64,000 nucleotides of DNA, taken from Leeuwenhoekiella aequorea (GTDB lineage: Bacteria; Bacteroidota; Bacteroidia; Flavobacteriales; Flavobacteriaceae). The notes under the pieces were generated by a model. It was given only the letters and a program-made list of their open reading frames with translations. It was not told where the DNA came from and did not search any database. Positions within the stretch are counted from its first letter, which is position 1, and every line of letters begins with the position of its first letter. Both the position numbers and the translations under genes were made by a program. Location of the stretch: the NCBI RefSeq assembly GCF_004104375.1, contig NZ_QOVM01000003.1, positions 1 through 64,000 on the forward strand. Reading direction: 5' to 3'. Below are positions 1-64,000 of this stretch, one piece after another.

Positions 1-505
1 ACCATTATTTAACCCCGCAAGCACTTTCTTAAACTAATTTTAATATTTTTACAAAACAACTGTAAACCAATACCTTAAAACTCAAAATAATTTTAAAAGA
101 TTCTTAAAAGGCACTCCTATATAGCACGAGGAGAATTCTTGCAGGGCTTACAAAGCATCAGAAGTTCGAGATTTTCTGATTCCACTCGATCAACGACATC
201 TCCTAACCCCATTAATTCGTGATTTTATAATCTGCAGCTAAATATGTGCAGATATCTTCAGTAATTGAAGTTCTATTAAACATCACTCCTATATATACAT
301 CAACTTATAAAAAATTAGCATTCTATTACAAGAAGAAATTCCAAACTAAACCAAATCGAAAGGTAAAATTTAAGGAAGTAATTATAGGACATATAATCTT
401 TCAGTATTAAAACCTTTTAAGCACAACAAGGAAATTAGATAATAGTAGAAGATTTATTAAAGAAAATCATTTGGTCGTTTTATTTTTGAAGTGTAAATTA
501 TACTT
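1..505. other. Gene-free region upstream of oxyR
   Basis: No open frame on either strand looks like a gene here; the stretch is very A+T rich. The 12-mer CACTCCTATATA occurs twice (112-123 and 284-295), with no further symmetry seen. A TAnnTTTG-like box (TATTTTTG, 481-488) lies 17 nt before the oxyR start, but there is no TTG at the usual distance, so I do not call it a promoter with confidence. Confidence 0.6.
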
Positions 506-1456
506 ATGACCATCACACAACTAAAATATGTTCTGGCTGTTGCCGAGAATCAGAATTTTACTAAAGCCGCAGAAAAAACGTTTGTAACGCAGCCCACTTT
601 AAGTATGCAGATACAAAAGTTAGAAGATGAGCTTGACATTATAATATTTGACCGTGGTAAAAAACCCATAGAACTTACAGATGTAGGTCGTAAGATTGTA
701 ACTCAGGCTAGAAATATTGTTAATGAAGCCAATCGCATTACTGATATAGTAGATCAGCAAAAAGGATATATAGGTGGTGAGTTTAGGCTAGGTGTAATAC
801 CCACTGTAATGCCTACTCTGCTACCCATGTTTCTTAGAAATTTTATTAATAAGTACCCGAAAGTAAAATTAAAGATTGAGGAATTGCCCACAGATACTAT
901 AATAGAGCGACTTGAAGATGGGCATCTAGATGCTGCAATCGCCGCAACTCCACTTAATATAGAATCTATTAAAGAGCGACCTTTATATTACGAACCTTTT
1001 GTAGGTTATATACCATCAAATCACGAATTACATAATACCGAAAAAATTACCATAGAGGATTTAGATTTAAATAATATGCTATTGCTGGAAGATGGTCATT
1101 GTTTTAGAGATGGAGTTATTAATCTATGTAAAGCCAATAGAAATTATGAGGATGATACATTTTCTTTAGAAAGCGGAAGCTTTGAAACTTTAGTACGTCT
1201 TGCCAATGAAGGTTTAGGCATGACTCTTCTACCCTATTTACATACCTTAGAAGTTAAAAGTGAAGAAAAAAAGTATCTGCATATGTTTAAAGATCCTGCA
1301 CCTGCTCGTGAAGTTTCGTTACTCTATCACAAAAGTGAGTTGAAAATGCAGATAATAGAATCGCTGCGGAATACAATTGCTGGTGTGGTTAAAGGAGCTA
1401 TAACCTTCCAAAATGTTCAAATTATAAGTCCGTTACCACAAAAATTCAAGTCCTAA
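506..1456 (+). CDS. oxyR: LysR-type hydrogen peroxide sensor-regulator OxyR
   Basis: This is a cytoplasmic LysR-family transcription factor that senses hydrogen peroxide and controls catalase, peroxidase and Dps-type genes. An N-terminal winged helix-turn-helix spans about residues 1-60, with the typical LysR opening (LKYVLAVAENQNFTKAAEK). A periplasmic-binding-protein-like sensor domain covers about 92-300. Two cysteines at 199 and 208, in the context DGHCFRDGVINLC, match the redox pair Cys199/Cys208 of E. coli OxyR, which makes OxyR much more likely than another LysR member. The 316-residue length is normal. The gene stands alone and ends just before a strong terminator. Its peroxide-regulon targets are not in this window. 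Confidence 0.9.
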   Translation: MTITQLKYVLAVAENQNFTKAAEKTFVTQPTLSMQIQKLEDELDIIIFDRGKKPIELTDVGRKIVTQARNIVNEANRITDIVDQQKGYIGGEFRLGVIPTVMPTLLPMFLRNFINKYPKVKLKIEELPTDTIIERLEDGHLDAAIAATPLNIESIKERPLYYEPFVGYIPSNHELHNTEKITIEDLDLNNMLLLEDGHCFRDGVINLCKANRNYEDDTFSLESGSFETLVRLANEGLGMTLLPYLHTLEVKSEEKKYLHMFKDPAPAREVSLLYHKSELKMQIIESLRNTIAGVVKGAITFQNVQIISPLPQKFKS

Positions 1457-1462
1457 AATATA

Positions 1463-1489
1463 AAAAGGCTTCCTAATAGGAAGCCTTTT
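1463..1489. terminator. Bidirectional intrinsic terminator (oxyR / 65-aa gene)
   Basis: An 11-bp perfect stem, AAAAGGCTTCC (1463-1473) with GGAAGCCTTTT (1479-1489), closes a TAATA loop. It has an A tract on the left and a T tract on the right. It lies between two convergent genes and can serve both. Confidence 0.85.
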
Positions 1490-1508
1490 CTTTTAGAGCT
1501 CTCTCAAT

Positions 1509-1706
1509 CTACGATTTTAAATAAATCATACATTGGTTTAATTCTGGATTGGTTTTGGTTATTTCTTGAATCCAGACTCTTAATTCCTCTATTTCGTAAG
1601 GGAGTAAACGTTTTGCTGCTTTCTGTAATTCTTTGCAAAAAAGTACACTGTCAAAACTTACTTTTTTTAAGATCGTCTTAGTGTACTCAAACATTGCTCT
1701 TGCCAT
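1509..1706 (-). CDS. Conserved small protein of unknown function (65 aa)
   Basis: This small basic, helix-rich soluble protein has no signal peptide or membrane segment. It has two Cys (positions 24 and 59) and a central helix with the run YEIEELRVWIQEI. I recall closely similar short proteins in other Flavobacteriaceae, but no function is known to me. It starts with ATG, is transcribed towards oxyR and ends at the shared terminator at 1463. The coding appearance (long frame, balanced composition, terminator right after its stop) supports a real gene. Nothing in its neighbours suggests a role. Confidence 0.6.
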   Translation of the reverse strand: MARAMFEYTKTILKKVSFDSVLFCKELQKAAKRLLPYEIEELRVWIQEITKTNPELNQCMIYLKS

Positions 1707-1842
1707 ATTTGAATCAGTTTAGGTTAGAAATTTTTTTTAAGTAATTTTTAATCAATAAGCAGTTTCTTGTGATTTTGTTTAAAAATAATCTATTAAATTA
1801 AAATATTTTGTTAAAAATAAACAAATACTATAATTTATTGAA

Positions 1843-2643
1843 TTAAAATCTATTATCTCCATCTAGCAGATCTCCTATTCCACCTAAAATACTTCCTTCT
1901 CCTTTGTCTTTTCCTCCACCTTGTGGAGCTGAAGCCCACACTCGTTTAGCTAATCTGCTAAAAGGCAGAGATTGAATGTAAACTGTACCCGGACCCGTTA
2001 ATGTTGCAAAAAACACACCTTCTCCTCCGAATAAAGTATTCTTTATACCTCCTACAAATTCTATATCATAATTAACAGTATGATCAAACCCTATGATACA
2101 ACCGGTATCAACCTTTAATTTTTCGCCAACCTGTAATTCTTTAGTAAATGTTGTACCGCCAGCGTGAACAAAGGACATCCCGTCGCCATCAAGTCTTTGC
2201 ATTATAAAACCTTCACCTCCAAAAAGACCTCTACCTATTTTTTTTGAAAACTCTATTCCGATCGAAACTCCTTTTGCAGCACATAAGAATGCATCCTTCT
2301 GACATATAAACCTTCCGCCATTTTTATTCAAATCAATAGGAATGATTTTACCAGGATAGGGAGATGCAAAACTTACTTTACGCTTTCCTATTAGATTATT
2401 ATAAAAGACTGTCATAAACATACTTTCACCAGTGAGCAATCTCTTTCCGGCTCCAAATATCTTATTTAAAAGCCCCGTATCATTTTTAGAACCATCACCA
2501 AAGATCGTTTCCATCTGAATACCATCCTGCATCATCATAAAAGTACCCGCTTCAGCAATAACGCCTTCTTGAGGATCAAGCTCAATTTCTACATACTGCA
2601 TTTCCTCTCCAAAAATCTGGTAATCTATCTCGTGTGCTGTCAT
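1843..2643 (-). CDS. TIGR00266 / AIM24-family protein
   Basis: This 266-residue protein belongs to the AIM24 (DUF124, TIGR00266) family, a trimeric beta-barrel fold of uncertain biochemical role. Family features visible are the opening HEIDYQIFGEEMQYVEIEL, a block EAGTFMMMQDGIQMET, several GLFGGEG/LFGGEGVFFATLTGPG turns, and a Gly-rich, charged C-terminal tail. No signal peptide or transmembrane segment is apparent. The gene follows the DUF4442 gene on the same strand after a gap of about 64 nt and may be co-transcribed with it. The name is a family assignment, not a function. Confidence 0.85.
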   Translation of the reverse strand: MTAHEIDYQIFGEEMQYVEIELDPQEGVIAEAGTFMMMQDGIQMETIFGDGSKNDTGLLNKIFGAGKRLLTGESMFMTVFYNNLIGKRKVSFASPYPGKIIPIDLNKNGGRFICQKDAFLCAAKGVSIGIEFSKKIGRGLFGGEGFIMQRLDGDGMSFVHAGGTTFTKELQVGEKLKVDTGCIIGFDHTVNYDIEFVGGIKNTLFGGEGVFFATLTGPGTVYIQSLPFSRLAKRVWASAPQGGGKDKGEGSILGGIGDLLDGDNRF

Positions 2644-2707
2644 AAATTTAAATTCTTAGTTAGATATACTAATAGGTGTCGTTCCTCAGAAAAATGTTAC
2701 AAATCAA

Positions 2708-3175
2708 TTAATGTTTTGCATTTTGCTTTGCCTTTACTGTCCATTGAAAATCAAATGTACTTACTACAACCCCATCCTCATTTGTACCTATACTTTGCAT
2801 CCAAAAGGTTTGTCCTTCACCTGTTCTAATTGTGTTTTGAATAGCATCTGCAATTTTATCACCATCATTACAGGTAAATGTTATTCTTCCGGAAGCCTTC
2901 TTTGTAAATGACGCTTTATTATTAGCCACTAACATCGAAATCTTATGACCACTTTGTCTTATTTGATTAATTACCATACTTCCTGTACTCAACTCAGCTG
3001 CCATTCCTTGTACAGCCCAAAACATGGAATTAAACGGATTTTGATTGATCCATTTGTGCCTTACAGTTGTGGAACTTGATCTTTCAGAAATTGATTTTAC
3101 CCGAACGCCACAAAGCCAAGCAGATGGTAACTTAAACATTATAAACTTGTTGAATTTGCTCGCAGTTAGTGACAT
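2708..3175 (-). CDS. DUF4442 hotdog-fold thioesterase-like protein
   Basis: This 155-residue protein resembles the DUF4442 family, which has a hotdog fold related to PaaI/acyl-CoA thioesterases. Supporting blocks are the N-terminal FMFKLPSAWLCG-like segment, the HKWINQNPFNSMFWAVQGMA region corresponding to the central hotdog helix, and a beta-rich C-terminal half (KASFTKKASGRITFTC). A substrate cannot be inferred. It is the probable first gene of a two-gene minus-strand unit with the AIM24-like gene. A TAACTTTG box at 3201-3194 (minus sense) is a possible -7 element. Confidence 0.75.
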   Translation of the reverse strand: MSLTASKFNKFIMFKLPSAWLCGVRVKSISERSSSTTVRHKWINQNPFNSMFWAVQGMAAELSTGSMVINQIRQSGHKISMLVANNKASFTKKASGRITFTCNDGDKIADAIQNTIRTGEGQTFWMQSIGTNEDGVVVSTFDFQWTVKAKQNAKH

Positions 3176-3291
3176 ATATTAGATTTTATTCATCAAAGTT
3201 AGACTTATCAAACTACATCTGAAATTTTCTTTTTTGTTAAAATAAAGTTAAATTTAGGTACTATGTAATGCAAAATACCTGCCTTTATATA

Positions 3292-3299
3292 TATATTTG
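3292..3299 (+). promoter_or_regulatory. Candidate Bacteroidetes -7 box for DUF4870-PadR operon
   Basis: TATATTTG matches the Bacteroidetes -7 consensus TAnnTTTG and lies 19 nt before the DUF4870 start. No TTG is present at the standard 19-nt spacing, so the -33 half is weak or degenerate. Confidence 0.45.
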
Positions 3300-3318
3300 C
3301 ATAAGAAAATAATAAGCA

Positions 3319-3828
3319 ATGAAAACTAGCATTACTACCTATCAAAAAAATGTAGCGACTTTTATACATCTATCAGTCTTTACACAATTCATTTTCCCAT
3401 TAGGAAACTTTATCGCTCCCCTTTTGATATGGGCTGCTTTAAAAAAAGAATCTATATATATTGATAATCACGGAAGAAGAGCTCTTAATTTTCAAATGAG
3501 TACTACACTTTATGCCATTACACTTGTTCTTATAGCTATTCCATTTGCTATCTGGCATCTCGTTAATGCATCAGAAGAACTTAATCTCTTCAATCAATCC
3601 TATGAAAGCTTTGTTGTGCCTGCAGATGCTGTGGGACTAATTATGACAGCTCTAATATTTGGAATATTGCTATTAGCATTATGCGTTATTACACTTTTCT
3701 GTGTAATATCTGCAGCTGTGAGCGCGAGTAATGGTGAAGAATATAAATATCCACTTACTATAAACTTTTTAAAACCGCTTAGTCTTTCTGAAAAGGAGAG
3801 CCCTTTAGATTCATCAACTAAAGCTTAA
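3319..3828 (+). CDS. DUF4870 domain membrane protein
   Basis: This 169-residue inner-membrane protein has three hydrophobic segments (about residues 15-40, 60-80 and 105-135), with the family pattern FIHLSVFTQFIFPLGNFIAP followed by the helix turn HGRRALNFQ. DUF4870 proteins often sit beside PspC-domain and PadR genes in Bacteroidota, as here. The molecular role is unknown; an envelope function is inferred from topology and context only. It is probably the first gene of the PadR-PspC-DUF2807 unit, 68 nt before padR. Confidence 0.75.
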   Translation: MKTSITTYQKNVATFIHLSVFTQFIFPLGNFIAPLLIWAALKKESIYIDNHGRRALNFQMSTTLYAITLVLIAIPFAIWHLVNASEELNLFNQSYESFVVPADAVGLIMTALIFGILLLALCVITLFCVISAAVSASNGEEYKYPLTINFLKPLSLSEKESPLDSSTKA

Positions 3829-3872
3829 GCAAAATTATTTCACCTAATGGTGAGTCAAAAAACGAACAGTTA

Positions 3873-3884
3873 TTAATCGATTAA
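3873..3884. promoter_or_regulatory. Perfect 12-bp palindrome before the PadR gene (candidate operator)
   Basis: TTAATCGATTAA is a perfect palindrome 12 nt upstream of the PadR start codon. A second symmetric element, TCACC-TAAT-GGTGA, lies at 3840-3853. PadR proteins commonly repress their own operon through inverted repeats, so either could be the operator. This is inference from position and symmetry only. Confidence 0.3.
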
Positions 3885-3896
3885 CAATGAGAATCT

Positions 3897-4241
3897 ATGA
3901 AGATTGAAAACACAAAAGCGCAAATGCGTAAAGGTGTTCTGGAGTATTGCATCTTATCTATTTTAAAAGATGAAGATGCTTATGTAGCTGAAATTCTGGA
4001 AACCCTTAAGGACGCCAAATTACTGGTTGTTGAAGGAACAATTTATCCGCTATTAACCAGACTTAAAAATGCCGGTTTATTAAACTACAGATGGGAAGAA
4101 TCTACTAGTGGTCCGCCACGTAAGTACTATGGCCTAACTGAAACTGGAAAGCTCTTTTTAAACGAACTATCATCGACCTGGGATGACTTGCAGAAAGCCG
4201 TTCAACTGGTAACCAATCAAAAAGCTAAAAACAATGAATAA
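3897..4241 (+). CDS. PadR-family transcriptional regulator
   Basis: This 114-residue protein is a single PadR winged helix-turn-helix domain. Landmarks are QMRKGVLEYCILSIL at the N terminus, VVEGTIYPLLTRLKNAGLL as recognition helix and wing start, and SGPPRKYYGLTETGK as the beta-hairpin wing. The C-terminal helix is the short dimerisation type (subfamily 2). It overlaps the downstream PspC gene by 8 nt, so the two are translationally coupled. It probably represses its own operon in response to an envelope or small-molecule signal, which the sequence does not identify. Confidence 0.88.
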   Translation: MKIENTKAQMRKGVLEYCILSILKDEDAYVAEILETLKDAKLLVVEGTIYPLLTRLKNAGLLNYRWEESTSGPPRKYYGLTETGKLFLNELSSTWDDLQKAVQLVTNQKAKNNE

Positions 4242-5967
4242 GACAGTAAATATAAATCTAGCAGGATTATTTTTTCATATAGATGAGAACGCTTACGGAA
4301 AGCTGCAGCGTTATCTAGACGCCATTAGAAAGTCTTTTACAGATGCTCAGGGACGTGAAGAAATCATACAAGACATAGAAGCTCGCATAGGAGAACTTTT
4401 TAATGAACGTGTTAAAAACGAGCGTCAGGTAATAGGTCTTACAGAGGTCGATGAAGTAATAAATATTATGGGGCAACCCGAAGATTATCGCCTGGATGAA
4501 GATCTTTTTGAAGATGAACCTCAACCTACTTATGCTTCTAACACTTCTAAAAAATTATATAGAGATACAGATGCATCTTTTATAGGAGGAGTTTGTTCTG
4601 GATTAGGACATTATTTCCACATTGATGCTATATGGATACGCGTTGCACTTATTTTGCTCACCATTTTTTCATGGGGTGGCTTTATTTTAATCTATATAGC
4701 TTTTTGGATCTTTGTACCCGTAGCCCGCACAACAACAGAAAAACTCGAAATGCGGGGAAAGGTTGTGAACATAGACAATATACAGCGCAAAGTGAAAGAG
4801 GGCTTTGATACTGTTGCAGACTCTGTAAAAAATGTTGACTATGTTAAATATGGCAATCAAGCTCGTAAAGGAGCAGATTCTCTAGCTGGTAGTTTAGGGA
4901 AAGTTGTTATGTTCTTCCTCAAATTATTTGTGAAATTCATAGGTATATTTTTAATTCTGGTAGGTGGTTCTACGCTTATAGGTCTCTTTGTGGGTCTGTT
5001 TACAGCTGGTACATTAGATTTTGTTGATGGTACAATCGCAGATTACGTAGGGATGGTAAATACTACAGGAGCCCCACTCTGGGTGCTAATACTCGTAACG
5101 TTTGTTGCTGTAGGTATACCATTCTTTATGTTGTTTTACTTAGGACTTCGCATCCTTGTAAATACTTTAAAAAGATTAGGTACAACTGCTAAATTAACCC
5201 TACTCGGATTATGGCTAATCTCTCTAATTGTGCTAGCTGTTTTAGGAATACGCCAAGGAATTGCGGCTGCAGTTGACGGAGAAGTACTCATCACAGAAGT
5301 AATACCAGTTTCTAAAACAGATACACTGCGGGTAAAAATGGTTACCCAAAATCAATATGGCGCAGATAAGTATCACAATTCAAGCTGGAAAATACGTACA
5401 GATGCCAATGGTAATAAAGTAATATATAATAGAGATGTTAATCTAAGCATTCAGAAAAGTGATTCTCCAGATGCCAAGCTTATCATTAAAAAGAATGCTC
5501 AGGGAAGTTCGTATAGTGATGCTCAACAACTTGCTGGAAATATAATTTATAGCTATAAATTTGAGAACAATACTTTATTACTTGATAATTACTTTATTAC
5601 AGACTTAAAAAACAAATTTAGAGATCAAGAAGTAGAGTTAATATTAGCTATCCCTGAAGGAATCTTGTTACTAACCGATGAAAACATTTCTTCCTATCAT
5701 AGAAGTCGCTATTCAGATTTACTTGATCATGATTTTATAGGAAGTCACATAATAATGAGATCCAATGATCTGGAGTGTTTAGACTGTCCTGAGGATGTAG
5801 AAGATGATTTTGATGACTGGGAATATTCTGAAACAACAATAGACACAACAGCTACAGATGGCATTTATGAATATAAAGCTAAAGTAAAACCCAGTAAAGA
5901 TGGAGTTAATGTAAAACGCAACATTGACAAGGACACCGTGATATTCAGAAAAGATTCAATAAATTAA
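4234..5967 (+). CDS. PspC-domain multi-pass membrane protein
   Basis: This 577-residue protein is modular. Residues 1-95 form a cytoplasmic helical region rich in charged residues (REEIIQDIEARIGELF). Residues about 106-168 are a PspC domain with the signature KKLYRDTDASFIGGVCSGLG and an aromatic membrane hairpin. Further hydrophobic segments lie near 226-260, 280-310 and 320-345. The remaining 230 residues are a soluble, beta-rich and acidic tail, likely extracytoplasmic. PspC domains belong to phage-shock-type envelope stress systems, but this long architecture is specific to Bacteroidota and its job is not established. It is coupled to PadR upstream and to the DUF2807 lipoprotein 25 nt downstream. 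Confidence 0.85.
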   Translation: MNKTVNINLAGLFFHIDENAYGKLQRYLDAIRKSFTDAQGREEIIQDIEARIGELFNERVKNERQVIGLTEVDEVINIMGQPEDYRLDEDLFEDEPQPTYASNTSKKLYRDTDASFIGGVCSGLGHYFHIDAIWIRVALILLTIFSWGGFILIYIAFWIFVPVARTTTEKLEMRGKVVNIDNIQRKVKEGFDTVADSVKNVDYVKYGNQARKGADSLAGSLGKVVMFFLKLFVKFIGIFLILVGGSTLIGLFVGLFTAGTLDFVDGTIADYVGMVNTTGAPLWVLILVTFVAVGIPFFMLFYLGLRILVNTLKRLGTTAKLTLLGLWLISLIVLAVLGIRQGIAAAVDGEVLITEVIPVSKTDTLRVKMVTQNQYGADKYHNSSWKIRTDANGNKVIYNRDVNLSIQKSDSPDAKLIIKKNAQGSSYSDAQQLAGNIIYSYKFENNTLLLDNYFITDLKNKFRDQEVELILAIPEGILLLTDENISSYHRSRYSDLLDHDFIGSHIIMRSNDLECLDCPEDVEDDFDDWEYSETTIDTTATDGIYEYKAKVKPSKDGVNVKRNIDKDTVIFRKDSIN

Positions 5968-5992
5968 TTTAATCAATCAAATAATCAACGTT

Positions 5993-6727
5993 ATGACAAC
6001 ATTAATCAAACTATTGGTAGGTATTTTTACCGCATTCTTATTAACATCTTGTAATTTCAATTTTGAAATAGGTCAAACTAATGGCAATGGCAATGTTGTT
6101 TTAAAAGATTTAAATTTATCTAATGAGTTTACAAAAATCAATGCTAGCAATGGATGGGATATAATTCTGAAAAAAGGAGATAAACCGGGAATTGTAGCAG
6201 AGATGGATGACAATCTGCTTGAGTATTTAGATATTAATTTTGATGGAAATACTTTACGCATAGAAACTTCAGATAATTCAAATATAGGTGAAGCTACATC
6301 TAAGAAAATCGTGGTCACTTACACACAACCTATTGAAGAAATTAAAGCAAGTAGTGCATCAAGTATTACAGCTTTAGAATCGTTAACCGGTGATCGTATA
6401 AAATTTGATCTATCGAGTGCCGCTACCGTAAAACTACCTGTAGAAATTCGTGAAATAATTGCAGATGCTAGTAGTGCGGCCACCCTTAATCTTGAAGGAG
6501 AAGCACAGACGGTAGAATTGGATGTAAGCTCTGCAGCAACTATAAATGCTAAAGATCTAAAATCTGAATTTTGTGACGCTGAAGCTTCAAGTGCAGGTAG
6601 TATACGTATTTATGTTTCTAAAGAAATTGCTTCAAAAGCCTCTAGTGCCGGAGATATAGACTATTGGGGTACACCACAAAAAGTAGCGGCAGTAGAGAGT
6701 AGCGGCGGGAGTATTAGTAAACAATAA
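5993..6727 (+). CDS. Head-GIN (DUF2807) lipoprotein
   Basis: This 244-residue protein has a lipoprotein signal peptide ending in LTSC (Cys20). A DUF2807 putative auto-transporter adhesin head-GIN domain follows. Short repeats with Ser-Ser-Ala (ASSASSI, LSSAATV, ASSAATL, VSSAATI, ASSAGSI, ASSAGDI, ESSGGSI) recur about every 20 residues, as expected for rungs of a right-handed beta-helix. It is the last gene of the DUF4870-PadR-PspC unit and is followed by a strong terminator. It is likely anchored in the envelope and could act as the external partner of the PspC protein; this link is inferred from gene order. Confidence 0.85.
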   Translation: MTTLIKLLVGIFTAFLLTSCNFNFEIGQTNGNGNVVLKDLNLSNEFTKINASNGWDIILKKGDKPGIVAEMDDNLLEYLDINFDGNTLRIETSDNSNIGEATSKKIVVTYTQPIEEIKASSASSITALESLTGDRIKFDLSSAATVKLPVEIREIIADASSAATLNLEGEAQTVELDVSSAATINAKDLKSEFCDAEASSAGSIRIYVSKEIASKASSAGDIDYWGTPQKVAAVESSGGSISKQ

Positions 6728-6752
6728 AAATCATCATTCATCAATTAATCTT

Positions 6753-6780
6753 AAAAGCCACGCGAAGCGTGGCTTTTATT
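6753..6780 (+). terminator. Intrinsic terminator after DUF2807 gene
   Basis: AAAAGCCACGC (6753-6763) pairs perfectly with GCGTGGCTTTT (6767-6777) around a GAA triloop, followed by ATT and more A/T. It closes the PadR operon. The next gene starts only 30 nt later. Confidence 0.85.
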
Positions 6781-6787
6781 ATATTTG
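6780..6787 (+). promoter_or_regulatory. Candidate -7 box for the UbiA gene
   Basis: TATATTTG matches TAnnTTTG and directly follows the terminator T tract. It lies 20 nt before the TTG start of the UbiA-type gene. The TTG -33 element is not evident, since its expected place is inside the terminator hairpin. Confidence 0.4.
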
Positions 6788-6807
6788 GCATTTCTTAAAG
6801 CCTAAAA

Positions 6808-7719
6808 TTGATTTTACTAAAACTTATACGCTACAAGAACTTACTGTTGATTATCTTAACACAAGTATTGGTTCATTATGGCTTTCTAAAAGCATTGAAT
6901 CTACCTGTTGCATTAACATCATTTAATTTTTTCCTACTTATTACTGCTACCGTCTTAATTGCTGCTGCGGGGTATGTAATAAATGATTTAAACGATATTG
7001 ATAGCGATATCATTAACAAACCAGATAAATCATATATTCCTTCCACGATCTCAGAAAAATCAGCTTTTAATTATTACCTAGTTTTAAATATCTCTGGTGT
7101 TGGTATAGGTTTCTTTCTATGTTCCCGCATAGGCCTTTCTAATTTCACAACCCTATTTGTTCTTATATCTGCACTACTCTATGTTTATGCGAGCTTTATA
7201 AAACGGGTTATATTTATAGGTAATTTATTAGTAAGCGCCCTCGTTGCTTCTTCTATTTTTATTCTAGTCGTATTTGACTTACTTCCCCTATTAAGAATCA
7301 ATCAGGATGAGCTAATGATTCCTTTTAATATTTTACGAGATTATGCTGTTTTTGCCTGCATGCTAAATTTCTTAAGAGAAATCGTCAAGGATATAGAGGA
7401 TGCGAGAGGTGATTATGCTGTTGGGATTAATTCATTACCAATCGTTTTAGGCTTAGAGCGCACTGTAAAAGTAGCAGGTTATATAGGGGTTGTCTACATA
7501 TTTATATTAGTAGGATATATCTATGTATATCTTCAGGAAAATATCTGGTTATCACTCTATTTAGTTGTTGCTCAAATAATTCCGTTAGGACTTTTCTGTA
7601 TAAAAGCACGGTATGCAGACAAACAAAAGCATTATTCATATCTATCTGGATTACTAAAATTTATCATGTTAATGGGTATTCTATCAATAGGAATACTTAC
7701 TCTAACCTTAAAGTACTAA
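6808..7719 (+). CDS. UbiA-family prenyltransferase (geranylgeranylglycerol-phosphate geranylgeranyltransferase type)
   Basis: This 303-residue integral membrane protein has about eight hydrophobic helices. The first Asp-rich prenyl-diphosphate/Mg site is visible as NDLNDIDSDIINKPDK (about residues 60-75), and a second as REIVKDIEDARGDYAVG. Flavobacterial members of this UbiA branch are usually named geranylgeranylglycerol-phosphate geranylgeranyltransferase; a role in another prenylated lipid is possible. The start is TTG at 6808: an in-frame stop at 6796 leaves no upstream choice. maf follows after 31 nt and is probably co-transcribed. Confidence 0.8.
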   Translation: MILLKLIRYKNLLLIILTQVLVHYGFLKALNLPVALTSFNFFLLITATVLIAAAGYVINDLNDIDSDIINKPDKSYIPSTISEKSAFNYYLVLNISGVGIGFFLCSRIGLSNFTTLFVLISALLYVYASFIKRVIFIGNLLVSALVASSIFILVVFDLLPLLRINQDELMIPFNILRDYAVFACMLNFLREIVKDIEDARGDYAVGINSLPIVLGLERTVKVAGYIGVVYIFILVGYIYVYLQENIWLSLYLVVAQIIPLGLFCIKARYADKQKHYSYLSGLLKFIMLMGILSIGILTLTLKY

Positions 7720-7750
7720 TTCGCTTTATATTTAAAAACATATCATTTAT

Positions 7751-8332
7751 ATGCTAAAAGATTCACTTCAATCAAAACATCTCATACTTGCTTCTCAATC
7801 ACCGCGGCGACAAGAACTTTTAGCTGCTTTGGGTGTCGACTTTGAAGTACATTTAAAACCTATAGATGAAAGTTATCCAGACGGACTAGCTCCATTCGAA
7901 ATCGCAGAGTTCATCGCAATGAAAAAGGCAGCTGCTTTTGTTCCTGAGTTGAAAGACAATGAAGTACTAATAACTGGAGATACATTAGTTTTTAAAGAGA
8001 ATATGGCCCTAGGAAAACCTACAGATGCTACCGATGCAAAACGAATGTTGAAGTTATTGAGTGGTACAAGTCATAAGGTTATATCTTCAATATGTGTTAC
8101 TACCTCAATGCAACAATGGGTTACCCATGATACCGCTACTGTTTACTTCAGAAATTTTACAGAGAATGAAATGGATCATTATATCAAAACATTTCGACCA
8201 TTCGACAAAGCTGGTGCCTACGGCATTCAAGAATGGATAGGTCATGTGGCATTAGAGAAATTAGAGGGTTCTTATAATACGGTAATGGGTTTACCTACTC
8301 AAAAACTTTATGACTTGCTTCTAAAAGTCTAA
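7751..8332 (+). CDS. maf: Maf-family nucleotide pyrophosphatase
   Basis: This 193-residue cytosolic protein hydrolyses non-canonical or modified nucleoside triphosphates (Maf/YhdE/YceF family). The signature ASQSPRRQELL starts near residue 14. Other family blocks are ITGDTLV, GKPTDATDAKRMLKLLSG with SHKV, and GAYGIQEW near residue 157 (the usual KAGAYGIQG-type block). The length matches single-domain Maf. It follows the UbiA gene closely, a pairing I recall in flavobacteria. Whether it prefers dTTP/UTP (YhdE) or m7GTP (YceF) cannot be decided by eye. Confidence 0.9.
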   Translation: MLKDSLQSKHLILASQSPRRQELLAALGVDFEVHLKPIDESYPDGLAPFEIAEFIAMKKAAAFVPELKDNEVLITGDTLVFKENMALGKPTDATDAKRMLKLLSGTSHKVISSICVTTSMQQWVTHDTATVYFRNFTENEMDHYIKTFRPFDKAGAYGIQEWIGHVALEKLEGSYNTVMGLPTQKLYDLLLKV

Positions 8333-8482
8333 ATAATTATTAAGAAATATATCTAATCCTCCTAAGAAATTATCATGGAAATTCACGATGTAATTTCTGT
8401 TAAAGAAACTCTAAAGGAATCTGCTTAGATACCGTTTTACCTATCTTTGAAACTACCTGTTCTAACTTAAAATTTTTATTTC

Positions 8483-10981
8483 ATGCGCTTTTTAATCGCT
8501 CTTATTTGCTGCTTAACTTGGCAGCTACAAGCTCAAAAACCTAAAAAGCCATCTTCTTCAGAAATTTACGAACAAATCAAGGGTTTAAATTTTCTAGGAT
8601 CAGCTTTATACGTTGCCGCTCATCCAGATGATGAGAATACCGCAATGATCTCTTACCTTGCAAATACCCTTCACGCACGTACTGGCTACTTAGCACTTAC
8701 CCGTGGTGATGGTGGACAAAATTTAATTGGTCCAGAAATTCGCGAACTACTCGGTGTTATACGTACGCAAGAATTACTAGCAGCTCGCCGTACAGATGGT
8801 GGCGAACAACGCTTTACACGAGCAAATGACTTCGGATACTCAAAAAATCCCGAAGAAACTTTGGAATTTTGGGAGCGCGATCAGGTTTTAAGTGATGTGG
8901 TTTGGGCTATACGTAATTTTAAACCAGATGTAGTAATTAATCGTTTTGATCATAGATCTCCAGGCACAACTCACGGTCATCATACCACATCCGCTATGCT
9001 AAGTGTTGAGGCCTTTGAGTTGGCAAATGATATTACACGTTATTCAGATCAATTAGAACTTACTGATGCCTGGCAACCAAAACGTCTGTTTTTTAATACC
9101 TCCTATTGGTTTTATGGTAGTCAAGATGCATTTAATAAAGCCGATAAAAGTAATTTGGTTAAAGTTGATGTGGGTAGTTTTTATCCTGCGTTTGGTTTAA
9201 GTAATACTGAAATATCTGCGCTAAGCCGCAGTCAGCATAAATCGCAAGGATTTGGCAATACAGGAACCCGTGGAAATCAAATAGAATATCTCGAACTCTT
9301 AAAAGGAGAATATCCTCATAACGGAAACCTCTTTGAAGGTATAGACACTTCGTGGAATCGGCTTTCTGATGGAGAAGCTGTAGGAACAATTCTAAATGCT
9401 GTAGAAAAGAATTATGATTTTAAAAATCCTGCTGCTAGTTTACCAGATTTATTGAATGCTTATCAACTAATCACCAAGCTAGAAGATAAGCACTGGAGAG
9501 AATTAAAAAGTTTGGAAATTATCGAAATCATTAAAGCATGTGCCGGACTCTATATTGAAACGGCAACTTCACAACAAACGGCAACTGCTAACCAAAAATT
9601 AGCATTACAAATAGAGGCTATTAATCGGAGTGAATATCCTATTACATTAGAATCTATTACCCTTCTACCTTCAGAAAAGACAATAGCAATTTCTCAAAAC
9701 TTAAATTTTAATACCCGTTACAGCAAAAGTGTTGAGATTATTTTAGCAGAGGCAACGCTTACCACAGCATATTGGTTAACAAAAGAAGGTACAGAGGGAA
9801 TGTATGCTGTTGCAGATCAGCAGTTAATAGGTCTCGCGGAAACACCTAAAAAAAACAAAGCAATTTTCAATTTTAGAATTGATGGTATGCTAATACCTAT
9901 TACCACAGATCTAATTTACAAATACAATGATCGTGTAAATGGTGAAGTTTATGAACCTTTTGAAATCGTACCAAAAGCTTCTGTGGAAATTAAAGAGCCT
10001 GTTGTGATATTTCCTACTACAGAATCTAAAGTAATAACTACCAATATTACCGCGTATACTTCAAATATTAATGGTATCGTCTCGCTACAAGTTCCAGAAA
10101 ACTGGAAAGTTTCTGAACCTCAAAAAATAAGTATATCAAATAAAGGGGAAACAAAGAGTCTAAAATTCACTATTACCCCTCCAAAAAATGCTAGTGAGGG
10201 CATTTTACAACCGATTATTAAAATCGATGGGACTGATATATCTACTAAAGTAGTTACAATAGATTATGATCACATTCCCTTGCAAACACTTGTACTCCCT
10301 TCTAAAAATAAACTAGTACGTCTCGATATTGCAAAAAAAGGTGATTATATAGGTTACATTGCAGGGGCTGGTGATGCAATACCTGAAAGTCTAACTGAAA
10401 TAGGTTATCAAGTTGCTCAATTGAATGTTTCAGAAATAACAAAAGAGAAGTTAATCCAATTTGATGCGGTAGTTATGGGTGTAAGAGCTTATAATATTCT
10501 GGACGAACTTAAGTACAAACAATCGCTACTACTGGATTATGTAACAAATGGAGGTACAATGATTGTACAATACAATACGTCTAGAGGTTTTGATTTTGAA
10601 AATTTAGGTCCTTATCCATTGCATCTAAGTAGTGATAGAGTTACAGACGAACGGGCAGAAATTACAATATTAGATCCCAATGCAGAGATTTTGAATTACC
10701 CGAATAAGATAACTTCAAAAGATTTTGAAGGTTGGGTTCAAGAGCGTGGCTTGTATTTTCCTAACCAGTGGGATGCAGCTTATAAGCCCATATTATCAAT
10801 GCATGATAAAGATGAGGAATCCAGTGAAGGTAGTTTACTTATAGCACAATACGGGAAAGGTCATTATATTTATACCGGACTCAGTTTTTTTAGAGAACTT
10901 CCCGCTGGTGTATCTGGAGCGTTTAGACTTTTTGCTAATATGCTTTCCGTAGGAAAAAATAATCAAGAAATTAAACCATGA
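8483..10981 (+). CDS. Secreted PIG-L family deacetylase with C-terminal GATase-like domain
   Basis: This 832-residue protein starts with a signal peptide ending near LQAQ (residue 18). A PIG-L/LmbE zinc deacetylase domain follows (about 38-300), with the metal motif AAHPDDEN (His47, Asp49, Asp50) and a His-rich segment THGHHTT. A beta-sandwich region (about 380-600) precedes a Rossmann-like domain resembling class I glutamine amidotransferase folds (about 620-820, FDAVVMGVRAY and GGTMIVQYNTSRG). PIG-L enzymes remove N-acetyl groups from sugars. It overlaps the next small gene (ATGA) and is probably co-transcribed with a symporter and an oxidoreductase, which suggests uptake and breakdown of an acetylated sugar derivative. 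Confidence 0.85.
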   Translation: MRFLIALICCLTWQLQAQKPKKPSSSEIYEQIKGLNFLGSALYVAAHPDDENTAMISYLANTLHARTGYLALTRGDGGQNLIGPEIRELLGVIRTQELLAARRTDGGEQRFTRANDFGYSKNPEETLEFWERDQVLSDVVWAIRNFKPDVVINRFDHRSPGTTHGHHTTSAMLSVEAFELANDITRYSDQLELTDAWQPKRLFFNTSYWFYGSQDAFNKADKSNLVKVDVGSFYPAFGLSNTEISALSRSQHKSQGFGNTGTRGNQIEYLELLKGEYPHNGNLFEGIDTSWNRLSDGEAVGTILNAVEKNYDFKNPAASLPDLLNAYQLITKLEDKHWRELKSLEIIEIIKACAGLYIETATSQQTATANQKLALQIEAINRSEYPITLESITLLPSEKTIAISQNLNFNTRYSKSVEIILAEATLTTAYWLTKEGTEGMYAVADQQLIGLAETPKKNKAIFNFRIDGMLIPITTDLIYKYNDRVNGEVYEPFEIVPKASVEIKEPVVIFPTTESKVITTNITAYTSNINGIVSLQVPENWKVSEPQKISISNKGETKSLKFTITPPKNASEGILQPIIKIDGTDISTKVVTIDYDHIPLQTLVLPSKNKLVRLDIAKKGDYIGYIAGAGDAIPESLTEIGYQVAQLNVSEITKEKLIQFDAVVMGVRAYNILDELKYKQSLLLDYVTNGGTMIVQYNTSRGFDFENLGPYPLHLSSDRVTDERAEITILDPNAEILNYPNKITSKDFEGWVQERGLYFPNQWDAAYKPILSMHDKDEESSEGSLLIAQYGKGHYIYTGLSFFRELPAGVSGAFRLFANMLSVGKNNQEIKP

Positions 10982-11088
10982 TAGCACCCAAAGAAAATAA
11001 ATGGTCTAAATACTATACCCTTGTTCTCGTACTGAATGCGATTTATATCATTTTGTTTTTTGTATTAATGAATTATTATACCGCTTAG
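10978..11088 (+). CDS. 36-residue single-pass membrane peptide in the symporter operon
   Basis: This short reading frame starts with ATG inside the PIG-L stop codon (ATGA overlap) and ends one nucleotide before the symporter ATG. The product has a charged N terminus (MIAPKENKWSKYYT) and one hydrophobic helix (about residues 13-34). The tight packing on both sides argues for translation. Small membrane proteins (DUF3311/YhdT-like, somewhat longer) precede sodium/solute symporters in other bacteria; whether this one is related is unknown. A role as accessory subunit of the transporter is inferred from position. Confidence 0.6.
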   Translation: MIAPKENKWSKYYTLVLVLNAIYIILFFVLMNYYTA

Positions 11089-11089
11089 A

Positions 11090-12817
11090 ATGCAAACTAT
11101 AGATTGGATAGTTCTAGTTGCTACGCTCGCTTTTATCGTGCTTTTTGGGGTTTATAAAACTCGTGGTCGTAATAATGTCCAAGATTATATACGTGGCGGA
11201 AATGAATCAAAATGGTGGACGGTAGGTTTATCTGTAATGGCCACGCAAGCTAGTGCTATTACCTTTTTATCCACACCGGGTCAGGCTTACAATGATGGAT
11301 TAGGTTTCGTTCAATTTTATTTTGGACTTCCTATTGCTATGATTGTGATTTGTATATTTTTTATTCCCATCTATTACAAACTTAATGTCTACACAGCATA
11401 TGAGTATTTAGAAAGTAGGTTTGATAAACGTACCCGTTCATTAGCGTCAGGATTGTTTTTATTATCTCGGGGTTTAGCAGCAGGTATAACCATATTTGCT
11501 CCTTCTATAATTCTCTCTGCTGTTTTAGGATGGGATCTCAACACATTGAATATAATAATAGGCTTACTAGTTGTAATCTATACAATCTCTGGTGGTACTA
11601 AAGCAGTTACTGTAACACAGAAACAGCAAATGGGGGTTATTTTCCTGGGAATGTTTGTTGCTTTTTTTCTTATAATTAGTTATTTACCACAAGATATCAG
11701 CTTCAATAATGCTTTAGAAATCGCAGGTGCTAGCGGCAAGCTTGATGTTCTCGACTTTTCATTTGATTTTGATAATAGGTATACCTTCTGGAGTGGTATT
11801 TTAGGTGGTACATTTTTAATGCTTTCGTATTTTGGTACAGATCAAAGCCAGGTTCAACGTTATTTAAGCGGAAAGTCTTTACGAGAAATGCAACTAGGTA
11901 TGATTTTCAACGGTATCTTAAAAGTACCAATGCAATTCTTTATTTTGCTGGTAGGTGTAATGGTATTTGTATTCTATCAATTTAACCCTACTCCATTAAA
12001 TTTTAATCCCGCAGCTACAAAAGCTGTACAGGGAACTCCGTTTGAAAAAGAATACAATCTACTTCAGGATGAACTAAATGAGTTACGCTCTGATAAATCA
12101 GAACTAAGCTATATGGTTTCTCAAAATCCGAATACGCCAATTATAGCTGCTAACGGATCAAACAGTACAGCCACTGAAGCATTAGCTAGTCTAAATGAAG
12201 AAGAAAAAAACATACGCGAAAAAGCCCGAATGGTCATTAATCAGGCAGATCAAAATGTTGAAGTAAATGATAAGGACTATGTTTTTATCCATTTTATTTT
12301 GAACAATCTTCCGAGAGGTTTGATAGGTCTTCTTCTGGCTGTAATATTATCTGCTGCTATGTCATCTACAGCTTCTGAACTAAATGCTCTTGCGGCAACT
12401 ACAACAGTTGATTTTTACAGGCGTAATCTTAATGAGGAAAAAGAGGAAACTCATTTTGTAGATGCTACCAAGTGGTTTACGCTAAGCTGGGGAATTTTAG
12501 CAATATTAATCGCTTGTACGGCTAACCTTTTTGACAACTTAATTCAGCTTGTAAATATTATTGGGTCGATATTCTATGGTACAATACTAGGAATCTTTAT
12601 GTCTGCCTTTTTTATAAAACGCATTCAGTCTAAGGCCGTTTTTATCGCTGCTATTATTACTCAGCTAATCGTGATCGCACTTTTCAGTTTAGATAAATTA
12701 GAGTATATAAAATTACCTTACCTATGGCTCAATTTCATAGGATGCATTCTGGTTATAATAATAGGACTGGTTTTTCAAAGTGGGTTTAAGAACACAAAAT
12801 TAGAAACACCTGAATAA
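11090..12817 (+). CDS. Sodium:solute symporter (SSS family)
   Basis: This 575-residue transporter is of the SSS/SLC5 type (LeuT fold), with about 13 hydrophobic helices. Recognisable blocks are GGNESKWWTVGLSVMATQAS (helix 2 region), TPGQAYNDGLGFVQFYFGLP, TISGGTKAVTVTQKQQ, and LSAAMSSTASELNALA near residue 420 (the conserved Na2-site helix). About 90 residues between two helices (roughly 305-395) form a hydrophilic, Glu/Lys-rich insert with coiled-coil character (LLQDELNELRSDKSEL). The substrate is not deducible; operon partners suggest a sugar or sugar acid. It overlaps the downstream oxidoreductase by 1 nt. Confidence 0.88.
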   Translation: MQTIDWIVLVATLAFIVLFGVYKTRGRNNVQDYIRGGNESKWWTVGLSVMATQASAITFLSTPGQAYNDGLGFVQFYFGLPIAMIVICIFFIPIYYKLNVYTAYEYLESRFDKRTRSLASGLFLLSRGLAAGITIFAPSIILSAVLGWDLNTLNIIIGLLVVIYTISGGTKAVTVTQKQQMGVIFLGMFVAFFLIISYLPQDISFNNALEIAGASGKLDVLDFSFDFDNRYTFWSGILGGTFLMLSYFGTDQSQVQRYLSGKSLREMQLGMIFNGILKVPMQFFILLVGVMVFVFYQFNPTPLNFNPAATKAVQGTPFEKEYNLLQDELNELRSDKSELSYMVSQNPNTPIIAANGSNSTATEALASLNEEEKNIREKARMVINQADQNVEVNDKDYVFIHFILNNLPRGLIGLLLAVILSAAMSSTASELNALAATTTVDFYRRNLNEEKEETHFVDATKWFTLSWGILAILIACTANLFDNLIQLVNIIGSIFYGTILGIFMSAFFIKRIQSKAVFIAAIITQLIVIALFSLDKLEYIKLPYLWLNFIGCILVIIIGLVFQSGFKNTKLETPE

Positions 12818-13788
12818 TGAAGATGATACGTTGGGGAATTATAGGTCTTGGTAAAATAGCAAATAGTTTTGCTACAGATATGCAGCAGGTAGATAATTCT
12901 ATAATATATGCCGTGGCTTCGAGATCGCAGGAAAAGGCAAATGACTTTGGGGCTAAATATAATGTTGCTAAATGTTACGATAGCTACGAGGAGTTAGCCC
13001 AAGATCCGCAGGTAGATGCTATCTATATCGCAACGCCACACGTGCGTCATGCTCAAGACACCTTACTCTGTTTAACACACAATAAAGCGGTTTTGTGCGA
13101 AAAACCTTTTGCTATGAATTTACAAGAAGTAGATTCTATGATCGCAAAAGCTAAAGAATATAATGTTTTATTGATGGAGGCATTGTGGACCCGATTTATG
13201 CCCCATTTTAAATTTGTAAAGGAAGAATTAGAAAGTGGTAGATATGGCAGAGTCAAATCGCTCCATGCAGATTTTTCATTTAAGGCACCCGTAAATCCTG
13301 ATGGGAGACTTTACAATAAACTTCTTGGAGGTGGATCTCTTCTTGATATAGGTATCTATCCTGTTTTTTGCGCATTAGCTCTTCTGGGAAAACCAGAATC
13401 TATTACTGCAAAAGGTAAAATAGGTAAGACACAAATTGATGAAGAAATAGAAATTACTTTTAATTACAAAACAGATACACGCGTATTTCTATCATCAAGC
13501 ATTTTAAAAAATACGCCTACTACAGCTACATTAGTTTGTGATAATGGGATAGTATTCTTACATAGCAGATTTCATCAAACCGATAAAGTCACCACACTTT
13601 TAAATGGCGTCAAGGTTGAGCATGACTTTAGTTATAATGCTAAAGGCTATACTTTCGAAATAATGCATTTTGCAGACCTCTTAAGAACTGGCAAAACTGA
13701 AAGTCCGTTAATGAGTTTTAAGTTTAGTAGGATGCTAATACAAACACTAGATGAAATTCGGGAATTAATCGGGTTGCATTACGTATAA
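12817..13788 (+). CDS. Gfo/Idh/MocA family NAD(P)-dependent oxidoreductase
   Basis: This 323-residue enzyme has an N-terminal Rossmann fold (WGIIGLGKIANSFA), the family's active-site loop with EKP (LCEKPFAMN, about residues 89-97), and a C-terminal alpha/beta domain with GGGSLLDIGIYPVF. Family members oxidise or reduce sugars, inositols and related compounds. The start overlaps the symporter stop (TAATG), so it is the last gene of the deacetylase-transporter unit, consistent with catabolism of the transported compound. It ends just before a strong terminator. Confidence 0.87.
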   Translation: MKMIRWGIIGLGKIANSFATDMQQVDNSIIYAVASRSQEKANDFGAKYNVAKCYDSYEELAQDPQVDAIYIATPHVRHAQDTLLCLTHNKAVLCEKPFAMNLQEVDSMIAKAKEYNVLLMEALWTRFMPHFKFVKEELESGRYGRVKSLHADFSFKAPVNPDGRLYNKLLGGGSLLDIGIYPVFCALALLGKPESITAKGKIGKTQIDEEIEITFNYKTDTRVFLSSSILKNTPTTATLVCDNGIVFLHSRFHQTDKVTTLLNGVKVEHDFSYNAKGYTFEIMHFADLLRTGKTESPLMSFKFSRMLIQTLDEIRELIGLHYV

Positions 13789-13826
13789 AAAAAAGCCGCA
13801 AATCTTAAGATTTGCGGCTTTTTTTT
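13787..13826. terminator. Bidirectional terminator, 20-bp perfect inverted repeat
   Basis: The arms at 13787-13806 and 13807-13826 are perfectly complementary: eight A, GCCGCAAATCTT, then the mirror ending in eight T. The palindrome separates the Gfo/Idh/MocA gene from the convergent DUF2911 gene and has A/T tracts suited to both directions. Confidence 0.9.
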
Positions 13827-13838
13827 AGTTTCAGATTA

Positions 13839-14678
13839 TTATAATGCTCCCCACTCTTTAAGAGAATCTGTATTCATTTTAATATAATCTGAATTGCCTG
13901 CTTCTTTTGCTCCAGCTAACGATTTTTTTGCTGCCTCGATAGCTGCTTTTTTATCACCTGCTTTTGCTAAAACCAAAGATTGCTGACGTAGTTCCCAGAA
14001 ACGTGGATTCTTGTTCATACTCATAGCCTTGTCCATCCACGTCTTTGCCTTATCAATATCTTTTCCGCTATTTAAATAATATACTGCGGCGTTAAAATAA
14101 TCTCCAGATGCAGGTCCTGATAAAGTTTGATCTATACTTGCCAACACCTCTTTATCGGTTAAAACATTAAATTTTATAGGAACAATAGTGTTAGCCCAGA
14201 GAATACTTAAAACCGCACTATCTGTCATAACATCATCGATCACAATTGTAAAAGTCTCCATCTCCATAGGCATATCTACGGTTTCTACCATAGTTCGAAG
14301 AGCCACTTTACTATCTTCAAATTCGGTCAATAATGGATTTGCATCATCTGTATAGAAAATTACTTCCCACATATCTTCACCTGGAATAGTATAAATACTA
14401 TAAGTTCCTTTTGCCAATTCTTTATCTGCTATTACAACCGGCTTATCTACTGTAAACTTCGTTGTGGCATTAGCTCCTGTTCTCCATATTTTTCCATAAG
14501 GGACTAAATTTCCAAATACCTCACGTCCTCGCATATTAGGTCGAGAGTAATCCACTTTAACTGTTGTAAGTCCTACAACTTGTTCCATCATTGCATGTGA
14601 ACTAGCAGACGGAGTTTGTATTTGTGCTTGAGTTGCTAAACTAAAAGCGATAAAACAGACTAGCATAATTTTTTTCAT
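13839..14678 (-). CDS. Secreted DUF2911 domain protein
   Basis: This 279-residue protein has a cleavable signal peptide (about 1-19, ending TQAQ) and a DUF2911 domain with the family hallmarks VDYSRPNMRGREVFG, WRTGANATTKF and GTYSIYTIPG. The C-terminal third is helical and TPR-like (AKTWMDKAMSMNKNPRFWEL). DUF2911 proteins are common in Bacteroidota and have no assigned reaction; a periplasmic location is predicted. It is a single gene with a 279-nt upstream region. Confidence 0.85.
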   Translation of the reverse strand: MKKIMLVCFIAFSLATQAQIQTPSASSHAMMEQVVGLTTVKVDYSRPNMRGREVFGNLVPYGKIWRTGANATTKFTVDKPVVIADKELAKGTYSIYTIPGEDMWEVIFYTDDANPLLTEFEDSKVALRTMVETVDMPMEMETFTIVIDDVMTDSAVLSILWANTIVPIKFNVLTDKEVLASIDQTLSGPASGDYFNAAVYYLNSGKDIDKAKTWMDKAMSMNKNPRFWELRQQSLVLAKAGDKKAAIEAAKKSLAGAKEAGNSDYIKMNTDSLKEWGAL

Positions 14679-14837
14679 CTTATTATAATTTTAATGTTAT
14701 CGTATTATTAATCAATACATTGCCTTTAATAAAAAACTACCACAAGATAATTTATTGACGCCTCATAAATGTTAAGAAATTACTAATTAAAGATGTAGTG
14801 TTCCAAGGAAGAAGTAGGAAAGGAATGATCCAAAATT

Positions 14838-14906
14838 AGATAGATAGGTACTCTTTAGTTTTGTTTAACTTAATTACCTTTAACTTAAACAATATACCTA
14901 CTATCT
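14838..14906. promoter_or_regulatory. Repeat-containing region upstream of the SRPBCC-SDR-photolyase operon
   Basis: The decamer TTTAACTTAA occurs twice in direct orientation at 14864-14873 and 14879-14888, a 15-bp period. AGATAGATAGGTA (14838-14850) and TACCTACTATCT (14895-14906) form an imperfect inverted repeat around it. This looks like a possible regulator-binding region for the operon starting at 14958. It is inference from symmetry only, and low-complexity sequence could mimic it. Confidence 0.25.
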
Positions 14907-14957
14907 TTACCACTCAGCCTGTTACTAGAGGCGTCATAGACTTCTATAATTCATCTT

Positions 14958-15467
14958 ATGAAAATTTATAATCTACATAGCAAACAAAAACTCCCTATAA
15001 CTCTTGATCAAGCCTGGGATTTTTTGACAGATCCTAAAAATTTAGAAAAGCTAACTCCTTCTGGAATGAATTTTAAAGTATATTCTGGAGCAGATCGAAA
15101 AATGTATGCCGGCCAATTATTACAATATACAGTTACCCCTTTTCCGGGATTTAATACAAAGTGGGTTTCAGAAATTACAGCTGTCAAAGAAAAAGAATAT
15201 TTTATAGATGAACAGCTGTATGGTCCATATGCTTTTTGGCATCACAAACATTTTTTATCAGAGATTCCTGGAGGAGTGTTAATGGAAGATACGGTAGATT
15301 ATAAATTACCATTAGGCTTTCTAGGTAGGTTAGCTTATCCCATACTAGTAAAACCTAAATTAGATTCAATTTTTAAATATAGACAAGAACAACTTCTTAA
15401 TATGTTTGGACCATATATTGAAAGTAAAGATGATAAGGGAATAACTAAACAAGATATACTCAACTAA
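14958..15467 (+). CDS. SRPBCC (START/polyketide-cyclase-like) ligand-binding protein
   Basis: This 169-residue soluble protein has the SRPBCC helix-grip pattern: an N-terminal strand, the block PITLDQAWDFLTDPKNLEKLTP, then alternating strands (TKWVSEITAVKEKEYFIDEQ) and a long C-terminal helix (DSIFKYRQEQLLNMF). It is 3 nt upstream of the SDR gene. The set SRPBCC-SDR-photolyase recurs in flavobacteria, to my recollection, and suggests a light- or stress-linked role, but ligand and activity are unknown. Confidence 0.8.
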   Translation: MKIYNLHSKQKLPITLDQAWDFLTDPKNLEKLTPSGMNFKVYSGADRKMYAGQLLQYTVTPFPGFNTKWVSEITAVKEKEYFIDEQLYGPYAFWHHKHFLSEIPGGVLMEDTVDYKLPLGFLGRLAYPILVKPKLDSIFKYRQEQLLNMFGPYIESKDDKGITKQDILN

Positions 15468-15470
15468 ACT

Positions 15471-16169
15471 ATGAAAAAGAATGTATTACTTATAGGAGGT
15501 TCTCACGGTATTGGCAAAGCACTAATAGATTTAGTACACGATGAATATAATATTTATGTTGCTTCAAGATCTGGCGAAGATTTAAATACTGCTGAAATAA
15601 CCCATATTCAATATGATGTACTTGATGGTGATTTAGATACTACTAATCTTCCTGATCAGTTAGATGGTTTTATCTACTGTCCTGGCAATATTAATTTGAA
15701 ACCATTTAAAATGCTATCTGCAGATACCTATGAAGATGACATGAATCTCAACTTCTTCGGATTAGTAAAGTCATTGAAAGCGGTTACAGACCGATTAAAA
15801 AAATCAGAACAAGCAAGTCTTATTTTTTTCAGCACAGTGGCGGTTAAAGTGGGTATGCCATTTCATACTAGTGTTGCTGCATCCAAAGGTGCTATAGAAG
15901 GTTTTGCAAAAGCATTAGCTGCTGAGTATGCCCCATCTTTTAGAGTTAATGTTATTGCTCCGTCACTTACAGACACCCCTCTGGCAGAAAAACTCTTGGC
16001 AAATGATAAAAAACGTGAAATGATGGATGCCCGTCATCCTTTAAAACGTGTAGGCCAGCCGAACGACATTGCTAAAGTAGCAGTATTTTTACTTAGCGAC
16101 GATAGCAGTTGGGTTACCGGTCAGGTATTAGGAATTGATGGCGGAATGTCTACCTTAAATGTGAATTAA
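15471..16169 (+). CDS. SDR-family oxidoreductase lacking the catalytic Tyr
   Basis: This 232-residue protein has a Rossmann fold with the SDR cofactor motif GGSHGIG (9-15), a CPGNI block (about 70-74) in place of NNAG, and a C-terminal VTGQVLGIDGG motif. In the active-site segment FHTSVAASKGAIEG, Lys139 is kept, but the position four residues before it, normally Tyr, is Val135 (codon GTT at 15873). Classical dehydrogenase chemistry is therefore doubtful. It sits between the SRPBCC gene (3-nt gap) and the photolyase (29-nt gap) on one probable transcript. Confidence 0.8.
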   Translation: MKKNVLLIGGSHGIGKALIDLVHDEYNIYVASRSGEDLNTAEITHIQYDVLDGDLDTTNLPDQLDGFIYCPGNINLKPFKMLSADTYEDDMNLNFFGLVKSLKAVTDRLKKSEQASLIFFSTVAVKVGMPFHTSVAASKGAIEGFAKALAAEYAPSFRVNVIAPSLTDTPLAEKLLANDKKREMMDARHPLKRVGQPNDIAKVAVFLLSDDSSWVTGQVLGIDGGMSTLNVN

Positions 16170-16198
16170 AATTTATCTATAAAAAATAACCAATTACT

Positions 16199-17503
16199 AT
16201 GAATTCTGTTTCCATTTTTTGGTTCCGAAGAGACCTAAGACTTGATGACAATGTGGGTTTCCTCGAAGCTTTAAAATCAGATTATCCAGTACTTCCTATT
16301 TTCATATTTGATAAAGAAATTCTGGAGAAACTTCCTAAAAATGATGCGCGTGTAACTTTTATATATGAAACTTTGCAGAAAATGCGTGATCGTTTGCAAA
16401 ATGATCATACTAGTTCTTTAGCGTTATTTTACGGAAAACCCATAGATATATGGAAACAAATTTTAATAGACTATGAGGTTAAAGAAGTATATACAAATAG
16501 AGATTATGAACCCTATGCAAAAAAAAGGGATGAAGAAATAAGTTCTTTGTTTGAAGAAAAAGATATCGACTTCAAGACCTTTAAAGATCAGGTGATATTT
16601 GAAAAAGATGACGTGGTAAAAGGAGATGGAGAACCCTATATCGTATATACACCTTATAAAAATAAATGGCTGGAAACTTTTAATAAAGACAACGATTTAA
16701 AAATTCATTATACCAGTCAACATCTCAACAATCTTGTTGAAAATAGTAGATTACCAAATTTGACTTTGAGTGACATGGGGTTTGAAACGGCCTCTCTAAA
16801 AGTTCCAGATTATGATGTTACCCCTACTCTAATTGATAATTATGAAGATACACGCAATTTTCCTGGGCAAGATGGGACTTCAAGATTAGGGCCTCATTTA
16901 CGTTTTGGTACCGTAAGCGTTCGGAAAATGATTAAAAAGGCGCTTGCTGAAAATAATCAGGTATTTTGGAGTGAATTGGTTTGGCGTGAATTTTTTATGC
17001 AGATTCTCTACCATTATCCTGAAACGGTGAATAATGCTTTCAGAAAAAAATACGATCGTATAGACTGGCGTAATAATGAGGAGGAATTTGAAAAATGGAA
17101 AACCGGTACTACGGGATTTCTTTTAGTAGATGCCGGGATGCGCGAACTCAATACTACCGGTTACATGCATAATCGTGTGCGTATGTTAACAGCGAGCTTT
17201 TTATGTAAACACTTATTAATAGATTGGCGCTGGGGAGAGACTTATTTTGCTGAAAAGCTATTAGACTACGAGCAAGCAAGCAATGTAGGAAATTGGCAAT
17301 GGGCAGCAGGAAGTGGCGTGGATGCAGCTCCTTACTTTCGCATTTTCAATCCGATGACTCAAGTGGATAAATTTGACAAAGAAAGAAAATATATTCAAAA
17401 ATTTATTCCTGAATACGATAATTCAGAATACCCTGAGAAAATGGTAGATCATAAAGAGGCTCGTGAGCGTTGCTTAAAAATATACAAACAAGCACTTTCC
17501 TAA
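16199..17503 (+). CDS. phrB: Deoxyribodipyrimidine photolyase (class I cryptochrome/photolyase family)
   Basis: This 434-residue enzyme would use FAD and blue light to split UV-induced pyrimidine dimers. The N-terminal Rossmann antenna domain starts with SIFWFRRDLRLDDNVGF. The FAD-binding helical domain shows TSRLGPHLRFGT, WRE-FFMQIL, TTGYMHNRVRM, LIDWRWGE and NVGNWQWAAGSGVDAAPYF. The Asn of the ASN-VGNW segment aligns with E. coli Asn378, and the following Trp with Trp382 of the electron-transfer chain. These residues favour a CPD photolyase over a cryptochrome, though this was not tested by phylogeny. It is the last gene of the SRPBCC-SDR unit. Confidence 0.85.
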   Translation: MNSVSIFWFRRDLRLDDNVGFLEALKSDYPVLPIFIFDKEILEKLPKNDARVTFIYETLQKMRDRLQNDHTSSLALFYGKPIDIWKQILIDYEVKEVYTNRDYEPYAKKRDEEISSLFEEKDIDFKTFKDQVIFEKDDVVKGDGEPYIVYTPYKNKWLETFNKDNDLKIHYTSQHLNNLVENSRLPNLTLSDMGFETASLKVPDYDVTPTLIDNYEDTRNFPGQDGTSRLGPHLRFGTVSVRKMIKKALAENNQVFWSELVWREFFMQILYHYPETVNNAFRKKYDRIDWRNNEEEFEKWKTGTTGFLLVDAGMRELNTTGYMHNRVRMLTASFLCKHLLIDWRWGETYFAEKLLDYEQASNVGNWQWAAGSGVDAAPYFRIFNPMTQVDKFDKERKYIQKFIPEYDNSEYPEKMVDHKEARERCLKIYKQALS

Positions 17504-17525
17504 TTTTATTTTAGCAGAACAACTA

Positions 17526-18212
17526 TCAAAAATCTCCCAGAATATAATTATGTTTAACTAAGTCACTTATATTCTCGATAGGAATTAGTTTACCCGTATG
17601 TAAAATCAACTTTCTATCTGAAAGCTTCCAAACATCTTGATAATAATGGTCTGTGATTATAATTCCTTTTTTTTCTTTAAGCGACAACAGGAACTCATGA
17701 ATTAGTTCTTTGAATAAGGGCTCTACCATAGAGAAAGGTTCATCAAGGAGTAAGAAGGGGTGCTTTAAATTCCCCAGAATTAAAACCTCCAGATATCGCC
17801 TCTGCCCTAGCGACAATTCATTTACTTTACGTTTTGCTATATCTGCCATACGAGGTGCTGTAAAAATTAAATTTTGTTCCTCGCCATTAAAATAATTTGG
17901 AATTATATCCCAAACTCTCACAGCCTTGGGCAAAAAACTGAACTGGGGCAAATATCCTATCAATCCTTTAGAGATTATGGTGTTCTTGTCCCAACACGTT
18001 CGTCTTAATGGAAATCGTGATTCATTAAATTTGATACAGCCTTCTTGTGCAGTAATAGTACCAAATAAAATTTTGAGAAATGTACTTTTACCAGCTCCAT
18101 TACGACCAAACACTCCTATAATTTCTCCAGTTTGAAGTTTAAAACTGCACGAATTAAGCAATTTTCGTTCTCCATAGTTTTTGTGCAGATTAATAACTTG
18201 TAGGAGCGCCAA
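17526..18212 (-). CDS. ABC transporter ATP-binding protein
   Basis: This 228-residue nucleotide-binding subunit has Walker A GRNGAGKST (36-44), signature LSLGQRR, Walker B FLLLDEPF and a switch His (ITDHYYQD). It starts with TTG at 18212, inside the 3' end of the membrane-protein gene (23-nt overlap), which implies translational coupling. No conventional permease is nearby; the only partner is the 99-residue membrane protein. It is convergent with the photolyase gene, with no terminator seen between. The substrate is unknown. Confidence 0.82.
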   Translation of the reverse strand: MALLQVINLHKNYGERKLLNSCSFKLQTGEIIGVFGRNGAGKSTFLKILFGTITAQEGCIKFNESRFPLRRTCWDKNTIISKGLIGYLPQFSFLPKAVRVWDIIPNYFNGEEQNLIFTAPRMADIAKRKVNELSLGQRRYLEVLILGNLKHPFLLLDEPFSMVEPLFKELIHEFLLSLKEKKGIIITDHYYQDVWKLSDRKLILHTGKLIPIENISDLVKHNYILGDF

Positions 18213-18489
18213 TTGATAGAAATTTTGAAATGAGTAAAACTATTAGAATCAATAGTGGAGATAGTATAAAATTAATCAACCAACATTTAGCTAGAAGTTT
18301 AGCTTTCGTATATCCTAAATTATAATAACCATAAAGTTCATCTTTCTGAAAATAATTATATGCAAGAAATCCTATAGGTGTTCCTAAAATTCCGAAGAAA
18401 ACAATAGCGATAATACTATTCCCAAAGAATAAGGTTATCACTAAAATTAGTAATGCGTAACTGGTGACATCTTTATAAAACCTCCACAT
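18190..18489 (-). CDS. Small two-to-four-helix membrane protein coupled to ABC ATPase
   Basis: This 99-residue very hydrophobic protein has helices near residues 10-25, 27-45 and 68-92, and a polar middle segment (YFQKDELYGYYNLGYTKAK). It is the upstream gene of a two-gene unit with the ATPase and overlaps it by 23 nt. It is far too short for a normal ABC permease, so it might work as an oligomer or as a partial membrane anchor. No named family is recognised. Confidence 0.65.
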   Translation of the reverse strand: MWRFYKDVTSYALLILVITLFFGNSIIAIVFFGILGTPIGFLAYNYFQKDELYGYYNLGYTKAKLLAKCWLINFILSPLLILIVLLISKFLSIGAPTSY

Positions 18490-18611
18490 AATTTAGTTTC
18501 TACTTAAAAATAACAATTACAAAGAATATCTATCCTACGATAGTAGAATTATATACTCCCGGAATAGCTATCTAATAAACAAGCCGTATTTTGAACACTT
18601 AAAATTATTAT

Positions 18612-19133
18612 ATGACCCTATTTATAGATATGGACGAAGTCATCGCTGACACGTACCAAGCACACATCGATTTATACAATACAAAATACTGTGCAACTCT
18701 TACTAAAGAACAATGTTTAGGTTCTGAGGTTTGGCAAATGGTTCCTGAAGAACATCAAGCTTATATACGTAATCACGCAAATGAACGAGGTTTCTTTAAA
18801 GATCTTGCTGTGATAGAAGATAGTCCAGAAGTACTAAGAGCTTTACAAGATAAGTATGAGCTTTACATTGCATCTGCGGCAATGCAGTTTAAATCTAGTC
18901 TTGAAGATAAGGCAGATTGGTTAGATAGATACTTCCCTTTTATACCTTGGGAGAACCGTATTCTATGTGGTCACAAACATATATTAAAAGGCGATATCTT
19001 AATTGATGACCGTTCATACAATCTTAAAGCATTTGATGGTAGAGGAATTCAATTTTCATCTCCTCATAATTTCAATACAAAAGGTTTTGAAAGAGTAAAT
19101 ACGTGGAGAGACGTTGCAGACTTGCTTTTATAA
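18612..19133 (+). CDS. 5'(3')-deoxyribonucleotidase-like HAD phosphatase
   Basis: This 173-residue cytosolic HAD hydrolase resembles the NT5C (5' nucleotidase, deoxy type C) family, which removes phosphate from deoxyribonucleoside monophosphates. Motif I is FIDMDEVIADT, with Asp6 as nucleophile and Asp8 as acid/base. A later block LIDDRSYNLKAFDG corresponds to the acidic motif IV. The cap region WQMVPEEHQAYIRN fits this family. It is monocistronic, ending at a terminator. Confidence 0.82.
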   Translation: MTLFIDMDEVIADTYQAHIDLYNTKYCATLTKEQCLGSEVWQMVPEEHQAYIRNHANERGFFKDLAVIEDSPEVLRALQDKYELYIASAAMQFKSSLEDKADWLDRYFPFIPWENRILCGHKHILKGDILIDDRSYNLKAFDGRGIQFSSPHNFNTKGFERVNTWRDVADLLL

Positions 19134-19155
19134 TATGATCAAAAGAGCTAAAAAT

Positions 19156-19187
19156 AAAAATCCCGAAAATAAATTTCGGGATTTTTT
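19156..19187. terminator. Bidirectional terminator between nucleotidase and murA
   Basis: AAAAATCCCGAAA (19156-19168) pairs with TTTCGGGATTTTT (19174-19186) around ATAAA. A T tract follows on the plus strand and an A tract precedes. It serves the nucleotidase and the convergent murA. Confidence 0.85.
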
Positions 19188-19211
19188 ATATTATACATTC
19201 TTGTGTTAGTG

Positions 19212-20525
19212 TTAGGCTGTTCTAATAATTTTAGCGCCTATTGCTCGTAAACGTTCATCTATATTTTCATAACCCCGATCGATCTGTTCAATATTGTGAA
19301 TAGTCGAAGTACCTTTTGCGCTAAGAGCTGCAATAAGTAATGAAATACCCGCTCTAATATCTGGTGAGGTCATTGTGGTTGCTTTTAAACTAGATTTAAA
19401 ATCGTGACCTATAACGGTTGCACGATGTGGATCGCAAAGAATAATTTTTGCTCCCATATCTATAAGTTTGTCAACAAAGAATAAACGGCTTTCAAACATT
19501 TTTTGGTGAACGAGTACTTCCCCTTTAGCTTGAGTTGCTACTACTAAAATAATACTTAGTAAATCTGGTGTAAATCCAGGCCAAGGCGCGTCACTTATAG
19601 TCATAAAAGATCCATCAATAAATGTTTCAATTTCGTAACCATCCTTGTGAGCAGGAATGAATATGTCATCCCCTCTACGTTCTACAGTGATTCCTAATTT
19701 TCTAAAAGTTGCCGGAATTATACCTAAATCATTCCAACTAACATTTTTAATGGTAACCTCGCTTTTTGTCATAGCAGCCAGACCTATCCAAGATCCTATT
19801 TCAATCATATCTGGTAATACACTGTGCTCACAACCTCCCAGTTCTTCTACACCTTCAATAATTAGCATATTAGAACCTATTCCACTGATTTTTGCTCCCA
19901 TTTTATTCAGCATTTTACACAATTGCTGAAGATAAGGTTCGCAGGCTGCATTATAGATTGTAGTTTCTCCCTTAGCCATTACTGCCGCCATGACTATATT
20001 TGCAGTACCGGTAACAGAAGCTTCATCAAGTAACATAAAGGTTCCTTTTAAACCATCTGGAGCCTCAACGCCGTAGAAACGCTCTTCTTTATTATATCTA
20101 AATTTCGCACCCAGTTTAATCATACCCTCAAAGTGGGTATCTAATCTGCGTCGTCCTATTTTATCACCTCCTGGTCTTGGAATATATCCTTTACCAAAAC
20201 GAGCTAATAAAGGTCCCACAATCATTATAGAACCTCGAAGTCCGCCACCCTCCTTTTTAAAGCGTTCACTCTCGAGATATTCTAGATTAAGAGCATCACT
20301 AATAAAAGAGTATTTGCCTTTTCCTAATTTTTGAATTTTAACTCCTAGATTACTTAAAATATCTATAAGCTTATTTACATCAACAATATCTGGTATGTTA
20401 TTTATAATAACTTCCTGTGGTGTAAGTAGCACTGCGCATAAAATTTGCAATGCCTCATTTTTTGCACCTTGAGGTTGGATAGCCCCTTTAAGTTGATGAC
20501 CTCCTTCTATTTGAAATGTTCCCAT
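19212..20525 (-). CDS. murA: UDP-N-acetylglucosamine 1-carboxyvinyltransferase MurA, Asp active-site variant
   Basis: This 437-residue enzyme transfers enolpyruvate from PEP to UDP-GlcNAc, the first committed step of peptidoglycan synthesis in the cytoplasm. Family features are GAKNEALQIL (Lys22-Asn23), LRGSIMIVGPLLARFG and the active-site loop RPGGDKIGRRRLD. The residue that is Cys115 in E. coli MurA is Asp121 here (GAT codon, complement of 20163-20165). Asp at this site keeps catalysis but prevents fosfomycin alkylation in known examples such as Mycobacterium, so intrinsic fosfomycin resistance at the target level is predicted. It follows the DUF4290 gene by 18 nt. Confidence 0.93.
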   Translation of the reverse strand: MGTFQIEGGHQLKGAIQPQGAKNEALQILCAVLLTPQEVIINNIPDIVDVNKLIDILSNLGVKIQKLGKGKYSFISDALNLEYLESERFKKEGGGLRGSIMIVGPLLARFGKGYIPRPGGDKIGRRRLDTHFEGMIKLGAKFRYNKEERFYGVEAPDGLKGTFMLLDEASVTGTANIVMAAVMAKGETTIYNAACEPYLQQLCKMLNKMGAKISGIGSNMLIIEGVEELGGCEHSVLPDMIEIGSWIGLAAMTKSEVTIKNVSWNDLGIIPATFRKLGITVERRGDDIFIPAHKDGYEIETFIDGSFMTISDAPWPGFTPDLLSIILVVATQAKGEVLVHQKMFESRLFFVDKLIDMGAKIILCDPHRATVIGHDFKSSLKATTMTSPDIRAGISLLIAALSAKGTSTIHNIEQIDRGYENIDERLRAIGAKIIRTA

Positions 20526-20543
20526 TAAAGAAATAGCTGTTTT

Positions 20544-21218
20544 TTAATATCTTTTTTTACCTCCACTACGCGCAGGTTTTTTACGATAGCTAGAAGATTT
20601 ATTTGTTTTTTTAGGACGCATAAGTTTTTGCGTATCTCTAAGGTCTTCCTCTTTTTTAGCGAGATTTATACTACCGTCACTTAATTCAAAGAGATGCTTA
20701 AAAATAACCTCATCATCTACAGTGTCTTTATTCCAGTTTAGGAAACACTTTTTCATATGATTGGCTATAGTAAATTCTAAAGCCTCACGCATTTGTCCTT
20801 TTTCCCATTTAACAGCCACATCAATCATACGCTTGATATTGTTTCCGTAGAAGCGATACTTCGGGTAATTTTGAGGGTATTCTAATGGTTCTGGATGCTC
20901 TTCCAGCTTTTCGCGAGAAGGTTTTTCATATGGAGATTCTACATCCAATTTAAAGTCGCTCATTATAAATAATTGATCCCAAAGCTTGTGTTGAAAGTCT
21001 GGAACATCTCTAAAATGAGGTTGTATATTACCCATTACAGCAATTATACTACGAGCAATAATATTTCTTTTTTTTTCGTCTTCTTCGGCGATTGCCTGAT
21101 TAACCATCTTTTGGAGATGACGGCCATATTCAGGTATTATGAGCTTTTCACGCTCAGTATTATATTCTAATTGATCTATCAATTGTAAAAATTTAAGTGA
21201 AGTGTGGTCTGTAAACAA
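20544..21218 (-). CDS. DUF4290 domain protein
   Basis: This 224-residue soluble protein is of a Bacteroidota-restricted family, recognised by LEYNTEREKLIIPEYGRHLQKM and a lysine/arginine-rich C-terminal tail (KKTNKSSSYRKKPARSGG), which may bind nucleic acid. No function is established. The long frame starts at TTG 21218; a second TTG at 21182 would give MIDQLEYN and fits the family's usual start better, so the start is uncertain. Its place directly before murA suggests co-transcription. Confidence 0.8.
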   Translation of the reverse strand: MFTDHTSLKFLQLIDQLEYNTEREKLIIPEYGRHLQKMVNQAIAEEDEKKRNIIARSIIAVMGNIQPHFRDVPDFQHKLWDQLFIMSDFKLDVESPYEKPSREKLEEHPEPLEYPQNYPKYRFYGNNIKRMIDVAVKWEKGQMREALEFTIANHMKKCFLNWNKDTVDDEVIFKHLFELSDGSINLAKKEEDLRDTQKLMRPKKTNKSSSYRKKPARSGGKKRY

Positions 21219-21302
21219 AACCTTGTGGCAAAGTACTAAAAAATGTACAAATCTCTAGCCTACCTAGCCAAATTAACCCCATTTTATAAGGATTTTCAAT
21301 AA

Positions 21303-21593
21303 TTATAATGAAATAACACCTTCCACGACAGCTACTTCCCGATACTTCGCAATTACTGCATCTGGATTTTTCATTCTTAAGTTTATTGAAACACTTGTGT
21401 AGGTCCCTTTGCTAGAAGCTTTTGTACTAATCACTGCTCCCATATTATCAAAAATTTGTTCGATTTGATTTATCTTATCTGCATCAGAAGGAACAATAAA
21501 TTTATATAAATATTCTGCTGGCCAGTTGGTAGTCTCTTCCAGTCTGCCTTTCAGCTTTGCGTAAAATTCGTCAGAATTTTTATCTGTACTCAT
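21303..21593 (-). CDS. DUF493 family protein
   Basis: This 96-residue protein has a ferredoxin-like ACT-type fold (UPF0250/YbeD family), with WPAEYLYKFIVPS at the N terminus, a central helix (DKINQIEQIFDN) and C-terminal strands (KGTYTSVSINLRMKNPDAVIAKYREV). It is cytosolic, and homologues have been linked only loosely to regulation. It lies upstream of DUF4290 and murA on the same strand. A CAAAGATA sequence at 21612-21619 (TATCTTTG in minus sense) may be its -7 box. Confidence 0.8.
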   Translation of the reverse strand: MSTDKNSDEFYAKLKGRLEETTNWPAEYLYKFIVPSDADKINQIEQIFDNMGAVISTKASSKGTYTSVSINLRMKNPDAVIAKYREVAVVEGVISL

Positions 21594-21729
21594 AATTGTG
21601 TTTTTCTATCGCAAAGATACCATTCTACAACTAATTTTTTAATCGAGTTCTATTTGAGTATTTTTACCAACATCATAAATAAACCTCACACTATCTAATT
21701 TACGTGTTTATTTAAATTGAATATAATCG

Positions 21730-22272
21730 ATGACAAAACGTATTGTTCTTATTGGAGGCCCCAGCACCGGAAAAACCACACTTCTTAATGCGCTGAGGGC
21801 AAAAGGACACACCTGCTTAGATGAAGTTTCTAGAGAGGTTACTAAAGCCGCTCAAGAACAAGGAGTTGATCAGCTTTTTCTAACGCAACCGTTGCTCTTT
21901 AGCCAGATGCTATTAGATAAAAGAATAGAGCAATATAAATTAGCTCCATCATTAAATAAGGACCTTGTTTTTATAGATCGCGGCATTCCAGATGTAACCG
22001 CTTATATGGATTTTATAGGTCAAGAATATCCGGAAAATTTTAAAAGTGCCTGTTTGGATTATAAATACGACCACATTTTCATCCTGCCTCCATGGCAAGA
22101 TATTCATACTACAGATCAAGAACGTTACGAGAGTTTTGATGAGGCTCTGAATATTCAGAATGAATTAGTCAAAACCTACAAAGCATTTGGGTACTCACCT
22201 ATTGAAGTCCCTAAAACAAGTGTGGACGAACGGGTAAATTTTATTTTACAAAATCTAGATATATGTCGCTAA
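21730..22272 (+). CDS. NadR/thymidylate-kinase-like P-loop ATPase
   Basis: This 180-residue protein has a Walker A motif GGPSTGKTT (8-16), an early acidic block CLDEVSREV, and DRGIPDVTAYMDF, the pattern of AAA_28/NadR-like kinases that phosphorylate small molecules. The exact substrate is unknown. It overlaps recQ by 10 nt, and recQ overlaps fmt by 8 nt, so three genes form one coupled unit. Confidence 0.75.
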   Translation: MTKRIVLIGGPSTGKTTLLNALRAKGHTCLDEVSREVTKAAQEQGVDQLFLTQPLLFSQMLLDKRIEQYKLAPSLNKDLVFIDRGIPDVTAYMDFIGQEYPENFKSACLDYKYDHIFILPPWQDIHTTDQERYESFDEALNIQNELVKTYKAFGYSPIEVPKTSVDERVNFILQNLDICR

Positions 22273-24170
22273 CTCCATTAGATGTTTTAAAAAAATATTG
22301 GAGTTACGATACATTCAGACCAAAGCAGCTTGAAATAATCTCGGCTGTATTAGATAAAAGAGACACTTTTGCTTTATTACCTACAGGAGGCGGCAAGTCT
22401 ATTTGTTATCAAGTACCCGCTCTTATTAATGAGGGAATTGTACTTGTTATCTCCCCTCTGCTTTCTCTCATGCGCGATCAAGTTACCCAGTTAATACAAC
22501 GCGGTATAAAAGCGCTATACATTCCGGGAGGTATTCATTATAATGATCTTGACACACTTTTAGACAATTGTATCTACGGAAATTACAAATTACTCTATCT
22601 CTCTCCAGAACGATTACAAAATGAACTCGTTCTTGCCAGATTAAGGCAAATGAATATTTCGTTGATTGCAGTCGATGAGGCTCATTGTATATCTCAATGG
22701 GGTCACGATTTTAGACCTGCATATCGTAATATAGCTTCTTTTAGAAAAGATTTTTCAGATATTCCTTGTATTGCACTTACTGCTACTGCTACTAGAAATG
22801 TTCAAAAAGATATAGTCGATCAACTTGCTATGCACGAAGCAGTAATTATTAGAGATTCCTTTGAACGAAAAAATTTAGGCTACTTAATACTTCAGGAAGA
22901 AAATAAATTTGGCCGATTACTACGTATTTTTAGAAAATATACGGGTAGTGCCATAGTTTACGTTCGAAGCCGTAAAACAGCGCAAGAATACTCTTCCTTT
23001 CTAAAAGCCAATGGGATTAGTTCACATTTTTATCACGGCGGTCTTGGCAATGGAGAGCGGCAGCTTTATTTTGAAGATTGGTCGAGTAATAAAGTACAGG
23101 TTATGGTTGCTACGAGTGCATTTGGGATGGGTATCGATAAGGCAGCTGTTAAGACCGTTGTACACGTCGAATTACCAGAAAGCCTCGAAAGCTACTTTCA
23201 AGAAGCCGGCAGGGCTGGTAGAGACGGTACTACTGCAAGAAGTATAATTTTATACACTCCATCAGACGAGCAAAGGCTAAACAATCAATTTTTAAATGTT
23301 TTACCATCTGTCGATTACGTTAAGAAAGTATATAAAAAATTAAATAGCTATTTCCAGATTTCATATGGCGAAGGGGAACAAGAAACCTTCCGCTTTGATT
23401 TTATGAATTTTTGTAATGCCTATAATTTTAAAACCCTTATAACCTTTAATGCTTTACAACTTTTAGATCGTAATAGCGTATTAATATTATCGCAAGAATT
23501 CTATAGAAAATCTACCCTTCAGTTTATAATAAGTCCGGTGAATCTCACCTATTATTTAATAAAAAATCAGGGTATTGATACTGTGGTCAAAAGTATTTTG
23601 AGAACCTATGGAGGTATTTATGATCAGCCCTTAGCTATTGATCATACTGTTATTGCAAAAAAAGCTGGCGTTAATCTGGGTTTTATACACACAATTTTAC
23701 TTCAGTTAGATAAAGATGACATCGCTATTTATAACCATACAAATTATGATTCTGCCGTTACCTTTCTGGTACAGCGTGAAGATGATCTGACAATTAATAA
23801 AATTGCGAAGCATATAAAAGCGCAAAATACGCGTAAGATTAATCAAGTAAATAGTATAAAAGAATACCTAAAAACCGCTACAGTTTGCAGAAGCATTCAA
23901 CTTCTTGACTATTTTGAGGAAAAGCAAGTGGTTCCCTGCGGAATATGTGACGTTTGTATTAATAGAACTCGCAATACACAAAAGCCAAATAAGAAATTGA
24001 TTGAATCTAAACTATTAGATTTACTGAAGCTGAAAGAACACACATCATTATCGCTTTCTGAGGCCTTAGCGCCATTACCCGATTCTGCGATCATAAATGC
24101 ACTAAAAAATCTTCTAGCGACACAAAAAATACAGATAACATCTTCAAATACCTACAAACTAAATGAGTGA
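22263..24170 (+). CDS. recQ: RecQ-family ATP-dependent DNA helicase
   Basis: This 635-residue superfamily 2 helicase unwinds DNA in recombination and repair. Motif I is LLPTGGGKS (38-46), motif II DEAH is at 138-141 (AVDEAHCISQWGHDFRP), and motif VI is QEAGRAGRDG. A zinc-binding cluster (CRSIQLLDYF, then CGICDVC) is followed by a short winged-helix-like region. The protein ends before a recognisable HRDC domain, so it is shorter than E. coli-type RecQ as a domain set. It is coupled to the upstream kinase and downstream fmt by overlaps. Confidence 0.9.
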   Translation: MSLTPLDVLKKYWSYDTFRPKQLEIISAVLDKRDTFALLPTGGGKSICYQVPALINEGIVLVISPLLSLMRDQVTQLIQRGIKALYIPGGIHYNDLDTLLDNCIYGNYKLLYLSPERLQNELVLARLRQMNISLIAVDEAHCISQWGHDFRPAYRNIASFRKDFSDIPCIALTATATRNVQKDIVDQLAMHEAVIIRDSFERKNLGYLILQEENKFGRLLRIFRKYTGSAIVYVRSRKTAQEYSSFLKANGISSHFYHGGLGNGERQLYFEDWSSNKVQVMVATSAFGMGIDKAAVKTVVHVELPESLESYFQEAGRAGRDGTTARSIILYTPSDEQRLNNQFLNVLPSVDYVKKVYKKLNSYFQISYGEGEQETFRFDFMNFCNAYNFKTLITFNALQLLDRNSVLILSQEFYRKSTLQFIISPVNLTYYLIKNQGIDTVVKSILRTYGGIYDQPLAIDHTVIAKKAGVNLGFIHTILLQLDKDDIAIYNHTNYDSAVTFLVQREDDLTINKIAKHIKAQNTRKINQVNSIKEYLKTATVCRSIQLLDYFEEKQVVPCGICDVCINRTRNTQKPNKKLIESKLLDLLKLKEHTSLSLSEALAPLPDSAIINALKNLLATQKIQITSSNTYKLNE

Positions 24171-25122
24171 TTTACGAATTGTTTTTATGGGAACACCAGA
24201 CTTTGCCGTTGCAGGCTTACAGAAACTGGTAGAAAACAAATATAATATCGTCGGGGTCATTACTGCTCCAGACAAACCTGCAGGACGCGGACAAAAATTA
24301 CAGCAAAGCGCCGTGAAAAATTATGCTCAAAGTCAGAATTTAAAGGTGCTACAGCCTACAAATTTAAAAGACACATCGTTTATTGAAGAATTAAAATCTT
24401 TAAATGCCAATTTACAAATAGTTGTTGCCTTTAGAATGCTTCCTGAAGTGGTTTGGAAAATGCCCAAATTAGGGACCTTTAATTTACATGCTTCCTTATT
24501 ACCAGATTATAGAGGAGCAGCTCCTATTAATTGGGCAATAATTAAAGGAGAGACAGAAACAGGTGTGAGTACTTTTTTTATAGATGAAAAAATAGACACA
24601 GGAGCTATAATTCTTCAAGAAAAATTATCAATCAGCCCTGAAGAAAATGCCGGTAGCCTCCATGATCGCCTTATGCATATGGGTAGTGATTTAATTTTAG
24701 AAACTGTAAAATTAATAGAAAAAGGACCCATTGAAACCCGAATTCAACCTAAACAAGAACAAATTCACACTGCTTACAAACTTGACCGTACTAATACCAG
24801 AATTGATTGGAATTGTCCTATTGAGGAAATACACAATTTAATACGCGGTTTAAGTCCATATCCGGTAGCATACACGCACTTTGTTAATGGAGATGATAAA
24901 GAACACCAATTAAAAGTATACGCTGCCTCAAAAGCTTGTAATATCGATTTAGTTTCAAATGGGACAATTGGAAAGATAATTACAAAAGAAAATAAATTGT
25001 TTGTTGCAGGTATTGATGGATGGATGGAGTTATTAGAAATTCAGCTTTCGGGAAAGAAAAAAATGCAGGTAAAAGATTTACTAAATGGATTTACCTTTGA
25101 TCAAAAAGCCAAAATGCTCTAA
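24163..25122 (+). CDS. fmt: Methionyl-tRNA formyltransferase
   Basis: This 319-residue enzyme formylates initiator Met-tRNA with 10-formyl-tetrahydrofolate. The folate domain shows RIVFMGTPDFAV, APDKPAGRGQKL, FNLHASLLPDYRGAAPINWA (catalytic Asn-His) and the Asp-containing segment FIDEKIDTGAII. The C-terminal OB domain follows from about 205. Length is normal. It overlaps recQ by 8 nt. Together with HU downstream, this order belongs to the housekeeping block of the region. Confidence 0.95.
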   Translation: MSDLRIVFMGTPDFAVAGLQKLVENKYNIVGVITAPDKPAGRGQKLQQSAVKNYAQSQNLKVLQPTNLKDTSFIEELKSLNANLQIVVAFRMLPEVVWKMPKLGTFNLHASLLPDYRGAAPINWAIIKGETETGVSTFFIDEKIDTGAIILQEKLSISPEENAGSLHDRLMHMGSDLILETVKLIEKGPIETRIQPKQEQIHTAYKLDRTNTRIDWNCPIEEIHNLIRGLSPYPVAYTHFVNGDDKEHQLKVYAASKACNIDLVSNGTIGKIITKENKLFVAGIDGWMELLEIQLSGKKKMQVKDLLNGFTFDQKAKML

Positions 25123-25226
25123 ACCCGCATGATTGTTGATGTTAGTTAAAATCTGTCAAAATATGGAATCCTTGTCAACAAAATGTTAAAGTTATCAACA
25201 TAAAAGTGAATTTCCTGCGCTATTAC

Positions 25227-25256
25227 TTGCGTGAACGAAATATCCGTCTAAATTTG
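25227..25256 (+). promoter_or_regulatory. Bacteroidetes-type promoter of the HU gene
   Basis: TTG at 25227-25229 and TAAATTTG at 25249-25256 are separated by 19 nt, matching the sigma-ABfr consensus TTG-N19-TAnnTTTG exactly. Predicted transcription start is near 25263, giving a leader of about 45 nt for the HU gene. Confidence 0.75.
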
Positions 25257-25307
25257 TTAGAATAATATATAAAAGTTTAACCGAGATTTAATTTTAAAAT
25301 TTACATT

Positions 25308-25580
25308 ATGAACAAATCAGATTTAATCGATGCAATGGCAGAAAGTGCTGGAATTACAAAAGCAGCAGCTAAAAAAGCATTAGAATCTTTCTTAGGCAAT
25401 GTTGAGAAATCTTTAAAGAGCGGAGATCGCGTTTCTTTAGTAGGTTTTGGATCATGGTCTGTATCTCAGCGTGCAGCTCGTGAAGGAAGAAATCCACAGA
25501 CTGGAAAAACTATTCAAATTGCAGCTAAAAATGTTGTTAAGTTTAAAGCAGGTTCTGACTTATCAGACGCTGTAAACTAA
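25308..25580 (+). CDS. HU-family DNA-binding protein
   Basis: This 90-residue histone-like nucleoid protein binds and bends DNA as a dimer. The N-terminal helices ([27 protein letters not shown]) and the arm segment with [23 protein letters not shown] are classical. It has its own well-formed promoter and terminator, so it is an independent, likely highly expressed gene. Confidence 0.95.
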
Positions 25581-25604
25581 TTACATAGCTTCTAAATATT
25601 TTTT

Positions 25605-25631
25605 AAAGGCCCTTTTAAAAGGGCTTTTTTT
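25605..25631 (+). terminator. Intrinsic terminator after HU
   Basis: GGCCCTTTT pairs with AAAAGGGCT (one G-U pair), followed by a run of T interrupted by one A. It lies 25 nt after the HU stop. Confidence 0.75.
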
Positions 25632-25692
25632 ATTTTTCTTATTTTTTTGTTAATTAAAATAAAAAGTTTAGATTAGTTTAAATATTTTATTT

Positions 25693-26253
25693 ATGACTAC
25701 TAACAAACCTGAAAAAGGCAATTTACTTATAGCGGAACCGGCTATTATAGGCGATGTTTCTTTTAACAGGTCTGTTGTCTTGCTCGCAAACCACAGTGAA
25801 GAAGGATCTGTAGGCTTTATTTTAAACAAACCGTTGACATTTACCCTCAATGAATTAATTCCCGAAATTGAGATTGAGATGCAAATTTATAATGGCGGGC
25901 CCGTAGAACAAGATAATTTGTACTTTCTACATAAGGTGCCGCATCTTATTCCTGATAGTATAGAAATTGCGAGCGGCATATATTGGGGTGGAGACTTTGA
26001 AACGGTGATCGAATTAATCACATCAAATAAAATTAATGCAGAAGAGATTCGCTTCTTCTTAGGTTACTCTGGATGGGATTGTGATCAACTAGATGACGAA
26101 TTAAATGCCAATTCCTGGATAGTTGCCGAGAATATTTATGACAAGGAAATTATAAATAAGTGTTTCCCTGAATTTTGGCGTGAAAAGATGATTGAATTAG
26201 GTGGAGACTATATTATTTGGTCGAATGCACCAGAAAACCCGAGTTATAACTAG
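25693..26253 (+). CDS. YqgE/AlgH family protein
   Basis: This 186-residue cytosolic protein is of the UPF0301 family. Recognisable are KGNLLIAEPAIIGDVSFNRSVV, GSVGFILNKP, YNGGPVEQDNLYFLH and FFLGYSGWDCDQLDDE. AlgH in Pseudomonas influences alginate production, but the biochemical function of the family is unsettled. It ends 5 nt before the stop codon of the convergent aminotransferase gene, with no terminator between. Confidence 0.88.
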   Translation: MTTNKPEKGNLLIAEPAIIGDVSFNRSVVLLANHSEEGSVGFILNKPLTFTLNELIPEIEIEMQIYNGGPVEQDNLYFLHKVPHLIPDSIEIASGIYWGGDFETVIELITSNKINAEEIRFFLGYSGWDCDQLDDELNANSWIVAENIYDKEIINKCFPEFWREKMIELGGDYIIWSNAPENPSYN

Positions 26254-26258
26254 ATATG

Positions 26259-27098
26259 TTATCCTAAACGCGCTTTAGCGTTTAACTTACCCAGCAAGTT
26301 CTTTGCTACTAGATTTGTATATAATTTTTTTCTGTACTTGGTTATGGGTTGTATTCCCATAATCGAATTAGTAATAAAAAGTTCATCTGCTTTTTGAAGC
26401 TCAAAAGGTGATATAGGAGCCTCTTCAAATGTATAAGTATCTATCTTCTCGAGAATATCAATAAGCTGTTTTCTTACTATTCCTCGCAAACAACCTTCAG
26501 TTAAAGGTGGCGTTTTTATGTGATTATCTTTTACTAGGAAGAGGTTTCCATTTAAAGCTTCTGCTATGGTTTTATTAGTATTAATGAGTAAGCAATTAGC
26601 CAAATTATTTTCTTTAGCAAAAATACTTCCAGTAACATGAATTAACTTATTCGCAGTTTTTAATGTGCTTAATAAATCGGCATTTAGATAATGATCTTTG
26701 TACAAATCAACTTCATAACTTGCTTCGTTCATTATAAAAAACGGATCGTTTAACTCACTTGCAAATGCATAGAACGATACATTGTTATCTTCAGGCAGAT
26801 ACTTACCACCTGCATTACGAGTAACAGTTAGGCGTACACTAGCAGATTTATCTTTAAGATTAGAAGCATTGATTGTTTTTAATAATTCGGCCTCTAGCAG
26901 TTCTAGTGTAAAATTCATAGGTATCTCCATACGCAATATGCGCATAGAAGCCATAAGTCTGAAATAATGATCTTCCCAAAAAGAAATTTTTCCACTACTG
27001 TATCGTACAGTTTCAAAAACAGCATCGCCATAAAGCATACCTCTGTTATAAGAAGAAAATTCAGGTTTATCAGTAATTATTCCATTAAAATTAATCAT
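26259..27098 (-). CDS. Class IV PLP aminotransferase (4-amino-4-deoxychorismate lyase-like)
   Basis: This PLP enzyme of fold type IV is related to PabC, branched-chain and D-amino-acid aminotransferases. The start MINFNG at 27098 is chosen over an in-frame ATG at 27128: ten extra residues would be encoded by a terminator hairpin, and relatives start with this motif. Landmarks are RGMLYGDAVFETVRY, the LSTLKTANKL segment containing the likely PLP lysine, and NGNLFLVKDN with LTEGCLRGIVR. The substrate is uncertain; aminodeoxychorismate lyase for folate synthesis is the usual annotation. Confidence 0.8.
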   Translation of the reverse strand: MINFNGIITDKPEFSSYNRGMLYGDAVFETVRYSSGKISFWEDHYFRLMASMRILRMEIPMNFTLELLEAELLKTINASNLKDKSASVRLTVTRNAGGKYLPEDNNVSFYAFASELNDPFFIMNEASYEVDLYKDHYLNADLLSTLKTANKLIHVTGSIFAKENNLANCLLINTNKTIAEALNGNLFLVKDNHIKTPPLTEGCLRGIVRKQLIDILEKIDTYTFEEAPISPFELQKADELFITNSIMGIQPITKYRKKLYTNLVAKNLLGKLNAKARLG

Positions 27099-27126
27099 AA
27101 AAAAAGTCCCTTTTTTGAGAAGGGAC
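27099..27126 (-). terminator. Terminator of the START-like gene, abutting the next start codon
   Basis: In minus sense GTCCCTT (27126-27120) pairs with AAGGGAC (27112-27106) and is followed by seven T (27105-27099). The T run ends exactly at the ATG of the aminotransferase gene (27098). A TATATTTG box (27133-27126) overlaps the first base of the stem. Confidence 0.75.
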
Positions 27127-27133
27127 AAATATA
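27126..27133 (-). promoter_or_regulatory. Candidate -7 box of the aminotransferase gene overlapping a terminator
   Basis: The plus strand CAAATATA reads TATATTTG on the minus strand, matching TAnnTTTG. Transcription starting 4-7 nt downstream would begin inside or just after the 5' arm of the terminator stem, so these transcripts could not form the full hairpin. The TTG element at -33 is not seen. Confidence 0.4.
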
Positions 27134-27150
27134 CTATTTACGACTTGTTT

Positions 27151-27543
27151 CTAGTTAGAACCTATGATATGTTTCAGCTCTGAAATTTGATTTTCCCAGA
27201 ACATTTTGCCTTCATCCTCTTCCCCAGGCTCTGCAAAGTCTGTAACTATAAGTGAAACATCTTTTGTGATCTCATCAACAACAATACGTAATTCAAAATA
27301 GTACAGGTTTTCATCCTCTACATCGTCCATCCATCTGAACTTTATACGCTCATCACTTTTCTTACCTAAGAGTTTTGCCTTTTCTTCACTCCCATTCCAA
27401 ATAAATGTATAATATTCTCCACGTGAGTTCACATTGTCAGCAAACCACTCAGACATTCCTGAAGGTGAAGACATATATTGATACAAAAGTGACGGTGAGG
27501 CCTGAATAGGAAACTCGATTTCAAATTTTATTTTTTCTTCCAT
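27151..27543 (-). CDS. START-like / AHSA1-type SRPBCC protein
   Basis: This 130-residue soluble protein has a helix-grip fold, seen in FEIEFPIQASPSLLYQYMSS, SEWFADNV and FIWNGSEEKAKLLG. Similar single-domain START-like proteins are common in Bacteroidota; the ligand is unknown. It ends before the terminator at 27126 and lies divergent from the tRNA gene. Confidence 0.82.
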   Translation of the reverse strand: MEEKIKFEIEFPIQASPSLLYQYMSSPSGMSEWFADNVNSRGEYYTFIWNGSEEKAKLLGKKSDERIKFRWMDDVEDENLYYFELRIVVDEITKDVSLIVTDFAEPGEEDEGKMFWENQISELKHIIGSN

Positions 27544-27631
27544 TTTCTTTTATTCGGTTGGGTCGCCAATATAAATATTAATTGTTCAGTAAAAAAGAAA
27601 GCAGTAATTTTTTATTTTATATTTAAGAAGC

Positions 27632-27661
27632 TTGCAGAGTTCGTAATTGTTATTATATTTG
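27632..27661 (+). promoter_or_regulatory. Bacteroidetes-type promoter of the tRNA gene
   Basis: TTG (27632-27634), a 19-nt spacer and TATATTTG (27654-27661) match the consensus perfectly. The expected start is near 27668, giving a 5' leader of about 50 nt before the mature tRNA. Confidence 0.8.
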
Positions 27662-27718
27662 CACCCGCTTAGCAAATAGCTGGCGAATTTATTAAAATTA
27701 TCTTTTAGATAGAATTTT

Positions 27719-27792
27719 GGCGAGGTAGCTCAGTTGGTTAGAGCGTCGGATTCATAACCCGGAGGTCGGGGGATCGTGCCCCCCTCTCGCTA
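27719..27792 (+). tRNA. tRNA-Met (anticodon CAT)
   Basis: A 74-nt cloverleaf can be drawn: acceptor GGCGAGG/TCTCGCT (with G-U at both ends), D arm GCTC/GAGC, anticodon loop TTCATAA with a five-pair stem containing one A-C mismatch, variable loop AGGTC, and T stem GGGGG/CCCCC. The discriminator is A and CCA is not encoded. The absence of the C1-A72 mismatch and of three G-C pairs in the anticodon stem argues for elongator Met; a lysidine-modified Ile2 tRNA cannot be excluded. The T loop reads ATCGTGC rather than the usual TTCRANY. Confidence 0.9.
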
Positions 27793-27794
27793 CT

Positions 27795-27827
27795 AAAGGC
27801 TTCACAGCAATGTGAAGCCTTTTTTTA
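27795..27827 (+). terminator. Intrinsic terminator after the tRNA
   Basis: AAAGGCTTCACA (27795-27806) pairs with TGTGAAGCCTTT (27811-27822) around a GCAA tetraloop, followed by more T. It begins 3 nt after the mature tRNA. Confidence 0.9.
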
Positions 27828-28154
27828 TTCCTTTAAGAATACCTTAATTTACCCTTGTATTAAAAATAAATGGAGATAATATTAATCAAGATTTATCATA
27901 CCTAATAGACGTTCTTCAAGCTTACAAATCCTTATTGAACTCTCTTTTCTTACTTAATCCACTGTTTTAAGTGAGCTATTCTGAAGCAAATTCGATAATT
28001 TAAGCACTAGATGAGAGTACATCTCACGAAAATTGAATCTCTAAATTTGACTCAACAGAAGTTATTAAACTTATTTTTGCTTTGTTTTTTTGTACAATTT
28101 TTGATTTTACAAAAACATAGAATCTTCAAGTGATTCTCACCCTAATATATTTAT
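27828..28154. other. Intergenic region upstream of the MscS gene
   Basis: No gene is seen on either strand in 327 nt. TATTTTTG at 28073-28080, with TTG at 28048-28050 (22-nt spacer), is a possible promoter for the downstream channel gene. Confidence 0.4.
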
Positions 28155-29303
28155 ATGAATGAATTCTGGACTGCCAATCGAGAGGCAATAATCTACGCAT
28201 TTATAGTCATCGCTATAGTGCTATTTCTTCGGTTTATAACCAGGCAATTACATAAATGGCTTGAAAAAAGAGCACTGGCAAAATTCCCCAATGAAGATCC
28301 AGCAACAATACATCTTACGCAAAAGATACTTAATGCGTTATGGTTTGTTTTGGGAATAATGGCTTTAGGTTTCATATTTATAGACGAGGATCACTACATC
28401 ACTGCACGCGAAAACTTCTTTTTAGTTTTTTACTTAGGCATAGTGGCCGTTCTCACATTAGTGGCCGCATCTCTGGTACAAACATGGTTTAGGAGAAATA
28501 TTAAGTTACGCATTGAAAATAATGAAGATATAACAAGCTATAAATTTCTAAGATATATAGCCATTTTTGCAGTTTACTTTCTTGGTGTTATCCTTATGCT
28601 TATCGCATTTGAATCTATGCGGAGTTTTGCTGCCACCGCACTAGGTGGTGCAGGTATAATTGCCGTAGTAGCAGGGGTTGCTTCCCAAGAAGCTTTATCT
28701 AATTTAGTAGGAGGACTTTTTATAATCTTCTTTAAACCATTTAAGTTAGGAGATATTATTAAAGTAGATGAGTCTATGGTAGGTACAGTAACAGACATTA
28801 CCTTAAGGCATACTATAATACGCAATTATGAAAATAAAATGATTGTGATTCCTAATGCCATTATTAATAAAGAGAAACTAATCAATTACGATCTGGGAAC
28901 CCCTATTTGCTGCCAGTGGATTGAGATTGGAATATCATATAGTAGTGATATTGATTTGGCGAAAGAAATTATGCGTGACGAATGTGAGAATCATCCTAAT
29001 CTAATAGATAATAGGAGTGAATTAGACAAGTACAACAATGTACCTAAGGTTGCAGTGCGTGTAATTTCACTCGGGGACTCTGCTGTAGTTATTAGAGCTT
29101 GGACATGGGCAAGCAATTACAATCAAGCTTTCTCAATGAAATGTGATCTTTATGAAAGTATTAAGAAGAGGTTTGACAAAGAAGATATCGAGATACCCTT
29201 TCCACATCAAACTGTCGTATTCAAAGAAAAACAAATCGATCGATTTAAGAATACTTCTCAAAATGAACGTTCAAATAATGACGATAAACAGTACATAGAT
29301 TGA
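28155..29303 (+). CDS. MscS-family mechanosensitive ion channel
   Basis: This 382-residue inner-membrane channel has four N-terminal hydrophobic helices (about 12-28, 61-76, 90-112 and 128-150). The pore helix region AATALGGAGIIAVVAGVASQEALSNLVGG follows as two overlapping stretches near 155-185. The beta domain (FKPFKLGDIIKVDESMVGTVTDITLRHTII) and the C-terminal alpha/beta domain come next. It would open on membrane tension to release solutes during hypo-osmotic shock. It is a single gene with a downstream terminator. Confidence 0.92.
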   Translation: MNEFWTANREAIIYAFIVIAIVLFLRFITRQLHKWLEKRALAKFPNEDPATIHLTQKILNALWFVLGIMALGFIFIDEDHYITARENFFLVFYLGIVAVLTLVAASLVQTWFRRNIKLRIENNEDITSYKFLRYIAIFAVYFLGVILMLIAFESMRSFAATALGGAGIIAVVAGVASQEALSNLVGGLFIIFFKPFKLGDIIKVDESMVGTVTDITLRHTIIRNYENKMIVIPNAIINKEKLINYDLGTPICCQWIEIGISYSSDIDLAKEIMRDECENHPNLIDNRSELDKYNNVPKVAVRVISLGDSAVVIRAWTWASNYNQAFSMKCDLYESIKKRFDKEDIEIPFPHQTVVFKEKQIDRFKNTSQNERSNNDDKQYID

Positions 29304-29348
29304 TAGCATTTCTATTTAATCTCGAAACTAGCTTTAAAAAATAAATAT

Positions 29349-29381
29349 AAAAAGTGCATTATAATTCTAATGCACTTTTTT
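29349..29381 (+). terminator. Intrinsic terminator after the MscS gene
   Basis: AAAAAGTGCATTA (29349-29361) pairs perfectly with TAATGCACTTTTT (29368-29380) around TAATTC. Confidence 0.85.
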
Positions 29382-29602
29382 ACACCCTTATATCAAATAT
29401 TTCTCGCTCCAATTATAATTAATAATAATTTAAGATTTCATTAATAATTATGCGTAATTGAAAAATAAGCTTAATCGGTTTAGTTAAAAAATTAACATTA
29501 ATTAACTGAAAATCAAATAATTTACCCAACTATAATGTTTGAGTTGATAAACATCTGTTGTAATTTTAAGTCTCCAAAACGGTTAACTTAATACTACAAC
29601 TA

Positions 29603-29836
29603 ATGAAAGCGACATTTGAAATAATTGAGAACAATATAAATTGTACGCAAGAGGTTATTAAGCAATGCCTTAATAGAATTATGGAGGTACGAGTTTTAGA
29701 AATTAATTTAAATCAAAATACCATTTCGGTTGATTATTTTCGCCCTAGTGTTTATGAGCGCATTAAGAAAGAACTTTATTGTCTGGGACTCTCTGTAGGA
29801 GAACATATTGTTTTCACAGAATTACAAGAACATTAA
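29603..29836 (+). CDS. Small HMA-like protein with degenerate metal site
   Basis: This 77-residue protein has the beta-alpha-beta-beta-alpha-beta pattern of heavy-metal-associated domains: a first strand ATFEIIENNI, a helix CTQEVIKQCLNRI, a strand pair VLEINLNQ/TISVDYF and a helix VYERIKKELYCLG. The CxxC metal motif is absent: only one Cys (14) lies in that loop, with others at 22 and 62. It may be a non-metal-binding relative or a different ferredoxin-like fold. It is a single gene between A/T-rich spacers; its function is unknown. Confidence 0.5.
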   Translation: MKATFEIIENNINCTQEVIKQCLNRIMEVRVLEINLNQNTISVDYFRPSVYERIKKELYCLGLSVGEHIVFTELQEH

Positions 29837-30066
29837 TAGTTCAATTTGTAATATTCTCGTGATCAAAGCACCACACTCCAAGTAAATTCTTCTACTGAAA
29901 ATCAAAATTTTATTACTGTACACATATTAGTTTTGATGATTTTTATTTGAAATATCATCAGTTTCAAATTCGATAATTCGCGATAAATAATTAAGCTAAA
30001 TCTTGAAATTCGTTGTCAGGAAATGTATCTTTCAAGTTCAACCAACCGTATTGATCTTTTAGAAAT

Positions 30067-30525
30067 ATGCTTAACCTCATTCGTACAGACTCAAAAAATG
30101 CTGATTTCTTAAAATTAATAAAGGAATTAGATGAAACTCTTAAACTTACCGATGGTGACGATCACGCGTTTTACAATCAATTTAATTCGTTAGATAGAAT
30201 AAAAAATGTAATTGTAGCTTATGAAAGTGGTATCGCCGTAGGTTGTGGTGCTTTTAGGGAATATGGGCCCAAAAGTGTAGAGATTAAAAGAATGTACACC
30301 AGACCTTTGTATAGAAAAAGAGGCTATGCAAGTCTTATTTTAGAAGCCTTAGAAAATTGGGGATTAGAACTGGGATATACGAAGTGCATTTTAGAAACCG
30401 GAATTTTTCAACCTCCGGCAATTGCACTTTACAAACGTAGAAATTATGATATTATTCCTAATTACGGTCAGTATAGTGGTGTAGGTGGTAGTATGTGTTT
30501 TATAAAATATTTGTCGCCCTTATAA
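30067..30525 (+). CDS. GNAT-family N-acetyltransferase
   Basis: This 152-residue acetyl-CoA-dependent acetyltransferase shows strand-turn VGCGAFREYGPKSVEIKRMY and the acetyl-CoA pyrophosphate loop RPLYRKRGYASLIL (motif A, Q/RxxGxG/A-like). LYKRRNYDIIPNY forms the C-terminal motif B. The acceptor substrate is unknown. The stop lies 2 nt from the stop of the convergent transglutaminase gene. Confidence 0.85.
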   Translation: MLNLIRTDSKNADFLKLIKELDETLKLTDGDDHAFYNQFNSLDRIKNVIVAYESGIAVGCGAFREYGPKSVEIKRMYTRPLYRKRGYASLILEALENWGLELGYTKCILETGIFQPPAIALYKRRNYDIIPNYGQYSGVGGSMCFIKYLSPL

Positions 30526-30527
30526 TC

Positions 30528-31418
30528 TTAAAGAACTCTTGAGATATCTACTTCTACCTTAAGTTTACTTTTTCCGCTGCCATAAACAACTCCTTTTAAT
30601 GGTGGCACATCATAATAATCACGACCCCAGCCTACTACTATATGTTGATCTCCGGGGATTTGATTGTTTGTAGGGTCAAAATCAACCCATCCAAAGCTGG
30701 GAATAAATATCGAAAACCAAGCGTGACTCGCATCTGCTCCGACTAATTTTTCTTGTCCTGCTGGAGGTATTGTTTCAATATAACCACTTACATATCGTGC
30801 TGGTAACCCCACTGATCTGATACAGGCAATGGCTATCTGAGCAAAATCTTGGCATACTCCTTTTCTATTTCTCATCACTTCATTAATAGGAGTCGATACA
30901 CTCGTGAAGCCGGAAACAAAATCAAAATCTATATATATACGTTGCATTAATTCTTCCGCAGCTTCAAATATGGAGCGATTGGGTTTAAAACTTTCTTTTG
31001 CATAATTAGAAATAGCTTCGTCTGTCTTTTTTATGAATATAGACTCTAAAGCAAATTGTTTTGCTTCTAATATATCTGGCTCTGTCTTTAATAATGATTT
31101 CTTAGCTTGATCTAAGGATATCTTTGAACAAGCATCTGATCTAAAATCATTCTTAAATTGCTCATATTCCCGCCGTATTTTACTTACAGTTGTAACTTTT
31201 AATTGGGTATGCTCTTTTTGTATTGAAAACCGAGTGATATAGTTACCAAAAAAATCTACACGCTCTGAAATTTCATCAGCTTCGGGGCTTATGTGAATTT
31301 TATACTCAAGCAATTCTTGCCCCAGTGAGCGTCTAGACTTCAACACCGCAATATTATGACAATAACTTACGGGCGCATCATAATCGTATTTTGTGGTATG
31401 CGAAATAGAATAGAGCAT
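30528..31418 (-). CDS. Transglutaminase-like cysteine peptidase family protein (third gene of the amidoligase operon)
   Basis: This 296-residue protein has an N-terminal beta domain (bacterial transglutaminase-like N-terminal region, about 1-90) and a transglutaminase core with the triad Cys189 (RKGVCQDFAQ), His232 (DASHAWFSIF) and Asp248 (WVDFDPTNN). No signal peptide is present, so it should act in the cytosol. Its start overlaps the stop of the ATP-grasp/alpha-E gene (TAATG), so it is translated from the same message. Such proteins may cleave or form amide bonds; the target is not known. Confidence 0.87.
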   Translation of the reverse strand: MLYSISHTTKYDYDAPVSYCHNIAVLKSRRSLGQELLEYKIHISPEADEISERVDFFGNYITRFSIQKEHTQLKVTTVSKIRREYEQFKNDFRSDACSKISLDQAKKSLLKTEPDILEAKQFALESIFIKKTDEAISNYAKESFKPNRSIFEAAEELMQRIYIDFDFVSGFTSVSTPINEVMRNRKGVCQDFAQIAIACIRSVGLPARYVSGYIETIPPAGQEKLVGADASHAWFSIFIPSFGWVDFDPTNNQIPGDQHIVVGWGRDYYDVPPLKGVVYGSGKSKLKVEVDISRVL

Positions 31419-33976
31419 TATATAGGAAAATTTTGATCTACTAACTGACTTTGTTTATAGGTATGATTAAAATAGGTATTGGATATTGATTGTGAAGTCT
31501 TAAACAAAAGGTCGCTTAATTTTTCTAATAAATTATCAAGTTCTTCTCTAAGCAAACCATCAGTATTGGAATTTGCCAATGCTTCTGAACTTGCCAGACG
31601 CAGACTTGAGAAAGCCTCAAATACAAATTTTTCGTAATTCATAAACACATCAGATTTTTTTGAATGTGGTAAACGAGCAATATCTTTTTGTAACCTGCCT
31701 AGATGAAAAGCTAAAGATCTGGGATAGTGTAAATCCATTAGCAATAAACTTATAACCGGTTCGATACGTATATAGGAACGATAGCTGTATCTGTAGATAT
31801 TAAGACTTTCGTGACTACTTAAAAGAGATTCTAAAATTTCATATTCCGTTTGACTAGATTGTTTAATTACCAGTAGAGCACGACATTTAGTTATGGTAAG
31901 CATACCTTGCTCCAGTTGCAGTCCTATAAAGTATAAAAGTAATCCTTGATCTACCATGATACTTTCTTCAATAAGTCCCATAAAAGCAATTAACCGAGTA
32001 ATTAGCTGATTTAAAGCGCGAATCAATTTAGTAACCGTTAGGTTTTTTTCAATTTCCAGATTACGCCATATCTTCTGAATATTTTCAAATACCCGCCACA
32101 TATCACTACTCCATAAATTGCGTATGGAATAATACGAATTGTTAAACATACTCATCGTATTAGCCAAACTTCCTACTCTGTTTCGGTCTAATAGTACTGC
32201 TGTCAACTCATCAAGAATTTGATCACTTGATAATTGAGTTGTGTCAGATTTCATAAACCCCGGAAATGTTCCGGTTATTTGTGTGACCGCCTTCAATAGA
32301 ACTTCTAATTTTCCATTGGTTATATTCTGTTGCGCATGTGCTTCAGGAGCATTTATTTGTTTAAGAACCATTCGCAGAAATCGCGCGTTCACAAGTGTAC
32401 GCCCTACATACCTTCCTGCCCAATACAAATTTTCAGCAGTTAAACTTGGCAAGTCATCAAGACCACTTACTGAAACTGCAGACTTTCTATTCCAGTTAAA
32501 ACTCGGTTGCTCATCTGTTTTAGAATTTCCTATAATCCAAAAATCCTTACTGGTGCCGCCGCGTTGATTTGAAACTCTAATGTTATCCCGCTCTGGGGCT
32601 ACGCGTACCAGACCACCGGGCATAACATTATACCCCATTTTACCGGCAATTGCAAAGGTCCTGGCAACCATATTACGGGGTTCAAAATTCCCTTTACTAT
32701 AATTAGGAGTTGTAGAAAAACTTATATGTTCTTGAGCAACAAAGTGGTAGGGTTTCTTTTCTATTTCTATTCTTAATGCTTCTAATTCTTTAGCTGAAAG
32801 TAATTCTCCAAAGTGAATGTGTTCTCTATTTGTCCGATCTATAGGCTTAATAACCAACTTGTTTAAATTCTCAAGCACAAAATTGCGTTCTTTTTCTTGA
32901 CCACACCACCAAGATGCGATTTGCGGAAGGTTTAATTCTTCCTTCAAAAAAAATTGACAAATAGCAGGCATAAAAGGTATTAACCCCGGGTTTTCAAGAA
33001 TACCGCTACCTATGGGATTTACTACTGCTACGTTTTGCCGTCTAACAACATCGAGCAAACCTGCCACACCCAGATGAGAATCTTCGCGTAACTCTAAAGG
33101 ATCTGCAAAAACATCATCTACTCTGCGCAAAACCACGTGTACGCGCTTAAGACCCTTGAGTGATTTCATATATAACAAACCGTCTCTAACAACCAGATCA
33201 TTGCCTTGCACTAATGGGTAACCTAAAAAAGATGCTAAATAAGCGTGTTCAAAATAGGTTTCATTATGAGATCCTGGTGTTAAAATAACGATGTTGGGAT
33301 TTTCGATTTTTTCGGGAGATGCTTCAATAAGTAGCTCGTTAAATTCTTTAAAAAATTCAGACAGCCTTTTAATATTCATATCTGCAAAGACATCTGAAAA
33401 AACACGATTGGCTGTAGATCTATTTTCTAAAGCATAACCCATACCAGAAGGTGCTTGGGATCTATCATTTACCACCCACATTCTACCGTCACTACCGCGC
33501 GCCAAATCTGCGGCATATAGTAATAGATGTCTATCTATTTTGTAATGAATTTTATCACATTGCCTTAAAAACCCACGATGACTATAAATCACCTCGTGCG
33601 GGACAATACCTTCTTTAATTAATTTACGGTCTCCATAAATATCTTTAAGAACTCTGTCTAAAATATCTGCCCGTTGCTTAAGTCCTTTTTCAATAAGTTG
33701 CCATTCCTTATAATCTAGCAAAAACGGAACTACATTAAGATTCCACGGTCTATTTAGTCCGTTTGGATCATTATAAACATTGTACGTTACACCATTTTCT
33801 TCAAGTAACCAGTTTATATCATTTTGTCGCTGTGTGAGACCATCAACACCTATATCTTTAAAATTTTCTAATAGCTTGTTCCAATCCCCTTTAACATCAA
33901 GATCTGCTGTAAACATCTCGTCATAGGTATTGTCTGTAAAGTATTTTGAAAACCAAGCATTTTTAGCTTCGGCCAT
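31418..33976 (-). CDS. Circularly permuted ATP-grasp / alpha-E domain fusion protein
   Basis: This 852-residue cytosolic protein has two parts. About 60-490 is a circularly permuted type 2 ATP-grasp domain (DUF404/407), with WVVNDRSQAPSGMGYALENR, LTPGSHNETYFEHAYLA and RREDSHLG-like blocks (ELREDSHLGVAGLLDVVRR) plus NPIGSGILENPGL. About 520-840 is the all-helical alpha-E (DUF403) domain, with ENLYWAGRYVGRT and multiple arginine-rich helices. In many bacteria these are two genes; here they are fused. ATP-grasp enzymes ligate a carboxylate to an amine at the cost of ATP. It follows the DUF2126 gene by 16 nt. Confidence 0.88.
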   Translation of the reverse strand: MAEAKNAWFSKYFTDNTYDEMFTADLDVKGDWNKLLENFKDIGVDGLTQRQNDINWLLEENGVTYNVYNDPNGLNRPWNLNVVPFLLDYKEWQLIEKGLKQRADILDRVLKDIYGDRKLIKEGIVPHEVIYSHRGFLRQCDKIHYKIDRHLLLYAADLARGSDGRMWVVNDRSQAPSGMGYALENRSTANRVFSDVFADMNIKRLSEFFKEFNELLIEASPEKIENPNIVILTPGSHNETYFEHAYLASFLGYPLVQGNDLVVRDGLLYMKSLKGLKRVHVVLRRVDDVFADPLELREDSHLGVAGLLDVVRRQNVAVVNPIGSGILENPGLIPFMPAICQFFLKEELNLPQIASWWCGQEKERNFVLENLNKLVIKPIDRTNREHIHFGELLSAKELEALRIEIEKKPYHFVAQEHISFSTTPNYSKGNFEPRNMVARTFAIAGKMGYNVMPGGLVRVAPERDNIRVSNQRGGTSKDFWIIGNSKTDEQPSFNWNRKSAVSVSGLDDLPSLTAENLYWAGRYVGRTLVNARFLRMVLKQINAPEAHAQQNITNGKLEVLLKAVTQITGTFPGFMKSDTTQLSSDQILDELTAVLLDRNRVGSLANTMSMFNNSYYSIRNLWSSDMWRVFENIQKIWRNLEIEKNLTVTKLIRALNQLITRLIAFMGLIEESIMVDQGLLLYFIGLQLEQGMLTITKCRALLVIKQSSQTEYEILESLLSSHESLNIYRYSYRSYIRIEPVISLLLMDLHYPRSLAFHLGRLQKDIARLPHSKKSDVFMNYEKFVFEAFSSLRLASSEALANSNTDGLLREELDNLLEKLSDLLFKTSQSISNTYFNHTYKQSQLVDQNFPI

Positions 33977-33992
33977 AGTTAGGGTTCTATAG

Positions 33993-36900
33993 TTATTTCT
34001 TTCTCAAATCTAATAAGTGTGGAAATTCGGGATTTACAGGAATTTCTTTAAAGTTGAAGGCTTTTTCAGAACTTGTTGTTTTAAAGCTTCGTGTAACTGT
34101 CCCGGTAACCGGCTCAGTTTCGGAAGGATTAATTGTGCCTTGCGTGTGCCCCATCTCCCAAAATCTATTAATGCGTCGAGATTCTGCTTCTAAGCTGTTT
34201 ATAGGATAAGTCTCATAACTTCTTCCACCGGGATGAGATACAAAATATGTGCAACCACCTATTGATCGCTGATTCCATAAATCTACCACATCAAATACTA
34301 AGGGCGTATCTACTCCTATTGTAGGATGTAATGCCGACCAAGGATCCCACGCTTTATACCGCACTCCGGCCACATATTCTCCTTTTACTTCAGTTTTACT
34401 GAGCTGAACTTTAACCCCATTGCAACTTACTACATAACGCTCATCATTAAAGTTTGAGATTTTTATCTGTACACGCTCAAGTGAGGAATCTACGTAACGT
34501 GCAGTACCTCCTCCTGTCATTTCTTCACCAAGCACATTCCAGGGTTCAATAGCAGCTCGCAATTCTATCTGCATCTCTTTAATATCTACGAGACCATACA
34601 ACGGAAATCTAAATTCAAAAAACGGATCAAACCAATCCAATTTAAATGAATAACCTGCAGTATTTAACTGATTTACGATATCTTTTATATCTTCTTTTAC
34701 ATAGTGCTCCATTAAAAATTTATCGTGCAATTGTGTACCCCACCGAACTAATTTATGCTTATAAGGCTCTTTCCAAAACCAAGAAACCAGTGTGCGCACC
34801 AGCAACATTTGCATAAGACTCATTTGTGGATGTGGAGGCATATCAAAGGCGCGTAATTCTAAAATGCCTAAACGTCCCGATGACGAATCTGGTGAATACA
34901 ATTTATCTATACAGAACTCAGCACGGTGTGTATTACCCGTTATATCTGTGAGCAAATGCCTAAATAATCGATCTGTTAACCAGTAAGGAACCTCTTCTCC
35001 TTCCGGAATTTGATTAAAGGCAATTTCTAATTCATAAAGATTTTCAGCTCTACCTTCATCTACTCGCGGCGCCTGACTGGTAGATCCTATAAATCCTCCA
35101 GAAAACAAATACGATAATCCTGGATGATGCTGCCAGAACGTTAACAAACTTCTTAGCATATCTGGTCTTCGTAATAACGGACTATCGGCAGGTGTTGTCC
35201 CTCCTAAAGTAACATGGTTACCGGTACCGGTATGCTTGCCATCAAGCATAAATTTTTCAGTACCTAAACGGCTCCTTTTTGCTTCCTCATACAACGTAAG
35301 GGTCGTTTTTGTTAATTCACTCCAGTTCTTAGAAGGGTGCACATTTACTTCTATCACTCCAGGGTCTGGCGTAACTTTTAAAACTTCTAACCGAATATCT
35401 CTTGGAGGTTCATAACCTTCAATTAAAACAGGCACACTAAGCGCCTTTGCTGTAGTTTCTATCGAGGCAATAAGATCTAGAAAAGTTTCTGCATCATCAA
35501 GTGGCGGTAAGAAAAGATACAATCTCTTTTCTCGTACCTCAGCACAAATCGCTGTGCGTGCAAATGGATTCTTCTCTTTCTTATCTGCATTATAATCTAT
35601 CTTACTTTTAGAAACTTCTGTTTTTTTATTTCGTCTTTCACTTAAAGCTTCACCGTAAGCACCAAAGGGTTTGCGTTTATCAAATAAATCTGGTTCTGTA
35701 ATATCCTGTGAAGGAGTTTCTGGATTTTCAATTAGGGAATTAAGAGGTAATCTATAACCAACAGGAGAATTGCCAGGTATTAAAAACAATTTTTTCTGTC
35801 TAAATTCCCAAGCATTGGTAACCCATTTACCTCTAATATTTGCTAGTGGCATAACATGCCCTATTTTTTTATCAAGTCCTTGTTCTAGTATTTTATTAAG
35901 TCTGTTACGTACTGATGTAGCGGTATCATCCCCTTTTAGAGGATCTACGTCTATGGGCAATCGCCCCTCTTCCCACATAAAATAAAATACATCTTCATAC
36001 GCCGGCATAATATATTCCAAACGCACCCCTAGATTAAGGGCCAGATCTTGTAGAAACTTTTTAGTAATACCCTGCGGAAGCTCATATTCTTTAGTAAATG
36101 ATGCCATTAGCCCTTGATCCTTCCAGATAGGTTCACCATCTTTACGCCAATGCATCCCAATTGCCCATCGCGGAATAGGCTCACCTGGATACCATTTTCC
36201 CTGAGCGTGATGAAACATTCCTCCTTTAGCAAATTTATCTAGTAGCCTTTTTGATAAATCTTCGGAAAGTTTACGTTTTTCAGGTCCGTCTGCTGCAGTA
36301 TTCCACTGTTCAGACTCCATATCATCTATAGAGACAAATGTGGGTTCACCCCCCATAGTTAGTCGCACATCGTTATCCTGTAATTCCTGTTCTACATCAT
36401 AACCTAGTTCATATATTTCTTTCCATTGGCCTTCTGTATAAGGCTTTGTAACTCTGGGAGATTCAAAAATACGCGTCACCGAATTATCAAACTCAAATTC
36501 AGTTTCAGCAGGATCAGAAAACCCAACTACCGGAGCAGCACTTTCAAAAGATGGTGTGCACGCAAGGGGTATGTGACCTTCACTTGCTAAAAGTCCTGAA
36601 GTAGCATCAAGACCTATCCATCCCGCTCCGGGGACATACACCTCAGCCCAGGCGTGTAAATCTGTAAAATCTTCCTCGGGACCAGAAGGACCATCGAGTG
36701 ATTTCTCGTCTGATTTAAGTTGTACTAAGTAACCCGACACAAATCGTGCTGCCATCCCGAGGTGACGTAGTGATTGTACAAGTAACCAGGCAAAATCCCG
36801 ACAAGAACCCAGTTTTTTTTCTAAGGTTTGCTCACACGTTTGCACGCCTGGTTCCATGCGTACAGTATAGTCTAGATATTCATTAATGTGCCTATTTATG

Positions 36901-37340
36901 CCTATTAAAAAATAAATAGTTAATTGCTCTTTTGTATCTATAGTCTTTAAAAAAGAGACTAATTGAGGTCCGCTGTCTGTAATCTCAAGATAAGGAAGCA
37001 ATTCTTTTTTTAATGATTCTGAATATTTAAACGGAAAATTTTCGACAGCTTCTTCAACAAAAAAGTCAAAAGGATTAATCGTTTTTAAATCGGCTAATAT
37101 CTCAACATCAATAGATAATTCATCTGTTTTTTCAGGAAAAACTACACGTGCTAAATAATTTCCAAATGGATCCTGCTGCCAGTTAAAGAAATGATTTTCG
37201 GGTTTAATTTTTAAGGAGTAAGCCTCAATAGGAGTTCTGCTATGTGGAGCAGGGCGTAATCTAAATATATGTGGCGAAAGCGAAATACGTTTATCATACT
37301 TATATTTTGTCTTATGAGAAATAACGACTTTTAACGCCAT
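33993..37340 (-). CDS. Transglutaminase-DUF2126 fusion protein
   Basis: This 1115-residue protein has an N-terminal transglutaminase module with Cys180 (LGSCRDFAW), His229 (DLHAWAEVYVPG) and Asp245 (WIGLDATSG). From about 320 onward a large DUF2126 (COG4196) region follows, with LTMGGEPTFVSIDD, WAIGMHWRKDGEPIW, LGGTTPADSPLLRRPD and LEIAFNQIPEGEE. The family has been placed near amidoligase/glutamine-synthetase-like ligases in comparative work, to my recollection; chemistry is unproven. No signal peptide is seen. It is the first gene of the three-gene operon ending at 30528. Confidence 0.88.
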   Translation of the reverse strand: MALKVVISHKTKYKYDKRISLSPHIFRLRPAPHSRTPIEAYSLKIKPENHFFNWQQDPFGNYLARVVFPEKTDELSIDVEILADLKTINPFDFFVEEAVENFPFKYSESLKKELLPYLEITDSGPQLVSFLKTIDTKEQLTIYFLIGINRHINEYLDYTVRMEPGVQTCEQTLEKKLGSCRDFAWLLVQSLRHLGMAARFVSGYLVQLKSDEKSLDGPSGPEEDFTDLHAWAEVYVPGAGWIGLDATSGLLASEGHIPLACTPSFESAAPVVGFSDPAETEFEFDNSVTRIFESPRVTKPYTEGQWKEIYELGYDVEQELQDNDVRLTMGGEPTFVSIDDMESEQWNTAADGPEKRKLSEDLSKRLLDKFAKGGMFHHAQGKWYPGEPIPRWAIGMHWRKDGEPIWKDQGLMASFTKEYELPQGITKKFLQDLALNLGVRLEYIMPAYEDVFYFMWEEGRLPIDVDPLKGDDTATSVRNRLNKILEQGLDKKIGHVMPLANIRGKWVTNAWEFRQKKLFLIPGNSPVGYRLPLNSLIENPETPSQDITEPDLFDKRKPFGAYGEALSERRNKKTEVSKSKIDYNADKKEKNPFARTAICAEVREKRLYLFLPPLDDAETFLDLIASIETTAKALSVPVLIEGYEPPRDIRLEVLKVTPDPGVIEVNVHPSKNWSELTKTTLTLYEEAKRSRLGTEKFMLDGKHTGTGNHVTLGGTTPADSPLLRRPDMLRSLLTFWQHHPGLSYLFSGGFIGSTSQAPRVDEGRAENLYELEIAFNQIPEGEEVPYWLTDRLFRHLLTDITGNTHRAEFCIDKLYSPDSSSGRLGILELRAFDMPPHPQMSLMQMLLVRTLVSWFWKEPYKHKLVRWGTQLHDKFLMEHYVKEDIKDIVNQLNTAGYSFKLDWFDPFFEFRFPLYGLVDIKEMQIELRAAIEPWNVLGEEMTGGGTARYVDSSLERVQIKISNFNDERYVVSCNGVKVQLSKTEVKGEYVAGVRYKAWDPWSALHPTIGVDTPLVFDVVDLWNQRSIGGCTYFVSHPGGRSYETYPINSLEAESRRINRFWEMGHTQGTINPSETEPVTGTVTRSFKTTSSEKAFNFKEIPVNPEFPHLLDLRKK

Positions 37341-37537
37341 AAAATGCTGTATTAATATATATTAAGTAGCCTAACCTAAGTTAGCAACCACATATTAAAT
37401 ATAGCACACAGATACTAAATTACTGCCAAAAGGCTCAAAAAGTGTTTACTCCATTATTACTTTTCAACAATTATTATTTTATCCTATTATCAAGCTTATA
37501 TCATCAATCAAAACAGAATAATATTATTAAAAACAAC

Positions 37538-37573
37538 AAAAGCAGAAAGAGGTAGGATACCCATTCTGCTTTT
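37538..37573 (-). terminator. Candidate terminator after threonine aldolase
   Basis: AAAAGCAGAA (37538-37547) pairs with TTCTGCTTTT (37564-37573), and an inner GGTA/TACC (37551-37561) extends the stem after an internal loop. On the minus strand the hairpin is followed by a T-rich stretch broken by G. Confidence 0.6.
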
Positions 37574-37601
37574 ATAAACTACTAGCCTTACTCGTCAACA
37601 A

Positions 37602-38621
37602 TTAATATGTATTTAAAAACTCGAGAAATCTTTTATGCATTTGGTCTGTATAATCATAATGAGTTACTATACGCAACTTACCTTTCCCTAAGGCACTAAT
37701 ATGAATATCTTCATCTTGTAATTTTTGGATGAATTGTAACTCGTTTGCATTGGCATTCAGATTAAAAATTAAAATATTTGTCTCTACAGGCTCCACATGC
37801 GCTACGTCGGGATGCTTCATCAAGGCTATTGAAAGTTCCTGAGCTTTTTTATGATCTTCATCCATTCGCTGCCAGTTATGCTCTAATGCATAAAGACCTG
37901 CTGCCGCTGCAAAACCTACCTGACGCATTCCCCCACCAAGTACTTTGCGTACCCGCATTGCTTTATCCATAAACTTTTGCTTTCCTACAAGAACAGATCC
38001 CATAGGAGCGCCAAGACCTTTTGATAAGCATACAGATATCGTATCAAAAGCAGCTCCATAATCTTTAGGAGATTCATCGGTTACCACAAGAGCATTCCAT
38101 AAGCGTGCGCCATCAAGGTGAAAACCTAAACCATTGTCTTCACATACTTTCTTTATTTTAAGGATCTCTCTAAAATCATAACAAGCACCACCACCTTTAT
38201 TTGTCGTATTTTCTAAACAAACTAAAGAGGTTAATGGACTGTGATAAAAGTCTGGAGGATTTATACTTTCTTCAACCTGATCTGCGGTAATCATCCCACG
38301 ATGACCATCAAGTAACCTGCAAGACACACCACTATTAAAAGAAACTCCTCCTCCTTCATAATTATATACGTGCGCATACTTATCTGCTATTAACTGCTCG
38401 CCAGGCTGTGTATGAATTTTAATTGCTGCTTGATTAGTCATACTTCCGGTAGGAAAATATAAAGCACTATCCATCCCAAAAAGTTCTGCAATATGTTCTT
38501 CAAGTCTATTAACGCTAGGATCTTCTTTATAAACATCATCCCCCACTTCGGCTTGCATCATTGCTTCAAGCATTCCTTTTGATGGCTTAGTCAACGTATC
38601 GCTACGCAAATCTATTCTCAT
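37602..38621 (-). CDS. GntG-family PLP-dependent (L-allo-)threonine aldolase
   Basis: This 339-residue fold type I PLP enzyme splits threonine or other beta-hydroxy amino acids to glycine and an aldehyde. It opens with IDLRSDTLTKPSKGM and EVGDDVYKEDPSVNRLE. The likely PLP lysine is Lys201 in VCLSKGLGAPMGS, with the Asp of FHLDGAR as pyridine-N partner. It starts 26 nt after the SDR of the polyketide cluster on the same strand, so it may share its transcript, though threonine aldolase is also a common stand-alone gene. Confidence 0.9.
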   Translation of the reverse strand: MRIDLRSDTLTKPSKGMLEAMMQAEVGDDVYKEDPSVNRLEEHIAELFGMDSALYFPTGSMTNQAAIKIHTQPGEQLIADKYAHVYNYEGGGVSFNSGVSCRLLDGHRGMITADQVEESINPPDFYHSPLTSLVCLENTTNKGGGACYDFREILKIKKVCEDNGLGFHLDGARLWNALVVTDESPKDYGAAFDTISVCLSKGLGAPMGSVLVGKQKFMDKAMRVRKVLGGGMRQVGFAAAAGLYALEHNWQRMDEDHKKAQELSIALMKHPDVAHVEPVETNILIFNLNANANELQFIQKLQDEDIHISALGKGKLRIVTHYDYTDQMHKRFLEFLNTY

Positions 38622-38647
38622 AGTATATATTTTAAATTTTCTTGTAT

Positions 38648-39454
38648 TTATCTTAAGTGTTCGCCCCCATCTACTGGAATCACTGTACCATTAATCCAGT
38701 TTGCTTCAGGCTTTGCCAATAGGTAAACCACATTGGCAACATCTTCTGGTGTTGTTAATCGTTTTTGTGGATTGCGCTCTAATGCTTGATCTATTAACAA
38801 ATCACTTCCCGGAATAAGCTTTAAACTTTCAGTATTTGTAACTCCTGCTTGTATGCAATTTGCTGTTATAAGTAATGGTGCATATTCATAAGCCATACTG
38901 CGTATTATAGCTTCAAGCGAAGCTTTAGCCATAGATACCGCAGCATAATTAGGTAAAGGTTTTGTGCTTCCCTCACTCGTAAAGGTCAATATTCTGCTAT
39001 TTTTTTCAAATAATTTTTCAGCTACAAAGGCTTTTACCCAAGTATAAAGACTCACAGCCATTGCATCTGCCGTAAGTAGAAAGTCTGTACCGGTGAGGGT
39101 TGCTATACTTTTATCTGTACTATAGATGGGTTTTAAATTTCCTTTAGCGATGCTGTGTAAGAGTAATTTTAAAGTAGCTTGCCGGTCATTAAAAAAACGA
39201 ATCACATCTTCGATGGTTTCCTCCTGAAGAGCATCTTTATTAAAACAACTAATTTTTACTCCAAGTTCTCGAAGCTTATCGCAAGCAGCATTAAATTCTT
39301 CAAGTTTACTTCTTCTTGTACGATGTACGATACAAATATTCAACCCGTTCTGTGCAAGTTTTTTAACTGAAGCAAAGCCCAAGCCACTACTACCTCCTAA
39401 AACAAGTGCCCATGAATTTGAATGTGGTTTTGTATTAAATTCAAAATTTACCAT
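38648..39454 (-). CDS. FabI/FabL-like SDR reductase in the type III PKS operon
   Basis: This 268-residue Rossmann protein has the cofactor motif GGSSGLG (20-26) and catalytic pair Tyr170/Lys177 in the spacing Y-x6-K (PLPNYAAVSMAKASLEA). That spacing is typical of enoyl-ACP reductases (FabI/FabL) rather than classical SDRs (Y-x3-K). SIAKGNLKPI also resembles the SIAFA-type block of FabI. It overlaps the polyketide synthase gene by 7 nt. It may reduce a double bond in the polyketide or in its fatty-acyl starter; this is inference from family and coupling. Confidence 0.8.
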   Translation of the reverse strand: MVNFEFNTKPHSNSWALVLGGSSGLGFASVKKLAQNGLNICIVHRTRRSKLEEFNAACDKLRELGVKISCFNKDALQEETIEDVIRFFNDRQATLKLLLHSIAKGNLKPIYSTDKSIATLTGTDFLLTADAMAVSLYTWVKAFVAEKLFEKNSRILTFTSEGSTKPLPNYAAVSMAKASLEAIIRSMAYEYAPLLITANCIQAGVTNTESLKLIPGSDLLIDQALERNPQKRLTTPEDVANVVYLLAKPEANWINGTVIPVDGGEHLR

Positions 39455-40515
39455 TGTAACAATATACGTTGTGCAGAAAATCCAGGTCCAAAACTAAGCA
39501 TTAGTCCGTATTCTCCATTTTCAATCTCTCTATTTAAAAAACGTTCTAATACATACAACACCGTAACACTACTCATATTGCCGTACGCTCTCAAAACTTC
39601 TTTAGTGTCATCGATATTTTTACCCATCTCACCAAAGAGACCTTCAACGGTTTGCACAATTTTCTTTCCGCCAGGGTGAAAAATCAAATGATTTATATGT
39701 TCTATCGAAAGATCATTATTTTTTAAAAACGGATTTATTAATAAAGGAAAGTGCGACGCAATAGTTTCTGGCACACTCGGGTCTAAGATCATTTTTAATC
39801 CGGAATTTGTGAGTTTAAATCCCATCATATGTTCTGCATCATAAAAATGATACATTCCTGTATCTTTTATCCTGGGACCACTATCTTCTTCTTTAGAGGA
39901 TAATAACACACAAGCACCGCCATCACCAAATATCGCAGCACTCACGATATTTGCCATAGAATAATCATCTAGTTGAAAAGTAGCTGTGGGACTTTCTACT
40001 GCAATAACTGCCGCACGTTTACCAGGATTGGCTTTCAAAAAATCATTAGCATATAAAATTCCAGAAATTCCTGCAGCACAGCCCATCTCGGTGACCGGAA
40101 GCCTTACAATATCTTGCCTCAGCTTCAATTTATTAATAAGATATGCGTCTAACGACGGAATCATAATGCCAGTACAACTTACCGTAATGATATAGTCTAT
40201 ACTTTGTGCATCCCAATCCGCTTTTTCTAGGGCATCTTTTAAAGCGGTTTCTCCAAGTTTAATAACCTCTCTAGAATAAATTTCATTTTTTTCTTCAAAA
40301 GAAGAAGCTGTAAACACCTCTTCCGGAGCCATAATACTGTACCGCTTATCTACGGCAGCATTAGTAAATATCTTCTTTACCTTTCTGCGAAAGCGCTCCT
40401 CCTGATTTTCTAACCAACTGTCTAAAAGTGGCATTATATCCTGAGTTTCCCTATGATATTGAGGAATCGCTTTACTTACACTAGTAATTTTTACTTCTGT
40501 TTTTCTAAAATCCAT
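39448..40515 (-). CDS. Type III polyketide synthase
   Basis: This 355-residue chalcone-synthase-like enzyme condenses malonyl-CoA units onto a starter in the cytosol. The catalytic triad is visible: Cys146 (VTEMGCAAGIS), His280 (LIFHPGGKKIV) and Asn313 (YGNMSSVTVL), with the C-terminal SFGPGFSAQ loop. Bacterial relatives make alkylresorcinols or alkylpyrones from fatty-acyl starters; the product here is unknown. It overlaps the methyltransferase gene by 25 nt upstream and the SDR by 7 nt downstream, indicating a tightly coupled operon. Confidence 0.93.
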   Translation of the reverse strand: MDFRKTEVKITSVSKAIPQYHRETQDIMPLLDSWLENQEERFRRKVKKIFTNAAVDKRYSIMAPEEVFTASSFEEKNEIYSREVIKLGETALKDALEKADWDAQSIDYIITVSCTGIMIPSLDAYLINKLKLRQDIVRLPVTEMGCAAGISGILYANDFLKANPGKRAAVIAVESPTATFQLDDYSMANIVSAAIFGDGGACVLLSSKEEDSGPRIKDTGMYHFYDAEHMMGFKLTNSGLKMILDPSVPETIASHFPLLINPFLKNNDLSIEHINHLIFHPGGKKIVQTVEGLFGEMGKNIDDTKEVLRAYGNMSSVTVLYVLERFLNREIENGEYGLMLSFGPGFSAQRILLQW

Positions 40516-41192
40516 AAATATCTAAAAGCCCATCGCCAGTTCAATTTATAAGACGCGACTTTGAGCTTGCTTGTAAACATTAATAATTCGTTTTTATTAA
40601 ATGCCCGTTCAATAGATATCAATCCATCGTGGCGGGCTATATGCGTTTTCATAAATACAGTACTAAAGCCTTTAAACAGAATATGGGCAATTTTGGAACG
40701 ATGTAAGTCATTAATTACCACGCCTAACTTAGAAAGCTTTAGAAATTGTTTAAGAAATACAAGAATTTCATCGTTTGTAAAATGATGCATCGTAAGTACA
40801 GAGATAATAATATCACATTGAAAAGAGGTACTTTCTAATTGTAGAATATCTTGTTTTTTATATACTATTTCAGGATAGTCTTTAGATTGTTGTCTTGCCA
40901 AATCAAGACTCTTTTCATTAAGATCTAGTCCTACTAATTCTACCTGTATACGTTGTGCACGCATATGGTTTGCAATTTTTCGAAGCATCGCACCATCACC
41001 ACAACCTAGATCTACAATTTTATATTTCTCCTGCGGAAATTTATTTATAAAATAGCGAATTCCCTCAACGGTAATGTGTTCACCTCCCAGCCATTTGTTG
41101 ACTAATGTAACATCCTTTAGAGCAGATTGAAGTGTTACACGATCAAGTGTAGGGTCATCCATCAATTCTGGAGTAAGCTTTCTATTTTTCAA
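40491..41192 (-). CDS. SAM-dependent methyltransferase of the PKS operon
   Basis: This 233-residue class I methyltransferase has SAM motif I VDLGCGDGAML (60-70), an acidic end of strand 2 (GLDLNEKSL) and IIISVLTMHHF as motif II/post I. It starts with TTG, overlapping the stop of the FAD-oxidoreductase gene as TTGA, which supports that start. By analogy with the Streptomyces srs operon (PKS, methyltransferase, flavoprotein), it may methylate a phenolic polyketide. The target is not demonstrated. Confidence 0.85.
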   Translation of the reverse strand: MKNRKLTPELMDDPTLDRVTLQSALKDVTLVNKWLGGEHITVEGIRYFINKFPQEKYKIVDLGCGDGAMLRKIANHMRAQRIQVELVGLDLNEKSLDLARQQSKDYPEIVYKKQDILQLESTSFQCDIIISVLTMHHFTNDEILVFLKQFLKLSKLGVVINDLHRSKIAHILFKGFSTVFMKTHIARHDGLISIERAFNKNELLMFTSKLKVASYKLNWRWAFRYLWILEKQK

Positions 41193-42343
41193 TTCTTTAC
41201 AGGTTTGCCGTGAGTAGCTTTAATTATATATTTTAACAAAAATGGAAAGTTCTGTATAAGCTTAAAACAATAGCGCGTCGCTAATCTATTTTGAAATAGT
41301 GTTTGTAGCGCACTCCCAATTCGTAATCGGGAATTAAATTCTTTTTTCCAGCTTTTTTCATAATTTCTTTCTAGTTGTGATCGACTCCAATTACCCGTAT
41401 CAAATTTGATGATATGCTCAGATAATAGTTGAGCACCTCTTACAGCCATAGCCATCCCATTACCACATAGGGGATGTATGAGACCTGCACTATCCCCACA
41501 CATGAATATATGATTTTCTATAACCTTCTTTTGATCGAAAGAGATTTGACTTATGGTTAATGGCTTTTCAAATAGCGGTGTAGCCTCCTTAAAAAATGTC
41601 TTTAATCTCGGATTTCTTTCTAAGACATTCTCTTGAAAATTTATAAGGCTAGACCGTTCCTTAAAAGCATCCAGGTGTGTTATATAACACACATTTATTC
41701 TGTTCTTCTCCACACTAGAAATACCGCAATAGCCACCATCAAAATTATGTAAACTCACGGTATTACTATTTACAGATCCTGAGTAATGGCCTTTAACAGC
41801 CAGCCACGGAGTCTTTAAAGTTATAAATTTACGATGGAGCGCTTTGTCTAAATTAGACCTTTTCCCATAACTTCCGATAACTAAATTCACCTCGTATTCG
41901 TTACCTAACAAGGTCTGAAGGCTGAAAATTTCGTTGTTTTTTTCTACAGATTGCACTTGTTCTTGCACTATTCTTACATCTGCTTTTTTGGCTGCAGCCA
42001 TTAAATTATAGTCAAGCAAATATCTACTTATACTAAAACCTCCTAGAGGAAGTTTGGCTTCAATGGGCTCACCTTGAACGGTTGTGAATTCAAAATTCGT
42101 TATTGGCACTGCTCCCCATTCAAAAGGATTTATTCCTAAAGTAATCCAATACGGTAAAATTTCATTAGAAATATATTCTCCGCAAACTTTATGTTTGGGA
42201 TACCTTTCTTTTTCAAAAAGAAGCACCTCAAAACCGGCCTTACTTAGATGCAAAGCAGCTGTTAAACCAGCAAGTCCACCACCAATAATTCCTATTCGTT
42301 CTATTCTCTTCAAAGCATATTGAAGATACTCATTCCGGCGCAT
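41189..42343 (-). CDS. FAD-dependent oxidoreductase (geranylgeranyl-reductase-like)
   Basis: This 384-residue flavoprotein has a dinucleotide fold IGIIGGGLAGLTAALHLSKA near 17-36, GEYISNEILPYW after the first helix, and the second FAD motif MCGDSAGLIHPLCGNGMAMA, typical of the geranylgeranyl reductase/aromatic hydroxylase group. It is the first gene of the polyketide operon. ATG 42343 abuts a terminator T run; TTG at 42313 (LKRIERIGIIGGG) is a plausible later start. It may oxidise or reduce the polyketide product. Confidence 0.85.
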   Translation of the reverse strand: MRRNEYLQYALKRIERIGIIGGGLAGLTAALHLSKAGFEVLLFEKERYPKHKVCGEYISNEILPYWITLGINPFEWGAVPITNFEFTTVQGEPIEAKLPLGGFSISRYLLDYNLMAAAKKADVRIVQEQVQSVEKNNEIFSLQTLLGNEYEVNLVIGSYGKRSNLDKALHRKFITLKTPWLAVKGHYSGSVNSNTVSLHNFDGGYCGISSVEKNRINVCYITHLDAFKERSSLINFQENVLERNPRLKTFFKEATPLFEKPLTISQISFDQKKVIENHIFMCGDSAGLIHPLCGNGMAMAVRGAQLLSEHIIKFDTGNWSRSQLERNYEKSWKKEFNSRLRIGSALQTLFQNRLATRYCFKLIQNFPFLLKYIIKATHGKPVKN

Positions 42344-42381
42344 AAAAAAACCTCATTGTAAATTTATTTACAATGAGGTTT
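42344..42381 (-). terminator. Terminator of the OmpA-like gene, abutting the PKS operon
   Basis: A perfect 15-bp stem, AAACCTCATTGTAAA (42348-42362) with its complement at 42367-42381, closes a TTTA loop. On the minus strand seven T follow (42350-42344), ending at the ATG of the FAD oxidoreductase. Confidence 0.85.
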
Positions 42382-42419
42382 ATATTTTAATTCACACAGA
42401 AGTGTGCACTAACTCTTTT

Positions 42420-43124
42420 TTATTGACCTTCGCCAGCTTCTTTAATAGCTTCATTCTTCATCTCTTGATTAGGAACAATTGCTAACGTAACACGACGGTT
42501 TTTAGAACGACCTTCTGCAGTATTATTATCATACTTAGGTTGCTCCTCACCATACCATTGCGTAGTAAATCTACCAGCACTAATACCTTGTGATGTTAAA
42601 TAGTTAGTCACAGCTTGTGCTCTATTTTTAGACAATGTCATATTGTATTCTGCGGCACCACTGCTATCTGTATGACCTACTACAAGTACGTTAGTTTGTG
42701 GGTATTCTTTCATTACTGTAGAAAGACCATTTAAAGTTTGTTGAGAGGCTGCATTGATATCATATTTTGCAGTAGCAAAATAAACACCACTGTTTTCATC
42801 AAAGTTTACGATAATACCATCATCAACACGTTCTACTTGTGCTCCTGGAATTTCTTCTTCAATACGTTTTGCTTGGTTATCCATACGCTTACCGATAACA
42901 TTACCAGCAGCACCACCTACAACACCACCTATTACAGCACCTAATGCACCACCATCACCTTTGGTACCTACGTTGTTCCCTATAACAGCACCTATAATAG
43001 CACCACCAGCAGCACCTATTACACTACCTTTTTGCTGATTATTAGCATTTTTTGTGGCTTCACAGCCTGTAAGCATAGTAATAGCAATAGCTAATACCGA
43101 AACATTTCTTAATATAGATTTCAT
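42420..43124 (-). CDS. OmpA-family lipoprotein with glycine-zipper segment
   Basis: The start chosen is ATG 43124, giving a lipoprotein signal ending LTGC (Cys21); an in-frame ATG at 43148 would add eight residues before it. A glycine-zipper region follows (GAAGGAIIGAVIGNNVG and GGALGAVIGGVVGGAAGN). The C-terminal OmpA domain binds peptidoglycan and shows NVLVVGHTDSSGAAEYN, LSKNRAQAVTNYL and EGRSKNRRVTLAI. It probably links the outer membrane to peptidoglycan. It lies downstream of the lipocalin-like gene. Confidence 0.9.
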   Translation of the reverse strand: MKSILRNVSVLAIAITMLTGCEATKNANNQQKGSVIGAAGGAIIGAVIGNNVGTKGDGGALGAVIGGVVGGAAGNVIGKRMDNQAKRIEEEIPGAQVERVDDGIIVNFDENSGVYFATAKYDINAASQQTLNGLSTVMKEYPQTNVLVVGHTDSSGAAEYNMTLSKNRAQAVTNYLTSQGISAGRFTTQWYGEEQPKYDNNTAEGRSKNRRVTLAIVPNQEMKNEAIKEAGEGQ

Positions 43125-43149
43125 AATTATTGTATTATTAGTTAGCATA

Positions 43150-43198
43150 AAAATAATGCTTTCAGTTTAAGTTAATTCACTTAAATAGAAAGCATTAT
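43150..43198 (-). terminator. Long hairpin terminator after the lipocalin-like gene
   Basis: ATAATGCTTTC (43153-43163) pairs with GAAAGCATTAT (43188-43198); inside, TTTAAGT (43166-43172) pairs with ACTTAAA (43179-43185). On the minus strand a short T tract follows. Confidence 0.7.
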
Positions 43199-43210
43199 AT
43201 TAAATTATTA

Positions 43211-43693
43211 TTATTCAGAAATTTTAGAAAAGTTCATCACGATTGTGAATGGTTTTCCATCAACTTGAACGGTTTGTGTAAAGGTTAATTGGTTTTCTGA
43301 TAAGTAATTGATGTTAAGTCTAAAACCTGCATTGTTCATTGTAGATTTCATCTTAGCATCTGTAGGCTTTAATAAAATATCATATGATGTTGTACCTTCT
43401 TGTTCTGGAATACTCCATACAAAGAAACGCTGACCATCTGAACATGTACTACCTGAAATTTCATAATTACCAAAATTGTTATTTGGTATAAATCTCCAAG
43501 TGCTTCCTACAAAACATTCTGAAGATGCGTCTCCAAAAAGAGTTACATCATAAATTCCTGTAGCGTTGTTGTAATTGATATTGTCTAAATTCCAATAGCC
43601 TTTAAGAGTTTTTCTAGACTCCTTTACAACCTGACTAGATCCGCAAGATGCAAGAACTAAACAAACTAAAACCAGTGTGATTACTTTTTTCAT
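43211..43693 (-). CDS. Lipocalin-like lipoprotein
   Basis: This 160-residue protein has a lipoprotein signal ending LASC (Cys17). It then has a beta-rich domain with LKGYWNLDNINY, the GxW-type opening seen in lipocalin-like Bacteroidota lipoproteins, and Cys residues near 60 and 84 that could form a disulfide. The ligand is unknown. It starts 24 nt after the DUF1328 stop and is followed by the OmpA-like gene. Confidence 0.78.
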   Translation of the reverse strand: MKKVITLVLVCLVLASCGSSQVVKESRKTLKGYWNLDNINYNNATGIYDVTLFGDASSECFVGSTWRFIPNNNFGNYEISGSTCSDGQRFFVWSIPEQEGTTSYDILLKPTDAKMKSTMNNAGFRLNINYLSENQLTFTQTVQVDGKPFTIVMNFSKISE

Positions 43694-43717
43694 AATTGAA
43701 TTTTGGTTTGTACTATA

Positions 43718-43876
43718 TTATCTAAACAATCTTGATAAAAGACTAATTAAGAATAATACTATAAAAATAAAGAATAAGATTTTTGCGATGCTCTCAGCTC
43801 CTGAAGCTATTCCACCAAATCCGAATATTGCTGCGATTATAGCAATGACGATAAATATAACTGTCCAACGTAACAT
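43718..43876 (-). CDS. DUF1328 (UPF0391, YtjA-like) mini membrane protein
   Basis: This 52-residue protein has two hydrophobic helices: [20 protein letters not shown], then [16 protein letters not shown] and a second helix ending LLSRLFR. It is a clear member of the DUF1328 family of small membrane proteins often found in stress-related settings. It is transcribed with the lipocalin-like and OmpA-like genes downstream. CAAAAGTA at 43907-43914 (TACTTTTG in minus sense) is a possible -7 box. A 73-residue frame on the opposite strand is its shadow. Confidence 0.85.
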
Positions 43877-44021
43877 AATTTTTGATTTTTTTGGTTAGTA
43901 ATGATTCAAAAGTAATGTTAGCCTAGAATGTGTTTCCATTTATTAATAGTGTTTAACTAGAAGCTGTTAAAATCAGTTAACAAATTTTAATGCACATTTA
44001 GATTTCAATAAAATTTTAACA

Positions 44022-46031
44022 TTAATAGGCAAGTACTTCGAGTAAGGCCTCTTTAATTTTTCGCTTGGGTAAATAAATCTCTTCCAGCGCATTTGCAAAT
44101 GGAATGGGCGTATCAATACTACTTAAACGCTTAACTGGGGCATCTAAATAATTAAACAAATCTTCTGAAATACGTGCCGAAATATCGGCCATTATCGTCC
44201 CAAAAGACGAATCTTCAGTAACCAATAATACCTTGCCAGTTTTGTGTACTGAAGCTTTTATTGTCTCAAAATCTAAGGGAACCAGCGATCGCAAATCAAT
44301 TACATCTGCCCGCACGCCCTCTATAGTTTCTAACATTTCAAGGACCCAATGTACCGATGCTCCATACGATATAACTGTAATTTGATCTCCAGTTCTAATA
44401 ACCGATGCTTTACCTATTTCTAATGTATAATAGTCCTGAGGAACCTCTTGCCGATATGTCCTATATAATGCTTTGTGTTCAAAGAAAAGCACGGGATTAG
44501 GATCTTCTATAGCCGCAGCTAACAATCCCTTAGCATCATAAGGGAAAGCTGGATATATAACTTTTAAGCCTGGAGTGTGTGTAAACCAAGCCTCGTTAGT
44601 TTGGCTATGAAATGGCCCCGCTCCCACTCCTGCTCCACAAGGCATACGTATTACCACATCTGCAGATTGCCCCCATCGGTAATGTGATTTTGCTAAATAA
44701 TTTACAATAGGATTAAATCCGCTGCTCACAAAATCTCCAAATTGCATTTCTACAACAGCTTTAAAATTATGTATGGCCAGCCCCATTGCCACCTCAACAA
44801 TTGCCGATTCACAAATAGGCGTATTGCGCACCCGTTCTTTTCCATAGGTGGCTAAAAAACCTTCTGTAACCTTAAAAGCTCCTCCATACGCTGCGATATC
44901 CTGACCCATAATCACAAGGTTATCAAATTTGCTCATACTCAAATCGAGCGCTTGAGAGATTGCATCTATAAATCGTATTTCTTTAAGAAAGGAATCACTA
45001 GGATGAATTATTTTTGAGGTATTCTGAGCATAAACATCGTTTAATTCTAGGGCTTCAGAAGATTCAATTTCGACTTCAGAAAATGTCCTACTAAGAGCTG
45101 CATCAATTTCTTCTGCAAATTCAGAATTTATAAGTGTGTCATTTTCCGCAGATAAAATATTCTCACGCAGTAAAAATGATCTATAATTTGCTACAGGGTC
45201 TAAGTTTTGCCAATGAGATAATAAATGCTTGGGAACATATTTAATACCACTGGCTTCTTCGTGGCCACGCATTCTAAAAGTTTTAAACTCTAATAATACG
45301 GGTCTGGGATTCTCCCGCATAGTCTGAGCCACACGGCTTACCAGATTATAAACTTCAAGTATATTATTTCCCTGTACGATATGACTTTCAATACCATATC
45401 CTTTACCCCTATCTGCTAAATGCTCACATCTGTATTGCTCATTTGTGGGTGTTGAGAGTCCGTATCCATTATTTTCTATGCAGAATAAAACCGGTAAATC
45501 CCATACCGCTGCAACATTAAGTGCCTCGTGAAAATCCCCTTCACTAGTACCTCCTTCACCAGTAAAAACGGCTGTGATTTTCTTTTCATTTTTTAATTTA
45601 TGAGCTAGAGCTATCCCATCTGCAACGCCAAGCTGCGGACCCAAATGCGATATCATTCCTATAATCTTATATTCTTGTGTTCCAAAATGGAAACTGCGAT
45701 CTCTACCTTTGGTAAATCCATTTGCTTTTCCCTGCCATTGACTAAATAACCGATCTAAAGGCACATTTCTTTGAGTAAAAACTCCCAGATTGCGATGCAT
45801 AGGCAAAATATACTCATCAGATTGCAGTGCGGCAGTTACTCCTACTGCAATAGCTTCTTGCCCGATACCACTAAACCATTTCGTTATTTTTCCCTGGCGC
45901 AGTAGTAAAAGCATCTTCTCTTCAATCACCCGAGGTTTCAATAAATCTCTGTACAATTTGATAAGTACTTCATCGCTATGAGCATACCGTTCAAATTCTA
46001 AAACATCGGAAAGATTGCGAGTTGATATCAT
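44022..46031 (-). CDS. Fused alpha/beta 2-oxoacid (2-oxoisovalerate-type) dehydrogenase E1
   Basis: This 669-residue thiamine-diphosphate enzyme is the decarboxylating component of a 2-oxoacid dehydrogenase complex. The alpha part (1-335) has the TPP motif GEGGTSEGDFHEALN with IENNGYGLST. The beta part (about 345-669) has MGQDIAAYGGAF, CESAIVEVAMGLA, MPCGAGVGAGPFHSQ and SYGASVHWVLE. Fused E1 of this type in Bacteroidota is usually named branched-chain 2-oxoacid dehydrogenase; E2 and E3 are not in the window. The gene is single and divergent from the dioxygenase gene. Confidence 0.9.
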   Translation of the reverse strand: MISTRNLSDVLEFERYAHSDEVLIKLYRDLLKPRVIEEKMLLLLRQGKITKWFSGIGQEAIAVGVTAALQSDEYILPMHRNLGVFTQRNVPLDRLFSQWQGKANGFTKGRDRSFHFGTQEYKIIGMISHLGPQLGVADGIALAHKLKNEKKITAVFTGEGGTSEGDFHEALNVAAVWDLPVLFCIENNGYGLSTPTNEQYRCEHLADRGKGYGIESHIVQGNNILEVYNLVSRVAQTMRENPRPVLLEFKTFRMRGHEEASGIKYVPKHLLSHWQNLDPVANYRSFLLRENILSAENDTLINSEFAEEIDAALSRTFSEVEIESSEALELNDVYAQNTSKIIHPSDSFLKEIRFIDAISQALDLSMSKFDNLVIMGQDIAAYGGAFKVTEGFLATYGKERVRNTPICESAIVEVAMGLAIHNFKAVVEMQFGDFVSSGFNPIVNYLAKSHYRWGQSADVVIRMPCGAGVGAGPFHSQTNEAWFTHTPGLKVIYPAFPYDAKGLLAAAIEDPNPVLFFEHKALYRTYRQEVPQDYYTLEIGKASVIRTGDQITVISYGASVHWVLEMLETIEGVRADVIDLRSLVPLDFETIKASVHKTGKVLLVTEDSSFGTIMADISARISEDLFNYLDAPVKRLSSIDTPIPFANALEEIYLPKRKIKEALLEVLAY

Positions 46032-46141
46032 ATTTCATTTTTGGTATTTTAAAAGTAATTAATATCTCTGTTGTAATCAGAAATTATAATGCAGGCTTAT
46101 TTATTTAAGTTTAGTTATAATTTTTTGGTTATCTATTATGT

Positions 46142-46149
46142 TATATTTG
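46142..46149 (+). promoter_or_regulatory. Candidate -7 box for the dioxygenase operon
   Basis: TATATTTG matches TAnnTTTG and lies 34 nt before the chosen ATG (46184). The nearest TTG (46125-46127) is only 14 nt upstream, so the -33 element is uncertain. Confidence 0.4.
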
Positions 46150-46183
46150 AAAGTCAAATGTTTTATTGAATTCACAATTAGTT

Positions 46184-47134
46184 ATGAATAATATTCCAAG
46201 TGTAGATCTAGCAGATTTTCTTAGTGAAGATAAAAGTCGCAAATTAAAATTTGTTGATGAGATAGGTAAAGCCTACGAAGAGATCGGTTTTGTATCCTTA
46301 AAAAATCATTTTCTTGATGATGCCTTAGTTGATGATTTGTATTCTGAAGTTAAATCATTTTTTGATCTTCCTGAAGATATCAAACAAGGCTATGAGATAG
46401 AAGGTCTGGGTGGACAACGGGGTTATATATCTTTTGGTAAAGAGCACGCTAAAGGAAAAAAAGAGGGAGATTTAAAAGAATTTTGGCACTTTGGCCAAGA
46501 GGCTGAAGCAGATGCAAATCTTATAGAAGAGTATCCTGAAAATGTAACTGTAAAAGAGTTAGAAAATTTTAACGAGACTGGAATGCAAGCTTACAAAATG
46601 CTTGAAAAAACTGGAATCTACGTTTTAAGAGCTTTAGCTTTATATCTTGAATTGGATGAATTTTATTTTGACCATTGGGCAAAAAATGGAAATAGCATCT
46701 TAAGACCTATTCATTATCCTCCTATTACAGAAGAACCTAAAGGTGCTGTACGTGCGGGTGCCCATGGCGATATTAATCTCATTACACTTTTAATGGGTGC
46801 TTCGGCAGGTGGTTTACAGGTTTTACGCAAAGATGGAGAGTGGATTGATGCGATTCCTAACGAGGACGAACTAGTGATAAATGTAGGTGATATGCTGGAG
46901 AGACTTACTAATAATAAGTTGAGATCTACAATTCATCGTGTAATTAATCCTCCTAAAGAGCAGTGGGATACACCACGTTATTCTATTCCATTTTTTATGC
47001 ATCCGCGTAGCGAAATGCCTCTTAATTGTCTAGAAGAATGTATCGATGAGGAGCATCCAAAAGCTTTTGAAGATATTACTGCTGGAGAATTTTTACATCA
47101 ACGTCTTGTTGAAATCGGATTGATCAAAAAATAA
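46184..47134 (+). CDS. Isopenicillin N synthase-like 2-oxoglutarate/Fe(II) dioxygenase
   Basis: This 316-residue enzyme has a double-stranded beta-helix. The N-terminal region (PSVDLADFL, then YEEIGFVSLKNH) is the DIOX_N part. The Fe(II) ligands are the His and Asp of AGAHGDINLITLL and the His of RSTIHRVINP, and the cosubstrate motif is PRYSIPFF (RxS). The start is ATG 46184; a TTG 18 nt upstream is less likely. The substrate is unknown. It is followed after 3 nt by the SUI1 gene. Confidence 0.87.
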   Translation: MNNIPSVDLADFLSEDKSRKLKFVDEIGKAYEEIGFVSLKNHFLDDALVDDLYSEVKSFFDLPEDIKQGYEIEGLGGQRGYISFGKEHAKGKKEGDLKEFWHFGQEAEADANLIEEYPENVTVKELENFNETGMQAYKMLEKTGIYVLRALALYLELDEFYFDHWAKNGNSILRPIHYPPITEEPKGAVRAGAHGDINLITLLMGASAGGLQVLRKDGEWIDAIPNEDELVINVGDMLERLTNNKLRSTIHRVINPPKEQWDTPRYSIPFFMHPRSEMPLNCLEECIDEEHPKAFEDITAGEFLHQRLVEIGLIKK

Positions 47135-47137
47135 TTT

Positions 47138-47470
47138 ATGGACCTTTCTGACCAACTGAAAAATCTATTTCCAGATCACACGCCCGAGGAGTCTAATCAT
47201 ACCGACGATTCTAAGGATTTAGGGATCTGGATGCAAGAAGATCCGTTATTATGTAAATACGAAAAAAGAAAAGGAAAGCCTATTACAATAATAGAAGGAT
47301 ACACAGGAGCTGATAGTGATTTTAAAATTCTTGCTAAAGAATTAAAAACAATGTTAGGTGTAGGTGGTAGTTTTAAAAAAGAAAAAATAATAATTCAAGG
47401 TGATTACCGCGATAAAATAATGTCTTTCTTAAAAGATAAAGGCTTTAAGACAAAACGGGTAGGCGGTTAA
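47138..47470 (+). CDS. SUI1/YciH-type translation factor
   Basis: This 110-residue protein has a SUI1/eIF1 domain in its C-terminal two thirds: KGKPITIIEGYTGADSDF, KELKTMLGVGGSFKKEKI and IIQGDYRDKIMSFLKDKGF. Bacterial YciH homologues can affect start-site choice during translation. It is between the dioxygenase (3 nt) and DUF1835 (10 nt) genes, so it is probably co-transcribed with both. Confidence 0.9.
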   Translation: MDLSDQLKNLFPDHTPEESNHTDDSKDLGIWMQEDPLLCKYEKRKGKPITIIEGYTGADSDFKILAKELKTMLGVGGSFKKEKIIIQGDYRDKIMSFLKDKGFKTKRVGG

Positions 47471-47480
47471 TATTAAAGCT

Positions 47481-48437
47481 ATGGGAAATTCTGTATTGCA
47501 TATCACAAATGGTGATAATTTAACTACACGTCTAGAAAGTTTAAATCTCAAAGGTGACATTATTGTTTGGAGAGAGATGCTATGCGAAGGCCCCACACCA
47601 GTTGAAGTAGGATCTCAGAGTTTTTTTGAATCCCGAAAAAAATTTCTTAGTGAGCAATATAAAATTTCACCATCAGATTATGAAGAGAAATTTGAACACG
47701 AACTTGGGAAATTAGCAACCTTACAAAATTATGAAAAGATCGTTCTCTGGTTTGAGTTCGATCTTTTTTGTCATATAAATATGCTGGCCGCCATAAGCTA
47801 CTTAATGCAACATCATAAAACAGCACCTATTTATATGGTCTGTAGTGGTTGGGTAAAAGGTCTTGCTCAACTTAAAGCGCTTTCAGATCTCACTGATGAA
47901 CAACTGGCCATGCATTACACAAATAAACTTGCGCTAACGCAAGATGATTTGACTGTAGCGAATCATATATGGAAGCTTTATTGTGAAGAGAAACCAATCG
48001 AACTGAAAGCAGAAATAAGCAAAAAATCTAATTTTAATTACCTGTCTAGTTGTATACGTGCTCACATTGAGCGATTTCCTAATATTAACTCCGGATTAAA
48101 TACGCTCGAAACAAATATTCTAAAACTCATTGATTTGCATCAAATTACAGGTAAAAGTCAGTTATGTGATTATGCACTTAATTACCAAGGGTATTATGGT
48201 TATGGAGATGTGCAAATTGAAAATATGATTAAAACCCTACGCCCATTTTATACACAAAAGAATGGTGTTTTACAGTTAACACGACAGGGTAATCAGGTTT
48301 TAGAAGGTGCAACAAATTTCTACTCAATTTTGAAAAATGATTTTCAATTTGGAGGTACACGAAAATATGATTATCTGTATGACCCAATAAATCATAAACT
48401 TATTAAACACAGTGAGAATGCAACTTCCACAATCTGA
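47481..48437 (+). CDS. DUF1835 domain protein
   Basis: This 318-residue cytosolic protein matches the DUF1835 family by its opening LHITNGDNLTTRL, the block GDIIVWREMLCEGPTPVEV, and EKIVLWFEFDLFCHINMLA. The C-terminal third (LGTLETNILKLIDLH-like region and GYYGYGDVQIENMI) resembles a small winged-helix DUF3658-type extension. The function is not established. It overlaps the nucleoside phosphorylase gene by 20 nt. Confidence 0.82.
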   Translation: MGNSVLHITNGDNLTTRLESLNLKGDIIVWREMLCEGPTPVEVGSQSFFESRKKFLSEQYKISPSDYEEKFEHELGKLATLQNYEKIVLWFEFDLFCHINMLAAISYLMQHHKTAPIYMVCSGWVKGLAQLKALSDLTDEQLAMHYTNKLALTQDDLTVANHIWKLYCEEKPIELKAEISKKSNFNYLSSCIRAHIERFPNINSGLNTLETNILKLIDLHQITGKSQLCDYALNYQGYYGYGDVQIENMIKTLRPFYTQKNGVLQLTRQGNQVLEGATNFYSILKNDFQFGGTRKYDYLYDPINHKLIKHSENATSTI

Positions 48438-49290
48438 ATTAATACTTAATAAAGATGGCAGTATCTACCATTTAAATCTTTTACCAAAAGAAATTGCAGA
48501 TACTATAATCACCGTTGGCGATCCAGAAAGGGTTGAAAGCGTGACCCGTTTTTTTGATAAAATTGAGGTTAGCAAACACAAAAGAGAATTTAAAACGCAA
48601 ACGGGCTATTATAAAAATAAACGAATAACAGTTATATCTACGGGAATAGGAACAGACAATATTGACATTGTTTTAAATGAGCTTGATGCCCTAGTTAATA
48701 TTGATTTGAAAACACGTCAACTCAAAAAAGAATTGACTTCCCTAAATATCATACGTTTGGGTACGAGCGGCGCAATACAGCAAAACATACCTATAGATTC
48801 AATTTTAATAAGTAAAAAAGCACTTGGGTTTGACGGGCTCTTTCATTATTACGAGTCTAAGCATTTAAGAGATCTGGCATTTGAAAATGCATTTGTAGAG
48901 CAAACACAATGGGATGAGGCTAAAAATTATCCCTATTGTGTGCCGGGGGATTCAGATTTAATCGCACATTTTGATAATGAAAACACCTATAAAGGTGTAA
49001 CTGCGACAAACATTGGATTTTATGGTCCACAAGGACGGAAACTAAGACTTGAACTCGCAGATAATGCGTTGAATACTAAGATTGAAAATTTTCAATACAA
49101 TTCAGAGAAAATCACAAATCTGGAGATGGAAACATCAGGCATTTATGCATTGAGTTTATTACTAGGTCATCGTGCAATTTCTATTAATGCTATAATGGCA
49201 AATAGAATTAATGGCACCTTTAGCAAACAAGGATCAAAAACCGTTGAAAGTATGATCATACAAGCACTAGACCGAATCGCGTTACTATAA
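48418..49290 (+). CDS. Nucleoside phosphorylase (PNP/UDP family)
   Basis: This enzyme of about 290 residues cleaves nucleosides with phosphate to free base and ribose-1-phosphate. It has ITVGDPERVESVTRFFD at the N terminus (GDPxR phosphate site), ISTGIGTDNIDIVLNE, IRLGTSGAIQ and NLEMETSGIYALSLLLGH (ribose-binding Glu-Met-Glu). These fit the NP-I family, closest to uridine phosphorylase. ATG 48418 is chosen over GTG 48412 because GTG/ATG usage favours ATG. It lies in the operon with DUF1835. Confidence 0.85.
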   Translation: MQLPQSELILNKDGSIYHLNLLPKEIADTIITVGDPERVESVTRFFDKIEVSKHKREFKTQTGYYKNKRITVISTGIGTDNIDIVLNELDALVNIDLKTRQLKKELTSLNIIRLGTSGAIQQNIPIDSILISKKALGFDGLFHYYESKHLRDLAFENAFVEQTQWDEAKNYPYCVPGDSDLIAHFDNENTYKGVTATNIGFYGPQGRKLRLELADNALNTKIENFQYNSEKITNLEMETSGIYALSLLLGHRAISINAIMANRINGTFSKQGSKTVESMIIQALDRIALL

Positions 49291-49331
49291 ATTTCTTTTA
49301 ACAAAAGCTTAATTCAGACCGTAGTAGGCTT

Positions 49332-49354
49332 TCGTATTTTTGATAAAAATACGA
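49332..49354. promoter_or_regulatory. Perfect inverted repeat immediately before ppk1
   Basis: TCGTATTTTT (49332-49341) and AAAAATACGA (49345-49354) are perfectly complementary around GAT. The element ends 6 nt before the ppk1 start codon. It has no T tract, so it is more likely an operator or a translation-controlling hairpin than a terminator. Confidence 0.45.
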
Positions 49355-49360
49355 TCATAA

Positions 49361-51412
49361 ATGAATTCAGAAATAGCTGATAACTTAAAACATAGAGATT
49401 TAAACTGGCTAAGCTTTAATGCTCGAGTTTTACAAGAAGCACAAGACAAAAAATTTAATCCGCTCTTTGAGCGAATGAAGTTTTTAGCTATTTATTCTTC
49501 TAATCTTGATGAATATTTCAGGGTACGCGTAAGTCAGTTAAGGCAAATTAAACGAGTAGAAAAAAGCATTCGTAAAAAACTTGCGTTAAGACCTAATAAA
49601 ACTGTTAAGGAGATCATTGCCCGTGTAAAAGAGCAACAAGAGATTTTTGGAGCCATCTTCAACAATAAAATAAAACCAGAATTAGCAGCAAACCATATTG
49701 TGCTTGTTGCTTCCGAAGAATATACAGAAGTTCAGAAACAGATTGCTAATGTGTGGTACGTTTCTCATCTTAAAAACATAGTTAATCCCTTTCTATTCAA
49801 TCCTGCAACAGAAAGTGAAATCTTCCTTGAAAATCAAAGCCTCTATTTCTGTGTTACCTTTTCTGATTCAAAAAAAATAGGATTTGTAAAATTACCTACA
49901 GATACTAATGATCGTTTTGTAGAATTAGGAAAACAAGATGACACCTATTCTATTACTTTCCTGGATGATATTATAAGACACGAAATTGCTACTATATTTG
50001 ATTCACAGTCTATCGATGGAGTTTATGAAATCAAACTCTCTAGAGATGCAGAATTATATATCGATGACGAACTAGATGGTATACTAGCAGAGCGTATATA
50101 TAAATCCTTAGAGCAACGTCAAGAAGGACAACCTACACGTTTACTCTATGATGCAAGTATGCCAAAAACAGTTGCTAAAAAATTACGAAAGCTTTTGAAG
50201 CTTGGCAAAATAGATATGATGCCCGGAGGTCGCTATCATAACTTTAATGACTTCTTTAAGTTTCCAGATCCTACAAATAATAAAAATCTTCATTATGAAG
50301 ATAAGCCGGTAATTAAGCATAAAGCCTTAGAGAATGCAACAAATTATTTTGATGCTATACGTAGTAAAGATCATTTAGTGCATTTTCCATTTATGAGTTT
50401 CAACTATGTAGAACGCTTTGTAGAACAAGCTGCAAATGACAAAGATGTTACTCACATTAAAATATCATTGTACAGGGTTGCAGATGAGTCTGCACTCACA
50501 ACCTCGTTACTAAAGGCTATTGAAAATGGAAAGCTTGTAACCATATTTATAGAGGCCAAAGCACGTTTTGATGAAGAAAATAATATTACGTGGGGACGCA
50601 AATTTGAAGAAAAAGGAGCGCGCGTAATTTATAGTTACCCACGTATTAAGGTTCATTCAAAAATTCTAATGGTAGAACGTACCGAAAATGATAAATCTAA
50701 ACGATACGCTTATATCGGGACCGGAAACTTTAATGGTGATACTTCTAAAATATACTGCGACCACGGCTTATTTACTGCTAATAACAAAATTGCCAAAGAA
50801 TTAAGCAGGGTGTTTGAAGTTCTTGAAGGTAAGCTTATTGTGCCCAGAAATAAACATTTACTTATTTCTCCATTTACTACAAGGCGTACGTTTGAAAAAC
50901 TAATTCATTCAGAAATTGAAGCAGCTCAGGCTGGTAAGACGGCAAAGATTACCGCAAAAATGAATAGCCTTGAGGATAAAGATATCATAGAATTATTATA
51001 CAAAGCGAGCCAGGCAGGAGTACAAATTCGTCTAATCATTAGAGGTTTTACTTGTTTAATACCTGGAGTAAAAGGACTAAGCGAGAATATTTACATCACT
51101 TCCATTATTGATAGATATTTAGAACACGGTCGTATTTATCTGTTCCATAATAGTGGCGATGAGCAAATGTATATAGGTTCTGCAGATTGGATGACTCGCA
51201 ATCTAGACAGGCGTATAGAAGTTTTAGTTCCTATTTACGATGAAAATTTATTCACTGAATTGAAAGACATATTTGCCCTGCAATTGAATGATAATTGTAA
51301 AGCACGTATTCAAGACGCAGAAGAGCAGAATTTGTATGTTGAGAAGTTAGATGGAGAAGCAGAGATACGTTCTCAATATGCTATTTATGATTACTTAAAA
51401 TCAAAAAACTAA
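49361..51412 (+). CDS. ppk1: Polyphosphate kinase 1
   Basis: This 683-residue enzyme reversibly makes polyphosphate from ATP. It has the N-terminal domain (HRDLNWLSFNARVLQEAQDK), the head domain, and two PLD-like catalytic domains. The autophosphorylated His lies in YPRIKVHSKILMVER and the second His in EHGRIYLFHN. LKISLYRVADESALTTSLLKA-type sequence (here ISLYRVADESALTT) is also conserved. The length is normal. A perfect inverted repeat sits directly before it, and the substrate-binding-like gene follows after 3 nt. Confidence 0.95.
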   Translation: MNSEIADNLKHRDLNWLSFNARVLQEAQDKKFNPLFERMKFLAIYSSNLDEYFRVRVSQLRQIKRVEKSIRKKLALRPNKTVKEIIARVKEQQEIFGAIFNNKIKPELAANHIVLVASEEYTEVQKQIANVWYVSHLKNIVNPFLFNPATESEIFLENQSLYFCVTFSDSKKIGFVKLPTDTNDRFVELGKQDDTYSITFLDDIIRHEIATIFDSQSIDGVYEIKLSRDAELYIDDELDGILAERIYKSLEQRQEGQPTRLLYDASMPKTVAKKLRKLLKLGKIDMMPGGRYHNFNDFFKFPDPTNNKNLHYEDKPVIKHKALENATNYFDAIRSKDHLVHFPFMSFNYVERFVEQAANDKDVTHIKISLYRVADESALTTSLLKAIENGKLVTIFIEAKARFDEENNITWGRKFEEKGARVIYSYPRIKVHSKILMVERTENDKSKRYAYIGTGNFNGDTSKIYCDHGLFTANNKIAKELSRVFEVLEGKLIVPRNKHLLISPFTTRRTFEKLIHSEIEAAQAGKTAKITAKMNSLEDKDIIELLYKASQAGVQIRLIIRGFTCLIPGVKGLSENIYITSIIDRYLEHGRIYLFHNSGDEQMYIGSADWMTRNLDRRIEVLVPIYDENLFTELKDIFALQLNDNCKARIQDAEEQNLYVEKLDGEAEIRSQYAIYDYLKSKN

Positions 51413-51415
51413 CAA

Positions 51416-52267
51416 ATGACTAAAATTACAATAGGTGGTGTTCCTGAGCATTTTAATTTACCTATACATCTATGTATTGAAGATGGCCTCTTCAAAAATG
51501 TGGGACTCGATATAGAATGGGTAGAGTTTCCGGGAGGTACTGGAGCGATGAATTTAGCTCTTAGAAATGGAGAAATTGATATTGCTATAATTCTTACTGA
51601 AGGTATTGTCAAAGATATCGCAGCAGGAAATGAATCTAAGATTATCCAAAATTATGTATCAACACCTTTAATTTGGGGAGTTCACGTTGCGGCTAATAGC
51701 CCATTTAATACATTAGACGATCTTGAGGATACCAGACCTGCAATTAGTCGGTTCGGTTCTGGATCTCACGTAATGGCTTATGTTCAGGCAAAAAAAATAA
51801 ATTGGAATACCCAGGCCATAAATTGTGTTGTAGTAAATAATCTTGACAATGCTATTCAATCTCTCAGTAAAGGAGAAGCAGATTACTTTATGTGGGAACA
51901 TTATACTACTAAACCACTTGTTGATTCAAATATTTTTAGACGGGTAAGCGACTTCCCCACCCCGTGGTCTAGTTTTGTTGTTGCGGCAACATCAAAGGCT
52001 TTAGCTGATAAACAAGATGCCATCAGTTCTTTTTTAGAAGTTCTTAATACTAAGACATCTTCCTTCAAAAACATCAATGAGGTAGATGTGCTTCTAGCAA
52101 AACGTTACAATCAGAAATTAGAAGATATAAAAACTTGGCTTTCAAAAACAGAATGGTCTCAGGACCAACTTCCTCATAGTGAAATTGAAGATGTACAAAA
52201 CCACCTTCTAGAACTCGATATGATAGATAAAAAGCAAGACGTTAGTTTTTATTTAACTATCATTTAA
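51416..52267 (+). CDS. Cytoplasmic substrate-binding-like protein (NMT1/THI5-like fold)
   Basis: This 283-residue protein has the periplasmic-binding type 2 fold of NMT1/THI5-like and nitrate/sulfonate binding proteins: TIGGVPEHFNLPIHLCIEDG, EWVEFPGGTGAMNLAL and AIILTEGIVKDIA. It lacks a signal peptide, so it should be cytosolic and not a transporter subunit. No ABC permease or ATPase is adjacent. It may bind or act on a small metabolite (as THI5 does); its placement after ppk1 (3 nt) suggests coupled expression. Confidence 0.8.
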   Translation: MTKITIGGVPEHFNLPIHLCIEDGLFKNVGLDIEWVEFPGGTGAMNLALRNGEIDIAIILTEGIVKDIAAGNESKIIQNYVSTPLIWGVHVAANSPFNTLDDLEDTRPAISRFGSGSHVMAYVQAKKINWNTQAINCVVVNNLDNAIQSLSKGEADYFMWEHYTTKPLVDSNIFRRVSDFPTPWSSFVVAATSKALADKQDAISSFLEVLNTKTSSFKNINEVDVLLAKRYNQKLEDIKTWLSKTEWSQDQLPHSEIEDVQNHLLELDMIDKKQDVSFYLTII

Positions 52268-52354
52268 TGAAACTTTTATAAGTAGTTAATTCGGTAAGTA
52301 AAAAAAAAGGCCAATCTTTACGCCATATTAATTTATTAATTAAACAATTCAATT

Positions 52355-52516
52355 ATGGTTACGTTTCTAATCGTTTTGGGATGTTTGCTATTTATTAATT
52401 TAATACTATTTAAATTTAGTGTAGCAGGCGGATCTAAAGTTGAGAAATCGCAAAAGCGTGTAGCCCCTAAACAAACAGCCTTAAATCAGCGAGTAGTTCT
52501 AGAACAAGCTTCTTAA
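52355..52516 (+). CDS. Putative 53-residue single-pass membrane protein
   Basis: A short frame encodes a hydrophobic helix (TFLIVLGCLLFINLILFKF, residues 3-21) and a basic tail (KVEKSQKRVAPKQTALNQRV). It lies in the gap between the binding-like protein and ung and ends 37 nt before a strong terminator, which supports transcription. No family is recognised, and translation is unproven. Confidence 0.45.
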   Translation: MVTFLIVLGCLLFINLILFKFSVAGGSKVEKSQKRVAPKQTALNQRVVLEQAS

Positions 52517-52552
52517 TTTATTCCTGATTTTTTTCAAATCAAACTTTTAGAG

Positions 52553-52588
52553 AAAAGGCTCAACTTAACCAGTTGAGCCTTTTTTTTT
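52553..52588. terminator. Intrinsic terminator between 53-aa ORF and ung
   Basis: AAAAGGCTCAACT (52553-52565) pairs perfectly with AGTTGAGCCTTTT (52571-52583) around TAACC, followed by more T to 52588. It is strong for the plus strand and may also act on the convergent ung, whose stop overlaps its T run. Confidence 0.85.
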
Positions 52589-53253
52589 TACCATTCAATT
52601 GTCGATTTTCCTTTTTTAGACAAATAGGCGTTAGCTTTACTAAAATGTTTATTCCCGAACCAATGGCCGCGATTAGCACTCAAAGGAGAAGGATGACCAC
52701 TCTCTAAAATCAAATGTTTGTTTTCATCTATTTTTGTTGCTTTCTTTTTTGCATAACCACCCCACAATAAAAATACTACACCTTCTCTTCGCTGTGATAA
52801 AATAGAGATAACAGCATCTGTAAAAGTCTCCCATCCTTGTTTTTGATGAGATCCGGCTTGATGTGCACGTACTGTCAAAGTTGCATTCAGTAGAAGTACT
52901 CCTTGCTTTGCCCAGCGCTCGAGATTGCCACTATTAGGTATAGGATTGTTTAGGTCTGCAGCTATCTCTTTAAAAATGTTTACCAGCGAGGGCGGCACTC
53001 CAATTCCTTCAGGAACTGAAAAGCACAAACCGTGCGCTTGACCAACTCCGTGATAGGGATCTTGACCCAAGATTACTACTTTAACATCATCAAATGGACA
53101 AAGGTCAAAAGCTTTAAAAATTGCTGCTCCTTTGGGATAGCAACTATGTGTCGTATATTCTTCTTTTACAAATGTTATTAAGGATTTAAAATAAGGTTTA
53201 TCAAATTCAGGTTCTAATATAGCTTTCCAGCTGGGATGTATGTCAACGTTCAT
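52588..53253 (-). CDS. ung: Uracil-DNA glycosylase
   Basis: This 221-residue family 1 UDG removes uracil from DNA in base excision repair. The water-activating motif is GQDPYHG (63-69) with Asp65, and the Leu-loop motif HPSPLSANRG is near the C terminus. LLLNATLTV and VFLLWG blocks are also characteristic. It is a single gene on the minus strand, divergent from mutS2. Confidence 0.96.
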   Translation of the reverse strand: MNVDIHPSWKAILEPEFDKPYFKSLITFVKEEYTTHSCYPKGAAIFKAFDLCPFDDVKVVILGQDPYHGVGQAHGLCFSVPEGIGVPPSLVNIFKEIAADLNNPIPNSGNLERWAKQGVLLLNATLTVRAHQAGSHQKQGWETFTDAVISILSQRREGVVFLLWGGYAKKKATKIDENKHLILESGHPSPLSANRGHWFGNKHFSKANAYLSKKGKSTIEW

Positions 53254-53393
53254 GAATATCTTAAATTTGTATAGCTCATTCTGTAATTATTGATCACAGA
53301 AACAGACTCAATCAGTATTGAAATTACTTATTAAATTTCAGTATAAAAATAAAAAAAACTTAAGTTATCTCCCGCCTTAAAAGGGGCATTACT

Positions 53394-55568
53394 ATGATAA
53401 AGATTCATCCTAAAACACTTGCTGATTTAGAATTTCATACGGTTTGTGCTCAAGTAAGCGCATTGTGTATTACAGATAAAGGGAAAGTAAAGGCCCTTAA
53501 ACTTACGCCGCAACGCAGTTTTAAAAAAACCTTATTTGCTTTAAATCAAACGCAAGAATATATAAGCTCAGACACACACGAGACACCCATTCCTAACCAC
53601 GGTTTTGATGCGCTTGATCACGAACTTAAAATGTTAGGCATAGAAGATACTACCCTAGAGGTAGGAAGCTTTAGAAGAATTGGTAGTTTGTCTGAAACTG
53701 CTAATACACATATAAAGTATTTTAGAAAATTTCAATCTTATTATCCGTCGCTTCACAAAACAATTGATGATACGGAGTACACATCGGCATTGACCGATGA
53801 GATAAATACCATTGTAGATCGTTTTGGAGAAATTAAAGATGACGCTTCTCCTTTGTTATTAAATACAAGAAGAGCAATAAATGTCGTAAAAGGTAAAATT
53901 AATAGTAGCTTTTCTTCGGCACTATCTCAATATGCATCATACGGATACCTTGATGAAATAAGAGAATCTATAGTAGATAATGTGCGCGTACTTGCCGTTA
54001 GTGCTATGCACAGGCGCAAAGTAAAAGGCTCCATTTTAGGTAATTCTAAAACCGGGAGCATTGTTTATATTCAACCCGAAGCTACACAAAATCATCAACG
54101 CGAACTTAATAATCTTCAGTATGATGAGCAGGAAGAGGTCAAGCGCATTTTAAAAGGTTTAACAGATTTTGTAAGACCATTTAGCCCCTTATTAGATGAT
54201 TATCAAAACCTTTTAAGTACAATCGATGTAATTTCAGCAAAGGCAAAATATGCTAAAAAATTAGATGCTGTCCTACCAAAAATTACTCAGGATCGAGAGT
54301 TACAGATTAAAGATGCTTATCACCCGTTGTTATTTTTAAATAACAAAAAACGAGGAGAAAAAACCTTTCCGCAGGATATAACATTAGATGAGCAAAATAG
54401 AATTATTGTTATAAGTGGTCCTAATGCGGGTGGTAAAAGCATTACTTTAAAAACGGTAGGTTTACTACAAGTGATGCTTCAAAGTGGGTTGCTTATACCT
54501 GTGCATGAATATTCTAGATTTTGCTTGTTTGATAAAATATTGACTGATATCGGAGACAATCAAAGTATAGAAAATCACTTAAGTACCTACAGTTACCGAT
54601 TGAAAAACATGAATTATTTTCTTCGGAAATGTGATGAAAATACACTCTTTCTAATTGATGAATTTGGTACAGGTAGTGACCCCGAATTAGGTGGTGCCCT
54701 TGCGGAAACCTTCTTAGAAGTTTTTTATGAGCGCGGTAGTTATGGGATTATTACAACGCATTATGCAAATTTAAAAATGATGGCTAATGAGACTGAAGCT
54801 ATTACCAATGCTAATATGCTTTTTGATTCTCGTACCTTAGAACCACTATATAAACTACACGTAGGTGAAGCTGGTAGTTCATTCACATTTGAAGTGGCAC
54901 AGAAAAACGGAATTCCGTATTCCCTGATAAACCGATCAAAGAAAAAAGTGGAACGCGGCAAAATTCGGTTTGATAAGAGTATTGCAGATCTTCAAAAAGA
55001 ACGTAGTAAACTGGCAAAAACCACTACCTCATTAAAGTCTAAGGAGCAAGAAGCTGCTAAGGAGAAACAAGAGCTTTCTAAAATTAATACTAAGATACAA
55101 GAGAAGTTAGAGAGTTACCAAGAGTTATATGACAGTAATCAGCGTCTCATTTATTTAGGGCAAAAGCTAGATGATATAAGCGATAAATTCTATACTAATA
55201 AGAATAAAAAATCTATGCTCGACGAATTATTCAAAGTGGTGCAAATAGAAAATTCGAAGCGTGCTAAACAAAGTGTAAAAGAAAAACGCGCTCAGAAAGC
55301 ACGAGAAACTCGTATTAAACAAGAGGCTGAGAAAAAGGTTGAAGTTATACGAGAAAAAAAGAAAGAGCTTAAACAAAAAGAAGTTCAGCTAGAGAAAGAA
55401 AAGCCTAAAGTAACTTTAAAAATAGGTGATCGGGTACGTTTACCAGATGGTCGAGCGGTAGGTACAATTCATAATATTGAAAAAGGAAAAGCAATCGTGG
55501 ATTACGGGATGTTTACAACTAATGTAGATGTAGAAACCCTTGAACTCGTGCAACGCGTAAAACAATAG
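53394..55568 (+). CDS. mutS2: MutS2-family ATPase without Smr nuclease domain
   Basis: This 724-residue protein has the MutS core and ABC-type ATPase with Walker A GPNAGGKSI, signature region LSTYSYRLKN and Walker B FLIDEFGTGSDPELGGA. A long charged coiled coil (about 515-675) and a small SH3-like domain (GDRVRLPDGRAVGTIHNIEKG) follow. The protein stops there: the C-terminal Smr endonuclease domain of classical MutS2 is missing. The next gene starts at the base after the stop, so a frameshift loss is unlikely. It may act in recombination control or ribosome rescue without its own nuclease. Confidence 0.88.
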   Translation: MIKIHPKTLADLEFHTVCAQVSALCITDKGKVKALKLTPQRSFKKTLFALNQTQEYISSDTHETPIPNHGFDALDHELKMLGIEDTTLEVGSFRRIGSLSETANTHIKYFRKFQSYYPSLHKTIDDTEYTSALTDEINTIVDRFGEIKDDASPLLLNTRRAINVVKGKINSSFSSALSQYASYGYLDEIRESIVDNVRVLAVSAMHRRKVKGSILGNSKTGSIVYIQPEATQNHQRELNNLQYDEQEEVKRILKGLTDFVRPFSPLLDDYQNLLSTIDVISAKAKYAKKLDAVLPKITQDRELQIKDAYHPLLFLNNKKRGEKTFPQDITLDEQNRIIVISGPNAGGKSITLKTVGLLQVMLQSGLLIPVHEYSRFCLFDKILTDIGDNQSIENHLSTYSYRLKNMNYFLRKCDENTLFLIDEFGTGSDPELGGALAETFLEVFYERGSYGIITTHYANLKMMANETEAITNANMLFDSRTLEPLYKLHVGEAGSSFTFEVAQKNGIPYSLINRSKKKVERGKIRFDKSIADLQKERSKLAKTTTSLKSKEQEAAKEKQELSKINTKIQEKLESYQELYDSNQRLIYLGQKLDDISDKFYTNKNKKSMLDELFKVVQIENSKRAKQSVKEKRAQKARETRIKQEAEKKVEVIREKKKELKQKEVQLEKEKPKVTLKIGDRVRLPDGRAVGTIHNIEKGKAIVDYGMFTTNVDVETLELVQRVKQ

Positions 55569-55967
55569 ATGGAATCAAAAATTATATTATTTGATGGCGT
55601 TTGTAATCTCTGCAATGGAGCAATTAATTTTATTATAAAGCGTAATTCTAAAGCTACTTTAAAATTTGCCTCACTTCAATCTGATACCGGCAAACAGCTA
55701 CTCAAGGAGTATAACATAGATTCGCTTAAAACAGATTCTATAGTTTTGATAGATTCAAATAAAGCCTTTTTAAAATCTGATGCTGCACTACATATTGCCA
55801 AAGACCTGGATGACGCTTATCCCCTGTTCTATAGTTTTATGATAATACCGGCTTTTATACGAAATTCTATTTATGATCTTATAGCCCGTAACCGCTATAA
55901 ATGGTTTGGGAAAAAAGAAAGTTGTATGATCCCTACTCCAGATCTCAAATCAAGGTTTCTAGATTAA
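55569..55967 (+). CDS. DCC-family thiol-disulfide oxidoreductase-like protein (DUF393)
   Basis: This 132-residue thioredoxin-like protein has the DCC motif FDGVCNLCNGAINF (Cys pair in DGVCNLC). It then has KFASLQSDTGKQLL and the C-terminal YKWFGKKESCMIPTP, with a further Cys. The ATG directly follows the mutS2 TAG, so the two are co-transcribed. A physiological partner is unknown. Confidence 0.88.
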   Translation: MESKIILFDGVCNLCNGAINFIIKRNSKATLKFASLQSDTGKQLLKEYNIDSLKTDSIVLIDSNKAFLKSDAALHIAKDLDDAYPLFYSFMIIPAFIRNSIYDLIARNRYKWFGKKESCMIPTPDLKSRFLD

Positions 55968-56080
55968 ATAATCCCAAATTTTGCAAATTTGTTACTAAAT
56001 TAAATACAACAAATAGTATACTATTAAAGAGGTTTGTAAATTATGTGTTGTTTCAAAAGTTAATCTGTAAACACTATTTT

Positions 56081-56743
56081 ATGAAACCAAAACTTATCCT
56101 TTTTGATGTAAATGAGACCTTACTTGATCTAAAACCACTAGCCAGACGTATCAATGCTTCTTTAAGCAGTGACCTTGCATTTGACCTTTGGTTTAGCTCA
56201 CTTTTACATTATTCACTTGTTGAGACAGTAACTGGCCATCACGAAGATTTTAGTAAAATTGCACAAGCAACATTTGAAATGACTGCAGCTAAGTTTAAAA
56301 AGGTAATTGCAGAAGATGAAATAAAAAGTATTCTGGGTATGATATCTAAGCTACAGCCACATCAGGATGTAGTTGAAGCTTTAACCATTTTAAAAAAAAG
56401 AGACTATATCTTGGTAGCTTTAACAAATGGGAATCCTCAAGTTGCAACTGATCAAATTAAAAATGCTGAGTTAACCTCATATTTTAAAGCGGTGTACAGT
56501 GTTGATGAAGCGCAGGCTTTTAAACCAAATCCCAATCCTTATTCTTATGTATTGGAAAAATTAAATGTAAAACCTGAAGAAACACTTATGGTTGCTGCTC
56601 ATGGCTGGGACATAACCGGTGCTCAGCGTAGAGGTCTACAGACTGCATTTATAGCGAGAGAGGGTAAATTTAAATACCCTTTAGCAGCTGATCCAGAATT
56701 TGATTGTAAAGATTTACTGGAGCTAGTTGAACGTTTGCCCTAA
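56081..56743 (+). CDS. HAD-superfamily hydrolase (haloacid dehalogenase type II-like)
   Basis: This 220-residue enzyme has motif I LFDVNETLLDLKPL (Asp9 as nucleophile), a cap helix region, motif II ALTNGNPQVA and C-terminal KPNPNPYSYV with VAAHGWDITGAQR. These fit the type II haloacid dehalogenase branch; the actual substrate may be a phosphorylated metabolite. The chosen start is ATG 56081; an open frame continues upstream to 55901, but that part overlaps the DCC gene and does not resemble HAD. Its 3' end overlaps the convergent lamin-tail gene by 21 nt. Confidence 0.82.
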   Translation: MKPKLILFDVNETLLDLKPLARRINASLSSDLAFDLWFSSLLHYSLVETVTGHHEDFSKIAQATFEMTAAKFKKVIAEDEIKSILGMISKLQPHQDVVEALTILKKRDYILVALTNGNPQVATDQIKNAELTSYFKAVYSVDEAQAFKPNPNPYSYVLEKLNVKPEETLMVAAHGWDITGAQRRGLQTAFIAREGKFKYPLAADPEFDCKDLLELVERLP

Positions 56744-57847
56744 GTTTATAGTGTCTATAGTACTTACAACACCGGCATTCCAAACAAAATCTGCATATTC
56801 ATTACCAATCCCCACTAATTGTAGCGAGAAGCCTTCTGCCATGGTTATTGTTTGATCAACTGGTAACTGCGTAGAAGTCATTCCCATTGCTGCACCTTGA
56901 GTAGCGGTAACAACTCCTTCATAGCTTAAAAATTGAATAACGGTACCCACAGGATTTACGAGTGCTATACCTTCTGCATCATTTTGCAACGGCACAGATA
57001 TCGTTAATGTGCCTAACCCAGCTTGTTGATCAGGGATACTGCCTGTAATGTTTGAAGAGTTAATTATAGTTCCGTTGGAGCCATTATAGTGTATAATAGA
57101 ATAGCCTGTAAGATCAACACCCGCAGATCCTGCTATTTCCACACGTTCATCTTCATCACCTCCTATATTATCGTAGTGTATTTCATTAATCCATAACTTA
57201 AGGTCATCATCAATAATTGTTAAGTTAAATACAGAATTTAATCCAATAGTAGGTGCTCCAGAACCACCACTAGCATTTGTAATAGTAAAAGTAATCAACT
57301 CATTACCTTCTACTAAAGCATCGTTAGTAAGATTAAAAATAGACGTAGCATTAAACACAGCCGTATTTTCAGGAATGGTTAATGTTTGAGATAAAGTCTC
57401 GTCTAAATCAGAATAATCAGATGCGGAAACTGTAACCGTAATCGGGGTTGTGAGTGAAGGATTTGTAATATTAAATTCAAGATCTATAGCTCCTGAATTT
57501 TCCCCAAATTCTGTAGATGTGACTGTGTAGGCTACTTCGGTAGGTTGTATAGAATTTTGTAAAAGATGTACATTCTCCCAGAAAACACCATTCCACACTT
57601 GAAGACCAAAGATAGAAGCATCAGGATCGCTTACGAATATCATGAGACCAGAGTCAGCTCCTTCAGCAGTGATAAGATCACGCTGCGCAACTGTAACTCT
57701 TGGTGGCATAAATCCTTTGTAAGTGCCATCTGAGGATTGGCTGCTTACTTCAAGCATAGCAGAATCACAAGGATCTGTAGTTCCTATTCCTACTTGGGCA
57801 TTGGCGATTAATGTTCCTGTAAAAAATAAAAATAATAGTCTTTTCAT
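56723..57847 (-). CDS. Secreted lamin-tail / Calx-beta-like domain protein
   Basis: This 374-residue exported protein has a signal peptide (1-17, ending NAQ). An N-terminal module contains VGIGTTDPCDSAMLEVSS, a typical Bacteroidota surface-protein opening. A Calx-beta-like domain (about 100-215, FGENSGAIDLEFNI and VEGNELITFTI) is followed by a lamin-tail domain (about 215-360, LWINEIHYDNIGGDEDERVEI and LTGYSIIHYNGS). No C-terminal type IX secretion sorting domain is evident. It is probably periplasmic or surface-located; the role is unknown. Confidence 0.78.
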   Translation of the reverse strand: MKRLLFLFFTGTLIANAQVGIGTTDPCDSAMLEVSSQSSDGTYKGFMPPRVTVAQRDLITAEGADSGLMIFVSDPDASIFGLQVWNGVFWENVHLLQNSIQPTEVAYTVTSTEFGENSGAIDLEFNITNPSLTTPITVTVSASDYSDLDETLSQTLTIPENTAVFNATSIFNLTNDALVEGNELITFTITNASGGSGAPTIGLNSVFNLTIIDDDLKLWINEIHYDNIGGDEDERVEIAGSAGVDLTGYSIIHYNGSNGTIINSSNITGSIPDQQAGLGTLTISVPLQNDAEGIALVNPVGTVIQFLSYEGVVTATQGAAMGMTSTQLPVDQTITMAEGFSLQLVGIGNEYADFVWNAGVVSTIDTINLGQTFN

Positions 57848-57908
57848 GCTTACTCATTTTTTGATTTAATGGGGTAAGTGAAGGCGTTGATATTAATCAA
57901 CACATAGA

Positions 57909-57923
57909 TTGAGGGACCCTCAA
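57909..57923. promoter_or_regulatory. Near-perfect palindrome upstream of the lamin-tail gene
   Basis: TTGAGGG and CCCTCAA are complementary around a single A (57909-57923). It lies 61 nt upstream of the lamin-tail start, between it and the symporter stop. There is no T tract, so a protein-binding site is more likely than a terminator. It is uncertain. Confidence 0.3.
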
Positions 57924-57988
57924 AATATAACTATTATTTTAAATAAAAAACGTAATACTCTATAAATTAATCATTTACAAGTAATTTT

Positions 57989-59434
57989 TTATTCTTCGAC
58001 ATCAAATGCCTCGTCAGGATGTTTGTTAGGATTATAATTAAAAAGCCCTTCTCCTTTTGCGATCACCGAAGAAACTGTAGCATCTCCTGTAACATTTACT
58101 ACAGTACGACACATATCTAAAATACGGTCTACAGGGAAGATAATTCCAATCCAGGCAGGATTTAAACCTACCGATTCTAAAACTATTATAAGCATTACCA
58201 GACCAGCACTTGGTACCGCAGCAGAACCTATAGAGGCAAGTGTAGCCGTAAGAACTATGGTTAATTGCTGCGCTATTGTAAGATCTATCATATGCAACTG
58301 AGCTAAAAATACCACAGCTACCGCCTGATACAAGCAAGTACCATCCATATTTACGGTCGCCCCTATAGGTAACACAAAGCTTGTAACCTTTTTATCTACA
58401 CCAAGATTATCCTCAACACACTCCATAGTTACTGGTAGAGTTGCAGCACTACTAGAAGTTGAAAAAGCCAATGTTTGTGCAGGACCCATAGCTTTAAAAA
58501 ACCCGAAGTAAGACACCTTCCTTACAAATATTTTAAAAATGATAGGATAAATTACAAATATCATTAGCGCTAGACCCAGTACGACGGTTAAAGAATACCA
58601 ACTCAATCCTTTAAATATCTCGACAACCTTGCTAATATCATTTCCGGCCATCTGGCTCACAACACCTGCCAGCAATGCAAATACAAAAAACGGTGCAGCT
58701 TGCATAGTAAGGTCAACCATTTTTAAGAAGATTTCCATAATACCGTCTACCGCACGTGTTACCGGAGCAGATTTTTTGGGATCTATAAATAGCATACTTA
58801 TACCGAAGAACAAACCAAAAAATATTACTTGTAACATCAGTCCGTTATCTGCTAAAGAAGCAAAGAAATTATCGGGTACAATATCTACTAATGGTTGAAG
58901 AGGCCCCGCATCTTTTGCTGCATTAGCAGTCTCCATCTTATCACTTACCGAAGCATCTTTTAACTCACTACGGGATAAATCAGATATCTCTCTGGCGCGC
59001 TCCATAAACTCAGGATCCTGGAGATAATTTATTCCGTCTTTAATTTTATACCCTTCATCAGCCGCCCATATTTCATAACTAATACGGTTATCTATACGAC
59101 TTTGATCATCAACTAACTTTCCGGGCTGTATTACATTTACCAGAAGTAAACCCATACTCACAGCCAGTACTGTAGTTAACAAGTAAGCTAACAAGGTTTT
59201 ACCTCCCATTCTTCCTAAACTGGCAGGATCACCAAGATTTGCAACTCCACTTATTATAGAAAAAAGCACTAATGGCACTGCAATTAGCTTCAGAAGATTT
59301 ATAAATATTTTTCCAAAGGGTGCGATCCAGTCAATTGTAAATTGGCTCCATCCCATTTGGCTTGAAATTAAGGCCCATAAAATACCAAGTACGAGACCTA
59401 TAATAATCTTCCAATGCAATGCTAGTTTTTTCAT
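57989..59434 (-). CDS. Dicarboxylate/amino acid:cation symporter (DAACS family)
   Basis: This 481-residue transporter uses a sodium or proton gradient to import glutamate, aspartate or C4-dicarboxylates. The signature is FSTSSSAATLPVTMEC in hairpin 1 and NMDGTCLYQAVAVVFLAQ in helix 7, with SAAVPSAGLVMLIIVLE in hairpin 2. The chosen start is ATG 59434 (MKKLALHWKI); a further ATG at 59476 adds 14 residues unlike the family. A hydrophilic insert of about 75 residues, from KLVDDQSRIDNRISYE to DAGPLQ, lies between two N-terminal helices and is longer than usual. Confidence 0.9.
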   Translation of the reverse strand: MKKLALHWKIIIGLVLGILWALISSQMGWSQFTIDWIAPFGKIFINLLKLIAVPLVLFSIISGVANLGDPASLGRMGGKTLLAYLLTTVLAVSMGLLLVNVIQPGKLVDDQSRIDNRISYEIWAADEGYKIKDGINYLQDPEFMERAREISDLSRSELKDASVSDKMETANAAKDAGPLQPLVDIVPDNFFASLADNGLMLQVIFFGLFFGISMLFIDPKKSAPVTRAVDGIMEIFLKMVDLTMQAAPFFVFALLAGVVSQMAGNDISKVVEIFKGLSWYSLTVVLGLALMIFVIYPIIFKIFVRKVSYFGFFKAMGPAQTLAFSTSSSAATLPVTMECVEDNLGVDKKVTSFVLPIGATVNMDGTCLYQAVAVVFLAQLHMIDLTIAQQLTIVLTATLASIGSAAVPSAGLVMLIIVLESVGLNPAWIGIIFPVDRILDMCRTVVNVTGDATVSSVIAKGEGLFNYNPNKHPDEAFDVEE

Positions 59435-59610
59435 AAAATAATAGAGGTGTTTTTCCTTATTGCGAAAGATAAACAAAATCCTTATTTAGAATAAGCCCGC
59501 AACGACTTTTGATGCCGTATTGTTAGTAAAAAGCTAAAATTGTAGAGAAAAAAATAAGCCCGCAAATAGGATTTGTATTGGAGAGTCTTAAAAAATAGAA
59601 TAAACCAAAA

Positions 59611-59640
59611 AAAACGCCACACGAAAGTGTGCAGCGTTTT
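59611..59640 (-). terminator. Intrinsic terminator after aroC
   Basis: AAAACGC-CACAC (59611-59622) pairs with GTGTG-(CA)-GCGTTTT (59627-59640) around GAAA, with a CA bulge. On the minus strand eight T follow. Confidence 0.75.
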
Positions 59641-59660
59641 GTAAATAGTATAGTACTATA

Positions 59661-60725
59661 TTAAATTTTTGATGCTTTATTTATAAGGAAAAAATCTGCT
59701 AATACTAGAGCAGCCATTGCCTCAACGATAGGTACGGCACGGGGCACAACACAAGGATCATGACGTCCTTTACCTTGCATTTCTGCAGCGTTTCCTTCTT
59801 TATCGATAGTAGGTTGATTTTGCATTATGGTAGCTACAGGTTTAAATGCAACTCTAAAATAGATATCCATCCCATTACTAATTCCTCCTTGAATACCGCC
59901 ACTAAGATTAGTAGTCGTACTGCCATCTGCATTAAAGAGATCGTTATGCTCACTTCCTTTCATTGAAGCTCCATGGAAACCACTACCATACTCAAAACCT
60001 TTTACAGCGTTAATAGAAAGCATCGCTTTCCCTAATTCAGCATGAAGTTTATCAAATACAGGTTCACCTAGGCCTACAGGTACATTTTGAATCACACACA
60101 TAACTGTGCCTCCTATAGTGTCACCTGCTTTGCGTATTTCTTTAATTCTGTTAATCATTTTTGTAGCAAAAGCCTGATCTGGACAGCGCACATCATTAGA
60201 TTCTATCTGTGAAAAATCAAGTTCCTGATAGGGTGTAGTCATATGGATTTCTCCGACCGAATCTACAAATGCATTAATTTTAATACCTTTTAAAACCTGT
60301 TTAGCTATCGCTCCAGCAGCTACCCGGCTTGCTGTTTCTCGTGCGGAAGATCGTCCTCCTCCTCTGTAATCGCGCACACCGTATTTTTTATCATAGGTAT
60401 AATCTGCGTGAGAGGGACGATAAGTATCCTTTATATGACTGTAGTCGTGAGACTTTTGATTTGTATTTATAATATTAAATCCTATTGGAGTACCCGTGGT
60501 TTTTCCTTCAAATATTCCAGAAAAAAACTGAACACTATCCGGCTCTTTACGCTGGGTAACAATTTTTGATTGTCCCGGCTTGCGACGTTCCATATCATGG
60601 TGTACAGCATCTAAATCTAATTCGATCCCTGCAGGACAACCGTCTATAATGCCTCCTATAGCTTCTCCATGTGATTCCCCAAATGTCGTTAGCGTAAATA
60701 GTTTACCAAATGTATTCCCAGCCAT
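59661..60725 (-). CDS. aroC: Chorismate synthase
   Basis: This 354-residue FMN-dependent enzyme makes chorismate from EPSP, the last step of the shikimate pathway. It shows [20 protein letters not shown] at the N terminus, [39 protein letters not shown], and GSEHNDLF near the C-terminal half. Length and all motifs are normal. It is a single gene with its own terminator. Confidence 0.97.
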
Positions 60726-60883
60726 ATCAAAAGTTTAATTAGCGAAATTAAAATGTTTTAGTTAAAAAATCGCGTGATAAAGCATCTAATTAACCTGCTA
60801 AAATCGATTTATAAAAAATAATTTAATATTCAGATAAAGGTGTAGTAACACCTGTGGCTTTTATTTGTTTAAAATAATAGTAT

Positions 60884-61708
60884 TTGAAACGTAACGTAGA
60901 ACTTGTTATCCTTTCTGATGTTCATTTAGGCACTTACGGCGCTCAGGCAAAAGAACTCGTAAATTACCTGCAAAGCATAAAGCCCAAAACTCTGGTGCTC
61001 AATGGTGATATTATTGATATCTGGCAATTTAGAAAGCGATATTTTCCTAAATCTCACCTGCAGGTTATTAAAAAAATTATTTCGCTTGCCGCGAAGGGAA
61101 CTCAAGTGTATTACATTACAGGGAACCACGATGAAAAACTGCGTAAGTTCAGTCCGGTAGAATTCGGTAATATTTCTGTAATTGATAAACTGGTATTGAA
61201 TCTCGATGGAAAAAAAGCGTGGATTTTTCACGGTGATGTGTTTGACGCTTCAATACAGCATACTAAATGGATTGCCAAGTTAGGCGGTTGGGGTTATGAC
61301 TTTCTAATTGTGCTTAATAGTTTTATAAATTGGTGTCTCGTAAGCCTTGGAAGACCCAAATATTCCCTTTCAAAGAAAATAAAAAACAGCGTAAAAAAAG
61401 CAGTAAGTTTTGTAACCGATTTTGAAGAAACTGCAGCCGAACTCGCTATAGAAAATAAATTTGAATATGTAATCTGCGGCCATATTCATCAACCACAAAT
61501 GCGTAAGGTTATAAATACAATAGGTAGTTGTTTGTACCTCAACAGCGGGGATTGGATTGAAAATCTAACTGCTCTGGAATATCACGATAAAACCTGGTCA
61601 CTCATGGAGTATGAAAAGCAAAATCTACCCATATCACAAGATGATGATTCTGTAAATACCGAAATAGATCCTGTTGCTTTATTGGCTTCGATTAAAATAT
61701 TTAATTAA
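60884..61708 (+). CDS. UDP-2,3-diacylglucosamine diphosphatase-like metallophosphoesterase
   Basis: This 274-residue calcineurin-like phosphoesterase resembles LpxH/YbbF, which cleaves UDP-2,3-diacylglucosamine in lipid A synthesis at the inner membrane. Metal-binding motifs are LSDVHLG, NGDIIDIW, TGNHDE, FHGDVFD and GHIHQPQ in order. It starts with TTG at 60884. A broader phosphoesterase role is possible, since Bacteroidota carry several related genes. It is followed by a convergent helicase gene. Confidence 0.82.
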   Translation: MKRNVELVILSDVHLGTYGAQAKELVNYLQSIKPKTLVLNGDIIDIWQFRKRYFPKSHLQVIKKIISLAAKGTQVYYITGNHDEKLRKFSPVEFGNISVIDKLVLNLDGKKAWIFHGDVFDASIQHTKWIAKLGGWGYDFLIVLNSFINWCLVSLGRPKYSLSKKIKNSVKKAVSFVTDFEETAAELAIENKFEYVICGHIHQPQMRKVINTIGSCLYLNSGDWIENLTALEYHDKTWSLMEYEKQNLPISQDDDSVNTEIDPVALLASIKIFN

Positions 61709-61798
61709 AAAATCCCAAAACCTAGAGGTATGGAATTTTTAAAATTGTTTGTTCTTATATAAGATACTAAAATCCTTAAAGGGTTGCGTACAACTTCA

Positions 61799-64000
61799 CT
61801 ATTCTAAAATCTTCAGTTTAGCAAAACGCAATAATAACTTTTTAATTCCGCCAGTTTGAAATCGTATTTCAGCTTTTTGATCCTGACCTATTCCTTCAAT
61901 TCCTAATACTTCTCCGTGACCAAAACGATTGTGTTCTACCCTGCTTCCCGCTTTTAAATTTCCATTTAAATCATCTGTTTGCAATGGAGGTGTGCTTGAT
62001 CCTTGAGGCCGTAATTTTCTTAGTTTCTGAAGCTGGTCTGCAGAGGGTTTTCCCACTGTAGGAGCACTACCTGCAATAGGTTTCTTTAATCGAAGTTTAC
62101 TTTTATCTGGTTCCCCAAAAATATCTGTATCTACTAATGGTTTGTATCTGTAAGACTCCATTGGTGTTTGAATATCTAGGAAAGATTCATCAATTTCTTC
62201 TATAAATCGACTAGGTTCAGCATCTATTAATTTCCCCCATCGATAGCGTGATTCGGTATACGTTAAATATGCTTGATGCTCGGCACGCGTTAAGGCTACA
62301 TAAAACAATCTGCGTTCTTCCTCGAGTTCACTTCGCGTATTCATACTCATTCCGCTAGGAAATAAATCCTCTTCCATTCCTACAACAAAAACATACGGAA
62401 ACTCTAATCCCTTAGCTAAGTGTATCGTCATCATAGACACGCGATCTACATCATCGACCTCTTTATCGAGATCTGTCGCTAAAGCAACATCTTCTAAGAA
62501 TTCTGCAAGTGAACCGGTCGCATCTGCAACTTCTTTCTGTCCTTCTACAAAATCCCGAATACCATTAAGTAACTCTTCAATATTTTCTATACGTGCGATT
62601 CCTTCCGGGGTTCCATCCTTCTTTAATTCTTGAAGTAATCCGGTTTTTCGTGCAACTTCTTCCGCAGTTACAAAAGCATCAGCGTTTTCAGCGGTGATCT
62701 GAAAACTCTTAATCATATTTACAAAATTATAAAGCTTGTTTTTTGTGCTGTTATTAATTTGTATCTCGATGTGCTGGATATTTTCCATCACTTCAAAAAT
62801 TGATTTATTGTATTGCTTAGAAGCAATAACAAGTCGATCTATGGTAGTTGCTCCTATTCCTCGAGCGGGAAAATTAATAATGCGCTTTAAGCCTTCCTCA
62901 TCATTGGGATTTGTTAATACGCGCAAATAAGCGAGTACATCTTTAATCTCTTTACGTTGATAAAATGATAAACCACCAAAAATACGATAGGGAATCTCTC
63001 GCTTACGCAAAGCATCTTCCATTGCACGAGATTGGGCATTAGTTCTATATAAAATGGCAAAGTCACTTGGCTTAAGCTGCTTATTCATTTTTTCTTCAAA
63101 AATGGTACTTGCAACGTAGCGCCCTTCTTCCCCATCTGTAAGTGATCGATGAACAATGATCTTAGGACCATTGTCATTTGCAGTCCATACAATTTTATCC
63201 AACTTCGTTTTGTTATGCTCAATAACCGAATTTGCTGCCTCCACAATATTCTTTGTAGAACGGTAATTTTGCTCCAGACGATAGACTTTTACATCCTCAT
63301 AATCCTTTTGGTAATTTAAAATGTTATTGATATTAGCTCCACGGAATGCATATATACTCTGACTATCATCACCTACTACACAAATATTTTGATAGCGGTC
63401 TGCAAGTGCTTTTACAATTAAATATTGAGAATGGTTTGTATCCTGATACTCATCTACTAGTATATATTGAAAACGCTTTTGATATTTTGCAAGAACCTCT
63501 GGGAATCGCGCTAAAAGTTCGTTAGTACGTAGTAATAAATCATCAAAGTCCATTGCACCTGCCTTAAAGCAACGGTCTACATATTCCTTGTATATATCAC
63601 CCATTCTAGGCTTTTTAGCCATTGCATCAGCTTCCATCAATTCCGGATTTTGATAATAGGCTTTTACCGTTATCAGACTGTTTTTAAAAGAAGATATACG
63701 ACTATGAACTTGTTTGTATTTATAGATATCCTTATCCAATCCCATTTCTTTTATAATAGCAGAAATAAGCCGTTGAGAATCCTGACTATCATAAATAGTG
63801 AAATTAGGAGGAAAGCCTAAATGATGTCCTTCAATACGAAGAATTTTAGCAAAAACGGAGTGAAAAGTTCCCATCCACAAGTTTTTTGCCTCACTGTTAC
63901 CCACGATAGTACCTATACGCGTTTTCATCTCGCGGGCAGCTTTATTGGTAAATGTGAGTGACAATATATTAAATGCATCTACACCTTGTTGCATTAAATA
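61799..64000 (-). CDS. UvrD/PcrA-type ATP-dependent DNA helicase (5' end cut by window)
   Basis: This superfamily 1 helicase unwinds DNA 3' to 5' in repair and replication restart. The visible part (over 730 residues) contains LSLTFTNKAAREM (motif Ia), DYILVDEYQDTNHSQY-type Walker B (here YILVDEYQDTNHSQYL), VGDDSQSIYAFRGA, RLEQNYRST, MTIHLAKGLEFPYVFV and LFYVALTRAEHQAYLTY. The C terminus has a Tudor-like segment (GSRVEHNRFGHGEVLGIEG), as in PcrA. The N-terminal region with the Walker A motif lies beyond 64000, so the ATG seen near 63994 is internal. Confidence 0.92.
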   Translation of the reverse strand, partial: YLMQQGVDAFNILSLTFTNKAAREMKTRIGTIVGNSEAKNLWMGTFHSVFAKILRIEGHHLGFPPNFTIYDSQDSQRLISAIIKEMGLDKDIYKYKQVHSRISSFKNSLITVKAYYQNPELMEADAMAKKPRMGDIYKEYVDRCFKAGAMDFDDLLLRTNELLARFPEVLAKYQKRFQYILVDEYQDTNHSQYLIVKALADRYQNICVVGDDSQSIYAFRGANINNILNYQKDYEDVKVYRLEQNYRSTKNIVEAANSVIEHNKTKLDKIVWTANDNGPKIIVHRSLTDGEEGRYVASTIFEEKMNKQLKPSDFAILYRTNAQSRAMEDALRKREIPYRIFGGLSFYQRKEIKDVLAYLRVLTNPNDEEGLKRIINFPARGIGATTIDRLVIASKQYNKSIFEVMENIQHIEIQINNSTKNKLYNFVNMIKSFQITAENADAFVTAEEVARKTGLLQELKKDGTPEGIARIENIEELLNGIRDFVEGQKEVADATGSLAEFLEDVALATDLDKEVDDVDRVSMMTIHLAKGLEFPYVFVVGMEEDLFPSGMSMNTRSELEEERRLFYVALTRAEHQAYLTYTESRYRWGKLIDAEPSRFIEEIDESFLDIQTPMESYRYKPLVDTDIFGEPDKSKLRLKKPIAGSAPTVGKPSADQLQKLRKLRPQGSSTPPLQTDDLNGNLKAGSRVEHNRFGHGEVLGIEGIGQDQKAEIRFQTGGIKKLLLRFAKLKILE

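What the first reader, a model, noticed from the sequence alone, without database searches (positions are those of the whole stretch)
37602..42343. Translationally coupled type III polyketide synthase cluster
FAD oxidoreductase, methyltransferase, type III PKS and a FabI-like reductase overlap by 4, 25 and 7 nt, and a threonine aldolase follows after 26 nt. PKS-methyltransferase-flavoprotein sets make methylated alkylresorcinols and quinones in Streptomyces (srs operon). Here the flavoprotein looks more like a geranylgeranyl reductase and a Y-x6-K reductase is added, so the product may be a differently reduced lipid. The threonine aldolase, if part of the operon, would be an unusual member.
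Basis: partly seen in the sequence, partly recalled or inferred. Interest (0 to 1): 0.65.

Follow-up and report, generated by a model that had tools for sequence, protein, structure and literature searches.

The report
Split type III polyketide synthase operon
A marine bacterium carries half of a widespread but uncharacterised gene cluster that probably makes a modified fatty phenol or related lipid; the other half, which seems to supply the fatty chain, sits elsewhere in its genome, so the two halves can be overlooked as one pathway.

Summary
The PKS belongs to a sharp clade: 33 of 394 sampled genomes of the phylum at 66% identity or more, the next hits at 37% or less. In 71 of 71 named loci of other genera the operon continues with a FabZ-like dehydratase, a ketosynthase and an acyl carrier protein, and in 70 of 71 a phosphopantetheinyl transferase. 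None of these is at the window locus, but this genome has related dehydratase, ketosynthase and carrier genes on another contig. PKS and ketosynthase occur in the same 33 of 394 genomes. So the window holds half of a split operon. Most likely the in-trans carrier module supplies an acyl chain to the PKS, and methyltransferase and flavoenzyme decorate the product. The threonine aldolase occurs in relatives with and without the PKS, yet follows the operon in 13 of 13 genomes of this genus. Product unknown; a new variant of a known kind.

The parts
41189..42313 (-). FAD-dependent oxidoreductase (GGR-superfamily-like), probable TTG start at 42313 (longest ORF starts at 42343)
   Evidence: ORF; families; start and invariant motifs in a 21-row alignment; model pLDDT 82.9; nearest folds flavin halogenases and hydroxylases
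40491..41192 (-). class I SAM methyltransferase, TTG start overlapping the FAD stop by 4 nt
   Evidence: 26% identity over 198 residues to the methyltransferase of a Deinococcus T3PKS-MT-FAD trio; also related to one in a Paenibacillus trio; glycines of the SAM motif in 33 of 33
39448..40515 (-). type III polyketide synthase with Cys146, His280, Asn313
   Evidence: triad in 33 of 33 aligned relatives; best solved relatives PKS11 (E 2.7e-48) and CylI (E 4.9e-45); only Chal_sti_synt_N match in the genome
38648..39454 (-). SDR of the enoyl-ACP reductase (FabL/FabI) type with Y-x6-K
   Evidence: best solved relative FabL 3oic; aligned Tyr and Lys
37602..38621 (-). threonine aldolase of the GntG subfamily; membership in the pathway undecided
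   Evidence: NCBIfam NF041359 365.6 bits against cut-off 230; one match each in 24 of 26 genomes; next to the operon in 13 of 13 genomes of the genus
42348..42381 (-). terminator-like hairpin after the upstream OmpA-like gene, immediately before the operon
   Evidence: 15-pair stem and T tail

Best explanation
[quoted passage not shown] Proposed working: the ketosynthase and dehydratase, with a housekeeping ketoreductase (assumed, not searched for) and the FabL-like reductase of the window operon, build or extend an acyl chain on the dedicated carrier protein. The chain is handed to Cys146 of the type III PKS, which adds malonyl units and cyclises to an alkylresorcinol- or alkylpyrone-like ring. 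The class I methyltransferase methylates it, and the flavoenzyme hydroxylates or otherwise oxidises or reduces ring or chain. Shown: gene content, co-occurrence, conserved catalytic residues, split location. Inferred: carrier hand-over, ring type, order of tailoring, product. The threonine aldolase is more likely a co-inherited neighbour than a pathway enzyme.
For: FAD-MT-PKS in order in 80 of 80 named loci; DH+KAS+ACP present in 71 of 71 loci outside the genus and in 0 of 9 within it. DH+KAS+ACP also in 26 of 26 fetched unnamed loci outside the genus, and in 0 of 13 loci of the distant PKS class. PKS (at least 66%) and KAS (at least 59%) in the same 33 of 394 genomes (two searches with the same settings), 32 with starts 1.5-2.7 kb apart, only this genome apart. 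KAS found in 13 of 13 genomes of the genus, one a fragment; DH-KAS-ACP in 7 of 7 second loci fetched. PKS and KAS trees both put the genus next to G404, whose operon is intact. G404 and other genera share the upstream neighbours of the window. Catalytic residues of PKS, KAS, DH and ACP kept in 33 of 33. Precedent: ArsB and ArsC accept acyl groups from the ArsA carrier domain (PMC6274091, passages).
Against: Five of the other 361 genomes carry a KAS at 45-51% without this PKS. PKS-MT-FAD trios in Paenibacillus and Deinococcus show no KAS, DH, ACP or PPTase relative within about 6 kb, so the trio can exist without the set. No relative of the Salinimicrobium PPTase was found in 13 of 13 genomes of the genus; one PF01648 protein in the genome would have to serve. 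Across 182 genus-versus-others pairs, PKS and KAS distances correlate only weakly (r 0.28; 0.80 over all pairs, which partly reflects species history). In the PKS tree G404 is a flagged long branch and its fork is only 88/75. The FabL-like reductase was found in only 16 of 71 loci outside the genus, so it is not part of the common core. No chemistry is available.
Confidence: 0.6

Rival explanations
1. The window operon is a self-sufficient three- or four-gene phenolic lipid or polyketide quinone operon (srs, pkq, hid kind) that takes housekeeping acyl-CoA. The KAS-DH-ACP genes became independent in this genus and now serve another lipid.
For: PKS-MT-oxidoreductase operons are linked to alkylresorcinols, hierridins and polyketide quinones in other phyla (PMC10896814, sections 12 part 1 and 13; PMC9927152, passages). 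Paenibacillus and Deinococcus trios show no relative of the KAS set within about 6 kb (a hotdog-domain gene beside the Deinococcus PKS, does not align with the dehydratase). In this genus the two gene sets are not linked.
Against: KAS is found in 13 of 13 genomes of the genus, and the 33 of 33 match between PKS and KAS includes this genome. The separate block keeps the order DH-KAS-ACP.
Confidence: 0.25
2. The PKS uses a short or aromatic starter, or malonyl-CoA alone (phloroglucinol or 3,5-dihydroxyphenylacetate type), and the KAS set makes a separate acyl group that is attached later.
For: Best NCBIfam model is DpgA at 187.5 bits, below its cut-off of 425.
Against: No enoyl-CoA hydratase among the window genes and accessory genes tested with Pfam, unlike a real dpg locus. 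The best solved relatives are the alpha-pyrone synthase PKS11 and CylI. No further family, such as an acyltransferase, is shared by most of the loci.
Confidence: 0.1
3. The threonine aldolase is a working member of the pathway in this genus, for example supplying an aldehyde, glycine or a beta-hydroxy amino acid.
For: It lies beside the reductase in 13 of 13 genomes of the genus and stays attached in G007, G008 and L010, where one or both outer flanks differ. It is present in 20 of 20 tested genomes with the PKS and in 4 of 6 without it.
Against: It also occurs without the PKS (G016, G017, G018, G020), and in 0 of 71 named loci outside the genus is it within the flanks of the PKS. The gap varies from about 15 to about 210 nt.
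Confidence: 0.2

Closest known systems
Type III PKS - methyltransferase - oxidoreductase operons: planctomycete alkylresorcinol cluster and cyanobacterial hidABC (PMC10896814), mycobacterial and Streptomyces pkqABC and S. griseus phenolic lipid operon (PMC9927152)
   Same: Adjacent genes of the same three classes. Trios of unknown product in Paenibacillus and Deinococcus have related methyltransferases, and the Paenibacillus one a related flavoprotein.
   Different: Gene order FAD-MT-PKS; flavoprotein only weakly similar to the Deinococcus one; SDR in some members; conserved KAS, DH, ACP and PPTase genes in the clade. Sequences of the named operons themselves were not compared.
Azotobacter ars system: fatty acid synthase ArsA feeding type III PKSs ArsB and ArsC (PMC6274091, passages)
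   Same: Fatty-acid-making genes dedicated to a type III PKS; carrier-bound starter plausible.
   Different: Discrete type II-like proteins instead of a type I synthase; here encoded at a separate locus; direct transfer not shown.
bpsA-bpsB operon, alkylpyrones (PMC5686519, passages)
   Same: Type III PKS with a partner gene; that BpsB is a methyltransferase of the ICMT kind is recalled.
   Different: ICMT-type genes sit beside the distant Bacteroidota PKS class (5 of 5 tested); the window clade has a class I enzyme and no ICMT in its set.
T3PKS-arylpolyene cluster of Aequorivita (PMC6139392, passages) and the separate T3PKS and aryl polyene clusters of Leeuwenhoekiella (PMC9859067, passages)
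   Same: Probably the same gene families seen by antiSMASH; the Leeuwenhoekiella paper reports a T3PKS in all eight species and a conserved beta-ketoacyl synthase vicinity.
   Different: The passages read do not link the two loci in Leeuwenhoekiella; matching to our coordinates is inferred.

Membership tests
Type III polyketide synthase | Chal_sti_synt N and C domains with a Cys-His-Asn triad | tested here: met
srs/pkq/hid three-gene phenolic lipid or quinone operons | Adjacent T3PKS, class I methyltransferase and FAD oxidoreductase | tested here: met
srs/pkq/hid three-gene phenolic lipid or quinone operons | PKS groups with SrsA, PkqA or HidC in a tree | not tested
   Sequences of these characterised enzymes were not obtained
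srs/pkq/hid three-gene phenolic lipid or quinone operons | Product is a methylated alkylresorcinol or alkylquinone | not testable with these tools
   Needs chemistry
bpsA-bpsB alkylpyrone operon | ICMT-type methyltransferase next to the PKS (feature recalled) | tested here: not met
   Window methyltransferase is class I; none of the accessory genes is ICMT
DpgA | Score above the NCBIfam equivalog cut-off, dpgBCD neighbours | tested here: not met
   187.5 of 425 bits; no enoyl-CoA hydratase among the genes tested, unlike a real dpg locus
Enoyl-ACP reductase FabL/FabI | Y-x6-K active site (meaning recalled) | tested here: met
   Alignment to FabL 3oic
Enoyl-ACP reductase FabL | Score above the NCBIfam equivalog cut-off | tested here: not met
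   153.7 of 328 bits
Geranylgeranyl reductase family | Score above TIGR02032 cut-off | tested here: not met
   86.8 of 158.8 bits; nearest folds are halogenases and hydroxylases
Azotobacter ars-like FAS-fed type III PKS | Fatty-acid-making genes dedicated to the PKS | tested here: inconclusive
   KAS, DH and ACP co-occur with the PKS, but they are type II-like and their substrate is unknown
Azotobacter ars-like FAS-fed type III PKS | Direct transfer of the acyl chain from carrier protein to PKS | not testable with these tools
   Needs enzymology
GntG-type threonine aldolase | Score above NF041359 cut-off | tested here: met
   365.6 of 230 bits

The most novel reading that the evidence does not exclude
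A dedicated, discrete acyl carrier protein with its own ketosynthase and dehydratase passes an acyl chain straight to a type III PKS, forming a new lineage of fatty-acid-synthase and type III PKS hybrid lipids across Flavobacteriaceae and some other Bacteroidota. In Leeuwenhoekiella this works from two unlinked loci that genome-mining tools score as two separate clusters. The product may be a methylated, redox-active membrane lipid comparable to polyketide quinones.
Probability: 0.35. Interest if true: 0.65.

Novelty: new variant of a known kind. Interest (0 to 1): 0.45.

Why it matters
Type III PKS clusters made up 10.74% of the clusters predicted in a study of 2,680 genomes of Flavobacteriaceae and relatives (PMC10734526, passages). 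In the listings of eight paper searches, which cover open-access papers only, I saw no report of a product for this Bacteroidota clade. Defining the full gene set, and showing that it is split in one genus, says which genes should be expressed together to obtain the product and gives a direct test of carrier-bound starters for type III PKSs.

Tried and rejected
Rejected: DpgA-like function (cut-off not met, no dpg-type neighbours among the genes tested). BpsAB-like operon (other methyltransferase type). The idea that the accessory genes were simply lost in this genus (KAS, DH and ACP found elsewhere; only the PPTase seems lost). Flavin halogenase for the FAD protein: nearest folds are halogenases, but the W-x-W-x-I-P motif (recalled) is in 0 of 28 clade flavoproteins. 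A phloroglucinol product, suggested by memory of work on Zobellia: two papers were listed and the one whose passages I read gave no support, so it is not used.

Led nowhere: consensus promoter scan (23 found, 23.2 expected; sigma-70 is not the Bacteroidota type, recalled). Mapping of the ArsB Trp281 cyclisation residue: no alignment to ArsB or ArsC was obtained. Ten plasmid regions with other type III PKSs were searched with the whole gene set (six, four): 0 of 10 show a KAS, DH, ACP or PPTase relative. Outside the phylum I have only the plasmid collection (207 records, best-ranked place 35% identical); of the 414 loci only the best 80 were kept, all with Bacteroidota titles. No wider PKS tree was built. 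One of the 33 clade PKS genes (G212) has an in-frame TAA.
Full report
Observation. Pfam and NCBIfam confirm the gene classes. The longest flavoprotein ORF begins straight after a terminator-like hairpin downstream of an OmpA-like gene (42381-42348); relatives point to the in-frame TTG at 42313, 10 codons later. I found no promoter; the sigma-70 scan performs at chance.

Organism. The genome has one Chal_sti_synt_N match.

Distribution. A scan of genome contigs gave 414 relatives, of which the best 80 were kept; all bear Bacteroidota titles. In an even draw of 394 genomes of the phylum (completeness 80 or more), 165 match at E 1e-30 or better. Identity is at least 66% in 33 (30 of 42 members of the window's family and 3 others), then drops to 37% or less. 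The lower class is different: 5 of 5 adjacent proteins tested are ICMT-family, and 0 of 13 of its fetched loci have the window's partner genes. In 207 plasmid records the best-ranked place is 35% identical.

The operon in relatives. FAD, MT and PKS lie in this order on one strand in 80 of 80 named loci. Outside Leeuwenhoekiella, 71 of 71 also have a FabA/Z-like dehydratase, a ketosynthase and a carrier protein, 70 of 71 a PPTase, and 16 of 71 the SDR; Flavobacterium dominates these 71. In Leeuwenhoekiella 9 of 9 have the SDR and the aldolase and none of the four others (families). Twenty-six of 26 unnamed loci fetched from outside the genus have DH, KAS and ACP, 8 of them without a detected PPTase.

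The missing half. The Salinimicrobium KAS finds a 62% identical protein on contig 2 of this genome, and matches at 57-64% in 13 of 13 genomes of the genus; the one in G012 (81% complete) is a fragment. The stretch shows dehydratase, KAS and ACP in a row on one strand, then a nitroreductase-family gene. The three genes are together in 7 of 7 such loci fetched. No relative of the Salinimicrobium PPTase was found in 13 of 13 genomes of the genus, though it was found in 2 of the 3 others searched; one PF01648 protein exists in this genome.

Is it the same pathway? Genomes with the clade PKS (at least 66%) and with the KAS (at least 59%) are the same 33 of 394 (two searches with the same settings; the handles listed agree). 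In 32 the starts lie 1.5 to 2.7 kb apart; only the window genome has them apart (rows typed from the outputs). Against exclusivity, 5 of the other 361 have a KAS at 45-51%. Trees of 33 PKS and 33 KAS both place the genus as one group (PKS 93/77, KAS 98/90) next to G404 (88/75 and 100/96); G404 is a flagged long branch in the PKS tree. G404 has the intact operon, lacks a detected PPTase, and has the upstream neighbours of the window, so the window position looks ancestral and the DH-KAS-ACP block the part that moved. PKS and KAS distances correlate at 0.80 over all pairs of 33 genomes, but only at 0.28 over the 182 pairs between the genus and the rest.

Catalytic state. PKS Cys-His-Asn, KAS Cys-His-Lys-His, ACP Ser and dehydratase His and Glu are identical in 33 of 33. 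The SDR Tyr is kept in 22 of 23; the exception is a distant SDR (29%) elsewhere in the G176 stretch that was picked up as best hit. FAD glycines are kept in 28 of 28; the other 5 of 33 genomes had no complete FAD sequence to hand. The roles of these residues are recalled from the families. The SDR aligns to FabL with its Tyr and Lys. The FAD model (pLDDT 82.9) is nearest in fold to flavin halogenases and aromatic hydroxylases at 14-19% identity in the 50 matches listed.

Threonine aldolase. It scores above the GntG cut-off. Of 26 genomes tested 24 have one match: 20 of 20 with the clade PKS and 4 of 6 without it (PKS status). It was not seen near the PKS in any of the 71 named loci outside the genus. 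Against a mere neighbour: it lies beside the operon in 13 of 13 genomes of the genus, and stays attached in G007, G008 and L010, where one or both outer flanks differ. I leave it at about one in five as a pathway member.

Known systems. T3PKS-MT-oxidoreductase operons are linked to alkylresorcinols in planctomycetes, hierridins in cyanobacteria and polyketide quinones in Actinobacteria (PMC10896814, abstract, section 12 part 1 and section 13; PMC9927152, passages). A Paenibacillus plasmid carries PKS, methyltransferase and flavoprotein relatives in a row (32%, 28% and 32% identity over parts), and a Deinococcus plasmid a trio with a related methyltransferase and a weakly similar flavoprotein; neither shows KAS, DH, ACP or PPTase relatives within about 6 kb. 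So the trio looks older and wider than the accessory set, which favours reading that set as an addition in this clade. Azotobacter ArsB and ArsC accept chains from the fatty acid synthase ArsA (PMC6274091, passages). For this clade, a T3PKS-arylpolyene cluster is mentioned for Aequorivita (PMC6139392, passages). For Leeuwenhoekiella, a T3PKS in all eight species, and aryl polyene clusters listed separately with a conserved ketosynthase vicinity, are reported without a known product (PMC9859067, passages). That this ketosynthase is the one in L186 is my inference.

Verdict. A real, conserved, incompletely recognised gene cluster, split in this genus; a new variant of a known kind, with product and carrier hand-over unproven.

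Noticed in passing
window 31418-37340 and L186 13843-17332: Both halves of the split operon lie near circularly permuted ATP-grasp, alpha-E and transglutaminase genes (Pfam); the arrangement differs (fused and DUF2126-bearing in the window, separate in L186). May be coincidence.
   Followed up: partly
L173, L175, L178, L183, L185 (also L180 by eye): Nitroreductase-family genes (PF00881, 5 of 5 tested) lie near the distant class of Bacteroidota type III PKS genes in several loci; the DH-KAS-ACP locus of the window genome also has a nitroreductase-family neighbour.
   Followed up: partly
G084, G115, G137, G165, G425: Relatives of the cluster ketosynthase at 45-51% identity occur without the window-type PKS; their neighbourhoods were not read.
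   Followed up: no
L202 6001-9280: A Paenibacillus cellulosilyticus plasmid (no features annotated in the stretch) carries type III PKS, methyltransferase and flavoprotein genes in a row, all related to the window trio.
   Followed up: partly
L198 6995-9600: A Streptomyces plasmid has a type III PKS beside an ICMT-like gene (by eye) and a flavoprotein 26% identical to the Flavobacterium one, so similar flavoproteins occur with other type III PKS classes.
   Followed up: partly
L011, L051, L054, L072, L074, L156, L162, L164-L167, L170-L172: The operon often sits downstream of the same dehydrogenase-like, short lipoprotein-like and OmpA-like genes in different genera, a conserved chromosomal address.
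   Followed up: yes
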